The notes under the pieces are model-generated. The model was not told the DNA's origin. It was given only the letters and a program-made list of their open reading frames with translations, and made no database searches. Positions 1-64,000 of a stretch of DNA of 64,000 bases are shown here, piece by piece (position 1 is the stretch's first letter; the number at the start of each line of letters is the position of its first letter). Made by a program: the position numbers and the translations under genes. Origin of the DNA: Alloascoidea africana (taxonomy: Eukaryota; Ascomycota; Alloascoideomycetes; Alloascoideales; Alloascoideaceae); contig JAKTTT010000017.1 in NCBI GenBank assembly GCA_030581615.1, forward strand, positions 248,001 to 312,000, in the 5' to 3' direction.

Positions 1-1
1 T

Positions 2-2227
2 TGTCCATTCCCGAAGAACTATGAACCTCCCATGGATAACGGCTATTGGAACGAGTTTTTCATGCTCAAGTTCCATCGGCCCTCTTTAGCAGCAACATTT
101 GCGAATCTGACACCTCAACAACTTCGGTCTTTCCACATAACGACAAGAGAACTGTTTTCCCGTGGAGTTCTCACATATATGGATGATGAGGATCCAACAG
201 TTGTTGAAAATACGGTCAATGTGTTGGGTGTTTTCCTCAACTGTATCTTTCGCAAAAACTTCCACAATAGTTCCGATATCATAGATGTATTGACTGGAAT
301 AGACAAGGTGGATTCTGTCTTTTATCTTTTTTTACAAAAATTGGGGAAACTGATGCAGAGAAATAACGATAGGGATAAGAATATTGAAAATGATCCTTCG
401 TTGAGAGCAGCAGCCCTTCAAACTATTCTCATTGTCGCACGCGGGTCTTTCAACTCAAGTCTTACGAGTTTCTTCTTCCAGATTGATTTTTTCAACTGCT
501 TGTTGGACCTCCTCCAGTGTGCCAACTCCACCCCACCACAACAACAAGAGGAAGAAAGCGAGAGTTTGTATTTTGAAGATGAGGAAACAGCAGTAAAAGT
601 GCAATGTCAGGTCCTTACACTATTAGGAATCCTGTCGAACCTGGATAAACTCCAAGGCCAGAATCCGTACCTGACCCAACTGCAACGGCTCGATTTCACA
701 AGCACCACAAGTTCACTGGGCAGTGCGATAATGAATGCAATCAACGCGGTTTTCCAAATCCAATTGGCCGAGTATTCGGATCTAAGCACAGATGTATTTC
801 AAGTGAAATCACTTGCGGATGTGATTCTCTCTTTCATTGGATTTGGTAAATCTTCGGATTCAAATAACGCCACGTTGAAAGAAAACGTGGTCTCTATTTC
901 AACCACCGTGACAGATGTCCCAAATCAAGCAATTCTCCCCTCGGAAGAAATCACTTCCATGTTATTTATCTATGATCTTATCCATTTGAACCCATCTTTT
1001 GCCAAAATGTTTATGAATTATCAAAAAATTTCAAATGGAATCTCACCACTTTTCAATTTCTTCAGTTTTGCCTCTTTTATCTTTCAATATCAACATAAAA
1101 ATGAACGAGGTCAGATTTATTCCCGTCTTTGTCTCTTGATGATGCGATTAATTGCCGAATCTCCTATTCTATTCGATCGACTTTTGGATCCAGAATTGAA
1201 AAACTCGGGGTTATTTATTTGTAGACATAAAAACCCAACACTTGAATTTGTCGATTCATCCAAAAATCCAAGATTACCTATCGAAGGATTCTTGGATTCT
1301 GTTCAATGTGCTCTTAGATTCAACCTTTCGAGAAGACTAAATGTGGAAATGTACAAACTTGCCCTAACTGATTTATACCATTTGATTAATCAACTCAAAT
1401 TGAAAAATGTGGCGGTTGAATACCATTGGGATCAACTATGGTCCACCCTTTTCTCAATGCTTCAGTTTTTCGCATCCCAATATTCTAACATGTTTGACAT
1501 ACAAACCAACAACAACAACAACAATACAAATTTGCCAACAAATGATAGTTCCGATAGTCTAGCCACAACAATTTCAATTTCAACTTCAACGGGGGATGAA
1601 GAATATAGATATCATGGTCGTGGTGGTGTCCCACGTATAAAATCAGCTGCCAAAGATGATATTTTGTTTTTGATCGAGGCAATCTTTATGATTCTATATC
1701 TCTGTTTGAAATATGGAGACCAATTTATAAATTCACAACACCATTACGATGATCTTTTTTACAAATTGCTACAGGCAAACATTGTATTGAACCGGCTTGT
1801 ATTGGAACAATTCCATGAATTAAGGGATTCAAAAGTCGCTATTGTGCTTTTGGACGTTATAAACCATTATTCAAACCCCGAGAATACGAAAAAGGGTTCC
1901 AAAACAGAGGAGGATGAGGAGAACAGCAACGATGATGATGAAGGTGATAAAAACGATGCAAATTCATCTTTGATAACAGTGAAAAAAATCAACTTTTCAT
2001 CATCCGATGAAGTGGAACAGGTTATAAAACAAGGTTATGATTCCCTAACATTACCAACGATAAATGGGAAAGGTAAGGGCAAAGGAAAGGGAAAGGAAAA
2101 GGAAAAAGAATGGCGAAAGCTTTTAAATGAAATGTTTCAAAAATATAAAGAGAATAATGAAAGATTGTACTTTATGAGATTGGCAAGAGCAGTAATCCAT
2201 GATTCGGAAAGGCTGTTATGGTGGTAA
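2..2227 (+). CDS. ARMH3-like (DUF1741) armadillo-helical protein, 5' end outside window
   Basis: The reading frame is open from base 2, so the N-terminus probably lies left of the window; the first internal Met is at 32 (731 residues from there). Segments recall the human ARMH3/C10orf76 family in order: YWNEFFMLK near the start, VEYHWDQLWSTL about residue 465, a VINHYSNPEN-like stretch near 610 and EVEQVIKQGYDSLTL near 660. In animals ARMH3 is a Golgi protein that helps PI4KB; a Golgi role here is inference from the family. Two low-complexity inserts are visible: an Asn run at about 490-500 and a Lys/Gly/Glu run near 685-700. An acidic stretch lies near 625-645. The human protein has about 45 residues before the FWEELF motif, which fits a missing N-terminal piece. 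Confidence 0.82.
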   Translation, partial: CPFPKNYEPPMDNGYWNEFFMLKFHRPSLAATFANLTPQQLRSFHITTRELFSRGVLTYMDDEDPTVVENTVNVLGVFLNCIFRKNFHNSSDIIDVLTGIDKVDSVFYLFLQKLGKLMQRNNDRDKNIENDPSLRAAALQTILIVARGSFNSSLTSFFFQIDFFNCLLDLLQCANSTPPQQQEEESESLYFEDEETAVKVQCQVLTLLGILSNLDKLQGQNPYLTQLQRLDFTSTTSSLGSAIMNAINAVFQIQLAEYSDLSTDVFQVKSLADVILSFIGFGKSSDSNNATLKENVVSISTTVTDVPNQAILPSEEITSMLFIYDLIHLNPSFAKMFMNYQKISNGISPLFNFFSFASFIFQYQHKNERGQIYSRLCLLMMRLIAESPILFDRLLDPELKNSGLFICRHKNPTLEFVDSSKNPRLPIEGFLDSVQCALRFNLSRRLNVEMYKLALTDLYHLINQLKLKNVAVEYHWDQLWSTLFSMLQFFASQYSNMFDIQTNNNNNNTNLPTNDSSDSLATTISISTSTGDEEYRYHGRGGVPRIKSAAKDDILFLIEAIFMILYLCLKYGDQFINSQHHYDDLFYKLLQANIVLNRLVLEQFHELRDSKVAIVLLDVINHYSNPENTKKGSKTEEDEENSNDDDEGDKNDANSSLITVKKINFSSSDEVEQVIKQGYDSLTLPTINGKGKGKGKGKEKEKEWRKLLNEMFQKYKENNERLYFMRLARAVIHDSERLLWW

Positions 2228-2705
2228 CACGAGACGAAACGAGATGTCACCACCACACTTCATCATTTACATACATATTTTCATTTTCATTTTTTTTTTT
2301 TGGTTGTCTTTTTATGTTTGAATAGAACTTTGCAATCCAAAATTTGATCGGTTTTGTCTTTGAAGAATTTGTGAATCTGTTCTTCCAATGGTAATGGTGG
2401 AGTCAGATTCAAAAAGAAACCCAAGAGAACACTGGCATTATATTCGGCCACGAAAATGGGGTACTTTTAATTATTATCTCTTGGGATTACCACACGTTAT
2501 GCTGCTTTCTGATTGTAGAAAGATCAGAAAGGTTCGCCATTTTTTTTCGGGTAGATTTCTTGACACTCGATAGGTTCGAAAAGAAAAATTTAACCGACTC
2601 CTTAAAACATTTCCATTCTCAATTCTTTTTCCTTTCTCTTTCTCTCTTTTTTTTTTTTTACATTCCTTTGGATTCTTGCTTTCTTTTGTAACTCCTTTTT
2701 TCACA

Positions 2706-4823
2706 ATGGCTGGGTTTTCTGATATCGACATCAAGGCAATCAACACGATCCGTCTTCTTGCGGTAAGTCTCTGCCCATCCCCCACAATCTACATGATCTA
2801 ACAAATTTCACAGGTTGACGGCGTGGCAAAGGCAAATAGCGGCCATCCGGGAGCTCCTATGGGGATGGCTCCCATGGCACATATTCTCTGGGATAAACAT
2901 CTTAAGTTCTCACCACAGGATCCCAAATGGATAAACCGAGATCGCTTTATCATGTCGAACGGTCACGGATGTATGCTTCACTACGCCTTACTCCATCTAT
3001 TTGGCTATGAATACATGTCCATAGAGGAATTGAAACAATTTAGACAACTCAATTCCCATACCCCTGGTCATCCAGAAGCAAATGTGTCAAACCCAGGTAT
3101 AGAGGTCACAACTGGTCCATTGGGTCAGGGCGTCTCGAACGCGGTGGGCATGGCCATCGCGGAGGAACACCTAGCAGCGAGATTCAACAAACCGGGATTC
3201 CAATTGATAGATAACCGCGTGTACGCGTTCTGTGGTGATGGTTGTTTACAAGAGGGTATATTTGCAGAGGCTGCTTCTCTAGCAGGCCATTTGAAGCTGG
3301 GACGGCTGACTGTGGTATGGGACGATAACCATATCTCAATAGACGGTAGCACGAATGTTTCCTTCACGGAAAATGTCCCGAGAAGGTTCGAGGCTTATGG
3401 CTGGCAAGTGATCCGGGTAGAGAACGGAGACACTGATTTTGACGCGATGGAAAACGCGATATTGGAAGCAAAAGCGAATGCGGACCAACCCACGTTGATC
3501 CAGCTCACCACAACCATCGGATACGGGTCCGTGGTCGAAGGCACGGTAAAGGCACATGGGAATCCACTGAAAATGGACGATATTGCACAATTGAAGCGCA
3601 AGTTTGGGTTTGATCCCGAGACCTCGTTCGTGGTGCCCGAGGACGTGCACGAGCACTACCAACACCACGTAGAAGCTGGCGATGAGGCCGCGAGGAAATG
3701 GCACGAGCTGTTTGAAGCTTACAAAACCGAGTATCCTGATCTCGGAGCCGAGCTCGAAAGACGCCTCAAGGGAGAGCTGCCCCAGGGTTGGGAAGACCAC
3801 CTGCCCCAGTATACTCCCGCAGACAAGAGCATCGCTTCACGAAAGCTGTCCGAGTTGGTCCTCCAGAGCATCAGCGGCGTGCTTCCCGAGCTCATCGGCG
3901 GCTCTGCGGACCTTACGGGCTCGAACTTGACCCGTTGGGACGACGCCGTGGACTTTCAGCACTTGTCCACCAGCCTCGGCGACTATTCAGGTCGCTACAT
4001 CCGCTACGGGATCCGTGAACATGCCATGGGCGCAGTGCTCAACGGGCTTCACGCCTACGGGGCCATTCTGCCCTACGCGGGCACGTTTCTCAACTTTGTG
4101 GCCTACGCCGCGGGAGCAGTTCGTCTCAGCGCTCTGTCCCGTCATCATGTCATCTGGGTCGCGACCCATGACTCCATAGGCATTGGCGAGGATGGACCGA
4201 CTCACCAGCCCACGGAGGCACTTTCCCATCTCCGCGCAGTGCCCAACTTGCAAGTCTGGCGGCCCGCGGACGGGAATGAGACCTCGGCTGCTTACTACAA
4301 AGCCATCACTTTGAAGGAGACGCCCTCGGTGTTGGCGCTGACCCGCCAGAATCTCGCACAGTTGGAAGGCTCTTCCATCTCCCAGGCCTCGAAAGGAGGC
4401 TACACGATCCACGCGGCGGAGGATCCCAGCATCATCATCGTGGCATCGGGATCAGAGGTCGACATTGCCCTGCAAGCTTGCCGTTTGCTTCTCTCCGAGG
4501 ACGGCATCCAAGCCAGTGTGGTCTCGCTGCCGTGCTGGTACGTATTTGATCGTGAGCCTCTAGAGTATCAACTCTCTGTTCTCCCCGATGGCATCCCCGT
4601 TTTGTCATTTGAAGCCCTGTCTACACTTGGATGGGAACGTTATTCCCATGAACAACTCGGACTGGACCAATTTGGTATCTCGGGACCTTATAAACAAGTA
4701 TATGAGCATTTTGGTTTTACACCTGAAGCAGTTGCAAATAGGGCTAAAGAGACTATCGAGTTCCATAAGGATGCCCAAATCAGATCACCTTTGAAAAGAG
4801 CTTTCCCTGCTCAAAGGGCATAG
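2706..4823 (+). CDS. TKL1: Transketolase (two exons)
   Basis: Transketolase moves two-carbon units between sugar phosphates in the non-oxidative pentose phosphate pathway, using thiamine diphosphate, in the cytosol. Exon 1 is 2706-2762 (starts MAGFSDIDIKAINTIR), the intron is 2763-2813 (gtaagt ... cag, branch-like ctaac), exon 2 is 2814-4823; the product is 688 residues, normal for the family. Visible motifs are the substrate-site ANSGHPGAPMG near the start, the thiamine diphosphate motif GDGCLQEG at about 159, the catalytic IREHAMG and the GPTHQPTE loop. Phase is closed at the intron (phase 0). The middle of the gene (about 3600-4550) is much richer in G+C, with strongly biased third positions, than its two ends. 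The next gene, on the opposite strand, ends 109 bases downstream. Confidence 0.97.
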
Positions 4824-4931
4824 TCATGCCATCATTTTATGATTTATGTAGAAGCTAGACTAGAATAGCTAAACAATACACACATCAGATATTACATTCC
4901 TAGTCCCATTGGCATATTGTTCATATGTGTT

Positions 4932-5924
4932 TTATTTCACACACCCAGTGTATATCCGCTCAAGAACATCCCAAACAGTCAAAGGTTTGCGTTCTTGTCC
5001 CTGTTCATCATTTGGGTCTCGTTCCAGAACCAAGCCGTTGAAAAACTTCAAAATTCCATCCTTGGAAAGAAAAAACCCCGATGTCCGTATTCTTGTCAGT
5101 CTTAACTGGTGAAAATCGAGAGCCGTATACGTATCAAAATACTCGTATAGCCCCTTGGTAAAATCATCATCGTTTGCACCTGAGGAGGCCGCCCTGATGA
5201 AACCCGCGATATCCAAAGCAGGCACCTCAACGCTGATAGACTGAAGATTGTTCCCCACGGTCTCGGTTGTATACCCCATTCCCACGTCCCCGATCAACAA
5301 CCCCGGGTTAACCCCTTTTTCATTCCGCACTGCATCTCTAAATTTGAGAAAGACGTGTTCCTTCAGTATCGCGAGCAGAAAGTCCGGTTCAAACCTCACT
5401 GGCCGTAAAACTGTATCGAACTTGATCGCTAGCCATTTGAGAAAAGACGATTGGATCTGAGGGTTGCATCGTAAAAGCATCAACGTTGTGAACTTTTTTT
5501 CTCGAGTATTGGAAGAGGTCGGAGTCGTGATGATGTTTATAATTTGAGCAGGCCCCCCACGATTCGCAAACGAAACGCGTATACAGTGGTACTCGAACCT
5601 ACCACCATCCCCAGCGTCTTTCCTCGTATTCCACGAAATATCCATATTGTCTCTAACAACTCTCCAATCTCCCTTCCGCTCTTCTCCCGATGTCGAATCC
5701 ACAAACGCAATCTCCGTGAGGTACGATGCTGTGTCCACAAAGCTCTGTGCGAAAAGACTCCGCAGTGAGCGCTCATATTTGGGTATACGCGATGATTTGA
5801 AGTTGAACAACGGCCAGCATTTGTAAACTTTGAACGTTTTATTTATAAGACTCGATGGGTTTTTCGTCCTTGTTCTCGCTTTCGAGGCGCTTATGGGTGT
5901 GGCTGTGGATGCCGATGTTGACAT
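4932..5924 (-). CDS. CENP-L/Fta1-like kinetochore protein
   Basis: A 330-residue single-exon gene. Residues 25-55 (LINKTFKVYKCWPLFNF, then a KYERSLRSLFAQ-type helix) match my memory of the start of the CENP-L/Fta1 fold (compare human LLHKQWSVYRVTPLYNF, then KEYSKMLSAFI). The C-terminal RIRTSGFFLSKDGILKFF also fits the family, where a similar segment closes the sheet. CENP-L with CENP-N binds the centromeric nucleosome as part of the constitutive inner kinetochore (CCAN); the S. pombe form is Fta1 and the S. cerevisiae form is Iml3. The first 24 residues are Ser/Thr-rich and poorly conserved. The assignment rests on these two motifs and the length only; a profile search (PF13092) would decide. 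It lies 211 bases downstream of ARO3 on the same strand. Confidence 0.6.
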   Translation of the reverse strand: MSTSASTATPISASKARTRTKNPSSLINKTFKVYKCWPLFNFKSSRIPKYERSLRSLFAQSFVDTASYLTEIAFVDSTSGEERKGDWRVVRDNMDISWNTRKDAGDGGRFEYHCIRVSFANRGGPAQIINIITTPTSSNTREKKFTTLMLLRCNPQIQSSFLKWLAIKFDTVLRPVRFEPDFLLAILKEHVFLKFRDAVRNEKGVNPGLLIGDVGMGYTTETVGNNLQSISVEVPALDIAGFIRAASSGANDDDFTKGLYEYFDTYTALDFHQLRLTRIRTSGFFLSKDGILKFFNGLVLERDPNDEQGQERKPLTVWDVLERIYTGCVK

Positions 5925-6135
5925 TTCGCAGACGCGTGACGGACTTTTTGATGTTGGGCAAGAGTGTGAATGTTAAGGTCCAAAAAGCATGGTTTGGGAC
6001 TACTTACTGCAACAAGCAAAATCAAGAAAACGTTTTTTAATAAATTAAACCAACAGCGTATTTAGCATAATTAGTTATAAGAAGGGGACTTATTTTTTTT
6101 CTTTTGGACTTTCCTTTGTACATAATGGCTAATGT

Positions 6136-7290
<1,155 letters not shown>

Positions 7291-7588
7291 CTAGACCAGA
7301 AAAAAAAAATCGTTAGTGTTCTGAGCCGTTTTCGGACAAACTTATGGATTTTCCAACGTACAGGCATTATCTCGAGGTTCAGAAATATTCCCAATACAGG
7401 TCAGGTGTATAAATAATAAAATGAAAAGACAACCACCAAAAGATTTGAACAACAGCCTGGTTTGTTCCTGGAGAAAAAGGGATGGAAGAAAAAGTAGGGA
7501 TGAACAAACAGACAACAAAAAAAGCTTAACTTATATATATTTCTCTCTTCTCATAATGCAGACAAAAAAAAAAAAAAAAAGAAAGTTT

Positions 7589-7597
7589 ATGACTCAG
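7589..7597. promoter_or_regulatory. Gcn4-type site (ATGACTCAG) upstream of ARO3
   Basis: The sequence ATGACTCAG matches the Gcn4/AP-1 consensus at 8 of 9 positions and lies about 318 bases upstream of the ARO3 start. S. cerevisiae ARO3 is under general amino-acid control through Gcn4. A role here is inference from position and consensus. Confidence 0.5.
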
Positions 7598-7770
7598 TGT
7601 GAAGACTCACGTGGTGCTATTTACCCGATTAGGAAGGCGGATGCAACGTGCTGGAAAAGGCTATTTGAAATCTTTCTTTTTCTGTTTCTCGCGCAAAACC
7701 AAGAGGAAAGGACAGGTGGGAAAAAAATATGAAGAGTAGGGCTGTAGAGCTGTAGTTCTGCTAGAGGAAG

Positions 7771-7777
7771 TGACTCA
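7771..7777. promoter_or_regulatory. Second Gcn4-type core (TGACTCA) upstream of ARO3
   Basis: A perfect TGACTCA core about 500 bases upstream of the ARO3 start codon. Together with the site at 7589 it suggests amino-acid starvation control; the distance is rather long, so this one is less certain. Confidence 0.35.
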
Positions 7778-8781
7778 CAAGGAGAAAGATCAGAAGCGAC
7801 GGGAAAGAGTAAGTGTCGGTGTGGATGATCCAAGCCATGCCATATCCATCCCGCCTGGTTCAATCAGCGGCTTTCCTTTTTTATTTTTCTGGGGCTTCGG
7901 GACCTTGTCAATTGGATCTGCCAGTCGCACATCATATTCTTTCGAGCAGATCACTTCCCCAGACTGTTTTGTCGGTTCGAGTGTGCGGACACAGTGCGTG
8001 GTGGAAGATCAACCTCGCTCAATGGCGTGGTATATCAGTAAATCGGTTCCCGATCGAAACCGCGAAACAGGAGATCAGGGTTCATTTTTATTTATCTGAG
8101 GCGCAGGCACGTTTTTTGGAAGCACTATCGCCGAGGAAAAACAGTAGGAACAGATACACATACCCATACGTTATAATTCTTGCGAATATGTCTTAGAATG
8201 CATTTAACTCTCACGGAAAAAAGCGATTTTTTTTTTTCTTGACGAAGTAAACGAACAAGTCTTTTCAAAACCTCCGAAACAGATACTCAGAGATATATTT
8301 GCAATTTGAAAAATTAGTATTCCTTCTTTATAAAACTTTTGATTCTCTAGAAACGTAACAAAAAAAGAAAATGCTTGATGAATGCAACTCAGGACAACTC
8401 AAGTAGACTAGAATAGATTTCCACGGTATTGGGAAGGGGATTAACAAATCAGAAAAAAAAAACGATTAAAACAAAGATGAGTAGGATTTAAAAAAATAAA
8501 AATTAAAAAAAGGTCAAACAAATTAAAATAGAATCTCAAAAATAAACGTTAACTTATTGCCCCCATTTTTCTCTTTTTTTGGAATCTCCATGATATATTT
8601 TCTTCCCAATCAATCAATCAATCAATCAACAACAACAAATATCAAACAAAAAAAACGCAAAAGTTGAAAAAAAAAAAAGAAAACGTCCCTTGTCAAAAAG
8701 TTCTTTTTCATCTATATGTATGTGCAAGTGCGATTTTTCTTCATTAAAACAAACGGGATTATTCATTACTATTTTTTTGCC

Positions 8782-10548
8782 TCAATCTTTTTTGTTTATC
8801 CGTGGTCCTTTTGATGATGATGATGATGCATGTGTATTTGGCACTGCTACCTGTTGTCGGTTTTCCAGGAAAAATCTAAAACTGAAATTAACAAGACCCA
8901 AAATCAAAAAAGCGGAATGTGAATCTGAATTTGATGAGGATGTTGTGGTTGTAGTTGTTGTTGTTGTTGTAAAATCACCCATATCACACCAATCATTCAC
9001 TGGAATACAGTTGAAATATTTACACCAAGAGCAATTCCCACCTCCATTTTCAAAGTTTTTAATAAGGGTGATGAAATAGACCAAAGCCAATATAAGAGTT
9101 GCCACTCTTGCAATCACCCAAAAGTAGAAAATACGATTTCTGTTTTGTAAAAATCTGAATGTGCCGTAGTAAACAACCGATTCACCAATCGTTCTCTCGA
9201 CATTTTTATAACCATTGCTACTCATTTCACTCTTTTTCACAAAAAGAGGATCTTCGAGTAATGCAATACCAAGGAGTAGCCCCATTGCAAAGCCACCCAA
9301 ATGGGAAAAGTTATCCAATCCAGGGAGTAAACCAAGTACAAAAGATATCAAAATTTCAACGATCAAAATCACCAACGTTCGCATCGGATTCATATATTTT
9401 TTCCATTTGAATAACAAATCCAAAAGATCCAACGCTATAATTCCAAATAATGAACCTGAACATCCAGTGGACGATATGCCATTCGAGGCAAAATTCCCAC
9501 CGAGAATGAATCCAGATATCCCAGCGGCGATGTATATTATCGCATATCGCACAAGACCAATCGATTTTTCAACCTGAGCCCCCATTGTCATTTGCATGAG
9601 CAGGTTGAATCCAATGTGAACAAACCCAGCATGAAGGAAAATGGGGATTATAAAGCGCCACCATTGGTCTGGCTTTGTGGGTTCTGTAAATCCGCCCATA
9701 CCACATAGTTCCTCCAAAGAACAAACATTACTTGTTGAAGTTGTGGAGTTGGGACAAGGATAGGCAATGCTTGAATCATTCGTTATCCCCGGGATGGAAA
9801 TCATACACGGTTTGAACCTTGAACCCATATATATTTGTAAATAACTTGAAGGACCAATCATGGGGTTAAAGCTTGGCTGAGTTTGGATTGGTGAACCCGT
9901 GAGTTGGGCCATTTTCGCCAATTCTGCAATGAAAACACAGATTTGGATTATTGTTAATAAAAGAGAAAAAACTGCTGCTTTTTGATACATTTGGAGAAAT
10001 TTGGAGCGCGTTTCCGTCGGTTGAGTTGCCAGCGGTGGTTCGGCACCACCACCAACACCAGCACCAGCAGCACCAACGCCAGGGTTCCCAGAGTAAAAAG
10101 GAGCCGCTGGCGCCCGAGGATCTGAAGGAGGATATGGTAAAGGAGGTTGTGGGAGGCCCTTTTGGCGGTTCCCAGTATCAAAATCCGAATATATAGGCGT
10201 TCCTGAACTGAAGGAGGATGTTCTTTGCGAATAATAGTAATTCTTCTTGTCGTCAGTTTCATACCCAAAGCCATCGTTATATGAAGATACTTGGCGGATC
10301 CTGCCGCCAGCACTTCCTTCTCCATCTAGAGGGAAAGGTACTCTATTCCCATATATCGATTCAGAAGACGACTGTTGAGGGTTTGTAAGTGTCTGGGAAA
10401 CGGGCTGTGCCTGGGGGTATTGGTTCAGAGGAATATGGTCGTTATAACCTCTGAGATCCTCGGTCGATTGGTAATACGAGGGAGAAGGTAAAGGAGCGTT
10501 CTGACGGCCCTGGGATGGCGGATAAAGAGTGGAATAGTAATCCGCCAT
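8782..10548 (-). CDS. Rhomboid-family intramembrane serine protease
   Basis: Rhomboids cut membrane proteins inside the bilayer with a Ser-His dyad. The frame is open to 10647, but the better start is the Met at 10548 (MADYYSTLYPPSQG), giving 588 residues. Layout: a Pro/Tyr/Gln-rich cytosolic N-terminus (1-180), TM1 near 188-210, a Cys-containing lumenal loop, then the rhomboid core. That core has WRFIIPIFLHAGFVHIGFN (the L1/TM2 His-Asn motif), the catalytic Ser in GCSGSLFG at about 365 and the catalytic His in FSHLGGFAMG at about 415. A later TM near 490-510 is followed by a Cys-rich lumenal segment (CSWCKYFNC), a 10-Thr run and a Ser run near the end. Both catalytic residues are present, so it is likely active. 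The large N-terminal extension and 6+1 layout resemble fungal secretory-pathway rhomboids; substrate unknown. Confidence 0.88.
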   Translation of the reverse strand: MADYYSTLYPPSQGRQNAPLPSPSYYQSTEDLRGYNDHIPLNQYPQAQPVSQTLTNPQQSSSESIYGNRVPFPLDGEGSAGGRIRQVSSYNDGFGYETDDKKNYYYSQRTSSFSSGTPIYSDFDTGNRQKGLPQPPLPYPPSDPRAPAAPFYSGNPGVGAAGAGVGGGAEPPLATQPTETRSKFLQMYQKAAVFSLLLTIIQICVFIAELAKMAQLTGSPIQTQPSFNPMIGPSSYLQIYMGSRFKPCMISIPGITNDSSIAYPCPNSTTSTSNVCSLEELCGMGGFTEPTKPDQWWRFIIPIFLHAGFVHIGFNLLMQMTMGAQVEKSIGLVRYAIIYIAAGISGFILGGNFASNGISSTGCSGSLFGIIALDLLDLLFKWKKYMNPMRTLVILIVEILISFVLGLLPGLDNFSHLGGFAMGLLLGIALLEDPLFVKKSEMSSNGYKNVERTIGESVVYYGTFRFLQNRNRIFYFWVIARVATLILALVYFITLIKNFENGGGNCSWCKYFNCIPVNDWCDMGDFTTTTTTTTTTSSSNSDSHSAFLILGLVNFSFRFFLENRQQVAVPNTHASSSSSKGPRINKKD

Positions 10549-10676
10549 TTTGTTCCGGTCCACGGTGTATTTGTCGATGTTTACTATAGCGTGGATGATG
10601 ATGACCACCTTGCCATTATTAGTCGCAGGGCGTCTGGATGTCAGCACCCAATATATATATACTGAGAAGAGTCAGT

Positions 10677-10702
10677 CCAAAACCAAAACCAAAACCAAAA
10701 CC
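10677..10702. repeat. CCAAAA tandem repeat
   Basis: Four perfect CCAAAA hexamers plus CC, about 130 bases upstream of the rhomboid start, next to a short AT repeat at 10651-10661. Possibly just promoter low complexity. Confidence 0.8.
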
Positions 10703-11814
10703 TGACCCTGAAAATAGTTTCTTACTCAAATCGTTTTTCGACAAAGCAGTTGCTCAGTTTGAGAGATACTGGCGGTTTGCTCAAAGCTCTGTCGCATATC
10801 ATGTGTAACTAGACACTGAAGATTTGGTCCATGACACTCTTCATGTTTACTACACATTCCATCAAACTTTTCAATATTGGTCTATATGAAGCAAATGAAA
10901 ATCAATGCCCTTTAAATATTCTGGAATTTTACTTCACAGACAATAATATTAACTCTTGACATCTACCCCAGACATTCATTAAAAAGTCATCGTTTCACTT
11001 TTTTCTTTCTTTTTTTCTGGCTTTTCCTTTATCCTTAACAATTTGGCAGATTTATACTGTAATAAATTGAAATATTTTTTCAAAAGTAACTAGAAAACGC
11101 CAGTCCAGTTTTTGCTTTTTATTAAAGATTACGTTTCCTTGAGGAGAAGTTCCGTGAGAGTTTTTGTTAAATCGATATCATTTATCCACGAATCTGATGT
11201 TTCAATCCAATTACATCGTTCAAGTTTCAGAAACATGTGTGTCTCCCGACACTTTTTTTTCTTTTTTTCTGTTTCCATGCTCTATTTTACCAAATGGCTT
11301 CATAGGCAACGATAGCTCACCAAACTTCGATTCATTATTGTTGTATGAATTACCATGGTCTTGCGCACCACTCTGTTGGTTCAGTCCCAGGCGTAGCAAA
11401 CATGTTGTCTCATATACAGGTGAAAAAGTTTATCGAGTTTAGTTAGCTAAGAGCTACAATTATGTGTGCCAAGCAACTTGAGAAATCTTGGTTGCCCGCC
11501 GATACCAGCCCTTTCCACCACCTTCTTTTCGAATATTGGGGGTTCTAAGTTAAGCGCTGGGGGGGATTTTGTCTTTGCATGTTTCATTGCACTGGAGATA
11601 TTGTGGGGGTGGGGGTGCCAAGACCCTGGTTTGGCTGTTCATTAATTGTCGATTAACCAGCCTGGGAGTCCCGATATTTTCTCCCTGAAGAAGCGGTTTG
11701 TGTTTGAACCCCACTGATCCAGCTTTAGTTGGGGGAAAGGGAATAACAGATAGTAAACATGTCTTTTGTTTTTCTTCCCTAATTCGTTTGTGATTGTGTT
11801 TGTGATTGCTGGTC
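10703..11814. other. Intergenic, no gene seen
   Basis: Mostly AT-rich with T-runs. Short forward frames at 11112-11442 carry no domain. A 3' region rich in G runs (11540-11620) follows. Nothing supported. Confidence 0.55.
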
Positions 11815-12435
11815 TTATCCCACAGAGGTGGTCCTTTGTCGTTTCCGCCTTGTGTGCCCCTCGTTTGATCCTGGCTTGGATATCTCGGCAGACTCGTGTT
11901 CGTGCTCATGCTCATACTCATGTTCATCTTCCTCTACTCCCAGGGCTTTTCTCACGTCCATTATATTGGACCTCCGGATTTGGGACCTATTGGGTTTCCC
12001 CGCCCTCCCATTTGAACCGCGGCGGTTTAAAGGAGGAAAGGCAAAAGGTCTTTGTCTAAGAAGAGTTATTCCGCTTGTGTAGATAGGTCTTGTGGAAGCA
12101 GCATTGGCAGCTACAGCACCAGTCTTATTATTATATTCCGCCTTTGGAGGAGCTTTGGCATGGACATTTGAGCAAGCTTTGGGCTTGGAATAGTAGAACA
12201 GGTCTCTGTTGGATTTGAGAGACTCTGGGAAGGGAATCAAGAACCGGGCAGCGTCTGCCAATTCACCGCTTTCCAGGTCTTGATAGGACCTTTTCGGCCT
12301 CCTGGCCAGCTCAGAGTGTGCTGCTGTGGGGTTAGAACGCGAGCAGTCTGTGCGCTTGGAGCCCAGGCCGTAGTCGTCGCTTATGAGCCACAGAACGGAC
12401 TCGATGTTGAAGGAGGAGCCCACGTCCGCGGTCAT
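11815..12435 (-). CDS. Hypothetical basic protein with His/Glu repeat
   Basis: I do not recognise this gene. The frame is open to 12621, but the upstream part runs through a GC-rich island and the Met at 12435 (MTADVGSSFNIESVLWLISD) is the more likely start, giving 206 residues. The N-terminal 20 residues form a possible amphipathic helix. The middle (RRPKRSYQDLESGELADAARF) is charged. The C-terminal half is Arg/Asn-rich (RRGSNGRAGKPNRSQIRRSN), followed by an EDEHEYEHEHEHE repeat and a KRQR nuclear-signal-like end. This composition suggests a nuclear protein, which is inference. If the upstream start at 12621 were used, residues 33-54 would add a C-x2-C-x13-H-x3-H pattern, close to but not a standard zinc finger. 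Confidence 0.5.
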   Translation of the reverse strand: MTADVGSSFNIESVLWLISDDYGLGSKRTDCSRSNPTAAHSELARRPKRSYQDLESGELADAARFLIPFPESLKSNRDLFYYSKPKACSNVHAKAPPKAEYNNKTGAVAANAASTRPIYTSGITLLRQRPFAFPPLNRRGSNGRAGKPNRSQIRRSNIMDVRKALGVEEDEHEYEHEHEHESAEISKPGSNEGHTRRKRQRTTSVG

Positions 12436-12800
12436 TGTGTCTGGCGAGTGCTTTGACAAGTGCTCTGGAGAGTGCCTGGAGAGAAGCGACGGGACAGAAC
12501 CAAATGTTGCTGTGCAAGTCGAGCACTTTATCCGGGGCCGATGCCCTGTGCCGCGCCCCACGGAGAAGCCGCTATCGCGTATCTCGCGTCCCGCCGCGTC
12601 CCGCCGCCCAATCGCCCGCACACACCCTCACACCCACACACCCCCCGGTCGGCTATCATCGCCGGGGCCTCTTTCGTGGAGCTCCCGAGGGCCAGCGGCT
12701 ACGGCCAGCGGCCAGCGGCTGCCAGCTGTTCCAGTGCCTCAGGGGAACAGTTCGCAACGGAATTTCAAATAAACACGTGGACCCGCCTATCGCAAGGCCC
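12430..12800. other. GC-rich island with short CCAGCGGC-type repeats
   Basis: Sharp rise in G+C and CpG against an AT-rich surround, with CCAGCGGC-type direct repeats near 12700-12725. It covers the 5' end and upstream region of the hypothetical gene on the minus strand, so it is probably its promoter region. Long frames inside it (both strands) show no domain. Confidence 0.5.
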
Positions 12801-12869
12801 AGCGCCAAAGATGGCCGCTCCTTGGTGCAAGATAACGTTTACCGGACCGTTATCGATACCCAGAGATAA

Positions 12870-14289
12870 CTAAACCGGGGGCAACCGGTTTTAGACTTTA
12901 TACTTTGTCTTTTTTTCGCCCAAAATTTTTCCGGCGAACAAAAGACTGTCACATGAATCAGATTAGGTTGCCAATGTCTCACTTTTCTCGAAAGACAATC
13001 TCTCGGTTTCAGGTGCCTCCACTTCTTTTACCCCCCGTTATCAAAATGGAAAAAAGGAAGAAAATTCTATAGTTTATATTCATTATGCGGTATACCGTTC
13101 GGAATCAAGCAGACTTTCTTGTTTGTTTCCACACAAACTCTACCTTTAGTTGGTTGAAGATTAGATAAGATCTCAGACCTAACCGTTGCCAATTCGAATG
13201 GCAATATTTCGTCATTTAACCTTATCCATCCATACTGGATCACTCTTCTCAAATGGAAACAAATTGGACAAGGAAGAGGCTATAGACGGCTAACAACGCA
13301 TAATCTAGATAAAGGGTCTAATATCTACGGGCTGATAATCTGGTAGATAAGGAACGAATCAACTACAAGGTGTTTTACTATCAATTTGTAGTTATTTGAA
13401 AGTAGATAGGTTTAAAGCGGATTGTTCGGGTGTAGTATATTCTATGTTTCGTATGTGTGATCTAGAAGAAACAAACTCATCTTTTTCTAAACATTACTAT
13501 CGTCAATTTCACAACAGTCAATGACATAACCAAATCCGCTTTCTATTAAAAAAATGGATTATGTACTGAGTGCACACAATGCCTGACACAAAAATCACCA
13601 TGGTGAAATAATTTTTAAGAAGTGATAAAGTTGGTCTAATGCTCACACCAAAAATTGAAATCATTCTTCATTCAGCGCATATTTGCATGGAAATATGACA
13701 TTTTGCTCTATTGTCTGGACACAATTTGATATGCGTTTCAAGAAAACCACATTATAAAGACTTTTAACTTGTATAAGAAGATAAACTTCTCTTTCTAATA
13801 GGCGCTTGTTTTAACCGGGGGACCGTTCTAGAGGTACTAAATGTACCAACAGTGCACCCAAATTCATCCTATCCAGGTGAAAAATTCAGCGGGAAATTTT
13901 CCTTGCTCTAGTGGCCAAATCGCTAAATATGCGATGAGATAATTTGAATTCTTGTATTCTAGCATGTGGGGGTGCATTCTACATGATATACACCAAGAAA
14001 TTAAAGGAACTGTCATTGCTGTTTACAATTGCGAATTTATCGTTGTATCTAAATGCTTTTGGGTGGAACATATAATGTTTATAAATATTCATGTATGAAA
14101 AAAGCCTTCAACACGTGTTAGGATCCAAGACCTATCTATTCTAGGTGAATAACTCCTCCAGGATCTTTACTAAATTGATAAGCTTACATGCATAATAATA
14201 GAAATCGAATGCAAACGCACTGATCATCTATAGCATATGTTAACGTAGTTCCCATGCGAGCGGACCACCTTTCACTACCTATCTTAATA
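12870..14289. other. AT-rich gene-free stretch
   Basis: No credible coding frame on either strand. It opens the accessory block that runs to about 38.9 kb. I see no clear repeat ends of an element here. Confidence 0.6.
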
Positions 14290-14299
14290 TAACAGACAA

Positions 14300-15263
14300 T
14301 TAAAACACAACCACAATGAAAATCTACTCGCTATTACCCTTATCTGAATCTCCAGACATTTCTACAACTTTTGTACAAGTCCGCAAATTATGACCAGCTT
14401 TCCCGCAAGTACTACATGCGCTGAACAGCCGCCGCAGCTTGCCTCGACCGACCACCAGATTGCCTTGTTTCATGAGCTACCTGCTTATCAACCTCGTTCT
14501 GAGCTATAAAGGCTTGACCTTCTCCCACCGAAAGGGCTCCTCCTTGCTGTAAGCGTGTCTTTTGGGGCCTCCGGGGCTTGCTAAGTCTCTCGTTAGCCTC
14601 GCAAAATGATTTGTTCTCAGCACGCAGGATGGCCACCTGGTGAATAAAAAACCGAATTCCTTTTGCAATATTCTCAACAGCTTCATAAATTGATGTTGGA
14701 GAGCTGCTCTGGTGTCGGGAAATTCGATATTTTATATAGGCAGACTGTGAAGCGGCTTGTGGAAGAGTCTGTGGTGTCGAAGAGGCCCAAGTTGTAGAAA
14801 TCCGCATCAGCAACACCATATTTGGCTTTCATATTTGTCACAGGCTGAAGCCACGCGTTTATCGCGTCTGGATCTTTGCACTGGGCCCTCTGGTAGTCGT
14901 ATGAGCGATTAAAGAGTGTCTTGAGCTCTAGTTGTCGCTTGACGAAGTGTGCTTCCCGACGAGTCAGCCCTCACGCTCTGCGAGCAGAAGATTGGCCATA
15001 TCTTCAACACTAGGTAGGCGGGGAGAAAATCATCGGATATCAGGGTCAAGAATGAATTTTACTAGAGTCTTCTCTTCTAGCAGACTTAATCTCCTTGAAT
15101 TGGCAGGAATATCAGCGCGAGCGCGAGTTCCATTCATCCTAGTGTATACTGTTGAGTAGGGAACATAGTAGATCTGGGGAGCTTTCCGGATGCTGAGTTT
15201 TGGGTCTTTTTTGATAGCCTGGATGACAAGGAGGAGAATGTCTTCTTTAGAATTTGAAGACAT
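14300..15263 (-). mobile_element. Decayed Fot/pogo-type DNA transposon (transposase relic)
   Basis: Read on the minus strand this is a broken and internally shortened fungal pogo-superfamily transposase. The 5' part (15263-15030) is a psq-type helix-turn-helix: IQAIKKDPKLSIRKAPQIY, then VPYSTVYTRMNGTRARADIP. It continues as FSPRLPSVEDMANLLLAERE after a stop at about 15025, and then as pieces recalling DYQRAQCKDPDAINAW and MKAKYGVADADFYN in a shifted frame. The DDE catalytic core is missing (deleted at about 14785). The 3' part (14819-14412) is the family's C-terminal tail (SPTSIYEAVENIAKG, PQKTRLQQGGALSVGEGQA, ETRQSGGRSRQ) and then, in another frame, a zinc knuckle CSTCGKAGHNLRTC near 14395-14360. 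At least three frame breaks plus the deletion show it is dead. I could not identify terminal inverted repeats. Confidence 0.85.
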
Positions 15264-15345
15264 GTTATGTGGCAGAAGGAATTAATAGTTAAATAAGGAG
15301 TTTGGTAGAATTGTGAAGGTTGCGCCGCTCGCATGTGAACTACGT

Positions 15346-15354
15346 TATAAAAGG
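15346..15354 (+). promoter_or_regulatory. TATA box of truncated secreted-family copy
   Basis: TATAAAAGG lies 112 bases before the ATG at 15458. The same box precedes the whole copy (19027), inside a conserved stretch of about 110-125 bases. Confidence 0.5.
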
Positions 15355-15457
15355 AACCATTATTACCCCGGGAAAAAAAAGCATTATGTTTTTCACTCTA
15401 TTTTTTCTATACTTTTCTACTTGTTTTTCAATACTTGTTGCATTTTACAACCACGAG

Positions 15458-15861
15458 ATGAGTCTTCGAATCTTTCTCCCGATAGCGCTTGCCATTTTTT
15501 CGGCCGTCAAGAGAGTCGAGATCCCTGGACTTTACTGCAAGGTCTTCTCGGAAGATGCTCTTTGTCAGATTGAAGAGCCTTTTTTTGACCAGGCATGTGC
15601 CCCTATCGGTGACTCGGACCTGCCCTTTTCCGGCTTCAAGGTGGAATACCAAACCACCACGAAGGTTCGGGCTCCTCTGGGAAGCTTGGAGGAGGGCGTG
15701 GTTCTCACACAATGCGAGGCAGGGCGGGTGGTTTCCGAGATGTCTTTCGGAAATATCACTCTGGAGGACATGTGGGCAACGCCCATCTGCGATACGGCGC
15801 AGGACCCTCCAGTGTGTTACTCACTGGCCCGAGATAAGGGCCAGATTCTACCAGTAGCACC
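15458..15861 (+). pseudogene. Truncated copy of the secreted/membrane protein family
   Basis: From its ATG this copy follows the whole gene at 19150 with only about ten base differences over roughly 400 bases. That covers the signal-peptide region and the Cys-rich N-terminal domain, to the codon pair for the VAP after the DKGQIL motif. At about 15861 similarity stops and an inverted piece of another family member begins, so about two thirds of the protein is missing. The frame is open upstream to 15320, which would add a second hydrophobic segment, but the matching region of the whole copy contains a stop, so ATG 15458 is the ancestral start. The open frame continues to 15919 and could still make a short secreted product. 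Function unknown. Confidence 0.75.
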
Positions 15862-16063
15862 ATTGGTGGGTCTTGGCTGTCATCGAAGACTGGAGGGCCA
15901 CACATGTCTTCCAGCGTAATATTCCCGAAAGACATGTAGGAAAACCACCCGCCCTGCCTCGTCCTGCCTCGCCCTGTGTGAGAACGACACTCTCGTCAGA
16001 AAGCTGTCCGGGAGCGAAGAAAACCGACCAAAGGATGAGATTAGCGCCAGAAAAAAAATTCAA
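15862..16063 (-). pseudogene. Inverted fragment of a third, diverged family member
   Basis: On the minus strand this piece reads APGQLSDESVVLTQGEAG and then, in a shifted frame, MSFGNITLEDM and SQDPPM. These match APLGSLEEGVVLTQCEAG, MSFGNITLEDM and AQDPPV of the whole copy at 19150. It is clearly more diverged than the 15458 and 19150 copies are from each other, so it is not a simple inversion of either. It meets the truncated copy tail to tail at about 15861. Confidence 0.7.
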
Positions 16064-16989
16064 TTGGGTGGCGTTGAAGTTACAAAGATCTTGTGATGAG
16101 CTGAACGTCTTTTATATGCTTTCTCTGGAGCTATGCAGGGTAACGCCAATCCATGACTTTCCCGCTTCTCTTAGAAAACACGAAAGTTAGCTCTCATACC
16201 TCTACTATGAGAACCACTCACTATAGAAGAGGGAACTGAGCCGTATTAATTGGCTAATTGACTTGTTGTGTTTTTATAGTAACTGGTTCCTATCGTCTCT
16301 TGATACTTGAAGGTTTTGGAAACTACAACTCTATCGACTTTATAAACGATGTGAGTTAAACAAGATGGTTGGGCTTTAGATGCAGCCTCATTCGTCTCAT
16401 CTACGATTCCCATCTAAGGTTTTCATCACAAGCAGAAGGACCGCCCACAGACTTTATGAACCTACTGTTTGAACATTTGCAACTTGAAAAAAATCTTGAT
16501 TCTTTATGCAAATGATTTATTGTTCCTCTATATAGAGAATTCTTAATTCTAAACATGCTCTCTCAAACTGCGCACAAACTTCCTTGAAGACTGACAAGAT
16601 TAATTTCTTGTCCCCACAATTAGTAACACATGAACAAGGACTCTTGATCAAGAGGAATTTACTCAGGACTTGTTAGAAGCTTCTTCTAGGTCTAGGTCAA
16701 ATTTTGATAAAGATATGAAGACACCGATTCCATACTAATTCAGCCACAACAAAATAGATAATAAAAACAGCATCATGTACATGTCATCCTATGACAGCTC
16801 AGATTCTTGGCACACAATAGTAGATCTGATATTTTATATGAGATTAATGCTCGCTGTAGTATTTGACAAGCCTCCGCATTGTCACGTTTCCTGTGACGTC
16901 TTCTTTCCATTCCGCCTCTTAATATAGATCGACTCAAAGAGTAGTTTGGGTCTCATTAGATATTCTAAAGAGGAATGACTATTTTGAAC
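16064..16989. other. Gene-free AT-rich spacer
   Basis: No frame, repeat or motif that I can support. It separates the secreted-family fragments from the Tc1-type relic. Confidence 0.55.
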
Positions 16990-18116
16990 TCTTCTGCTTT
17001 GTACGGCATTTTATGCGGCTGAGATACTATAAAACGGCAGATGGCAAGGTGGAACTGCAATTTGCGAAGAGCCCTTTTTCATCTCAGAACTTAGACAACG
17101 CTAAACAAAAGCAAATGTTTTTGCCAAAATGATGAACAAACACGTCTCTATCGAATGGATCATAAGAAAATCGAAGCGCCTTAGTGTTAAGGATAGTACA
17201 AAGCTATAAAGACCAAAGTAGAAACAGGCCAATTGTAGAGCCATGTTAACCGTTGCACAATCTTACAAAAGCTTGGGCTTTGGCTATTACTCTTCGGCAG
17301 GGGAGTCAAGTCCTGTAATAACTAATATGCTAGTCTAATAACACAGAATGTCATCCCTGTATAGCTTGCTCTTCCAAGAATGGCTCATGATCTCAATATA
17401 TATAATACACAGTGAACAGCTGAAATCTCAGGATGGCGAGTACAAAAGTCAAGTCATTCAAATGTCATACGCAGCGGGAAGTGTCGGCCTTAGCTGAGCG
17501 AAGAAGGCCCGCTTGGCAATAGCATATATAAAGACCTCCATATCCCCTTACTTAGAGAAGTAGTTCAATAAGGATTACTATACTTTGATTGTGATATTAG
17601 CTCCCGGCCAATATCATTACACAAGGGTAAAGCGTGATTTTCAAATGGTACATAAGCCTATAGCAGTCTACAACAACACCCGAAGAAAAAATAGATTGAA
17701 ATTGGGGAAATATGGCTGCTTTTATGTGATGATATGGGTCTATATGCTCTGGGACATAGTGTGTACCATACAATTAAACACCAGATAACCGACAATAGTT
17801 AGACATGGCCGTTTCTGTAGAATCATTTGTGAAGAAAAAAAAACAAGCGGAAAAAGTAGAGTGCTGGTAAGACATCGATTTAAAGCACAATACTTAATGG
17901 GTTTTCAAGCCGCTCTATCGGTCTCTAAAACCAATTGAGTATCTTTGGCTACATTTGAAAAAGAGAGCCGGAGCATGTTCAAAGCCGACGGCTTATATTC
18001 CCAAACTTGAAAGTAGAATTGAAGAAATATGGACAAAACCATTCGAGTTGGTATTTCTCAAAACCTGTATTATTAAAGAATTGAAGCTGTTTCACAAGTC
18101 AAGAGAACTATAACAT
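16990..18116 (+). mobile_element. Decayed Tc1/mariner-type transposase relic
   Basis: The clearest part is 17930-18112, which reads SLKPIEYLWLHLKKRAGACS, then RIEEIWTK and CIIKELKLFHKSREL to a stop. This is the DDE/D C-terminal motif (DLNPIEYLW ... HLKRR ... RIEEIW) of Tc1-type transposases. Upstream, 17585-17788 has KLGKYGCFYVMIWVYMLWDI, comparable with the VKHGGGSVMVWGC strand of the family. Near 17080, KSPFSSQNLDNAKQK recalls the KPFLSQKH segment after the helix-turn-helix. The pieces lie in different frames with many breaks, and the catalytic DLNP Asp is replaced (reads SLKP), so it is inactive. Ends are approximate; I saw no terminal repeats. Confidence 0.65.
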
Positions 18117-19026
18117 ATCTTGAAAATGATAATACATAGCTTTTCAAATTGGGTACTTTAACCCGCAACATCTTTTTCAATGCTCAAAAATTATCCTCGA
18201 AGTCCGTACAGAAAACTTGGAGCTTAAAAATTCTAGGAACGTTAGAAACTGAACTCAACACACTTTTACCCACTACACTGCGAAACTATTGTTCAGACCG
18301 CTTACAAGCGGAGACAAAACTTTAGTGATGGTCCGGTATCCCATAATTTGAACCTGATGAATGAAATGTCCTTGTACGCCGGTGGACGTAGAAAAAAAGG
18401 TCGAAGGTTAATTTTCGAAGTGACCAAACAAAGATGGGGACAATAACAGGAGCCTGTGCTCTGAGAGTAATTAAACCATTACTAATACTTCATAACTGTT
18501 ATTATAGAAATCTTATATTTATTGCCTTTTTTGTATTTTGCAGAATGATGACACTTTGTATAATTGAAATTCTTAAGACGAATACCATTGTTCTCTGTAT
18601 TCCTGTCAACATGATAGAAGACACGAAAATAAGGTTTTTTATGACAGGTGAACAACAAAGGGACTCCGAGAAGCCCGTTGAACGATAAAATAATGAACAT
18701 TACAATAAAGTTCCATCTATTACTTGATGTCCAGAATACTTTTGGAAACTTATCAGGGTTTTTTGTTCTCTTAAAGAATGATTGCTTCCGTCATCACGAT
18801 ACAACTCTAATATTAGGAGAAAACCTTAATACTTCATTCAAAAAGTGACAGTGAAAGAAATATCACAAATTATGCTTAAAACCAAGAAATCTACGGAGTT
18901 TATTGAGCTGAAGTGATTTATTTACAATGAAATATCTATTCTTTGCCTTTCCAGAAACCCAAATTCAAAACTTTCAACATTTTTTTTTCATAAAGGCAAG
19001 CAAAAACATTTGTTGAAGATTGTGAA
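18117..19026. other. Gene-free AT-rich spacer
   Basis: Only short unsupported frames (for example 18434-18688). A basic piece near 18380-18420 (GGRRKKGRRLIF) has no partner that I recognise. Confidence 0.5.
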
Positions 19027-19035
19027 TATAAAAGG
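19027..19035 (+). promoter_or_regulatory. TATA box of the secreted-family gene
   Basis: TATAAAAGG lies 123 bases before the ATG at 19150 and is shared with the truncated copy (15346). The segment between box and ATG is conserved between copies but with several indels, less well than the coding part. Confidence 0.55.
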
Positions 19036-19149
19036 AGCCATTACTACCCCAGGAAAAGAAGAAGAACAAAAATCTTTATCTTTTTCACACTAGTTTTTCT
19101 CTACTTTTCTACTTGTGTTTCAATACTTGTTACATTTTACAACCACGAG

Positions 19150-20316
19150 ATGAGTCTTCGAATCTTTCTCCCGATAGCGCTTGCCATTTTTTCGGCAGTC
19201 AAGAGAGTCGAGGTCCCTGGGTTATACTGCAAGGTCTTCTCGGAAGATGCTCTTTGTCAGATTGAAGAGCCTCTTTTTGACCAGGCATGTGCCCCTATCG
19301 GTGACTCGGACCTGCCCTTTTCCGGCTTCAAGGTGGAATACCAAACCACCACGAAGGTTCGGGCTCCTCTGGGAAGCTTGGAGGAGGGCGTGGTTCTCAC
19401 ACAATGCGAGGCAGGGCGGGTGGTTTCCGAGATGTCTTTCGGAAATATCACTCTGGAGGACATGTGGGCAACGCCCATCTGCGATACGGCGCAGGACCCT
19501 CCAGTGTGCTATTCCCTGGCCCGAGATAAGGGCCAGATTCTACGAGTAGCACCTTTTTTCAAAAAAGAGGTACAACTAGGGGGAATCTTTGAGTGCAAGG
19601 CTGATGCCTCCAAAAACATGGAGGCCAACCAGTGCTCGAGGGACACCTCAATCCCTCTTGTCCCGCTTTATCCAGCTTCCCCTTCAGATCGACGGATGGA
19701 ACTGAAGTTTTTAGTTGATACAGTGGTAGTTGAGCATATTCCGCTCTACTACTCTCATGACCTCATCTTTGATGAGGTCCCGGTTTCTCTTAAGCCAGAG
19801 TGGAGCGATGGGCTCGTGTCGGACGAGTCTTACACGTACAAGTCCGTTTCCGCTTACACACTCAAAGAGAAAAACCGGGCACTCTCCAAGCTCGACGAAC
19901 GTTTGACAGCCTCTGCCGTCAAAGCCGTCCAAAGGATTATTTCGAGTTTGCCGGCTGCTCTTCAACGGTCCGGACAGGCAGGAACGCTCGCTTGGCAGAC
20001 TATTGTAAGACTTACGAATATGCTGGTAAGACTGCTGATCCGATGGTTGATACCACTACCGGTACCGCTACCGATACCAGAACTTCCACTTCCATTGCCG
20101 ATTCCTCCGACCTGGCCACAGTATCTTTTGGGAATGGCCGAGTATAACGAAACGTGTCCAAGCATCTTGGAAGAGAAAGATATCTACGAGCGTCTCACTG
20201 TGAGTTTGGAGATGGACCCAGAAGACTTTGATGAGATTGTGGAGCTGTTTGAGGAGCGGGATAAAGCCATTATTGCTAGTATTGTGAAGGAGCAAGACCA
20301 AATCGCATTGTTCTAG
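19150..20316 (+). CDS. Secreted or membrane protein of unknown family (whole copy)
   Basis: I do not recognise this 388-residue protein. Residues 1-17 are a signal-peptide-like hydrophobic start (MSLRIFLPIALAIFSAV) followed at once by KR, a possible Kex2 site. The next 150 residues hold eight Cys (for example GLYCKVF, DALCQIE, QACAPIG, TQCEAGR, TPICDTA, PPVCYSL), as in a disulfide-bonded exported domain. N-glycosylation sequons occur at NIT (about 97) and NET (about 338). A strongly hydrophobic, unusual segment at about 280-325 runs from LTNMLVRLLIRWL into an alternating Leu/Pro stretch (LPVPLPIPELPLPLPIPP). The acidic C-terminus lacks an ER-retention signal. The frame is intact, with a TATA box upstream and a truncated copy 3.7 kb to the left. 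Whether it is a host surface protein or came from an element cannot be told from sequence alone. Confidence 0.7.
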   Translation: MSLRIFLPIALAIFSAVKRVEVPGLYCKVFSEDALCQIEEPLFDQACAPIGDSDLPFSGFKVEYQTTTKVRAPLGSLEEGVVLTQCEAGRVVSEMSFGNITLEDMWATPICDTAQDPPVCYSLARDKGQILRVAPFFKKEVQLGGIFECKADASKNMEANQCSRDTSIPLVPLYPASPSDRRMELKFLVDTVVVEHIPLYYSHDLIFDEVPVSLKPEWSDGLVSDESYTYKSVSAYTLKEKNRALSKLDERLTASAVKAVQRIISSLPAALQRSGQAGTLAWQTIVRLTNMLVRLLIRWLIPLPVPLPIPELPLPLPIPPTWPQYLLGMAEYNETCPSILEEKDIYERLTVSLEMDPEDFDEIVELFEERDKAIIASIVKEQDQIALF

Positions 20317-21292
20317 TTATTTCATTTTGTTTTAGAAATTGTGTTTTAGAAATTTGTTTTGTATAAAAAGAAATGGCATTTCATAGTGAATTTTGAATAT
20401 TTATTGGTAAACCAATGGCCCATACGTAAAAAGTACACACAAAAAGTCCGAGAAGAAATCATAACTTGGAGCCGCCCATGTTCGATAAGACACAAAAATA
20501 GAGAGCCAGTGGAAAACATGCCTTCAGGAGCAGCTACAAGGAATGCATCAATTCAGTACGTATAACGTGAACTTTGGTTGTTTAGAGACTTCAAAATCAG
20601 AACATCCTCTGATATGGTACAACAGAAGAACACACAAACTTGATTTTACATGTTATGTTGAGAGAGAGCCAACAAATAAAGAAGCTTAATAGAGAAAAAC
20701 TGATGCGAAATTATATGAGGGCGAAAAGTGGTTACGTTATAATGCATAGTTTTGGTACATCTTGGGAAAGCGATAACAAACAATATTTGTATTGCTTTTT
20801 TAACAAATATGTTTGGAGGTGCGACTGCTGCAAAAGAAAAAGAACTAGACATTTGACAAGTTTCTGATCAATGTAGCGTCTCAGCTCAGTACGTTCATCT
20901 CTGCGATGGTTTCTCCACAACATGGAGGGGAAACTGACCAACAGGGAAACCAAAAGCTACGAACTGCGTTCTGAAGGTTCTAGGCTATTGACGAGGGAAA
21001 ACGAGCAAAAGGCATTTAAAACAGTGATCGGAAGATGATGAAAACTAACTATGACTAACTTTCAGACTTCGGGAACAAACTCTGTCAGCTAACCAGGCAT
21101 CAAAACCGCCAAAGTCGCACAACACACTTACCTCCAAACCTAAGAGGTCAGCAGCACATGCTGACAGATCCTTTTGCAACGCTTTCATCATTGTGGTTTC
21201 GATCGTAAATGAGATGTCAACTGGTTTCTACCCCATTTTTCTAGAGACACTGTACTTCCTGTTGTTGCTTTCTTCTCTTCATCTTTTGATCA
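20317..21292. other. Gene-free spacer
   Basis: Only short, domain-free frames on both strands (for example 20640-20867). Nothing supported. Confidence 0.5.
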
Positions 21293-21418
21293 GAGAATCA
21301 TCGCTAACAGGAACATCAAAAGTACTTATGACTTCTATATGGTGTCATAGCTTTTCATAGTTCATTTTAATGAACGATCTTTTGATTGATTGGAGAATCA
21401 TCGCTAACAGGAACATCA
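21293..21418. repeat. Two exact direct repeats of 26 bases, 100 bases apart
   Basis: A 26-base word (starting GAGAATCATCGC, ending GGAACATCA) occurs at 21293-21318 and again at 21393-21418. Both copies are preceded a few bases earlier by ATCTTTTGAT, so the original duplicated unit was about 100 bases long, with the middle now diverged. Confidence 0.85.
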
Positions 21419-21596
21419 CAGTGATCTGGGTTTACAGAGTCACGGAATAAAGAGACTGACGACATTGTCATCATCCTTAATAGTGTCGATATAAACCATA
21501 GATGTGACTACACGTAAGCAATTCCAGTGCCTAATGGAAGTATGAACGGAAATGGGAATAGTAATCGAAATGCGGCTTAAAACTGAAGTGGTGAAG

Positions 21597-21733
21597 GCTG
21601 TTATCAAAATAATCATATGCTTGAAAAAAATACAACAGTGGACACGGATCTTTATTGGCCTGCCATCTCCATGTCAGCAAATATCCGTCCCACTGTTGTA
21701 TTCCATTCAAGCCTATTACTATTTGATAACAGC
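21597..21733. mobile_element. MITE-like imperfect palindrome
   Basis: The 137-base segment begins GCTGTTATCAAA and ends TTTGATAACAGC. The left arm (about 53 bases) pairs with the right arm with few mismatches, including ACAACAGTGG against CCACTGTTGT. Both strands therefore encode a related frame here. This is the shape of a small non-autonomous DNA transposon with long inverted ends; no partner element or target duplication is recognised. Confidence 0.6.
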
Positions 21734-22192
21734 ATTGCTGCTTAAGTAGAAACTTAATTGGCATCATGTATGGAATGAAGTTGTATAATGCAATTAGTCT
21801 TTAGTTTGATTTGTGATTTATAATTTTCTTTTTAAAATTCCTGGTCAAGATTTAGTTAAAGATAATATTAGCAGTAAGCCGTTATTGCATTTCTTTCTTC
21901 TTATTTTCATCTTACATCTATAGGAAATTTTGATGAAATCTTAGACCAAATCATGTCGCATACACAGTAACATGAAAACAGTGAAGTTTAATAATATCAC
22001 AATAATGGCAATTTGGCATGACTTACCAAAAGTCACAGTCCACCAAGTTTCAAATCCGTTCGTTAGAGCAAGCACGGAACAAAGAACTACACTAGCTTTT
22101 TCAGGCACTCTATTTTCTGGTCGCATTGCTGTTCCTTTTATTCAGAGCCAGATATCAATCTAAAAACGCAAGCTTCTGTAGTAATTGTGTTC
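21734..22192. other. Spacer downstream of zinc-domain gene A
   Basis: AT-rich, no supported gene. Confidence 0.5.
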
Positions 22193-24022
22193 CTATTGAG
22201 AGCTTTGAAGTTGTTGCATAGCATTGAATACCACAGTCCTAACCATTGCATATCGCTTTTTGTCTACATCGTTCCCATCTTCAAGTACTCGCATAGAGCC
22301 ATCCGAGTTCATAACCGAAACCTTCCCAGTCAAACTGTTGAAGATGCGGCCATAATGGATATCTTGAATAAGACAACGTGCGACAATCTTCAAATCTTCG
22401 CCACGTAACTCACAAAACGGTTTCAGTATTTTTAAAAGTTGGTAAACGAATTCCTTGCGGAATGTTTTCACGTTGGGATTCACATCTGAACATAAATGAC
22501 GGAAAAACTTTGTTATTCTCCATTGTTGAGTGTTCCCAGTACTTTTATCCTCTTTTCCATTTCCATTTTCGCTTGTCCTTGGATTAAAAGGTGAAAGAGG
22601 TTCTAGGTCAAGTAACGGTCCCTCGCAATCGCCACAGCAAATGCTTAACGTTGAATTCCTCCGTAACAAAGTCTTTATCCTTGTTCCATACCTGTTTGTC
22701 AAAAGGATATAGAGATAGAATTCGGCCTCTTGTCTTGAGTCAAAGAAGGTTCCTTTTGTAACTGAGAAAGTGTCAAAATAGAGCTTGAATATCTGGTTCA
22801 CTGCAAATCCATTTTGCTTGTTCTGTACCATTTGGTTCACTTGTAGTGGTATTATAAAAGGTTGTTTGTGATCAGATCCGTCAAAGCTCAAGATTGGTTG
22901 TGAGGATTTTTCTCCGGATGGGTTTGCATCTTGGCTTGGACCCGATTCGTTCGCATGAGTTATTGGGACTACACCAGAATCAGAAGGACTTGTAATCTTT
23001 GGTACATCTTCAAGTTGCTCATCATCTGTAACTTTACTTTTCGAACTTTCTTCATGGTCAGTCTCGTCATTGTTAGACTCTAAAAGGCCTGGTGAGTTAA
23101 GGGCTGTGGAAGAGGGTTTCTTTTTTATTGTATTCAGCTCATCAACTTTGTCTGTGTAATTCATGGTTGGCTCAGTCACTTTGTTTACACATGTGTCTGA
23201 TTGTGTGCTATGGTATGGAACTGTAGGTGAAGACCCTGAATCGTTGGAAGCTCTCCTCGCTCTTTTCCTACCCTGAGTTGAGGATGATTTTGGTGGGCGT
23301 ATAGCTTCTGGCAAATCCGGGCCATTAGCATCTTCTTTGAATCGATTTGGAATGCTTGTTGATATAATTCCAGTATTTAAAGCTTGTAGATGTGTGATGC
23401 CATTAGGAGAGCTGCCTGTCCTTGATTGTGTCCCAGGCAAAATGTCATTGTAGGCATTATGCTTTTTCTCCCCGCTTACATTCTCCAGAGTCTCGTTAAA
23501 ACAGGCTTTATCCAGCCTTGTGATCTCTCCTAGCTTTTTAAAAACGCGTTCTAGTTCAGTTTCCATAACCTTTAACCGGGTTTCTTTTCTTTTGCAGTTG
23601 GCCTCAATTTCTCTAATTCTCGCAAGCTCTAAATCATGTTCTGCTCGAAACTCATCGAATAAGGAGTTGAAATAATGTTTTATGGCATGCAATTCTTGAA
23701 GATCCGAGAACCTGCCATCATTTGGATTTGGGTGCGTAGAGACAATGTCTCTTGTCTTTCCCTCCGCTTCAACTACATCACTGAGCACAGGATAGGATGA
23801 TGGCGACGTCGTAGCCCATTTGAGAGACGCTTTCCGCAGGTTGCTTGGTTCTTTTCGTTGAGCTGGAGTAAACGATGCATTGCTTGGTGATTCATCTTCT
23901 TTAGAACATTTCACTCTGTGTTCTTCTTCGTTCTGTTGCAATCTTGACGATCGCCTTCGTTTTTGTATCATTTCTGATCCATCTCGGTGATGCCTCTTTT
24001 TGGTTTGAACGCTTTTACACAC
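22193..24022 (-). CDS. Zinc-domain family protein A (WRKY-GCM1/MULE-like), long form
   Basis: A single-exon gene of 609 residues. The basic N-terminus (KRRRSSRLQQ) looks like a nuclear signal. Residues about 105-175 form a charged coiled coil (FDEFRAEHDLELARIREIE ... KETRLKVMETELERVFKKLG). A long Ser/Pro/Glu-rich linker includes GRKRARRAS. The conserved domain starts at about 400: KGTFFDSRQEAEFYLYIL, then SICCGDCEGP (C-x2-C), QQWRITKFFRHLC (W ... H-x-C), and a helical tail (RGEDLKIVARCLIQDIHYGR). This order of F-S-x-x-E-A, C-x2-C, W and H/C is that of WRKY-GCM1 zinc folds (FAR1, MULE transposase N-termini, yeast Aft1). The same order and the IxDIxYG tail occur in genes B-D, which are intron-split where A is not. 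A role as DNA-binding regulator is inference. Confidence 0.7.
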   Translation of the reverse strand: MCKSVQTKKRHHRDGSEMIQKRRRSSRLQQNEEEHRVKCSKEDESPSNASFTPAQRKEPSNLRKASLKWATTSPSSYPVLSDVVEAEGKTRDIVSTHPNPNDGRFSDLQELHAIKHYFNSLFDEFRAEHDLELARIREIEANCKRKETRLKVMETELERVFKKLGEITRLDKACFNETLENVSGEKKHNAYNDILPGTQSRTGSSPNGITHLQALNTGIISTSIPNRFKEDANGPDLPEAIRPPKSSSTQGRKRARRASNDSGSSPTVPYHSTQSDTCVNKVTEPTMNYTDKVDELNTIKKKPSSTALNSPGLLESNNDETDHEESSKSKVTDDEQLEDVPKITSPSDSGVVPITHANESGPSQDANPSGEKSSQPILSFDGSDHKQPFIIPLQVNQMVQNKQNGFAVNQIFKLYFDTFSVTKGTFFDSRQEAEFYLYILLTNRYGTRIKTLLRRNSTLSICCGDCEGPLLDLEPLSPFNPRTSENGNGKEDKSTGNTQQWRITKFFRHLCSDVNPNVKTFRKEFVYQLLKILKPFCELRGEDLKIVARCLIQDIHYGRIFNSLTGKVSVMNSDGSMRVLEDGNDVDKKRYAMVRTVVFNAMQQLQSSQ

Positions 24023-24612
24023 ACACGCGTAAAAATCACGTGAACACGCTCACAAAGAACGTAACTTCTTCAAGATTGTGAGCTTCCAAAAGTAATGGAA
24101 AAGCCTGAATAGAATTTGAGGAGTTTTGACTCGGATACTAGGAATTACAATGGAAAGCCACAGGTTGCAAGTTGAAGCCTCTTATAAGCAAAATCTACGC
24201 AAGAGAGAAGATTTCAGTTTATCATCGGTGTTATTGCAAAGTTTACAAATTACGCTTATTAGATATTCCTTGGCGAAGTGACAAAATAGAGTAGAAAACA
24301 GCGGTTCTTCTAATCCAGATACACGGAAAGAAAAACACTTCAGACCTTTCAGTGATTGATGTTGGCTTACTGATTGCAACTCAATCAGACCAGGCAGAAT
24401 TCCTTTTTTCTTTCTTGCCGATAGAGGTTTATTAAGTACGAGGGGTTTGATTGAAATCTTAATTGTTTTCTTCATTCTTCTCATTATTGTCTTCCCAAGT
24501 AGTGATAATTTGTGCTATCGATCGATCAGTGAACAATTGCAAAATTCTACAAAATTCTTAGATCAGTTTCCCAATTTGTTTTTATTTTTTGTTACATGTC
24601 CCCTATATAAAT
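24023..24612. other. Intergenic between family genes A and B
   Basis: An unsupported minus frame (24182-24484, 100 codons) has no family motif. Probably the promoter region of A and terminator region of B. Confidence 0.45.
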
Positions 24613-25864
24613 CTAGATCGACTGTTTTGCCCGTTTCCTGACAAGCCGAACCATCAATTCTTCTCTTCTCTTCATATAATGGATTAGCTCTTTTTGCTTC
24701 TCCTTGCTGGGAAGCAATATCTCTTTATATTTACCATCCATGGTAATAGAGCTAACTTTTTGAGTCTCTTCAATATATGCCATATCGAAGTATATATCTT
24801 GTAGAATGAAAACAGTGAATTGAATAATGTCACTGACGGGTCTGTCTGTCAACATCCTTATTGTCATTAGTAGATCCAATGTATGTGGACAGTTCAGCTT
24901 TCCTTCTTTTTTGCATTTTGCCAGTGAAGGTTGATAAACAACCGGCACTCTTTGGCCTGTAATTGAATTTCCTTCACATTTTTTGTGTGGAGATATATTT
25001 TTTATGACCCATGCATTGTAAGGAGCGCTATTGTTAACGCCATCATTGTAACACCCCGGAACTTTCTAGAAGTCAAAAGGAAAAAACTGGTTAGTATGGC
25101 AGCGTTTATCAAAAAAAGTGAATAGCGCTTACTTTTTTCGCGCAAAATACAACTTTTTTGCACTTTTTACAGCAATAAGAAAAGTTAGGAGCCTGGGTGG
25201 GACCTTTCTGCTCGCACCTTGAATTTCCAGATCTACCCAAAGCACCAGATGCAGTAGTTTCTCCCTTTCTTTTAATCTCGCGTAAGCCCTTTGCCCTTAG
25301 TTGCCTCAACAAAAGTCCTCCCTTTGCAGTAAAGTATAGCCACATAGCGTATTTAGCTGCATCAACATTTTCAAAATAGTCTCCCTTTTGAAGATTAAAT
25401 TCTTGAAGAGATCTTTTGAAATGACATCTTACAGCCACTGAGTTTGATTTCAAATTGTCAGTAAGCGTAGAACAAAAGGCGTAGGGGTCCACCAGGTTGC
25501 TTTCTGGAGAAGCTGCGGGTGGGAGACGAGATCCCATCGAATCCATATCTAGAGGGGATTGTCCAACTATTCGTGCCGCTTCAAGAGGTTGAGAACCAAC
25601 AGCCGAGTAGGAATAGTTTGTGGCATATCCATATTGGTATGGAGTGTTGTTGACCCTGTAAGGTGCCAAGGGCATCAGAGCGTTGTCAAAATATGCCGAG
25701 GGTTCTGGAGATTGTAGAATTGTTTGAGAATTTTGGTCCATCATTGCGAATGGAGACAGTTGGTAGTGTGGCTCTTCTAAATAAGGTATATTCATCGTGG
25801 CTGCTACTGTCGATCTTGTGTCTCCAAAAGTTGATGCTTGAGATTTCTGGTGGAACATTACCAT
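24613..25864 (-). CDS. Zinc-domain family protein B (two exons)
   Basis: Exon 1 is 25864-25133, the intron is 25132-25066 (67 bases, gtaagc ... tag, perfect TACTAAC branch site), exon 2 is 25065-24613; 394 residues. The N-terminal 110 residues are Tyr/Gln/Pro-rich, as in activation-type regions. The domain follows: NLVDPYAF, KGDYFENVDAAKYAMWLYFT, GLLLRQLRAKGLREIKRKG and FSYCCKKCKKVVF (C-x2-C). Across the intron come CYNDGVNNSAP, NAWVIKNISPHKKC (W ... H-x2-C) and KLNCPHTLDLL, then the helical tail with ILQDIYFDMAY and a basic end (RREELMVRLVRKRAK). The intron is phase 0 and lies between the two halves of the zinc site, exactly as in C and D. Function unknown; DNA binding is inference from the fold. 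Confidence 0.72.
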
Positions 25865-26845
25865 TTATATATTTTGACCACAACAGAAGAAGCGAGAATA
25901 TGTTTTTTTTATATTGTTCTCCCTGGCTCACCTCCATTGGGAGTGCCGACGAAGCCCTGTTCAAACTGTTCAAACGTGTGTACTCTGCAAAAATTTACGG
26001 TTCGTATGTTCCTTGTTATCACATATGGACTCGTTCTCGTAAATGCGTTCACCTTGTAGTTGTCTTAGCCGCGCTCTGCCATGGCTTTTCCCATTGGCTT
26101 GGGCAAATGGCCTGGCCCAGATCTAATCAAAGCCACAAGTGATTCTCATCAAGAGGAGCTTTCTAGCTGGAGTTCGACTTGTCAATTTTATTGCGTCGAT
26201 TTCTGAGAAGAGCACCGATAAAGCGTCGGTATCAAAAAGATTAATCAATTGGGAGTGGAATTCGATGTGCGAGGTGAACAGATTGGGATGGAGATCTGCA
26301 ACGCAGGTTCTCAAAGACCTCCTAAAAAGACCTTGTCATGGTCCAAACGAGGAGTGGTGAAGATCCATCAATCTTGTTTTTGAACGATGATTGATGTTGT
26401 TGGTGAACTGCCTGCTGCAGTTGGTTTTGCGTAGACGGATTGGAAAAGCCATGCGCGCCCACACATTTTTCATCTGAGCTGCGTTTCTGTCTCTTCTTCC
26501 GTAGGTGGGGAGGCTCACTTTCGCAGTACTCGTATTTGATAACGGCGTGTTTTCCGGAAATTTGTATGTCTGGTATTTCCTTACGGATTTGAGACAGTTG
26601 GTTACATTGTGGACACGGATCATGTTTCTAGCGGCTACTGAGCTCAGCTCAGCTCAGCTCAATTCTGCGGTTTGGAGAGGCAGCACAAAATAAAACGAAT
26701 ACCTTCTAGACAGCAGATCATAGCGGGCCCCAGCCAAATGTAAAGATAAATCAAATAATAATAATAGTAACAAAAATTTCTACAAAAAACACAGGCATCA
26801 TAGAAACGGAAAACTTTGGGCTTTTCGTTTGTTTTTCATAACTGT
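25865..26845. other. Intergenic between family genes B and C, with AGCTC repeat
   Basis: No supported gene; frames near 25963-26360 and 26623-26336 (minus) have no domain. A short tandem repeat of AGCTC (four units plus flanks) lies at about 26638-26661. Confidence 0.5.
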
Positions 26846-27917
26846 TCATGTGTCGGACTTTGCAAAGGTCTTCTTCCTCACCATTCGATTCATTAGCGAT
26901 TGTCTTTTCCTCATAAACAAAAGCTCGTTCTTTTGTACGTTGGGACATTGTTGAATAGTGTACATGTATCCATTCACATTTCCAGCAAGATCACTTTTAA
27001 CCTTCACAACTTCAGTGAGAAGTTTCGAGTCCTCATCGTAGCTTTTTCCAAAGTAGATGTCCTGCAATATCGCAACTGTTTCCTTTCGCAACTTTTCTGG
27101 ATTACCTTTTGTTCTCTCCGTTACAAGCTTCAGTAGCTCGTATGTATGCGGACAGTTCAACTTGGAACTCCTAAACTCTGGTGACAACGGAGACTTGGGA
27201 TGCGGACCCAGCTCTTTTCCTTTACTTGTCTCCAGAGACAAGCGCTGGTCGCGAACACATTCATCTAAAGGGTGATTCACAATTGTTCTGATAACCCACA
27301 CGTTTATCGGAGCATTGTTGTTGGTACCATCGTTGTAACTTCTTTTCATCTTCTATTTGTGTACAAAAAAAAAAAAACGGTGAGCAAGGCAAATGTTAGA
27401 TAAAACTACAAAATGATGGCTAGTTTTTGCTTACCCTTTTAGCAATGAATAACACTTTTCTGCAATTCTTACAGCAATAGGAAAAGCTGGCAGAGAGGCT
27501 AGGATCACAAGAGGAGGATTGGCTTTCGTCTTCATTTTCAATGTCGTCATCCGAATATGAGTAATCGATGCTATGAGGAGGTTCGTCCTCGATTATTGTG
27601 AGGTCATTATGATCCTTCTTTGGTTTTATATGGGTTGCGGTGGAAGATATACTTTTGCGTCGTTTCAAGGGCCGCAATCCTCTGGCTCTCATCTGTCTAA
27701 GGACAATGCCTCTTTTCGCTGTAAAATAGAGCCACATTGCAAACTTGATAGATTGGATTCTCTTACAATAGTCTCCTGGGCGGAGTTCAAAGTTTTCTAT
27801 GCATTGGTGAAACCAGCACCTTGTGGACAGTTCTTTTAAAGATGAGGATGACGATTGGGAATCATGGGGCAAAAATGTCTCCAGGCAAAATGGATCGATT
27901 AATCTGTTTTCTACCAT
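26846..27917 (-). CDS. Zinc-domain family protein C (two exons)
   Basis: Exon 1 is 27917-27435, the intron is 27434-27353 (82 bases, gtaagc ... tag, branch-like tctaac), exon 2 is 27352-26846; 329 residues. The N-terminus is shorter than in B and begins almost at the domain: RLIDPFCL, TRCWFHQCIENFELRPGDYC, SIKFAMWLYFTAKRGIVL, RQMRARGLRPLKRRK, an acidic loop (DDDIENEDE), then FSYCCKNCRKVLF (C-x2-C). After the intron come RSYNDGTNNNAP, NVWVIRTIVNHPLDEC (W ... H-x4-C), KLNCPHTYELL and ILQDIYFGKSYDE, ending in RKRQSLMNRMVRKK. The acceptor could also be three bases downstream without changing frame. A paralog of B and D. Function unknown. Confidence 0.72.
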
Positions 27918-28099
27918 CTGGTTCGTGGTGGTTTCTTCCCTCTAGCTAGCCTGCGTGGTATTACACTTGGAAGGGTGAGTCAAAAAGATACGTGGGGAAA
28001 GGGGAGATACATGCTATGATTTATCAAGAGGTGTAACGAGAATTAATTTATATCTAAACTAGAATATAAAAGGTGATGATTTTCGACATCCGGATTCAA

Positions 28100-28760
28100 C
28101 AGGGTTATGGACAAGTATGAGTAAAGAAGCAGCTCGGGAGCAATATGGCGGTGCCTGCCTCTCTCGCCTGGCGACGGCACCCTCCAGCGACGACTCTACG
28201 GAGCGGGAGCGCTCTCTCCAGCGCCGCTCCCTCCAGCCCAGCTGCCCAGGTCCCAGACCTTGCCAGACCATGCCAGACCAAAAGGGCCGTGGGACGAAAC
28301 TGAGCGGTTTGGATTGTGTCCGCAGCGTCGTTTGGACTGCCCAGCGCGAGCCGCCGGACGCGTTTTTGGTTGTGCTGGGGCTGCGGGTCAGCTGACCGCG
28401 TGTCATTGCCTCTTTGTGCCCGGGGCCGGGGGACCGGGGCGCGAGTCCGGGGCGCGTGTCTCTCGGGCGGCGCGGCTGAGCACGACTCGGGTGCGCTGCA
28501 TTGCCCAGAGCGGAAGGGCGTGCATACGAGCAGCATGACTCTTTTCCACTCGATCTTTCTCTTTTCTTGTCGACGGGCCAAGCGCCAGACACCTTTCACC
28601 GTCTTAGGTCTGCCAGGTCTTGGTTTCCATAAGCATTCGGACCCTGTAATAACTCTGTTCTTTTTCGGCCAGTGTCATGCTCTCTGCGTGTGCGCCCCCG
28701 GCTGGCGGCCCATCACCATCACCGTATACGGCTGCTGCCTAGTGTATCGCTTCGTGTCCG
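28100..28760. other. GC-rich island between zinc-domain genes C and D
   Basis: An abrupt, about 650-base, G+C- and CpG-rich stretch in AT-rich surroundings. Long frames cross it in at least four of six readings, which is what high G+C alone produces; none has a domain. It lies between the minus-strand cluster A-C and the plus-strand gene D, about 190 bases upstream of C. Confidence 0.5.
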
Positions 28761-28856
28761 CTGTCAACAAGGCAAACACATATTGCTTCGTTGTTGAACA
28801 CACAGATGACTTATCGTGAATGTGAAAATTACACAGCTAACTGTTCTTATGTCAAC

Positions 28857-29253
28857 CTAGTCTTCATCGCCATCGTAGCTCTCCAAGTCACTGACTGACC
28901 CTTTTCCTATTGCTCCCCGGCTTTCGGCCTTTCCTTTCACTTTTTCGCCGCCTCCATTCTGTGCAACAGTGTTCCATTTTATTCCAACACCCAGATCATC
29001 TTTCCTGCCCGATTCCCATTTTAGCATTGCCCTAACATTATCCATCATCATCGTCGTATACCTTCTTCTTCACCAACTCGCCCAAGCTCATTCTGTCTTT
29101 TAGGCTTGCGTACCTAGCAGATCGCAGATCGGCTTCCCTAATACAGCGTTGTGCTGTTAAAGTTTGAAGGAAATCTTTAGAAACCATAACAAAAACAAAC
29201 TTTGGGGCAAAAACCAAATTCGATACCTTTCTTTTCTGGAGGTGACTTGTCAA
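28857..29253 (-). pseudogene. Two abutting frames of one small acidic protein, +1 shift
   Basis: On the minus strand, 29253-29038 ends ASLKDRMSLGELVKKKVYDDD and a stop. An adjoining frame (29051-28857) reads NVRAMLKWESGRKDDLGVGI, then KWNTV and an acidic end (SDLESYDGDED). Read with one base skipped at the stop (GGA-T-AAT), the two would form one smooth charged protein, so this is either a host gene broken by a single extra base, a sequencing error, or a real +1 frameshift. The first about 20 residues may be intronic: gtaacg at about 29302 and an acceptor ttctaaag at about 29181 would join MASWNFHVPDSG to FLQTLTAQRC. I do not recognise the family. Confidence 0.4.
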
Positions 29254-29779
29254 ATAATTACTAGTCTGTCTGTTCGACTAAAGCACAAAACACGTTACCA
29301 CTGTCGGGAACGTGAAAATTCCAAGATGCCATTGACCTGCTCAAATTAAAATACAAAGCTTTTAAACATATTTGTAATGTGGTTCAGGGCTCTTTTTTTG
29401 TAATCCTAGAAGGCGAGCAAACAACCATTGTCATCTTCTCCCAGTTGTGCTGGCGAGAATAGGGTCTCGTATGCAACACCAGAATTGCCCTGCCAAGGTT
29501 TTATTAGAAGTGCCCTGCATTAATGCATCCCAAAATCCAAACGTGGCAGGGCGAAAACCGTCCTTTTAAACCATCTTTCTTTGCCCATACGCCATGAACA
29601 AGTCGAGTCCAATCATCTCGAGCAAATCTGATTCCTGGCTCAAATACGCCATTCCGACTTTTTGCTATCTCTATAATATATAAACACTCTTCCAGAAGCA
29701 CTCTGTGCTGTCTCTCTTCTTCCCTTGGGTTTAAAGTTGACCTACAACCCAAAACCCCAAACAGAAACACAATATAATA
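29254..29779. other. Upstream region of gene D
   Basis: Contains a minus-strand frame (29797-29504, 97 codons) overlapping the first codons of gene D, with a protein-like composition (EECLYIIEIAKSRNGVF) but no recognised family. Otherwise no feature seen. Confidence 0.4.
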
Positions 29780-31082
29780 ATGGCCCAAGATAACCACAAT
29801 AACTTTTCAATCTATTACGATGGCGAAGAAGATGATATCGATCTCTTCAGCACATCCTTGCCTACTCAATTCACCTCTGCTTTTGATACCGATAGTGATT
29901 TTCTACCATTGACACCTAATACGGCTCCAGGCACTCTCGATCTCAACGATCCTAATCAATCGTCTTCCATTCTGACCTCTTTAGATGAATTGGAATTGGC
30001 AATGTCTATGGTCTCTTCAAGAGATTCAGATTACTCTTCTTTTGTGTCCAATGAACTAGAAATCGATGCTCCTGTATATTGCATGCCGAGCACATCTTTT
30101 GACGCAGTTGGGCCTGCAACTTCTGCGACCGCTTGCCACCACCGTCATGATCACCCGACCCAACATCCAAGATCAACTCTGAGGTCGGAACCAACCACTC
30201 CAGTTGAAACCAAACTGATTGACCCGTTTAACTTTGGGCCCCTGGATCCTAGTAAAAGCGCTAGATGCTGGTTTTTTGAGCGTGCTCGTAGACTTGATCT
30301 GAAGCCGGGAAACTACTTTCTGTCTTCTCAAGATGCAAAATTCGGAATGTTTCTCCATTTCACGGTCAACAGTGGAGTTGTTCTGCATCAAATAAAAGGA
30401 CGTGGGATGAAAAGCTCGAAAGATGATGAAGGCACATCTCGAATCTCAGTTACAGAAAGACTGGCAAAAGGTGCAAGACTCCAATCCAGAAGGACCAGCG
30501 CCACCGGGTGGGCTCGTTCATTCTCTTATAAATGCCGGTCTTGCTCACAATTACTCTTTTATGTAAAACAGGTATGCATAAGGATATGAGAGAAATCTCT
30601 TTGAACACCTCCCACAAAAACCAAAACCAAAAAATTTAACCTAAACATGAATCTAGAAAAGTGAAAGAAGTTACAAAGACGGAACCAACAATCAAGCTCC
30701 TAGGGATGTCTGGGTGGTCAATCGAGTTGTTAACCATCACCTATCCAATTGTTCTGCAAGGTCGCTTGGCTTGTTACGGCACATAATTCTCGATGTGGAC
30801 TCATCAAGTAAATTCTGTTGTCCGTATATTTCAGAAATCAAAAGAGTTATTTACAACCAAGTTCTTATCACCCATGGCGATTTAAATTCCGAGCTTTTGA
30901 AAATTATCATGTCAATTTACTATGGAAAGTCTTATGACCAAAGCACCAGGAGAATGAGTTATGTTGTCGGTACAGAGGATGTTTATGAGATTTCTGAACC
31001 GGCAGCTGATCAATCTGAAGCTGACAAACTTCACAGAAGGCAAAAACTTATTAGAAGGATGCTTCGAAAACTGAGAAGATGA
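29780..31082 (+). CDS. Zinc-domain family protein D (two exons), opposite strand
   Basis: Exon 1 is 29780-30571, the intron is 30572-30656 (85 bases, gtatgc ... tag), exon 2 is 30657-31082; 405 residues. The acidic, Ser/Thr-rich N-terminus (DGEEDDIDLFSTSLP, TPNTAPGTLDLND) resembles an activation region. The domain matches B and C: KLIDPFNFG, ARCWFFERARRLDLKPGNYF, DAKFGMFLHFTVNSGV, FSYKCRSCSQLLF (C-x2-C). After the intron come RSYKDGTNNQAP, DVWVVNRVVNHHLSNC (W ... H-x4-C), KFCCPYISEI and IIMSIYYGKSYDQS, ending in a basic helix (RRQKLIRRMLRKLRR). The first Cys region has one Cys fewer (KCRSC against CCKKC), but the C-x2-C pair is kept. The phase 0 intron position is identical to B and C. Confidence 0.75.
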
Positions 31083-31563
31083 GTATTAATCTTCTAAAGA
31101 ATGGGAACTAATTAACGAATGGACGAACAAACGAACAAACGGAAATTTTGGGAGGCTTTTTTTTTAAAACTAATTACATGTGCTGTTTCATGATAGTCAA
31201 TCATCTTACTTTGCCTTAGTTATTGCATTTCTACTTCATGTTCAGCACTTTTTTTTTTTTGACTTTCATTGCACAATCTAATGATTTGGAAGAGATATTT
31301 CTCTCTTGCCCTGGTATATATATAGTTTTGGAACTTGAATGGAAGGACGGCATAAATCATTCTGTTTTTCTAAATCTATACTTAACATTGTACACTTTTG
31401 AAAACTTATAGGGCCAATCTTGTAAAAAGCAGTTGTCAAACTCTCAAGAGAATTTTGTGACATCGAGTTTCGCAGTTTCTCGACATGTGTCGCCGGGTAA
31501 CAACTCCGCTCAACCCCAGTTTCGATTTGGACCTTGCTGTAAAAGTAGGAAGAATCTCCAGAC
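31083..31563. other. Intergenic between gene D and DSC2
   Basis: AT-rich with T-runs; no supported feature. Confidence 0.5.
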
Positions 31564-32392
31564 ATGTTTGTTCCAACACCAAAAGGGTTTGGAAATACAC
31601 CTGTTTCCAAATACCTATGTTATTTTTCCGTTATAGTACCGGTTTTTATCTCTCTAATAGGCGTCAAGTACCTATTTGAGCTTCAATTCTTTCCCCAAGT
31701 ATGGGGTTGGTGTAAGCATCACGAAACAGATCAGCAACAACACTAGATATTAACATGTGTCTTAATCTTTAAGATCAATGGTGGAGACTCATAATATGGC
31801 AGGCCTGTTATTCAAACCAATCACAAATCATGTTTGGAACACTCCTGATTTATAATTTCAGAATATTAGAACGCCTACTTGGAACACACAAATACTTGGT
31901 TAGTACAGGTCGTCTATGATATCAAAAAAAACCGTTATGCCAGAATCACTAACGCCACACCGCCAATAGTCATATATAATCGTTGCTTACCTCTACATAA
32001 TAGCACTAACGACGGCAGTCATCACAGCATTTGAGTTCATTCCTTTTCTTCCATCTCTGACTATACATGCTGGACCAACTGCATTACTGTTTGCCCTACT
32101 AGTCCAATATTACGATTTGGTGCCAGTGGTTTACAGATTTGAAGTCTTAGGACTCGAAGCAAATTCAAAAATAGTCCTAACAGATCGAATCTTTATCTTT
32201 GGAATCGCTTTTCAAATAGCGACTTCTCAACCAGTTAGTAGCCTGTTAAGTGCGTGGATTGGATGGACAGTGGGTATTCTTATTCTCAGAGATGTTGTAC
32301 CGGGCAAAACATGGAGGGTAAAGAAGATTGATTTGAATGATGCATGGAGGCATGTGAATCGGTGGTTTTTGAACTCTTCAGCAACTTTATAA
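31564..32392 (+). CDS. DSC2: DSC2/UBAC2-like rhomboid pseudoprotease (three exons)
   Basis: Dsc2 is a rhomboid-like pseudoprotease subunit of the Golgi/endosome Dsc E3 ubiquitin ligase; UBAC2 is the human relative. Exons are 31564-31711, 31774-31898 and 31970-32392; introns are gtaagc ... aag (62 bases, tattaac) and gttagt ... tag (71 bases, cactaac); 231 residues. Start region: FVPTPKGFGNTPVSKYL. Then KYLFELQFFPQVWGWYQWW reads into RLIIWQACYSN. After that comes FGTLLIYNFRILERLLGTH, very close to the SSLLIYNFRIFERRYGSR of UBAC2. Exon 3 has at least three TM segments (YIIVAYLYIIALTTAVITAF, PTALLFALLVQYYDLVPVVY, and a third near 185-205). It ends at WRHVNRWFLNSSATL with no UBA domain, which UBAC2 has; a further 3' exon was not seen but is possible. 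Confidence 0.8.
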
Positions 32393-32939
32393 TGGGTCTG
32401 ATTCTCGGTTTTCTGTTCTTTTATAATTCATTACGCAATCCCTTGCAACTTGAGTGACTTCTATTTAGAAGAGACCCTCAAAGTCATGACTCTTTTTTGA
32501 AGACAATGCCAACGAATTTAGAGGGGGTATTATTCGAGCAAATTAGTTGATCAGTTCTTGTGCATTCTTGAACTCTGAGATTTACTTCTGAATGGTTTGG
32601 AATAGAACAGATCAAGAAAGAGATGTTTTCAAAATATATGTATTCGCATGTTTAATATAGAGTATAACTATCTGCAAAGATAGTTAGCATAGGAATATCA
32701 TTTTTCTTTATATGGGTAGGTGATTTAGGCCATTAGATCCACAAGTATCCAAAAAGACTGAGTACTAATATGTGACCTCTGATAATTAGGTTGAACGTGC
32801 TGGGGGACTGTTCTTACCCTATTTGGAACGCTTAGTGTATATCTGGGAACTTGTGTAAATAGTAGCACTCAATACAACGTCTGTGACAATGCTAGCCATA
32901 TCGTTCTTGTAGATTAAACACAAATCGACAAATTTCATA
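32393..32939. other. Intergenic between DSC2 and RPS19
   Basis: Holds the RPS19 promoter. I see no clear gene or element. Confidence 0.5.
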
Positions 32940-33644
32940 ATGCCAGGGGTTTCTGTGAGGTAAGATTATGTCTATATTATAGTCTCATTTTTTTCATCTC
33001 GATGGATTGGGTCTCGTCTGTTTTTGAATTGAACAATATGCTGGTCCGATTTGTTATTCGCAATAAGAGTGGACTATCAAGAACATTTTGATGTCTGTTC
33101 ATGAATTCTTGATAGTCTGGTTTAAATTTCCAATGAGATAGTAGTTGTTATGGGTATTGTGAAGAGGCTGAGCTCAGAGTGGAATCAGAATTAAAGGACG
33201 TAACTAACACCGTTTCATAGAGACGTTCCAGCTCAAGAGTTCATCAACGCTTATGCTCAGTTCCTTCAGCGTCAGGGCAAACTAGAAGTTCCTGGATATG
33301 TCGAACTTGTAAAGACAAGCTCTGGAAATGAGCTACCTCCTCAAGAATCAGAGACGTGGTTTTACAAACGTGCTGCTTCTGTAGCCAGACACATTTATTT
33401 GCGAAAGCAGGTTGGCGTTGGCAAATTGAACAAGCTCTATGGTGGCGCCATCAACCGAGGTGCGCGACCTTCTCACCATCGTGATGCATCTGGTTCGATA
33501 AATAGAAGAGTTCTTCAGTCGTTGGAAAAGATTGGTGTTGTTGAGCTTTCACCCAAAGGTGGTCGTAGGATTTCATCAAATGGTCAAAGAGATTTGGACC
33601 GTATAGCTGCTCAGACAATTGAAGATGAGGAGGACGATGAATAG
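32940..33644 (+). CDS. RPS19: 40S ribosomal protein S19 (eS19), two exons
   Basis: eS19 sits in the head of the small ribosomal subunit and is needed for 18S rRNA maturation. Exon 1 is 32940-32959 (MPGVSVR split in the Arg codon), the intron is 32960-33220 (261 bases, gtaaga ... tag, branch ctaacac), exon 2 is 33221-33644; 147 residues against about 144 in other yeasts. Visible family motifs are DVPAQEFINAYAQFLQRQGK, ETWFYKRAASVARHIYLRK, then KLYGGAINRGARPSHH and RRVLQSLEKIGVVE. The early, longer intron next to the ATG is typical of yeast ribosomal protein genes. The C-terminal EDEEDDE tail is acidic. Confidence 0.96.
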
Positions 33645-36473
33645 ACACATCATTTTGATTTTGTATTCATACCAAAAGAGGGGCCAACAAAACCAAACTG
33701 AAAATCAGGAAAATCAAACGAATAAAAACTGTATAATGATCTGAATGGAATTATGTTGATCATTGGAAATTTAGAATTGTATTCTATCTGGATTTATTGG
33801 TCTGAACTATAAAAGAACTTTTCAGAAAACAGTTCTTTGTTTCAAGAACAATTTATGTATTCCCAATAGCATTAAATGTGATCCCACTGTCTGTCAATGT
33901 AGTTTTATTCTAAACGATCTGTCGCTTATGATTACTTCCTAATCATATGCATTTCGCTTTTCCAAGATAGTTTCTAAATTTGCTTAGTATGCATTTTATG
34001 AGGAATGGGCTTAAGATGTATCGAGTTTTACTGGGAAAAAAAATGGAGAGTGCATCCACAACAGTTGCAGAGAAATCAACATTCTTGAGTAATTTAGTAG
34101 ATATATTTGGTTCAATATCGGTAGTATAATCTTATTGGAAGACACGCTACACAACAAGATTTCATTGGTTTTAAACCTGGTACTGTTAAGGATAAGCCGT
34201 TATTCGTAACTTTTTGTCCCAACACTACGAAGCAATTGAACTTGTTGACCAGAAAAAATGAAGCGCAGTATATAAAGAAAAACATGATTGTTGTCGAAAT
34301 TCCGATGACCCTTATGAAATACATCACATGTTAAAATGATGTCTAGTTTGCTTGAAAAATCGCTAAGCTATAGGTTTTTGCAACGTCCAAGGGAAATGGA
34401 TTTGAATTTTTTACGTTAATTTATATTCTCAAGCCGACTCATTTGTTTTTTTGAAGAAGTAATAGAAAGAATGGACATTATAAACTGTGAACCAATTGGA
34501 TTCCCTAGCTAGGGTTGTACTAACTACATCTACACCTTTCCCATAGTGGCTGTTTACAAATAGATAGATATCTTGATAATGCCACAACCACTTTTAGTTC
34601 ATTCTAAAAGAAAATTTGACTCCAATTTCCTTTTCAACAATCAAATGGCCAATCAATCATTATTCTAAGAATATTTTGGCAGAAGAACTCCTTTGAGTGA
34701 CTGGAATGCTTATCCTCTGGCAAAAAAAGGAGATAAAATAATTGTGCCAGAAAAGTGAGTTAGTAATACATTTTGAAAAGCCTTACTTGGATTTAGTTGC
34801 TTTCACTTGAACATGATAATGTCACTTTGAAGCTGTAATATAAGTTACTTATCGTTCTAATTGAATCGGGCAAATAATCCAGTTTGGTTCTCGTGAAAAT
34901 ATGCAGGTTTCTATTGTTCTAATGTTTCTCTCAAAACAAAATAGTAAAATTCCAACTGAAAAACAAATTATACGCATAGCTGGAAATTGTTAACAATAAG
35001 TGTTGCAGAAGTAAATGTAGGCTGGTCATAACTGTTTTTAAAAATAGGTGTACCGAGGATTTAGCGCCCTTCCTTTTATCCTTCTTGACCTTTATGTGAT
35101 TCTTGTCAAGTGTGCATATCTCAATGCTCAGCTTCTTGGTTTTTTCTTTTTCTTTCTTTCATCAGCAATCAAAGATACTAATTGGAATGTTGGGATTGAA
35201 CTCAACACATACATTTTACTCATCAAAAAGAATCTATGATTAGATTTAGAGTTTATTTAAAGAGAGACCATAAAAACTTCTGGAATAAGAGAAAATTTAG
35301 CCCATTATGAATATTTATAACATGATGTGTAATTCTGATGATCATGTCTGGCCCTTGCATTTGAGAAACAAACAATTAATTCTTCAAAGTGATTTGTGTA
35401 TGGATTTTGTGCACAAAAGCGGTTTTTCAAAGCAAAACCCCTTGTTTCACTCGACATCAACAAGTCAATTGAAATGTGACAGAACGGTCAATTGTCAACA
35501 TCCCAATGTCAACAAGCGGCATATGCAATGCGACTTTTAAATCTAGTTAACCATTGTAAATCAATTAATACTAATCGGTTTAAACCCCTTGTTCGATAGT
35601 GAATTTAGTACATGTTTAGATTACAGTTACAAAAGCCACAGACATTTACCCATTATTATAAAACTCTTCTGTACAGAATTATTAAAGAGAAATACATCAA
35701 ATTGTGGCATCAAGCAGTACTATTTTCCATGTTATGGAAGTACGATTGAAAATTGGTACAGGCAACTACAAGTAGAACTCTAGAAAAGCGACTAGATCTT
35801 TTTTTTTTTAAGATCATTTTCCAGTTCTCATCAAGTAGTCGTAAAAAATGTAAGAAAAGAGCGCCACAAAACCAAAAAACCATTCTTTTTGTCAAATTAA
35901 AATTGTGTCTACCAGGAAACACTCTACCAAAAATTGTCTTCTGGAAAATATATCATTTTGTTTTCTGTTCTCCCGATAATCATGGTATTAAACCAAAAAT
36001 TCGATGAATTTTTGGCTCTTCTTTGTAGTCTCCTACCTCTTTTTTCATCGAGAAACCTATTTTAACCCCTATGTACAAATCATAGCACATTAGTCTTGGC
36101 TGGAACCAGTTGATTCGCAAATAAACGATAATCTAGAATCAAATGGGATTAGAGCATAGTGCAAGGGCAAACTGTCTTGAGAAGTTCCAATCAAAACTGA
36201 CACACACTTTGAAAATCACTGCAACGCTTGCATCTGTGAAGCCATCATGATTAGTGGAATATCACTATTGTCTGTACTTTCCAGCACTAGAAGCAAGAAG
36301 AGGGTTACAAAACATTCATGCTCCTATTTCGGTTTGAACAATTGACATAATCACCGATAAGAGCAGGGCTTGATGCATCACTCTTTTTTCTCAAGCTGTC
36401 TTTTTCGTCTCACTAGAGCCGATTCTCGAACAATTTTTTGCTGTCCAGAGAATACGCAATTTTTGCTTCGTCA
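33645..36473. other. AT-rich gene desert, left part
   Basis: Nearly 3 kb with only short domain-free frames. A basic piece at 35753-36007 (SSSRKKCKKRAPQNQK) could be transposase debris but shows no diagnostic motif. Confidence 0.5.
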
Positions 36474-36857
36474 ATGACCCGTGCTAACCCAATCGAGTTG
36501 GAACAAAAACATCACTGGCCCGCCGTGGTCAAAAACCTTACCGGTAAAGAAACTATGACAGAGTTCTCGCATATAGAAACGATTAGCTTTTCTAGAAGAA
36601 CTGAACTTTGTTTTTGTTTCGCTAGAGAGAAGGGCAAGTCTAACTTTTCTCAAATTGTCTCGACGCTACCTGCAGAAAATCTCTCTGTATATCTAAACCC
36701 ATCTCAAATTATTCATAATAAATCGGCTTATCTTGTCTGTTTTTTGCGTTGGACAAATGTGTCTTTTCTTGTTACCACAAGGCCAACACTATATCCAGAT
36801 AATGATGCACTTTCCCAAATAGTTTCTGCAACCGTAGTTGACCAATTGCAGATGTAA
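36474..36857 (+). CDS. Hypothetical small protein
   Basis: A 127-codon frame from the Met at 36474 (MTRANPIELEQKHHWPAVVK); the frame is open to 36438 through a TTG. Composition is protein-like (REKGKSNFSQIVSTLP, YLVCFLRWTNVSFLV), with a hydrophobic core strand, but I recognise no family, and the surroundings are gene-poor. It could be an exon of a longer split gene or a chance frame. Confidence 0.3.
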   Translation: MTRANPIELEQKHHWPAVVKNLTGKETMTEFSHIETISFSRRTELCFCFAREKGKSNFSQIVSTLPAENLSVYLNPSQIIHNKSAYLVCFLRWTNVSFLVTTRPTLYPDNDALSQIVSATVVDQLQM

Positions 36858-38939
36858 ATTAATCAACACTTTAACAATCACTATCGTTGTCAATAGCAGC
36901 AAGTCTTATTTCTTAAGTATGGGTTGGGTTTGAGCAAAATTACGTAAATACAAGCGGCCATAAATCGCAATTGACATAGAATTATGATAGTTTTGTGGTA
37001 TTGGATCGTGTTTCTTTCCTCACATGATCGGGTACTGGTTGGTTGGTAGAAGAGTTAGTAGAAAAACTTCGAAGCAACGAGTTGAAAATGGGATCCCGTA
37101 CTGGTAAATGTAAACCAAAAGTAGGCACATTTTTTATTGTCTCCCCATAACAAGAACTATTAGATGCGATAAAACATTATTAAGCCACACTTTTAAGTGT
37201 ATTTTTTAACCGTACGTAACGCATAGTTAGTTTTCAACGTTAAGAGTCTTAAACTTGGTCGCCAACTTTTCTTCAGGTTGTGTACATTGTTTGACAAGAC
37301 CTGTTTATGTATATAGATAGACACTACTAGGTTAAAATTTATCTGCGGGGCATAACGCTCGTAGCATCAACGTTTGTGTCGTTTGAAGAGACCGTTAGAA
37401 AGCCTAATGTAATCTTCAATGATGAATGAAACAGTACATTGCAAGCTTGCCCAGAGAAATGATGTATTTCGTTGAAAAGCCATAACAGCCATGTGAAGAA
37501 AAAGTGGGTTCTGCTTTTCCCTTTTTTTTTTTTTGTCCATGGAATTGATTCATTTTTAAGGGGATAAAAAATAATCACATTTTGATGATCTTACCTTGTG
37601 AGTCTTCGCTATATTCTGCTTGAAATAGACCCTGGTGCAATTGGACCTTCAACTTGAAACCATAGATTCTAGAAAGACATAAACTGACTTGGAGATTTGC
37701 AGAAAATACGGCTCAAGTCAGTTGGATTGATACTCTTGCTACACACTTTATTCACAGGGCAAAAGGAATAAGGTTACTGATAGACTTCAAACTTCTTCCT
37801 TTTTATGCATTTAGGATGAACTCATAGGACAACTGTAGCCGAGAAAGCCTTCATTGGCCATATCTTTACCTCTGTTCCCCTCCATTTAACGATGAGAGTT
37901 CTATATCAATTGTTCAAGAAGAATGCAGAGAATGTTCAATGACTTCCACGCAAGTTCATGCTCATTTTTATGAACCCGATACACATCGGAAGCAGATTGG
38001 CTTGCAAGAACATTAAGATACTGAATGTTCCGATAAAGCCACCCCTATTGGCTGCTCGGTCTTTCCGGCGTTCTAAATTTTCACTGAATATGCACAACTC
38101 ATCAAGCTTAATCGCTTTGACCCACTCGACTGCTCCTCACAAAAAATACTTCTCTAGCAATCGCCCGCAAGTTTGTAAGAATACCGCCATTTGAACTGAG
38201 CAATTACATGGCTTTGTCGAAAACATGACAGTCCAGACGCAAGCGAAAAATAATTTATCATTCAATTAAACTCAACGATGAAGAAAAGCAAGTTGGCATT
38301 AAATAACGTTTTACTTAGAATAGTACAAGATTTTGTTGAACGAAGGGTATAAAACATTATGCGTCAATTAAAATAGTTCTTCATCTCTTCACACGTAATT
38401 TCCATATGAGAATTCTAGGACCGCTACTAAGACTTACCACTGATTCAAATAAATATTCCGACTTATTTTGTTATCGATATTATCCAAAGAACTATCTGCA
38501 ATATCAAGAACTGAGATTGATCATAAAACCTCTCTCTACCCACTAGCTGTGTAGAATGAATATGAAGTGTCAAAAGCCAGTAAATCTTGGTTTTGCATCC
38601 CCGTTGGCTAGTTTATAACGGCGAGACAGGCAGGTATATGCAAGCCAGTGACAAAAGAAGGAAAATCCGTTTCCTGTTGTAGAGGCATGCATTCTTATAT
38701 TTCCTCTTGGGGATTGTATGCAAAGCACAGCAGATCAGTGCATGGCGCACAGGTGCTGATTGACGCGTCGTATAATAATCAATGCTGGTCGTATAGTGTT
38801 ACACAATATGGAGTACCTGCAGATATATAACAAGTTACATCTGCCCTCAAGACTTCCAGTTCTCCAAATAACAGATGTCAATGTCTGAAAGGATCAAACA
38901 TCCTTATTCAATTTCCTTCCAATCCTAGTAAATGACAAA
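36858..38939. other. AT-rich gene desert, right part
   Basis: Short frames at 37578-37339 (minus), 37958-38194 and 38648-38830 show no domain. Upstream region of the zinc-finger gene; nothing else supported. Confidence 0.5.
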
Positions 38940-40182
38940 ATGGAGAGGAAACAATCAAAAAAGAAACAGGATAGTCGACTAAATCAAGCATACTTCGACA
39001 ATAAAAGACTGGAAACCCTTCAGTCCCAAGGAACAGACAAGTTGAACTACTACCAACCATCACCAACGGAGGCAAGTGCTGCCTATCCACCCAATTCAGA
39101 CACAAATATGGACCTTCTGCAATATGGTGAATCTTCGACGTTTAGCACCTCTGTCGTTGGCAACTCCAGTGCCAACTTGGTAAACAATATGATTCACAAT
39201 GGATACTACTATTTTGACAACTACAATAGCCCAGCCAACCACATTTCAAACTCAAATCCTTCAGCGAATGGATATGATGTTATTCCGGAAACAGTAAAAG
39301 CCGAGAACGAAGAGAGCTACTATTACACAGAAATGAAAAATGGTGTTGCTTCTGTTGACGGGAGCCCCATATATTACGAGAGCGATATAATTCGAAACTC
39401 ATTACAGAGTGAATCGGGCTTTGATATTCTGCTGAATAGTGAGATTTCTCAGCCATCTGGCTCACAAGGTCTAATAAAGTTGTATGATCCTAGTTGGGGG
39501 GTCGCCAATGATGATGGAAAAGTTGATGGGCTATCCCCACAGCAATATCGTAACAGTATACAATCTGCTGGTATGGACTCCACAGGATCTAGTTTCTACC
39601 CCAATTCATATCATGATACCATGAACGAAAGTAATCAAAATGTACATCAGGACAATCTACATCACAATCACATACCTAAAGCGAAAAGTAAAGGGAAGAG
39701 GAACGAAATGGCAAGCTCAAAAAAATTTGTAAATGACCAACTTCATGTTTCTAATGTCAATCACATAAACCACCCTGGCCATGAACACAGCATTAAGGGC
39801 CTTTCTCATACAATTCATGCCACGCCTGCTTCTGGTGCCAGTAATCCGGAAGGCAAGCCCTACATATGTTCGGAGTGTGAACTAGCCTTTCGACGGAGTC
39901 ATGATTTAAAACGTCATCTGAAAACACACTTAAAAGTTCCTCCCCATCAATGCCCTAAATGTTTTAAAGGCTTTGCCAGAAAAGATGCTCTAAAGGTATT
40001 TATATATATTTATCTACGTAGATTTTGATTTCAAAAGTCAGATAGAGTTTCATTTTCTTTCTTGCTAACATTTTTACCCGTACTGGGAAACTATTAAGAG
40101 ACATATGAATACGGCCACCTGCCAGAGAAACAGAATGAGATATTTAAATTCACAGAACGAAGATCATAACGATATAAATTGA
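38940..40182 (+). CDS. C2H2 zinc-finger transcription factor (two exons)
   Basis: Exon 1 is 38940-39995, the intron is 39996-40098 (103 bases, gtattt ... aag, branch gctaac), exon 2 is 40099-40182; 379 residues. The long N-terminus is Asn/Ser/Tyr-rich, low complexity and acidic, as in yeast activators. Two C-terminal fingers follow: CSECELAFRRSHDLKRHLKTH (C2H2), then CPKCFKGFARKDALK joined by splicing to RHMNTATC, a C2HC finger (C-x2-C-x12-H-x5-C). The SHDLKRH and ARKDALKRH helices belong to the broad CRZ1/AZF1/MSN-like class; I cannot name the ortholog. Without splicing the second finger loses its last two ligands and the frame ends after ten more residues. Confidence 0.85.
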
Positions 40183-41168
40183 GCGAGATTATTTTTTTCT
40201 CTATAGAAGGAGAGAACTATTATGGAGACAATTTCGATAAACTTCAATTCCGCCTGCTTTTTGAAGAAGCTAACCAAGTAAGCAGCCTTGTGCTATATAG
40301 CTGTAGTGATGTTATACAATGGTATACATAGCGATAAAATGGCAATTCGTGTTCTTGGATGTTGATTATACTTGTTCTGTTTTCTTCAGCGGTTCGTGAG
40401 AAGCGTTAAGTTTCAGCCGTTTTACAAAGATCTTATTCAAAGTATTTTAATCGACCACAAAGAACTACCATTACCAGCAAGGCCCAAGAATTAGTCGTTT
40501 ATTGCAAGTTTTGTCCACAGTTTTTAAAGGCGTTATTTAAACGACCAGGTCCAGTTCATTCAACCACATACCAAATCTCTAAGTTGGCAATGTTCCAGTG
40601 TAACGACGCAAGCCACATTTCGAGCCAAGTTTTCTTAGTTTCAGGAAATGGTGCTTACTTGAAAACGCTAGGCCTAAATTAAATCATGGAAATTTCCAGT
40701 GTAGTCTGAATAGGTCCTGAAAAGCCAAAGTCCCATGGCTTTTAGGAGATCTACATTTCATGAAATGATATCCCGAAGATAACTACCAGATAATAATAGC
40801 GAAGCCATTATTCCTTTGAAACAAGGTAGAAAAAACTTGATTGGGCTCTCTTTTCGAAAAAGTCCATTCATAAAATTTGTGTTAATGGTTTGAACTGAGT
40901 TAGATTGAAATCGCCAAGCACTAGAGGCTTGAGATATCTCCCAGTGTCAACCTTCCTGGTTTGGAGATAATCGTCCACTGCGGTTTCCGGCTGAAAAAAA
41001 TGTCTGGAAACTGTTGTTTCACTTGCATTAGAACGATACAATTGGGCTGTCTACATGGATTGCGGGAGCATTAATTTGACTTGTCCGATAAGGGAGTGTC
41101 AGTGGAGACTTTTGGGTGTTTATTAGTACACGCTTTGTCTTACTTTCCAACCACCACCCACGCCCCTT
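40183..41168. other. Intergenic
   Basis: About 1 kb without a supported gene. Confidence 0.5.
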
Positions 41169-41747
41169 ATGACCGACAAGCTCAGAAACGTTGACATATC
41201 TACGCTCGCTCCTCCAGAGCTGTCTAATCTCAATAAGGAGGCAAGATCTTCGCTTGAGAAAGTTCTTGATTTTCAATTGGATTACAATATTCATGTGTTT
41301 GAAGGCATCAGTAAAGTACGAGGCAAAGTAGCAAAAGGCAACGCACTTCATGAGACCGATACTCCCACTGTAACGGCCATAATGCACGATAGATTGCTTG
41401 CCTTGTTACAACAGGAACGACAAAGGCGAACGGCAGAGAAGAAAGCCCAGTATCCTCTACTAGCAGAGTTGGACAAGAGAGGGTTGATGCACTCCCAATC
41501 GTTTATCAAATTTGCTGTTCTCCAAGGCATTGAGTATGAGTTTGAGGAATTTTCCTCTGACAATGAGCTGGTATTGGATTTTTCAAGTGCTCCTGAAATG
41601 ACCAAAGCAGTTACTGCTAGTGAGGAGGAGTCCGAGAATGAAATCCTCAACTCGAATATTGTTAGGGTCATGATTCCCCTTGCTGCTCAATACACTCTCA
41701 CTATGGGCGATGATGTGGCGGCCCAGGCAGTTGAATCCCAAGCCTGA
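41169..41747 (+). CDS. Hypothetical acidic coiled-coil protein
   Basis: A 192-residue single-exon protein that I cannot assign. Residues 18-45 (LSNLNKEARSSLEKVLDFQL) and 68-100 (AIMHDRLLALLQQERQRRTA) are predicted helical or coiled coil by eye. An acidic Ser/Glu-rich segment (ASEEESENE) follows at about 150, and the tail is Ala/Gln-rich. Coding character is good: uniform codon use, a long frame and an ATG after an intergenic gap. Its stop lies 97 bases from the end of the converging GAD1 gene. Confidence 0.65.
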   Translation: MTDKLRNVDISTLAPPELSNLNKEARSSLEKVLDFQLDYNIHVFEGISKVRGKVAKGNALHETDTPTVTAIMHDRLLALLQQERQRRTAEKKAQYPLLAELDKRGLMHSQSFIKFAVLQGIEYEFEEFSSDNELVLDFSSAPEMTKAVTASEEESENEILNSNIVRVMIPLAAQYTLTMGDDVAAQAVESQA

Positions 41748-41843
41748 TTTTTACATTAACGAGAGTCATATTTCGGAGATTGGCATAAATAACAAATGAT
41801 TTTATATATCAATACTCATTATTTTTGTTTGTTTAGATCTCAA

Positions 41844-43619
41844 TCAGCAGGTTCCGCGGTAGCCTAGATCGTTTGCTTGTTCGTGCCTTTTGATCGTATC
41901 TTGCCTCTCTTTACTCTGAAGTTTCGCGATAGAATCGTCCTCTCCGGCAGTGGCAATAGCCAAAAGAGACTCTCTAATCATTTGAGCCTGCTCATCACTT
42001 CTCATTGTTTTCCTAGCCGTTTCTGCAGCTTTTATTAAGCTTTCTACAATGTGAACAATGTCCGACATAAGCTTATCCAGCAACTCCAAAGTCAACGTCA
42101 TTCTGCAAACAACTCTAAGGATCTCGGTACTCTCTTCACTAGGAGGTAGCGGATAGTTTGGAATGATGAACCCTTTGGCACGGAGAAGCGATGAAACTGC
42201 TGCCTGTGGGATTTCGGGATACAACTCCTTGAATTCATCGGTAAACTTGAAGGACACGACGGGTAGGCCCTCGTTATAATATTCTGGGTTATTTGGATGA
42301 ATAACCTCTCCAGCTCCGTTAGGTGTGGCTTGGCCTGGTGTAATGGACCCTGGGAGAAATCCAAAAATACCCTTTCTTCTGTGAATGTCACTGACACATT
42401 CAAAATATCCTGTGGCTTCTAAGAAGTGGCTGAGCAACCGGGCATTGGCTAATGAGGACGAATGAATGTGTCTATATCCTTCTTTACCCAGATGGATCAG
42501 TAGGTAGTATTGATGAATCACTTGGTGGCCCGGCCTTGAAAAGTTCAAAGTGTAACTCTCTTCAATGGCCCCAAGATATTTCAATTGGAACACCAAATTT
42601 TCTGGGAGGTAAGATCTGTCTCTCCAAAGAACCCATCCCAAGCCGACCGAAGTAAGGCCAAACTTGTGACCAGAAGCATTGATACTCTTGACTCTTGGAA
42701 GTCTGAAATCCCATTTCAGGTTTGGATATAAGAATGGAGCTGTAAATGCTCCGGAAGCGCCATCAACATGGATTGGCACATCACATCCTGTATCTTCTTC
42801 AAATTTATCGAGTATCTTGGAGATTTTTTCGATGTTATCAAAGTGCCCAGTATAAGTTGATCCCAGGACCGCAAAGATTCCGATTGTATTCTCATCCAAG
42901 TAACTAGTGAGCTTTCTTATATCAATCACATAATTTGTATCCCTGTTTACAGGAATAATACGAGCTTCAACATCAAAATAACGGGCAAATTTCTCAAGGG
43001 CAACTTGGACACTGGCTGCCATAATGATATTGGGATGTGAAGTGTCCTTTCCCTGTTCTTTCATTCTTGCTTCCCATCTTCTCTTCATAGTCAGGCCACC
43101 AAGCATGATAGCCTCACTGGAACCTGTAGTTGGGGATCCTACTGCCAATTCACCGTGTGGAACGTGCCAAAGGCCACCTAGAATCGAAACGCAGCGTTGA
43201 ACGATATCAATCAAGGCTGGATACTCATCATTATCGGCCAGATTCTTTGTGAGGTTTTCATTGATGAGCTTTGAAGCCTCGTCCGAAACATATGTATTTA
43301 CAAAGCTCGCGAGATTGAGGATTGGCGTACCATCCAACTTCAACATGTCATGGATAACCTGGTAGGCATTCCCAGGCTCTACTCCATTTTCGGGAATTCT
43401 GTACTTTGGAATCCGCTCATTCGAAGTATACCTGGAAACGTAATGCTCCCTGAGTGTTAGCTCTGTTGGGTGCGGCTTGTACTTGGCCATCTTCTTCTGA
43501 TTTCCGTTTGCGCGTTCTCCGTTGGGCAGTAGTGCATTTTGGCGATAATTTGGATGCTTCTTCAGTGCTAAAAGCTCTTCTTGGAGCTTTTCAACATCAA
43601 TGTGTTCTACCAAGGCCAT
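41844..43619 (-). CDS. GAD1: Glutamate decarboxylase
   Basis: GAD converts glutamate to GABA with pyridoxal phosphate and is linked to oxidative stress tolerance and the GABA shunt in yeast. The 591-residue protein is complete and a little longer than the common 585. Motifs in order: KYRIPENGVEPGNAYQVIHD, the PLP-contact region VGSPTTGSSEAIMLGG, IHVDGASGAFTAPF with the conserved Asp, and SINASGHKFGLTSVGLGWV with the PLP-binding Lys at about 317. The C-terminal tail after residue 540 is basic and helical and might bind calmodulin, as in other fungal and plant GADs (inference). The start is the Met before ALVEHIDVEKLQEEL. Confidence 0.96.
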   Translation of the reverse strand: MALVEHIDVEKLQEELLALKKHPNYRQNALLPNGERANGNQKKMAKYKPHPTELTLREHYVSRYTSNERIPKYRIPENGVEPGNAYQVIHDMLKLDGTPILNLASFVNTYVSDEASKLINENLTKNLADNDEYPALIDIVQRCVSILGGLWHVPHGELAVGSPTTGSSEAIMLGGLTMKRRWEARMKEQGKDTSHPNIIMAASVQVALEKFARYFDVEARIIPVNRDTNYVIDIRKLTSYLDENTIGIFAVLGSTYTGHFDNIEKISKILDKFEEDTGCDVPIHVDGASGAFTAPFLYPNLKWDFRLPRVKSINASGHKFGLTSVGLGWVLWRDRSYLPENLVFQLKYLGAIEESYTLNFSRPGHQVIHQYYLLIHLGKEGYRHIHSSSLANARLLSHFLEATGYFECVSDIHRRKGIFGFLPGSITPGQATPNGAGEVIHPNNPEYYNEGLPVVSFKFTDEFKELYPEIPQAAVSSLLRAKGFIIPNYPLPPSEESTEILRVVCRMTLTLELLDKLMSDIVHIVESLIKAAETARKTMRSDEQAQMIRESLLAIATAGEDDSIAKLQSKERQDTIKRHEQANDLGYRGTC

Positions 43620-45621
43620 GATGTCAGTTGTCAGAAGTTTTTACAAGTGGATGGTATCCGATCTTCAAGTGGGGAAAATGAATTTTCACTGAGAAGGTAT
43701 GTGGAGGAAGACAGTACAGATTTAATAGATCATCGTGCTATATTTATAAGATTGAGAGCATCATGGGCTGTTACTCTGCTCATCTGGCTGAAAGCCGAAA
43801 AGGCAAACAAACTCCTTGGCGTGGCAACAGACTCAAACACATTTGTTGATGTTCTTTAATGGCTCTCATACTCGTTATTGCCTCCAAAGACATTGTTCAT
43901 TTGCATTCCTAAGTTTATAATAAATGTATCACCTGTGGAATTTCCGACCAGGCTTTGACCGCCTCTCAGTGAGTGAAGAGGACATTGAGGGTCGCACACA
44001 AGCACCCACTTCATTGCATACTATATTCCGGTTTCTCCAGGACTACGAATTTCAATAGGCGTTAGTGTGGAAGGTTCTAAAGGAATACCTCTGAGTATGG
44101 TGAAACTTGCAAAAGGCATGATTGCCGAAAACTATCAGATGTTCACCTCTTTAACCGCCCCAGGATATTCGTCCATCATGATGACCATCGCTATGCTTCC
44201 CCCATTCGAGACTTTTCTTCATTCTAGGCTTCTATTGATTGGCCAAGATCAATGCCTCCACTCTACTCCAGGCTTTTTTGATGTGAATGTGAATCGCATT
44301 AGCCATTTTTCGGACAAATGAAGTGCTATTGTTCTCTGCATAGTGATAGATATAGACTGTGGCCTGTCGAACCACTTCATCTCTCAGTTGGGGGTTCTTT
44401 GAACACGAAGGAAGAAAAGAAAATCACTCAACGAATAGTCGAATATTCGGTTAAAAGTCCACTCTCTCCTACAATTTCTTTATTTAATATTGTTGGTCTC
44501 ATGCTCTGTCTTGCGCTTCTTAGCACTTTTCCTCGGAAGATCCCTTATAGATGTGGTCACCTGTTTGTGGATTGATTGAGACCAAAGGGAAGATTTCCGT
44601 GCCCCCTCAAAGGCAGCAATGACATGGCAGGAATAGTATACTTTTTATGGGGAATAATCACACTCTAAATCCAGCTTTATGAAACGTTACGCCAATAAAT
44701 CTGCTCGCAAGAACAATAAGATCAAACCAAGCGTCGGAGTGACGTAGCAGAAAAGTTGACAATAATATTCAGAACCTTGCCAAGTATCAGTCTTTTTTCA
44801 AGCGTTTTTGTCTCAGTCCCACATATGGACAACTTTTTCAAGTCTAGAGACAACCACTACACCAAAAAAAGGCAACTCGGCTAACAATCAGGCCTTCAAA
44901 TATTTGAAGTTTTAATTAGACTCTAAAACGATCAACATTTTGGTTTCAGTTGGGAGGCTAAGTTTAAACATAGCATGCATTTCGGACAACAGATCTATAT
45001 TTTCTGTTCAGCAGTTGACCGTTGAACTCAGGAAAACCTATTATAAGATCTGGAAGCAGCATCAAAAGACAATGACTGTTATCTCTGAGAGCTTCCATAA
45101 CTTTAATATCTGATAACCTGATAGTTTGGCATAAGACTATGAAAACAATACTGTCAGGTCATAACCAGAGTTTGGCATACTTTCCCCATTCTGTAAAGTT
45201 GCCCCTCTTCTCTTTGCAAGAAAAGGGCGCAATTGAGTGAAGCATAATAGAAGCTCTGTAAATGTCATTGCCGTGGAAAGACCACTGGTTCTAGAGCTGA
45301 CTGATAATATTATCCACTATGTTCGGTAAGAAGCCTTTGAGTCGTATAAATACCTCAAAGGTCAGGTTTGGCCAAAATCCCCAAAGGTTCTGGAAAACGT
45401 GGGGGGCGGGCGAATAATTGCCAGTAATGGAAAACAATATAATGCCGCTTGGCAATAAACCATTGCCATGGTACTTTAATAAGAAACGTGGCCTTAAAAA
45501 GGCTTTTGAGATGCTCATCTCGTCGTGCCGCGATCTTTCAAATAATAAATAAATACTGATTGGTTCCGATGACCATTCAAGATCGGTCTCACAATTTCTG
45601 GGTCTGCTTTTTAAACCTCTT
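43620..45621. other. Intergenic, 2 kb
   Basis: Upstream of GAD1 and downstream of PSO2. Small frames at 44067-44575 and 45650-45291 (minus) have no domain. No repeat or RNA gene that I can support. Confidence 0.5.
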
Positions 45622-47390
45622 TTAAAAGCTTTCAGCAGTGATGGTGTCACATAGAACTTTGCGATACTTTAACCAAAATTCAATGATGTTTTCCATCTTT
45701 TTCTGCTCTCTATGAGATGCCGCACTTTTCAAACAATTGTTAGTTGCAAATTTAAACAAAAAGCAAAAAAAAGCAAGCTTATATGCGTACCATACTGTTG
45801 GAATAATGCTCCTAAATTTCAACTTCATTGTAAATAAACACAACTCCCTGAAGCTAGAGTGCTCACTATAGGGCACCATATACATCTGTATAACTTTGTC
45901 ACTTTTATGTTGTGCTATCAGCTGCCCGATAGTAAAGTTTGTCTTTCCATTTTCCACTATGTTTTTCAAAGAGTCAAAGTCAAACTTTTCTTTCCGCTTC
46001 TCCCAAGGAGACGCAAATGCCCAACCTGTTGGTCTGATAGCAATTATATTGCTGAAAGAGTATTGATATTGATGGTAATAGCTTTCCAGTTTCTGGGCAC
46101 ATGGTTAGAGCACGCTCCTCGGTTTAACACATGAGACTCGACTTACCTCCTCAGTCATCCAAGCCATGGGTACCAAATGTATCTGGGCATTGCGCGCATC
46201 TGCTGTGAGTAACTCATTAAGCTCATTACTCTCGTAGGTATTTACTATCAGATGTTTGGAGGAAGTAACATATATTTTTGATTTGATACGTTTCGCAATG
46301 CCAATTGCTAATTTTTCTTTCCCAATGGTGTAGGTTCCAATGGCAATTAGCAATTTCTTGGGCCCCTTCTTAGAGCCAAAAGTGGTATTGGAAGCATCAG
46401 TAGATACAAGATCTGTTATTCGTTTCTGGGATTTGCCTCTGAAAAGTTTGCCCTCATTTATGTGGAGACAAAACTCGCCACAAGTGTTCACAACCAACTG
46501 TTGTGGAGGGAAGACATACATTGGATCCATGTACGTGGTATCAAGATACAACTCGTCAATTTCTGCATTGCAAAGCCCTGGATGGAGAATATGAAGAGGA
46601 CATGCTCTAAAATCACCAGTATGCAATACTTTTTTCTCTGGTGTTGAAAAAAGAATGATAGCTGCTCCTGGACAACTGTTGAAAAAACGTTAGCGCATCT
46701 CATCGCGACACAATGAGTAAAACACCACTCACTGGTTCGCATCGATTAGCTCTGTTTTCACTCCATGAATGGTATATTCTTTGCTCATTTCGAGAGGCGT
46801 AACCCAATTGGGGTCAAGGCCTATCTTCAGAGAGAGCAGCCGAGCTGTTATTTCAGAACAGTATATCTGACCATGTTTCCATCCTTTAGACAAGTTCGTG
46901 TAATGATCAGCATGGAAATGCCTTTTTAAAATAGAAATTAGTATGTGGTCTTAGCAAAACAACCATAGAAGACTCACGTTAGAAAATAGGCGTCGATTCC
47001 AGATATTTCGCCATAGCAGAAGGCATCTACTGCGAATTTGACGTCCCCAAAGGCCATCGTCTTGTAGCTAGGGACTTCCTTTCGGGCCTTTTTACGCGGA
47101 GGCAAGGGCTGCACATCATGTACCAAATCTGCTTTAGAAGGCAGCTGAGGTAGCAGGCTTCTAGTCAGGTCTATAATTGAGTCAGACTGGAGACAAGCGT
47201 CAACATGAGAAGTTCGTTCTTGGATGGACAGTAGGGAGATGGAAGTGCCACAGACTGGACACCCAATTTCGACCTCGCTTGAGGTAGCGACTTCAGTAGA
47301 AGATGAAACCAGCCCCCTGCTTTTGAAAAATCCCACGAGGTTCAGTGTTCCATTTGCACTTGGTTCGCTGGCCCGCTTTTTAGCAGCCAT
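45622..47390 (-). CDS. PSO2: PSO2/SNM1 DNA interstrand crosslink repair nuclease (five exons)
   Basis: Pso2/SNM1 is a 5' exonuclease of the metallo-beta-lactamase/beta-CASP class that processes DNA interstrand crosslinks in the nucleus. Exons are 47390-46978, 46921-46733, 46675-46147, 46092-45791 and 45724-45622 (511 residues); the introns are 54-66 bases with good branch sites. Residues 44-66 form a UBZ4-like zinc motif (CPVCGTS ... HVDAC). The catalytic motifs are HFHADH at 139-144 (formed by splicing exons 1 and 2), DANHCPGA at about 198-205 (formed by exons 2 and 3), HTGDFR at about 219 and LDTTY at about 245. The DRMBL end has IIAIRPTGWAF, YMVPYSEHSSFRELCLF and IIPTV. All metal ligands in view are present. 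The fourth intron keeps the frame open if retained. Confidence 0.93.
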
Positions 47391-47492
47391 CTATCTGTTT
47401 CGCGATGGCGATGGCGATGGCGATGGTTTGGGGGTCCACCACGATGTGAGTTCTCTCCCAACACTCCACTCACGCCAAACAGATCAGGAGCA
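47391..47492. promoter_or_regulatory. Short divergent promoter with GCGATG repeat (PSO2 / ARL2)
   Basis: Only 102 bases separate the two start codons. 47402-47425 holds four tandem GCGATG hexamers just upstream of the PSO2 start. A shared bidirectional promoter is inferred from spacing. Confidence 0.6.
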
Positions 47493-48309
47493 ATGGGTCT
47501 TTTGTCAATACTGAGATCCCAGCGGCTCAAGGCTAAAGAGATCCGAGTGCTTATGCTGTAAGAGGCAATTCACATCACGATGGGAGAATCTCTCTAATGT
47601 TTTTTGTAGTGGACTCGATAACGCGGGCAAAACAACAATTGTCAAATCGATTTTGGGGGACAATGTGAAGGAAGTATCTCCAACTCTAGGATTCAACATC
47701 CGAACGATACAGAAAGATGAGTATGTTCACGTTTGACTGAGCAAAATAATCCATATTGGCTCTGTTGTATAGTCTATTAACCGATTGCAAGCTTCACGTT
47801 AAACATTTGTGAGCATTTATGTTTTTTTTACGTTGAGATCTGAAAATCAAGTACGGCTAATTTAATATTTGCAAAAAGGGGATATTGGAGGACAATCAAC
47901 TCTTCGTCCTTTTTGGTACAACTACTTTGAGAAGACAGATTCTCTGATTTGGGTTGTGGATGCCGCTTCTCTTGACAGATTACAAGAGTGCACCAGAGAA
48001 CTGCACAATGTGCTTACAGAGGACCGACTTACTGGGGCAAATCTGTTAATATTTGTGAATAAACTTGATCTGGTTCCAGAGGACAGAAGAACGGAAGTGG
48101 TAGCAAAAGTCAAAGATGTATGTTGGTTTTGTTGTTTATTTGGATGCTCGTTTTCTAATCGCCTTTTTTTTTTGTAGGCTCTGAAACTAGAAACGATTAT
48201 AGGCCATAATTGGAACGTCATTGGGTGTAGCGCATACACAGGTGAAAATCTAGATTTAGGGCTAAAATGGGTCATTCAGGAGATTAAGGACAGATTATAC
48301 ATATTGTGA
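47493..48309 (+). CDS. CIN4: ARL2-like small GTPase (five exons)
   Basis: Arl2 (S. cerevisiae Cin4) is a small GTPase acting with tubulin cofactors in tubulin folding. Exons are 47493-47557, 47610-47720, 47792-47808 (17 bases), 47879-48117 and 48178-48309; introns are 52-71 bases, and all phases close to give 187 residues (family about 184). Motifs: [20 protein letters not shown], the P-loop GLDNAGKT (formed across intron 1), switch region [15 protein letters not shown] in [19 protein letters not shown] (formed across introns 2 and 3), NKLD for guanine specificity and a [10 protein letters not shown]-motif. Gly2 is present; ARL2 proteins are usually not myristoylated. The P-loop and IWDIGG both depend on splicing. 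Confidence 0.95.
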
Positions 48310-48766
48310 AAAATCAGTGAATTAGTTTATTAGAAAAAGCATTCCTTTATAATTAATAGTACAACCACAAGGAGCATTAAAGCGCTGATATGTCAGGGAA
48401 AAGAAAGAAGAAAACTCCACATCCCAACTGATTCTGTTCTTTCGTGTAATTATTTCTCTTTTTTTTTTCGGTTTATATGTCTTTTCTCTTACATTAGAAA
48501 CTGAAGACTAATCCAGCGCAAGACATGTGTTATTGGTCCCAGTTAAAGTCAAATAGGAGAAGAAAAAAAAATGTATGTATCTCAAGCTTAAGTTGTGAAA
48601 TCGTAAACTTCCACTTGCCAAACAAACAAAAAAGGAATAAAAAGCGCCTGGGGCATGGAAAAAATGAGGTGCAAGGGAATGAAAACGCGCATGAATAACA
48701 AACAAAGCACAAAGAAATGGTAAAAGAAAAGAAAAGGAAAAGAAAAGAAAAGAAAGAAAAAAGTTA
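48310..48766. other. Convergent 3' region of ARL2 and the GPR1-like gene
   Basis: AT-rich, with an AAAAG-type repeat at about 48726-48760 just past the stop of the receptor gene. Frames here are low complexity. Confidence 0.55.
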
Positions 48767-50713
48767 TTAATGTCGTCTTAGAAATTCAACCAAATCAAAT
48801 TCCTCATTGTCATCAATTTCATCCAGCTCTTCGATATCCGAACGGCCAAACCTTTCATTATTATCTTGAGAAGCTGTTGAGTCTTCGTTGCCTGAGCATG
48901 AAGGTTTGCTTGCTCCTCTCAAAGAGAGAGCATATGACTCTTGTAAATTGGGCGCTTTGCTAACCAAGGAAGAGTCTCCTCGAGAAGACGATGATCCACT
49001 TCCCATTGTCAGGATAGACCGCCATGAAACTTTTGAGCCTTTCCGACTTCCAGCAGCCTTGGGATCACATTTATCGTTGCTAGGAAATAATGGTGGCTTC
49101 TTATCTTTGGGATTAAATGGTATATTGGGTGTCAGAGGCGATAAAGAAATCACAGACGGTCCACTTTTATGTAGTGGCGTAGATCCGTCGGCCTGAACAT
49201 TATCTGGCGCAACAGGATTCTCCTCCTTTGTTTTGCCGTATCTGAATCTAAAACTGCTGAAACTATGTTTTCGCTGGTCTTTGAAGTATTGAGGAGCATG
49301 ATGGTGCTTATCGGGATGATAAACAGGCTTTAAAAACTGGTCGCCGATGCCCGGAGGTATCGAGCCATTAATATTTGGAGGAGGTAAGTTGTGGGAGTGA
49401 ACCGCTTGGCCAGGGACAATAGCCCCACGGTGACTGGCTGCCTGCCGGGCCTTCACTGCAGCCGAAGTATACCGCCATGGTCTTTCTCGAAATAAAAAGA
49501 CGATTGTATCGACCGTGCAATTAAAGGGTTGCATAAAGGCTGCAATACAAGACAGCCAATAGACTGGGCCATGTGTCATTTCATAGTTGAACTGTAAGCA
49601 CTGTAGAATAAAGGGGGCAAGCCAAAGAAACACATAGGAAATGGGGTAGGCAAATATCGACTTCATTTGCTTTTCAATCATGTACTTTCGACTTTTGAAA
49701 TCGTCCATCATTTGCTGTTGCATCTGCATTTGCAGATTTCTCGTATTATCTGGAATAGCTTCAGGGAGATGAGGAGGCTCAACAGCCGTGGGACTTGTAG
49801 AATGGTCCGAAGTCGTGAAATCTGAGGATCGACGAGAGCTTTCGTATTCGGTCTCCTGACTCTCACCGTCTCCTTTACTGGTCATTTTATCTGGCAAGCT
49901 TTGTAGACACAACAAACAAGACACTGCTTGGTCTTTGAAAGAAATGCTCCACCTCGGCTTTTCGATATCCTCTGCCGCTCCCCCTTCCATGCTATGAATA
50001 TTGGCAACGCTGCTTCCAATTACATGGAATTCTCTAACAACATGCACATATATTGAGATGTAGATCGTCAAAATCACAACGATAATGATATAGCGGGGAA
50101 CCCAAGATAGAACCAAACGGAGCCATAAAGGCCTTGGCGGGAGATAGCACCATGTAATGTTGGAGTCATAACCATTATCATCAATGAACGCCAGACCAGC
50201 TAAAAGAACTGGCAAGGCAAAAGAAATAATATAAACAAGAAATCGATACTTGTAGAGTCCTCCTTCTTTGGCATCTCCCCGAATGGAAGGACGAAAAATC
50301 AGAAGCGCCGTGTGAATCGCAAAAGTTAGAATGGCAAAATCTGCACCTTCAATAGCCGTAGCGGTGAAAAACCCAACAGTAGAACAGAAAGTTCTGGAGT
50401 AGTAAGCAGAAGCAATTGAAAGGACTCTGACTGGATATATCAAGAGGATCACAGCTTTCAACATGTCAAAGATGATCAAAAAAATGATCAACTGGTGTCG
50501 GAAAACACGTCTGCTACTGTCAATAACCGCCCAAAAATAAAAAGCAATGATGCCGGACAAAATTGATATACATGAGGATATTATGGCTATGATTCGGAGA
50601 GTGTGAGCCTCATGCTGAGAAAAGTCATTGATGCGGAATTGGGCCGCTGAGGACATTCCGGACACTTGGGCATAGGGCGGCACCTCTGTAAAGGCGATGG
50701 CGGGATATTTCAA
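48767..50713 (-). CDS. GPR1: GPR1/Git3-type G protein-coupled receptor
   Basis: Gpr1/Git3 receptors sit in the plasma membrane and signal nutrients (glucose, sucrose or methionine) through a G-alpha to cAMP-PKA. The 648-residue protein has five TM segments in the N-terminal 235 residues (first IIAIISSCISILSGIIAFYF). A third intracellular loop of about 110 residues with a Ser/Thr-rich run (YESSRRSSDFTTSDHS) and a short Gln-rich run (QMQMQQQMMDDF) follows. TM6 and TM7 are the Git3_C segment at about 350-410 (IFAYPISYVFLWLAPFILQC, FMQPFNCTVDTIVFLFRERP). The C-terminal tail is about 240 residues, rich in Ser/Pro and ending in an acidic stretch (DIEELDEIDDNEEFDLVEFL). Two Met are near the start; the first (MKYPAIAF) is used, but Met20 would also work. 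The ligand cannot be read from sequence. Confidence 0.88.
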   Translation of the reverse strand: MKYPAIAFTEVPPYAQVSGMSSAAQFRINDFSQHEAHTLRIIAIISSCISILSGIIAFYFWAVIDSSRRVFRHQLIIFLIIFDMLKAVILLIYPVRVLSIASAYYSRTFCSTVGFFTATAIEGADFAILTFAIHTALLIFRPSIRGDAKEGGLYKYRFLVYIISFALPVLLAGLAFIDDNGYDSNITWCYLPPRPLWLRLVLSWVPRYIIIVVILTIYISIYVHVVREFHVIGSSVANIHSMEGGAAEDIEKPRWSISFKDQAVSCLLCLQSLPDKMTSKGDGESQETEYESSRRSSDFTTSDHSTSPTAVEPPHLPEAIPDNTRNLQMQMQQQMMDDFKSRKYMIEKQMKSIFAYPISYVFLWLAPFILQCLQFNYEMTHGPVYWLSCIAAFMQPFNCTVDTIVFLFRERPWRYTSAAVKARQAASHRGAIVPGQAVHSHNLPPPNINGSIPPGIGDQFLKPVYHPDKHHHAPQYFKDQRKHSFSSFRFRYGKTKEENPVAPDNVQADGSTPLHKSGPSVISLSPLTPNIPFNPKDKKPPLFPSNDKCDPKAAGSRKGSKVSWRSILTMGSGSSSSRGDSSLVSKAPNLQESYALSLRGASKPSCSGNEDSTASQDNNERFGRSDIEELDEIDDNEEFDLVEFLRRH

Positions 50714-51062
50714 AAGAAGTGTCCTGGAAGAGGCTTCAGGAGAACTAATCCGTTGCGGTGTGCTCTTCCTGAAGTGTCGGATCGAATAGACGGGAGTGGG
50801 ACTGGCTGGTATTGGGACTCTGGGGAGCTCTCACTTTTCTGTGTATGGATGAAGATAACGCAGAGGCGAGGTTTGGAGGGGTGCACGGGTGTTGTGACCG
50901 GCACGTGTGGCTGGTGCACGGGTGTTTCTGTTGCGAGTGGCTCGGCCCGGAAAGCCGATATCAGCTTCAGCCCGGCCCGGCGGAGGCCCGGCGGAGGACA
51001 AAACTCTGTGCTATTTTGCTATTAGGTAGGTCTCTACTTCATCATTTTGTGCTCGGCGGCAA
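50714..51062. other. Upstream region of the GPR1-like gene, with GC-rich patch
   Basis: A G+C-rich patch at about 50880-51000 contains a GGCCCGG-type repeat (GCCCGGCGGAGG twice). Probably the promoter region of the receptor gene. Confidence 0.45.
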
Positions 51063-52191
51063 TCACCGAGCTTCCAGCTCAATGGCGCTTTTCACCATTC
51101 CAATCGTGCCGCTGACTTGGATGCTTTCGTTTCCTCCTTTGCTGATGTAGTACTCCACATCCGAGAGGCCTTTCAGCAGAGCTATTCGGGTCTGGGGTTT
51201 CAACACGAGTTGGTTAAACTCCTCTACCAACCCTTGAAGAATATCAATCAAAGCCAGCCCCTTCAACTGTTTCAATTTTTGAATAGTGTTGTAGGCTGTG
51301 GTCCAGTCATCTTGTAGAATTGTATTCATTATCCGCTTAATGTCTTCAGGGTGAGGGGAGCCAACACATTCATAAACCTGATCATCTGAGATAGCCTCTC
51401 CTTCTTCAGCCGCTGCAAAACATGCCTGTAGAACGTTTAGAGCTTTTCTCATGTCTCCCTTTGCTAATTTCAACAATGATTGTCTTGCATCAGGCTCTAT
51501 CGATATTTTTTCTTGTTCTATAACAAAGCCAATACGTTTGTCAATGGCATTCGCAGGTAAAGGTGAAAATCTAAACCTTGTGCATCGAGATAACAGAGCT
51601 GGATTTAATTTATGGGCATAGTTTGCCAAAATGCAAAACCTCGTGTGAGCAGTATACTTTTCGATAACTCGTCTAAGAGCGTTTTGAGCGGCATTTGTCA
51701 TGGCATCTGCTTCATCCAGTATGATCAGTTTGAATCCTTTTGAAAAAATTTGAATAGTACTGGCAAAATTCTTGATTTGATCCCGTACTACATCAATGCC
51801 TCTATCATCTGACGCATTGAGCTCCAAAATCATATTTCTATAACTATCTCCATAAATCTCTCGAGCCACAGCCATAATTGTAGAAGTTTTGCCTGTCCCT
51901 GGTGGACCATAAAATAAAAGATGAGGCAGTTGGCTGTTTTCAATAAACTTTCGAACTAATTTGCACTATATTAGAAATGACAAAAAGTTTTTTGCTTTTG
52001 AAACAAGTACTTACCAGTGGTGATGGTTTCGTTCTGTCCGTGAACATCATCAAGAGTAGAGGGTCTGTATTTTTCGATCCTTTATCATAGATATTAGCAA
52101 TAATCAACGGCTCAACTACAGTTTAGATATCATACCAAGGAAGAGTATCCCCAGAATTCGTGGATGAGCCTGCTTTATGTTTGTCACTCAT
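51063..52191 (-). CDS. RFC3: Replication factor C subunit 3 (three exons)
   Basis: Rfc3 is a small AAA+ subunit of the clamp loader that places PCNA on DNA. Exons are 52191-52136, 52079-52015 and 51955-51063; introns of 56 and 59 bases; 337 residues (S. cerevisiae 340). The Walker A GPPGTGKT is at 57-64, Walker B LIILDEAD at about 117-124 and the SRC arginine-finger motif (LLSRCTRF) at about 163-166. The stretch LELNASDDRGIDVVRDQIK plus ASTIQIFSKGF identifies Rfc3 (human RFC5) rather than Rfc2 or Rfc4. Exon 3 must begin at TTCG (51955) after AG rather than at the earlier AG, because only this gives TTVRKFIENSQLPHLLFYG in frame. Confidence 0.95.
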
Positions 52192-52677
52192 GTTTATAGA
52201 ATAGTAAATTTGACGTGTATTTTTCGCGTTATGGATCTTGGAACTTTCGTTGATGATCCGGGTAACAGTTACAATTAGTTTGGGAAACTACTACTTTACG
52301 TGAAGAATCACTATAAACTAGTCAAAGGTTGAAATGTAAAAAAAAATGCTATAGGTCTAGTCGTCTGGAATGACTTTGATTTGGGTAGACAATACTTCAA
52401 CTTGTTTCGTATTCAGATATAGATCTAGATTTACTCTTTACCAGATGAAACCAACGAACGAACCAGAGATCTGGATATTTCTCAATGTTTCCCCCAAAAG
52501 AGTACTCTAAATTAGAAAAAAAGGGCTCTATATTCATGGAAAAGAAATGTATTGCTCAACCGATAGTTTGCATGTGATACGAAATGGATATTCGATTAAT
52601 TTGTTGTTGTTTCTTTGCACTATTCACCTATCATAAACCGCGCTTTTAAAAACAGTGTAAAAGTTCAAGATTTTTCT
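52192..52677. other. Intergenic between RFC3 and QCR8
   Basis: Nothing supported. Confidence 0.5.
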
Positions 52678-53051
52678 TTATGAGTTTGCCTTCTCCAGAT
52701 CTTCCCTTCCAGCTTTTGAATACAGATACAAGTTGTAATCTCTGGCTTCAGTCCAAATGTACCAGTAGAGACCAACAGGGAGCAAAACGAAAAGTGCTTG
52801 GTTCTTGACTCTTCGGAAAGTGTTGAAAATGGCATTATGTGCTGCTCCGGCCAGAGGCTTCTGGGCATATGGAGAAACAGAGTATCGTGTTATACCCTTT
52901 TGCTTGGGACCACCTAACGATGACATCCTGATTAGACTCCGTTACAAAAAAACGGTTTTACCAAAAAAACATGGCATAAATGGTTGACATTAGACTTACC
53001 CATATGGCCCCACCATCCCATGTAAGTTTTACCGCCAGAAGGAGCACCCAT
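52678..53051 (-). CDS. QCR8: Cytochrome bc1 complex subunit 8 (two exons)
   Basis: Qcr8 is a small single-TM nuclear subunit of mitochondrial complex III, next to cytochrome b. Exon 1 is 53051-53000, the intron is 52999-52914 (86 bases), exon 2 is 52913-52678; 95 residues (S. cerevisiae 94). The joined start MGAPSGGKTYMGWWGHMGG and then PKQKGITRYSVSPYAQKPL are near-identical to the family, and the TM segment is LFVLLPVGLYWYIW. The acceptor must be the second AG (cgttag, 52915-52914); an earlier AG (ctaatcag) hits a stop at once. A frame starting at 52926 (MSSLGGPKQKG) is an artefact of ignoring exon 1. Confidence 0.95.
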
Positions 53052-53941
53052 TTTTTGTTATGTGTTGTGAATTTGATGAATTTCAACGAGGAAGAAATCA
53101 ATCGGACACTGGATGGGAATTATAACACTAGATTTGGAGTTTGTTGATTGGCTGGAGGAGAAGCGGTATAGAGAATTTCGCCGTTCTGAAATGTACGTCT
53201 GGTCATATATCTCTCTCTATAACGGACTATCTATGATTCTACTGTTTCAGAGAAAAGAACTACAAACACACAAAAGCTGTGAAAAACGCTCTCAATAGTT
53301 TTAATAAACCAAACTTGTCCTAACATACTTGATAGGATGAAGACAGCTTACACTAGATGAAGCAACCATGTTTTAATTCCACATTCATGGACCCCAAGTA
53401 TCGACTTTTTTGCAAATATCCTCTTGATCAGATATCTGTAATAAAATGACACTTTAAATATCCTTTTTTTAACTGGAGATGAATAGCCAAAAGACCCTCC
53501 TAATACGCTACAACGCTTGATTCCCCCGGGCTCACGGAAATCCATTCTTTTGGTGTCTCATAGTCGAGGTTTACCCGGCCACCGGGTATGAGAAGCCGTT
53601 TCTCCGCGCAAGGACTTTTTTTTTTTTACAAATATTTGAAGAGCATACTAAGCTTTAGATTTGATTCTTATCACGTTGTTTTAAATTCTGTTTCTTTCAT
53701 ATATTCCTTCGGGTAAATGATTTTAACAAAGAACCAGAAACTCTAATTTGACAAAGGTGTAGTTTTTTTTCAAGGATAATGGTAAATTTGCGTAATCCCC
53801 CCCCCTATAAAAGAAAAAAGATACGCCATGACTCGTTACCCGGTCTTAGGTGATGGGGATGATGGCTTCTTTCCCAAATTGTTTACCTACTACTACTACC
53901 TTCACGAATTTCCCTGACCTGTTATAAGTTTTCTTTCAAAA
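53052..53941. other. Intergenic upstream of QCR8 and SDS3-like gene
   Basis: Divergent promoters. A small forward frame (53113-53298, MGIITLDLEFVDWLEEKRYR) looks protein-like at first but has no partner exon that I could find. Confidence 0.45.
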
Positions 53942-54959
53942 ATGGATGCAAGACGAGGATTGAATAATCCATATCACACAGAGGGTATGTTAGTTTTTAT
54001 CATCATCATCGTCATTCTTTTTTGCTTTACTAGGCATCCTGGCTTTCATCCCATCGATAACTCAGGCTATCGAAGTAGAGCTTTTGATTTTTTTTTTCTT
54101 TTTCTTTGAATACTGGTCACTGACCTTCCCAGTGATGAACTCATCTCTCAGTAAAAGAGACCGACGCAAGCAGATGATTCAGCTAAGATTGAATAAAATG
54201 TCCGATGTTTTCAAAAGTAATCGGGACCAGCACTACCGCAATATGCTACACAAACTGCAAAGGACACTGGCGACGATTCATCAGGGCACAAACGAGACTT
54301 TTTTAGAAAACTTGGCAGATCTTGAAGAGACTCGAGACGAAGAATTATTGCGATTATATTTATGGGAAGAGTATGAGAAAGAATGCGTTGAGGATGACTA
54401 CCAACTAGAACTTGAACACATAAACGAAGAACACGATAAGGTAATAAAGGCAGCAAAGGAAAGACTCTTTGAGAAACTGGAAAGACAGATTAAACATCAC
54501 AAGGAAGACAAAGCGCTAATAGACATTGCCAATGAACATTCATATTTCTTGTCTGGCTCCGGTGCTGGCAATAGTGACACACCCGCTTCTCCAGGACTGT
54601 ATGGACATGATCGACGAAAGCTTCGTAGTCGAGCGCATGACTTGAGCAGTAACTATGAAGATAATGGAGTTTTATCCGGAGGCGATTCTACAAGCAAAAG
54701 GCGGAAAGTTGCTCGAAGCAATGGCGGATATCGAAGTGGAGGGGGTAGCAGTCGCAATACGGGGAATATTAGCAACAGTGAAGATGCTGTGTGGAGTGAT
54801 AGAGACGGTCTTGGCGGATTATTGTTTGGAGAGGAGAAAAGTCGTACTTCTCATAGAGGTAACAAATCTTTCCAAGGCGTTCCTTCTTTAAAACCAGAAG
54901 AGGTCAATGATGACTTGCAACTGTTGAGGAATGCTGTAAGTTCTCTGAAAGACAAATGA
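53942..54959 (+). CDS. SDS3: SDS3-like subunit of histone deacetylase complex (two exons)
   Basis: Sds3 is a subunit of the Rpd3L/Sin3 histone deacetylase complex in the nucleus. Exon 1 is 53942-53984 (MDARRGLNNPYHTE) and exon 2 most likely 54133-54959, with a 148-base intron (gtatgt ... cag); 289 residues. The core reads SKRDRRKQMIQLRLNKMSDV, FKSNRDQHYRNML, LENLADLEETRDEELLRLYL, WEEYEKECVEDDY and HKEDKALIDIANEHSYFLSG, the Sds3 helical pattern. The C-terminal half is Ser/Gly/Arg-rich. A shorter intron (53985-54033) also keeps the frame but would add a 30-residue hydrophobic, Phe-rich stretch unlike any Sds3, so I prefer the longer one. Confidence 0.8.
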
Positions 54960-56054
54960 AATCACAAGACAAAACCGAACGCAAACGCAAACGCAAAAAT
55001 CACATCAGTTAATGGCACGATATCAAATTAAACATTAATGACTCCTGAGATCAACGTGCTCTAATCAACTTTTGAATAGGTATTTGGTTCAAAGTTGAAG
55101 AAGAGCGTACACTATCTGATATGTATTCATAACTACCACATTCAAACAGTACCTCAAAATACTTTGAAAAATGTACCCGTAATGGGTATGGAAATGATAG
55201 TATATTATGTAAAAATTGAAATCATTTTAAGCCAAAGTGTCTGGGCTTTTGGAGGCTCAGGATCGTCGTATTTTTGATTATTGTAGGTGGAAAAGATTGT
55301 GACTTTGGTGATATTGAAGAATACCGTCAGATTGTAGTAGCTAGTGAAAGAGCAAATACAAAAATTGTTTGAATTCATCTGGTTTACACAGTTATGAAGA
55401 ATCCTTTATGTCCATCAAAATTACTCTCTCAGGTCCCCATCATCCCAGTTTAGGAGTAAAGCTTGGAAACAAACGGCAAAAAAAAAAACTGAGACCAAGT
55501 ATTATTTCTATCTAAGAGACCGACCGTTCAGACATGAATTTAGACCCATCTTCTCAATTAAGCCTTACAACTGTAACATATTTCATCGACACATGGTATT
55601 CTCTTGGTTCTTGATGTCTCTCTTATCTCTGAACCAAACCAGGTTCACGATATCTTTTGTCAACCCTGGTAAATTGGAAATGTCCTTATCTCCTTCATTT
55701 CACCACGGCTTGTTTCTTGCAAAAGAATTATATGCATCCAAAGGTTTCATAGATATCTGCATACTGTGTGGTGGTACTAATCAATATCATCAGCACAGAT
55801 GATAATAGCAGAATGCGTAATTTTTTTTTTGAACAATCTAGAAAGCGCACGCGACCTATGAATTGCAACCCCCTTTAGCTTGTCTTTGTTATTCTAAAAA
55901 AATGTAGTTTTCTGTGCATTATAGTAATCATTAGCTCTTTGAAAAGTATATAAGAACAAATTATTAAAAAAAAAAGCTAGAAATATTGTCACTTCATTAC
56001 GCAGATTGTATATTCTAATTGTTTATACACACAGTTCGAATGATCTATATTTCC
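54960..56054. other. Intergenic, 1.1 kb
   Basis: Convergent 3' ends of the SDS3-like and AAT2 genes. A tandem CGCAAA repeat lies at about 54979-54998. Frames such as 55593-55802 have no domain. Confidence 0.55.
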
Positions 56055-57392
56055 TTACAAACGAGCTTTTGTATGGTGTCTCCCCTCCTTAACAACTTTA
56101 TCAATGCTTTTTGCAACATAGTCAATGTTATGAGAATTCAGACCAGCCATTGAAATTCTTCCATTTTTGGTCAAGTAGATGTGGAACTCGTTAACCAATC
56201 TGTCAACATGTTCTGGAGAAAGTCCAGTGAATGAAAACATTCCCACCTGATTTGTGATATGTTTCCAAGATCCAGGGGTTTTAAGTCTTTCGAGAAAGTT
56301 TCGAAGAACTTGTCTGTTATGTTTGATTCTTGAAGACATTGTGTTGAGATCTTCATACCATTGTTGAAGAAGTTTATCATCGTTAAGTATTGTGGCAACT
56401 ATTTTGGCCCCGTAACTTGGAGGATTTGAAATTTCAGACCTTTGGAGTATGGCAAACTGTGATTTCACTGCTGTTGCAGTAGCAGGGTCACCGACCACAA
56501 CATGGACAGCGCCGGCTCTTTCACCATAAAGGCCGAAATTCTTGGCGAATGATTGACAAACGATTAGCTCGGGTTTCAAGCCACTTTCCTTTCGTTCTTT
56601 CACAAAGTATCTAATTGGCCAGACGTCATCGTCAACGGAGCCGGTCGCAAATCCTTGGTAAGCGGTATCAAAGATGGGGAAAAGATGGCGCTCAGTTATA
56701 ACTTTGTACAGTTGCTTCCATTGATCTCTGGTCGGGTCAATACCGGTCGGATTATGGGCACAGGTGTGCAAAACAATAATTGAGCCTTCGTCTATTTGCG
56801 TTAGCTTTTTGATAAAGCTTGAGAAATTCAAAGTCAGGCTATTTGGGTCCCAATAAGGATAGGTTTCCACTTTGAGACCGACGCTCTGGAAAATTTGAAA
56901 ATGATTCGGCCATGTAGGATCAGACACATAAACGGTCGGTTTTTTAGCGGGAGAGAACTTGGAGAGGAATGAGGCAGCAAGATGAAGAGCGCCAGTGCCA
57001 GAAAGGGACTGCACGGTGACACGGTTTGGGGGCAAGTTATTTTCTCCGAATATGAGTTTCGCGGCAGCGGACTCGGTGAGCGAGGCCAGGCCAGTTATCG
57101 GCAAGTACTCGTGGTCGTAGGAAGGGTCGGAGGCGAGTTTTTTCTCGGCTCTCTTCACAGACGGGAGAATCCATGGTTTGCCAGAGTTATTGCGGTATGC
57201 CCCGACCCCCAGATCGACCTTGAACGGGGCCGAGTCGGCCTTGTACTTGGCCATGAGGCCAAACAGCGGGTCGGCAGGAGCAGTATGGATCTCCGAAAAC
57301 GGGAACATGGCGAGGCGAGGGTGTGGATAGCGTTTTGTGGGATGAATGGGGAAAGGTGGAAGAGGAGGACGATGGAGGGTTCGGGTCAGCAA
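56055..57392 (-). CDS. AAT2: Aspartate aminotransferase, AAT2 type
   Basis: The enzyme exchanges amino groups between aspartate/oxaloacetate and glutamate/2-oxoglutarate with pyridoxal phosphate, and supports the malate-aspartate shuttle. From the first Met the protein is 445 residues; the Met at 57308 (MFPFSEIHTAPADPLFG) matches the start of S. cerevisiae Aat2 and gives 417. Motifs: VDLGVGAYRNNSGKPWILPS, QSLSGTGALHLAA, HTCAHNPTGIDPTRDQW with the substrate Asn, FDTAYQGFA, and the PLP Lys in CQSFAKNFGLYGER. The C-terminus ends ARL, a permitted PTS1 signal for peroxisomes (S. cerevisiae Aat2 ends AKL). The extra 28 residues from the first Met are Arg/Pro-rich and lack acids, like a mitochondrial presequence. 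Confidence 0.94.
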   Translation of the reverse strand: MLTRTLHRPPLPPFPIHPTKRYPHPRLAMFPFSEIHTAPADPLFGLMAKYKADSAPFKVDLGVGAYRNNSGKPWILPSVKRAEKKLASDPSYDHEYLPITGLASLTESAAAKLIFGENNLPPNRVTVQSLSGTGALHLAASFLSKFSPAKKPTVYVSDPTWPNHFQIFQSVGLKVETYPYWDPNSLTLNFSSFIKKLTQIDEGSIIVLHTCAHNPTGIDPTRDQWKQLYKVITERHLFPIFDTAYQGFATGSVDDDVWPIRYFVKERKESGLKPELIVCQSFAKNFGLYGERAGAVHVVVGDPATATAVKSQFAILQRSEISNPPSYGAKIVATILNDDKLLQQWYEDLNTMSSRIKHNRQVLRNFLERLKTPGSWKHITNQVGMFSFTGLSPEHVDRLVNEFHIYLTKNGRISMAGLNSHNIDYVAKSIDKVVKEGRHHTKARL

Positions 57393-57790
57393 GTATGGAG
57401 CCCTGCTGGCTGGACACCGCTGCTCTCTCAGCTCTCAGCTCTCACGCAAGCGATCTGAGACCGCAGCGGCACGTGAGCGCAGGAGTAGTCCCCCACAAGT
57501 GCCCCAGCTCCGAGCCCCAAGCCCCAAGCTGTTGAGAGCATGGAGCTGCTGAGAGTACAGAGCTAGGGAGCCGAGCTGGAGCGAAGCGCCGGGACAGGCT
57601 CGCTGAGTTCTCGCTGGCTTTCGCTGGCTCTCGCTCGCACGGGCTGGCGGCACGAGCCCCTCGTCGTAAAATACGAGCCGGCTTGGCAGGTGCGAGACGA
57701 TTCGGCTCTCTGCGCCGAATCTTGCCAGGGCTAGCCGAAACGTCCATCACGCGCTGCGACAACTTTCTTTGCCAGGGGAAGCGTACTAGC
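57300..57790. other. GC-rich island at the 5' end of AAT2
   Basis: High G+C and CpG from the AAT2 start upstream, with repeated GCTGGC, GCTCTC and TCGCTGGC-type words. A hairpin lies at 57683-57727. Long frames on both strands are an effect of base composition. Confidence 0.5.
57683..57727. repeat. Nested inverted repeat (hairpin)
   Basis: The inner stem GATTCGGC (57699-57706) pairs with GCCGAATC (57714-57721) across a 7-base loop, and the outer TGGCA (57684-57688) pairs with TGCCA (57723-57727). Possible roles are a transcription-factor palindrome or an mRNA 5' structure; unproven. Confidence 0.6.
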
Positions 57791-58295
57791 CTAACGGGGA
57801 TTTCCCACTCGAGGTGGTACAGGCACGTTTAAACGACAACAATGTTTATTACTACGCCCTCTACCATCGTCATGATATAAATCAACTATTGTCCTGTTTT
57901 CCTCTGTCCCGGAATGCATTAGTGCCATAAACCATTAGGAATCTAGAAAAAAAAATAGAGCTTGTCAAGCCTTTTTTCATGCCAACTCAAAGATCGGCTG
58001 ACTCTTTTCAAAAGCGCGCCAAGGTTCTATCTACCCCGGTATTGCCTTAGTGGAAAAGGAAAATGGAAAAAAAAAAAAAAAAAAGTAACGCAACTCAAAA
58101 CGCTAAAAACCATAACAAAACATCGAGGATTTAAATCTCGAATGGGAAAAAGGTCGTCAGACCCTCTGGAATACAACAAACTGTCCCGTGCACATGCAAT
58201 CCTAGGATAGTAGTCCCGTGAGTTGTGTAGATATGGCATATGGCCCTTTTCTGGAGATGAGATGCAATACTTGTTTTGTTCTCTCATTGTCCATT
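57791..58295. other. Intergenic between AAT2 and PTM1
   Basis: Contains an A-run at about 58066-58085. A tRNA T-arm-like word near 58124-58140 could not be extended to a tRNA. Confidence 0.5.
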
Positions 58296-60066
58296 TTACT
58301 TACTCATGTTTTCACCATGATCTGGGGGTTCATGAATTAGACCTGCTCTTGAAGAGTTTGAACCGGTATCTAGCTCAAAATCCAGATTGATATCATCATG
58401 TTTGTGTGAACCGTGATTATTATTATGTAATCTTCCTCTGTTGCTTTCCAAATCTGTGTCATATAGGTATCTATCTTCAAGGGAGGAGGAGGAGGAGGAG
58501 GAGGACTCTGAAGCCAAACTGTGTAGATCATTCATGTCAATAGCTTCAAGGTAATTTTCGGTCTGGGCCAGCTGGTTAGACATGGAAAACCGTTTGTTAT
58601 CCCTTGTGGGTCTCCACATAAACGCTATTATTGCAAAATCGATAAAATAAACGAGGTTCAACCATCCATCTAAAAGAAACCATCGGGATTTCCAATGACT
58701 CTCGATAAATTCCGTATCGCTCATACCAATAACAATGAAAAAGTCGACGAAAAAAAACACAAAAAGAACCAGTAAAGATGAAAGTAAAAGAATCAAAAGC
58801 CGTTTGTACATTAGAGCTTTCACCGTTTGACTCCGATCTTCGAGCTGTTTGATTGTCATTCGGAGTGAAGTCAGAATCCATACGTAGAAAACCGTTGTTG
58901 TGATTGCAAATGGTGCCACAAACAATAGGAAAAGAGTGCTTAGAGTCTCTGGAGATACGACATAAGAGGTTATTGAAAAAATGAGTGCCGCAACAAAGTG
59001 AACCACTCCTAGAACCACACATTTAACCATTGTTTCTCCAAGAGATGGTCTCGCAACTCCATATCCAAGACATACAATTAACAAGAGAAAAAACGAAAAT
59101 GCATTTCTTATCGAGTTCAAAACCGAGAGAATGATGATATAGGCTTTGGAATACCAGGTCTCACCATTAACATTCACCATATCGTAATATGCCCATACTG
59201 CAATCATTTCGAAAACCAGAAATGCAACACAAACTGTTATATATTTTTGAATAGGTAAAACATCAGACTTGTATTGAACATAGGCAAATACCCATAGTGC
59301 CAAAACAACAAGATAGGCAACAGACATGCCTCCGAAAAAGGGCAGTTTCGGGATACTTGAAGCCGGGAGTTTGCCAAAGGCATTTTGAAAAATTATTGTG
59401 CCTTTATAATTCTTATTGTCTGAATAAAGACTAACACAGTAGTAACCTGTTCGTACAAGAGGATACTTTACTTCTTTTGGTTGAGCAAGATCAAGCTTTT
59501 TCGTTCGTATTTGAGCATATGGAGATTTGTCTCCTGTTTCTGAAATGATAAAGGTTCCAATCTCATCTTTGTGGCATAGATTGGTCTCCACAGCAGCTTC
59601 ATCACATACAAATTTTTTCTTGACCAGGATGCGTTAGAAGAAAAGGATTCTCTCTAGAACTAAAGCTCACACTTACGTTGAGATCACTTAGTGTCGCTCC
59701 AAGAAAATCAAGGTCCCGATACTCATAGATAGCCATTGCGACCCATTCAGTGGACTCATCGATTCTGTTCAAAGTGACTGAACGACATGCCACGTTAGCC
59801 ACGCTCAGAGAAAAAGAAAACACAAGCTCATCTCCCGTACCTTGGATCTGAGGAACCAGGTTCCCACCCCAGTCTTTCTTGTTGTACATTCCCGTGCAGT
59901 ATTGATGGTTATGTTCACCGGGACTCTTTTGCAAGAACGTGTTAGACCAGGACCAAAAGACCTGCGCAGGACACAAGTAACCTACTATCAGCAACTCTGA
60001 GGCCCAGCACAAGGAGGACACCATTACCAGCAACAGCATGGCTCTCAGCAGCGTCGGCGTCGCCAT
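58296..60066 (-). CDS. PTM1: PTM1/GOST-family seven-TM protein (two exons)
   Basis: Ptm1 relatives (GOST, lung seven-TM family) are Golgi/endosome membrane proteins with a lumenal beta-sandwich domain, of uncertain transport role. Exon 1 is 60066-59677, the intron is 59676-59619 (58 bases, gtaagt ... aag, branch tctaac), exon 2 is 59618-58296; 570 residues. The signal peptide is TPTLLRAMLLLVMVSSLCWA. The lumenal domain has YCTGMYNKKDWGGNLVPQI, as in Ptm1, and KKFVCDEAAVETNLC formed across the splice. Seven TMs run from about 215 to 460, including GMSVAYLVVLALWVFAYVQY and the last pair near WFLLDGWLNLVYFIDFAIIA. The cytosolic tail has an 11-Ser run and an acidic end. The first exon could hide another short intron near LLIVGYLCPAQ, but the frame is open. 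Confidence 0.9.
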
Positions 60067-60712
60067 CCTTATTCCTTATTGTGTTTCCCGATTCCCAGTT
60101 TGTTTCGCCAAAGTGCTCCCTCGCCTGAGCTTTCTTCCTTTTTTCTTCTTGTGCTGGGCACTTTGGCCCACTCGCAGCCCACCTGTGAGGCATCAGAACA
60201 CCCGTGCACCCCTCCACCACCTCCTGCTTTCATTCCCTCTGTGGTCAACACCGAGCCAGCACGCTTCCCATTTCTATTTTTTGTTTGTTTGGTGCGGTAC
60301 GCTGTCAGAGCAGATTTGGTCCTTCTGCCACCTAATTTTGTGAGTGCTCTGTCTCCTGGGATCCCACCCTGGCAAACTGCAGCCAGCTTCTTACTTGGAT
60401 TTGGCCCTGCTAGTCTAGTCTCGCCCGATCCTCCAACACCGACGCGCAGCCTGGGCCCTGGGCTCATATCATCACCCATGATGTGGGAATTTAGCAGCAT
60501 AGGCTGGAGCTCTAACCTTTCTCACTTTTCTCTAGATACTCTTTCCCCAGATCCAAACATCGTTTCCTCTTTTTATCTTGACGCGAGTGGCTGGTTGTTG
60601 CATTTGTAGATTCCTTTTTTTTTTCTTTTTTGCCACTCCTTCCCATCAAGATTTCTATCACCACCACAAAAAATCACATCACTAGGACTATTACCACCAG
60701 TATAGATCTAGC
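60067..60712. promoter_or_regulatory. Divergent promoter region of PTM1 and MUB1, GC-rich
   Basis: 646 bases between divergent starts, G+C-rich from about 60150 to 60480, then T-rich near 60610-60640. Domain-free frames cross it on both strands. Confidence 0.5.
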
Positions 60713-62545
60713 ATGCGAGATTCAAACTACAAATGTATTCCCGCAAACCGAGCTGCCATAACTATCACAACAAGTTTATATGACCGACGCGCACTGGACT
60801 GTACGGCTCAGAGACCCTTGGTGAACTCCCTCAACCATCTGACCTTTCTTGCTTCCTCTTCCGCAAAAGTCAGAGAAACGATATGTTCAGATGGTGGCCT
60901 TGAACGACTGGTATCAATATTAAAAGAGTGTCGGCCGGAAATTCCAGAAGATGAGGTCCTATGTGCATGGAAGTGGACGTTGGCCTTCCAGTGTTTAGTG
61001 CTGGTCGGTACCAGGGGAACTGAAGCTATTAGAAAGCGAGTTGCAGATGCTGGAATGATACCCATAATTGCCACTGTTCTTGACAATTATCAAATTGCTA
61101 ACAATGTGATGGAACTGATAAATGCTGTTCACACTCATCAACCGTTAGGTGGGAGCCTGAACAGTCGGCCATATACTTCCAATTTTGTTGCCACAGATTT
61201 GCCCTCCCTACCCAGTCCGCCCCCCCAGTCTCCATTACCATCTTTTTTAACCTCATCTTCAAGTCTTTCAATGGCTGCATTAAACCCTGATTTTTCCCTA
61301 ACCCGTGTGGCGTCGATTCTCAATAGTCAAGACGAAAATCCCCCAACTTCAAGAGCTGCTGGTGCCACCACCACCAATCAAGCTTTAGATTTCAACATGT
61401 TTTTAAATGATAGTCCAACACAAAATGTTTCATCAAACAACGCTACCATGACTGCTACAAGCAGAAACTCAAACGAAAATCCTCAGCAACTGCCTAGTCG
61501 GCGGCAGGAAGGATTGCTCCTGAATTCCTCTCAGGAGGTTGAATCGATAGAGGAGGCCCAAGGATCAACAACGCCTGATCGTGCAAATACTCGTTCCAGT
61601 AGTCAGTTACGGGCATCATCATTAATGACCTCTCTTCAAAGACAACAACAACAGAGCAATGCTGAGGTTGATACTCGACTTTCCAACAGGGTGAACCAAG
61701 AACGTCAATCTCAATCTCAATCTCAATCTCAATCCCGATCACAGGATTCAGAGTCTGTTATTTCTGTTGTTGCCGACCCAAATATTCAATCGGATAATAT
61801 GCGACATTTGACGGGGACCGTTCCACCGGCGCCTAGGCTGTTTAGAGATGGCATTTTGATTCCCCGAGAAGATGATGTAATGTGGTCACTTCAACTACTG
61901 GCATTCATTTCAAAATATTCATACCTTAAACCTTATCTCCAATACACACACGTTATTCCCAAGCTTTCGCTTCGTCCATGTTTACCTCTAACAGTTTCGT
62001 TTCCAAGCAATGGGATGAAAGGAATTCGACGATGCGGTTCCAACATTCATTACTCGGATAAGACATGTTTTACAAGGACTTTTTCTACTTTAGAGGATGA
62101 TGAGCAGAGATGGGATTATGAGAGGTATGATTTTGACAAAACTATTGATGACATTGATGAGGAATATCTCGTTGGTAAGATCAATCTTTTCCCAGTTGTT
62201 GAAAAATTTACAGTGCGACAGGTTTTCCCATCGGATATGCAATATTGGGCCGGTGTAATTATGAGAAATTCTTGTCGTAAAGATCAACAAAAGGGAGGAG
62301 TTCGTCAATGTGCGTATTTTGATTGTGGGAAATGGGAAGAATATCCTCGACAATTTGCCAAATGCCGTCGTTGCAAAAGAACGAAATATTGCAGTAAAGA
62401 TTGCCAATTAAAGGCATGGATTTACCATCGTTATTGGTGTATTCCATCTGGTTCAAACAGTGCTTCAAGCGTACATTCCATATCTCAATCTTCAATCACG
62501 AACAGTACTATAAATCCCGATCAATTAACTATAACAGGAGCATAA
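60713..62545 (+). CDS. MUB1: MUB1/SamB MYND zinc-finger protein
   Basis: Mub1 works with Ubr2 and Rad6 in ubiquitylation of Rpn4 and others in yeast; SamB is the Aspergillus homolog involved in morphogenesis. The 610-residue protein is complete. The N-terminus (MRDSNYKCIPANRAAITITT, LYDRRALDCTAQRPLVNSLN, then TFLASSSAKVRETICSDGG) is the family's armadillo-like domain. The middle (about 150-390) is low complexity with a Ser/Gln repeat (SQSQSQSQSRSQ at about 335). The MYND finger is at about 532-575: CAYFDCGKWE, CRRCKRTKYCSKDC and HRYWC, with all eight zinc ligands visible. The start follows an in-frame open stretch with no earlier Met. Confidence 0.93.
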   Translation: MRDSNYKCIPANRAAITITTSLYDRRALDCTAQRPLVNSLNHLTFLASSSAKVRETICSDGGLERLVSILKECRPEIPEDEVLCAWKWTLAFQCLVLVGTRGTEAIRKRVADAGMIPIIATVLDNYQIANNVMELINAVHTHQPLGGSLNSRPYTSNFVATDLPSLPSPPPQSPLPSFLTSSSSLSMAALNPDFSLTRVASILNSQDENPPTSRAAGATTTNQALDFNMFLNDSPTQNVSSNNATMTATSRNSNENPQQLPSRRQEGLLLNSSQEVESIEEAQGSTTPDRANTRSSSQLRASSLMTSLQRQQQQSNAEVDTRLSNRVNQERQSQSQSQSQSRSQDSESVISVVADPNIQSDNMRHLTGTVPPAPRLFRDGILIPREDDVMWSLQLLAFISKYSYLKPYLQYTHVIPKLSLRPCLPLTVSFPSNGMKGIRRCGSNIHYSDKTCFTRTFSTLEDDEQRWDYERYDFDKTIDDIDEEYLVGKINLFPVVEKFTVRQVFPSDMQYWAGVIMRNSCRKDQQKGGVRQCAYFDCGKWEEYPRQFAKCRRCKRTKYCSKDCQLKAWIYHRYWCIPSGSNSASSVHSISQSSITNSTINPDQLTITGA

Positions 62546-63177
62546 GGGTTTTGTTTCTTTAGACCAGTAGTATTTAGCATTTTTATTTGACTGCTTTGGC
62601 TTCCTTTTATTACTATTATTACTATTATTATTTAACAAATGTTTATTTGAAGTTAGGAGAAAAATGGCTGTTTTGGCAAGTTCTTTTTTTTTTTTATCTT
62701 TATCAGTTTTTTTTTTTCTAGTTTTTATCTTTATCTTCTCTATTATTATTTTTTTTTAAAAAAAAAAACTTGTTTTGTTATTGTTGCTCCAATGTGATTA
62801 AACTGTTGATTCTCTTTGTTACGAACCATTTTGTTCCGTACTTCTAGTGCTAAAGATAAAAACGATCAATCAAGACTAGGAAGTTTCTGAAACGTATGAA
62901 AGACAAAGAAGAAAAAAATAAAAGTGCAAAGATGGAGAGTAATGGGTTGTTGTCTCATTGAACCTTGACCTTTGACCTTTTGGGAAACAGTAAACATCCA
63001 AGAACATATAGATATATTAATCACACACAGTTTGATTTGATTTCAAAATAATAAAAAACGGAAAAAAAAAAAAAAGGAGAAACCCCATTCTATCTACTTG
63101 CAGACACGACGAGTACAAAACCATACAAACAAAAAGTATCAGTTAACAGCATATGCCTACACAAAAAAACATTGCAT
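62546..63177. other. 3' intergenic between MUB1 and the peroxisomal carrier
   Basis: Convergent 3' ends; poly-T/A tracts, an ATT repeat near 62610-62630, and no gene. Confidence 0.6.
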
Positions 63178-64000
63178 TTATACAACAACAGCTTTTTTCG
63201 CTTGTTTGAGTAATCTGATAAAGGCCAAAAGTTTAACAGCAACCAGATACAACTGTTCTTTAAAATAGAACAAAAATGCACTGGTTAGAACGGATTGCAA
63301 CAGTTTAATATCGATTCCACTATAAAGTGATCGTAAACCTTCAGTAGCAACAATTTTCTTAAAAGTTTGGAAAGAGCTCAATTTCTCACCATCTTGTCTC
63401 AATTGTAACCGAGACTTGAGGGTGATGTAAGGATAGGTCAATCCAGTGGCAACCAACTTGGACAGAGCGCCCAAGAGGAAAGCATCAAAAGCAGTGGGCT
63501 TCCTTCTTTTTGAAATGAGATTTCTCAATTGCTCAAAACAGGTGTACTGGATGATGGGGTTAATCACCAGGATCAACGCGGGTCCAATACCAGAGAACAG
63601 GGCCTTAACGCCGTCCTCCTCAATAATTTGCTTCAAAGTCTCGATCGTGGACAGTTTTTTATCGGACTTTGAGTTGACTGTCATTCTGGTGTTGACGACC
63701 CACATGGGGTTCGTAAACAACACGGTCGCGGACCCTGCGACGGCTCCGCCAATCATGGACTGGGGGGTGGACAAGATCTCAGATTTGTTGGCATTTTGGA
63801 AGATGGATCTAACGCCCTCGTAAAAGTAGTAGTATACAAAGTTTGTGGTAGAAATGGCAAACAAAGCCGACTCCAGTCCAGAGTACAAACCGGTGACGCC
63901 TTCACGTTCAATTATTTCCTTGGTGTACTTGATCGATCGGAAACGCGACAAAAAGCCACTTCCACCGGCCGATTTTGAATCCGACAACTGGGACTTGTTG
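63178..64000 (-). CDS. ANT1: Peroxisomal adenine nucleotide carrier, PMP47/ANT1 type (N-terminus outside window)
   Basis: Peroxisomal mitochondrial-carrier-family proteins bring ATP into peroxisomes for fatty-acid activation. The frame is open to the right edge of the window (no Met required at 63987, which is a TTG), so the first carrier repeat is cut. The visible about 270 residues cover the end of repeat 1 and repeats 2 and 3. EIIEREGVTGLYSGLESALF is near-identical to Candida boidinii PMP47; then come AGSATVLFTNPMWVVNTRMT (P-x-W-V-x-x-R signature), FSGIGPALILVINPIIQY and TYPYITLKSRLQL. The C-terminus is basic (RLLKQAKKAVVV). It resembles PMP47 more than S. cerevisiae Ant1, which fits a non-Saccharomyces yeast. 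Confidence 0.88.
   Translation of the reverse strand, partial: NKSQLSDSKSAGGSGFLSRFRSIKYTKEIIEREGVTGLYSGLESALFAISTTNFVYYYFYEGVRSIFQNANKSEILSTPQSMIGGAVAGSATVLFTNPMWVVNTRMTVNSKSDKKLSTIETLKQIIEEDGVKALFSGIGPALILVINPIIQYTCFEQLRNLISKRRKPTAFDAFLLGALSKLVATGLTYPYITLKSRLQLRQDGEKLSSFQTFKKIVATEGLRSLYSGIDIKLLQSVLTSAFLFYFKEQLYLVAVKLLAFIRLLKQAKKAVVV

Follow-up and report, generated by a model that had tools for sequence, protein, structure and literature searches.

Four neighboring genes, A–D, form one family as confirmed by sequence comparison, and this family is expanded to at least 14 genes that probably encode sequence-specific DNA-binding regulators built around a zinc domain of the FAR1/MULE branch. 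The genes lie in a 64-kb stretch of contig C17 of the Alloascoidea africana genome (23.18 Mb, 138 contigs), referred to as the window. Their coordinates are given in Table 1; all gene models, including introns, are predictions.

Table 1. Predicted genes and introns of the cluster, in window positions.
Feature	Coordinates	Strand	Description
Gene A	22193-23971	-	one exon; 592 aa when read from first ATG; open frame reaches back to GTG at 24022
Gene B	24613-25864	-	exons 25864-25133, 25065-24613; 395 aa
Intron of B	25066-25132	-	67 nt, GTAAGC...TAG, predicted; 9 residues past C-x2-C
Gene C	26846-27917	-	exons 27917-27435, 27352-26846; 330 aa; shortest N-terminus
Intron of C	27353-27434	-	82 nt, predicted; codon position same as B and D introns
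Gene D	29780-31082	+	exons 29780-30571, 30657-31082; 406 aa; N-terminus acidic
Intron of D	30572-30656	+	85 nt, predicted; codon position same as B and C introns

The reading frames given in the preliminary description were recovered for all four genes, with a correction to the start of A, which is doubtful because position 24022 is a GTG, probably not the real start, and the first ATG lies at 23971. In A, the family domain and tail make up the C-terminal 225 residues (22196-22870, with the stop following). One phase-0 GT...AG intron is predicted in each of B, C, and D, just 3' of the C-x2-C segment; in B the C-x2-C is encoded by exon 1 and the W..H..C and tail by exon 2. The order C-x2-C, W, H, Cys, proposed earlier as common to the four genes, is present in A (CGDC...W...HLC), B (CKKC...W...HKKC), C (CKNC...W...HPLDEC), and D (CRSC...W...HHLSNC), with a Trp–His spacing of seven residues throughout, within the anticipated range of 5–8. 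The grouping of A–D into one family holds as well: the domain is common to all four, and the intron position to B, C, and D. CTG codons in the family fall mostly at Leu/Ile/Met/Phe/Val columns, which indicates that CTG is read as Leu; a non-standard code was considered and rejected on the fit of these columns. Other genes in the window include a transketolase, DAHP synthase, a Git3 receptor, Sds3, and replication factor C, with short GT-AG introns; the best PDB matches of the transketolase are 1tka and 1gpu, both yeast enzymes. This gene content points to an ascomycete, probably a budding yeast.

Exon 1 of C, used as a BLAST query, finds B (E 1.9e-18) and D (3.8e-11), and exon 2 finds them at 2.7e-15 and 2.7e-13. 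Together with a profile match to A, these values place the shared motifs beyond chance. As a BLAST query, A finds only itself, it reaches E 0.013 against an untrimmed 11-member profile and 0.13 against the exon-1 part of the profile alone, and its cysteines were misplaced in one multi-row alignment, as would be expected if A had no kinship with the other three genes and its resemblance to them were due to chance. Against this reading, A matches a 12-row profile that was built without it and trimmed of gap-rich linker columns at E 1e-7 (29.1 bits; 2808 target frames). An alignment of A with three intronless members lines up the Cys pair, the W, the H, the last C, and the IQDIxYG word of the tail, and the predicted model of A has the same strand order as that of another member. 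Alignments A4 and A5 were used; A2 and A3, which included exon-2 fragments, misplaced cysteines and were set aside. On these comparisons, A is taken as a remote family member, and a chance resemblance appears very improbable.

BLAST and profile searches of the genome extend the family, presented initially as four genes, to at least 14: A–D, six genes on C1, one on C2, one on C32, and a near-identical pair on C20. This count applies to this one genome and is a lower bound, because the search scores only the best candidates. Outside C17, the C exon-1 query finds the six C1 genes (311–379 kb) and the C2 gene, the weakest at E 1.4e-7, followed by weak matches to the C32 gene (E 0.054) and the two C20 genes (0.11 and 0.28). 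The exon-2 query finds eight other genes at a best E of 4e-8 or lower (B, D, C32, C2, and four on C1) and weakly two more on C1 (E 0.027 and 0.50). The C20 genes score E 3e-8 and 7e-8 with a profile of the eight C1/C2/C32 genes plus B, C, and D. Models were built for these eight genes; the start of C1_311 is uncertain, as its frame is open further upstream.

All 14 genes have open frames and retain C-x2-C, Trp, His (Cys in one), and the last Cys, as found by pattern in 12 models and by reading in both C20 copies, which are intronless and carry CKKC, W, and HKVC. The exceptional third ligand position, Cys instead of His, belongs to C2_677. Seven residues separate the Trp from this position in 12 of the 14 genes, and eight in C1_379 and C32_136. 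An intron is present in nine genes, located nine residues past C-x2-C in eight and 11 residues past it in C1_379, and is absent from C1_337, C1_356, the C20 pair, and A. The word of the conserved C-terminal tail is kept in A and degenerate in C20.

Both cysteines and the Trp are invariant in all 12 aligned rows, at 22–42% identity to C. In a 13-row tree, one of ten branches is strongly supported, joining D to its closest relative, C2_677, on another contig (98/98). C32_136 joins this pair (93/97), and C1_337 pairs with C1_356 (82/86). The C17 genes form no clade, nor do the C1 genes, which argues that the clusters are not recent tandem copies. With a median end branch of 0.95 changes per column, and with cluster genes that are not mutual closest relatives, the earlier view of a young family is not supported. 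The only recent copies are the C20 pair, inverted and near a pogo-like relic; over their 316 aligned codons, 18 differences are synonymous and 45 fall in changed codons.

We examined the fold in AlphaFold models of C1_337 and A. The C1_337 model (pTM 0.54; pLDDT 82–95 in eight of ten blocks over residues 31–130) has the order strand-CxxC-strand-strand(W)-H..C. The same order of strands and ligands is predicted for A (22196-22870; pTM 0.71), where the best of five models scored 76.8 and was alone confident, the others scoring 48.8–60.9. The C-terminal module of A is predicted as helix-helix-three strands-helix. Both predicted models thus show the order of strands and ligands expected of the WRKY-GCM1 fold, which the preliminary description had suggested from the motif order. 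Foldseek against the PDB returned no match at E ≤0.001 for either model, and a sequence search of solved structures gave three chance-level matches (best E 0.13) and none for A.

Pfam was searched with the 12 domain rows, the exons of A–D, the A domain, and one C20 copy, N-terminal parts being covered for the window genes. No Pfam family matched more than one of the 12 rows, and the best matches (E 0.0072 and 0.0089, one row each) were to unrelated families. The A domain and the C20 copy had no match, and the exon of a MULE from the same genome had only a chance match. The domain is thus without a convincing Pfam match, in line with the initial suspicion of an undescribed family. FAR1, WRKY, AFT, and FLYWCH were absent among the scanned sequences, none of which reached the Pfam cut-off for FAR1 (PF03101), to which a positive control domain scored 91.5 bits (E 6e-26). 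A genome-wide FAR1 search gave no match, but control genomes also gave none. The 12 rows had no match in NCBIfam.

In profile–profile comparison with hhalign, the family profile scored 25.9 against a FAR1 domain (24.9 with A included), an alignment that keeps W and H in register. Its score against a MULE on contig C14, for which the N-terminal exon was used, was 27.1, or 30.1 when A was included. Five WRKY domains taken from PDB chains scored 11.7 (11.4 with A). The FAR1 template was an Arabidopsis FAR1-type sequence that scored as PF03101. Among 127 real reading frames from outside the family, the highest score was 21.1 (22.1 with A); among 60 column shuffles each, in the run with A, it was 17.9 for FAR1, 22.0 for MULE, and 17.9 for WRKY. 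The hhalign probabilities for FAR1 and MULE are low (9–36%), and the FAR1 match covers 20 columns at 9–12%. Of the likenesses proposed at the outset, those to FAR1 and MULE thus stand weakly, above decoys and shuffles. The link to WRKY is rejected, as its scores of 11.4–11.7 fall inside the null and there is no Pfam match (PF03106). We also rejected the link to AFT (PF08731), which has no match in the 12 rows or in the genome, where controls matched only below cut-off.

The FAR1 domain folds as a helix followed by strands, and the family has in common with FAR1 (PF03101; plant FHY3/FAR1) the order C..C..W-x-I..H and a local profile match of PINVWVIRTIVNHPLDECVR to a 20-residue FAR1 stretch. 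The family differs in its tight C-x2-C, the FAR1 cysteines being widely spaced, in its last ligand, which is Cys rather than the His of FAR1, and in the absence of a Pfam FAR1, MULE, or SWIM match. AFT proteins, the iron regulators of yeasts, are transcription factors placed in the same WRKY-GCM1 superfamily, but the family gives no AFT match. The common core of the WRKY-GCM1 clan (CL0274) is described as a four-stranded sheet (PMC9252788). The predicted four-strand core of the family, with a Cys pair at the hairpin and H/C past the last strand, would resemble that of the clan, whereas the family has no sequence similarity to WRKY and adds a conserved C-terminal module.

The C14 element matches MULE at 47.9 bits, against a cut-off of 27.6, and SWIM slightly under the cut-off. 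Its ends may be represented by two 43-nt inverted repeats that lie 5.5 kb apart with 81% complementarity, and it has relatives elsewhere in the genome, several with stops. Its N-terminal exon, SFNVPNGLQVESFADAKFLFYIK...YRYSCSLCKQGVAMVFKA, resembles the family in a DAKF helix region and C-x2-C and is followed by a phase-0 GTAAGT donor ten residues past C-x2-C, versus nine in eight of the nine intron-bearing members and 11 in the other. Scored as L050:3849-4310, the exon reaches E 0.24 against the full family profile, 0.022 against the trimmed one, and 0.0049 against the exon-1 profile. We looked for a W..H..C after the MULE intron and did not find it in the readable copies: downstream of the probable acceptor, ~20 residues can be read in the C14 and C1 copies until the frames break or diverge. 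These residues include a His and lack a W-x7-H..C; the C15 copy is unreadable at this place. The third and fourth zinc ligands were accordingly not found in these copies. The family also differs from MULE elements in that no RNase-H-like transposase match occurs at its loci; none of the seven stretches of the genome that match PF10551 falls at a family locus, and the 12 domain rows have no match. Given the weak profile E-values and the missing W-x7-H..C, the sequence link to MULE elements is suggestive, not proven.

The proteins are split in composition and charge. Regions before the domain contain 34–56% Ser/Thr/Gln/Asn/Pro in 11 of 12 models (24% in C, where the region spans 17 residues), and their net charge ranges from −19 to +7, neutral or acidic in 11 models; this agrees with the activation-like N-termini noted earlier for B and D. 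From the domain to the C-terminus, all 12 are net basic (+3 to +24). Taken together, the N-terminal composition, the basic domain part, and the fold suggest transcription factors. In such a protein, the low-complexity N-terminus, acidic in several members and nearly missing from C, would recruit coactivators or corepressors. The WRKY-GCM1-type domain of the FAR1/MULE branch would fold as helices followed by four strands, and the C-x2-C, lying between strands 2 and 3, would bind zinc together with the His and Cys past strand 4. The basic part carrying this domain would contact DNA, and the conserved C-terminal module may pair subunits or extend the DNA contact.

A different function would follow if the domain were a protein- or RNA-binding ribbon that acquired its C-x2-C/H-C convergently, unrelated to FAR1/MULE and to DNA-binding regulators. 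Zinc ribbons with C-x2-C are common, and the lack of convincing Pfam and Foldseek matches, the low hhalign probabilities, and the MULE copies without a readable W-x7-H..C all leave room for this explanation. We consider it unlikely, since W and H stay aligned in the FAR1 match, whose score is higher than those of 127 decoys and 60 shuffles, since the MULE exon has a helix region, C-x2-C, and nearby phase-0 donor in common with the family, and since a basic domain behind a low-complexity N-terminus suits a transcription factor.

The similarity to the MULE exon, and the near-identical inverted C20 pair close to a pogo-like relic, could alternatively mean that the genes are truncated MULE-like elements that kept the DNA-binding part and spread as transposons. 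This appears improbable: all 14 frames are open, nine have a common intron, nearly all have the tail, and the copies are diverged except for the C20 pair, whereas several true MULE copies carry stops. No PF10551 stretch lies at a family locus, and the inverted pairs found near the window cluster are all short and imperfect (23–35 nt, 70–83%), none consistently framing a gene. The family thus most likely consists of transcription factors with a FAR1/MULE-type DNA-binding domain.

Among the transposon relics identified, the nearest (14239-15347) is ~7 kb from A and looks pogo-like, a superfamily other than MULE, which weakens the original placement of the cluster next to transposon relics. The intergenic region 31300-38800, considered as a repeat, was rejected because it recurs at a single other genomic site (C86, 82%). 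When any ORF of at least 150 codons is counted, 100 kb of C1 contains ten gaps of more than 3 kb that lack an ORF, versus three in the window, and the median gap is 3.5 kb on C1 and 1.1 kb in the window; the large gaps on C1 may be long control regions.

Titles and abstract openings in the literature yielded no description of such a family; neither this result nor the lack of a clear Pfam match is proof that the family is new. A survey of fungal transposon co-option (PMC10799480) mentions neither FAR1 nor WRKY in its main text. Kluyveromyces alpha3, a yeast protein needed for mating and proposed to be a MULE-family transposase (PMC2762165), would be an earlier case of a MULE-related protein acting in yeast cell identity.

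We tentatively propose, as a possible though doubtful history, that the DNA-binding domain of a MULE transposase, intron included, was taken over in this yeast lineage and fused to activation regions and to a C-terminal module without a counterpart seen elsewhere. The resulting gene would then have multiplied to at least 14 transcription factors, several of them lying in unusually gene-poor stretches. These would be regulators of transposon origin, comparable to plant FHY3/FAR1. Nearly all large regulator families known from yeasts are of the Zn2Cys6, C2H2, bZIP, or Myb types. An expanded family that has a MULE/FAR1-like domain and lacks a clear counterpart in Pfam would bring a further DNA-binding class to yeasts. 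Since a MULE with a similar exon is still in the genome, a transposon origin is directly testable.

Contig C1 carries six family members across a region of ~80 kb in which other open reading frames are scarce and the gaps measure 3 to 10 kb. In one intronless member among them, the frame continues past the C-x2-C pair as AKKVSSR, a word that resembles a translated splice donor. Two further members form a nearly identical inverted pair on contig C20, with few changes in the conserved domain and many in the N-terminus. In gene C of the window, exon 2 encodes an additional cysteine within the word LNCPH; this residue is kept in 10 of the 12 aligned family rows. It is missing both in C1_311 (the C1 member near 311 kb) and in C20, and gene A showed no equivalent.

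The window also contains a transposase relic that, in our reading, looks pogo-like. A copy with 87% identity lies within the C1 cluster, and the copy adjoining one C20 family member is also related to it. Elsewhere in the window, a single further genomic copy was found for a 431-bp segment (82% identity, contig C86), and an inverted repeat downstream of gene A is 83% complementary.

Coordinates of family members, repeats and transposase-related features
Feature	Location	Details
C1 cluster	C1:302595-384501	L038, L029-L036
Intronless member	L034:464-1597	C1:356 kb
C20 pair, first member	L041:4791-5774	+ strand
C20 pair, second member	L042:7363-8310	- strand
LNCPH word, gene C	window 27146-27160	
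Putatively pogo-like relic	window 14239-15347	~1.1 kb
Relic copy	C1:346033-347141	
Segment	window 33213-33643	
Segment copy	C86:1031-1461	
Inverted repeat	window 21607-21724	35-nt, spacing 48 nt
C5 frame	L046:481-3009	842 aa

The open reading frame on contig C5 gave MULE and ZSWIM1-3 RNase H-like matches, both sub-threshold, and its predicted product is possibly a domesticated transposase.
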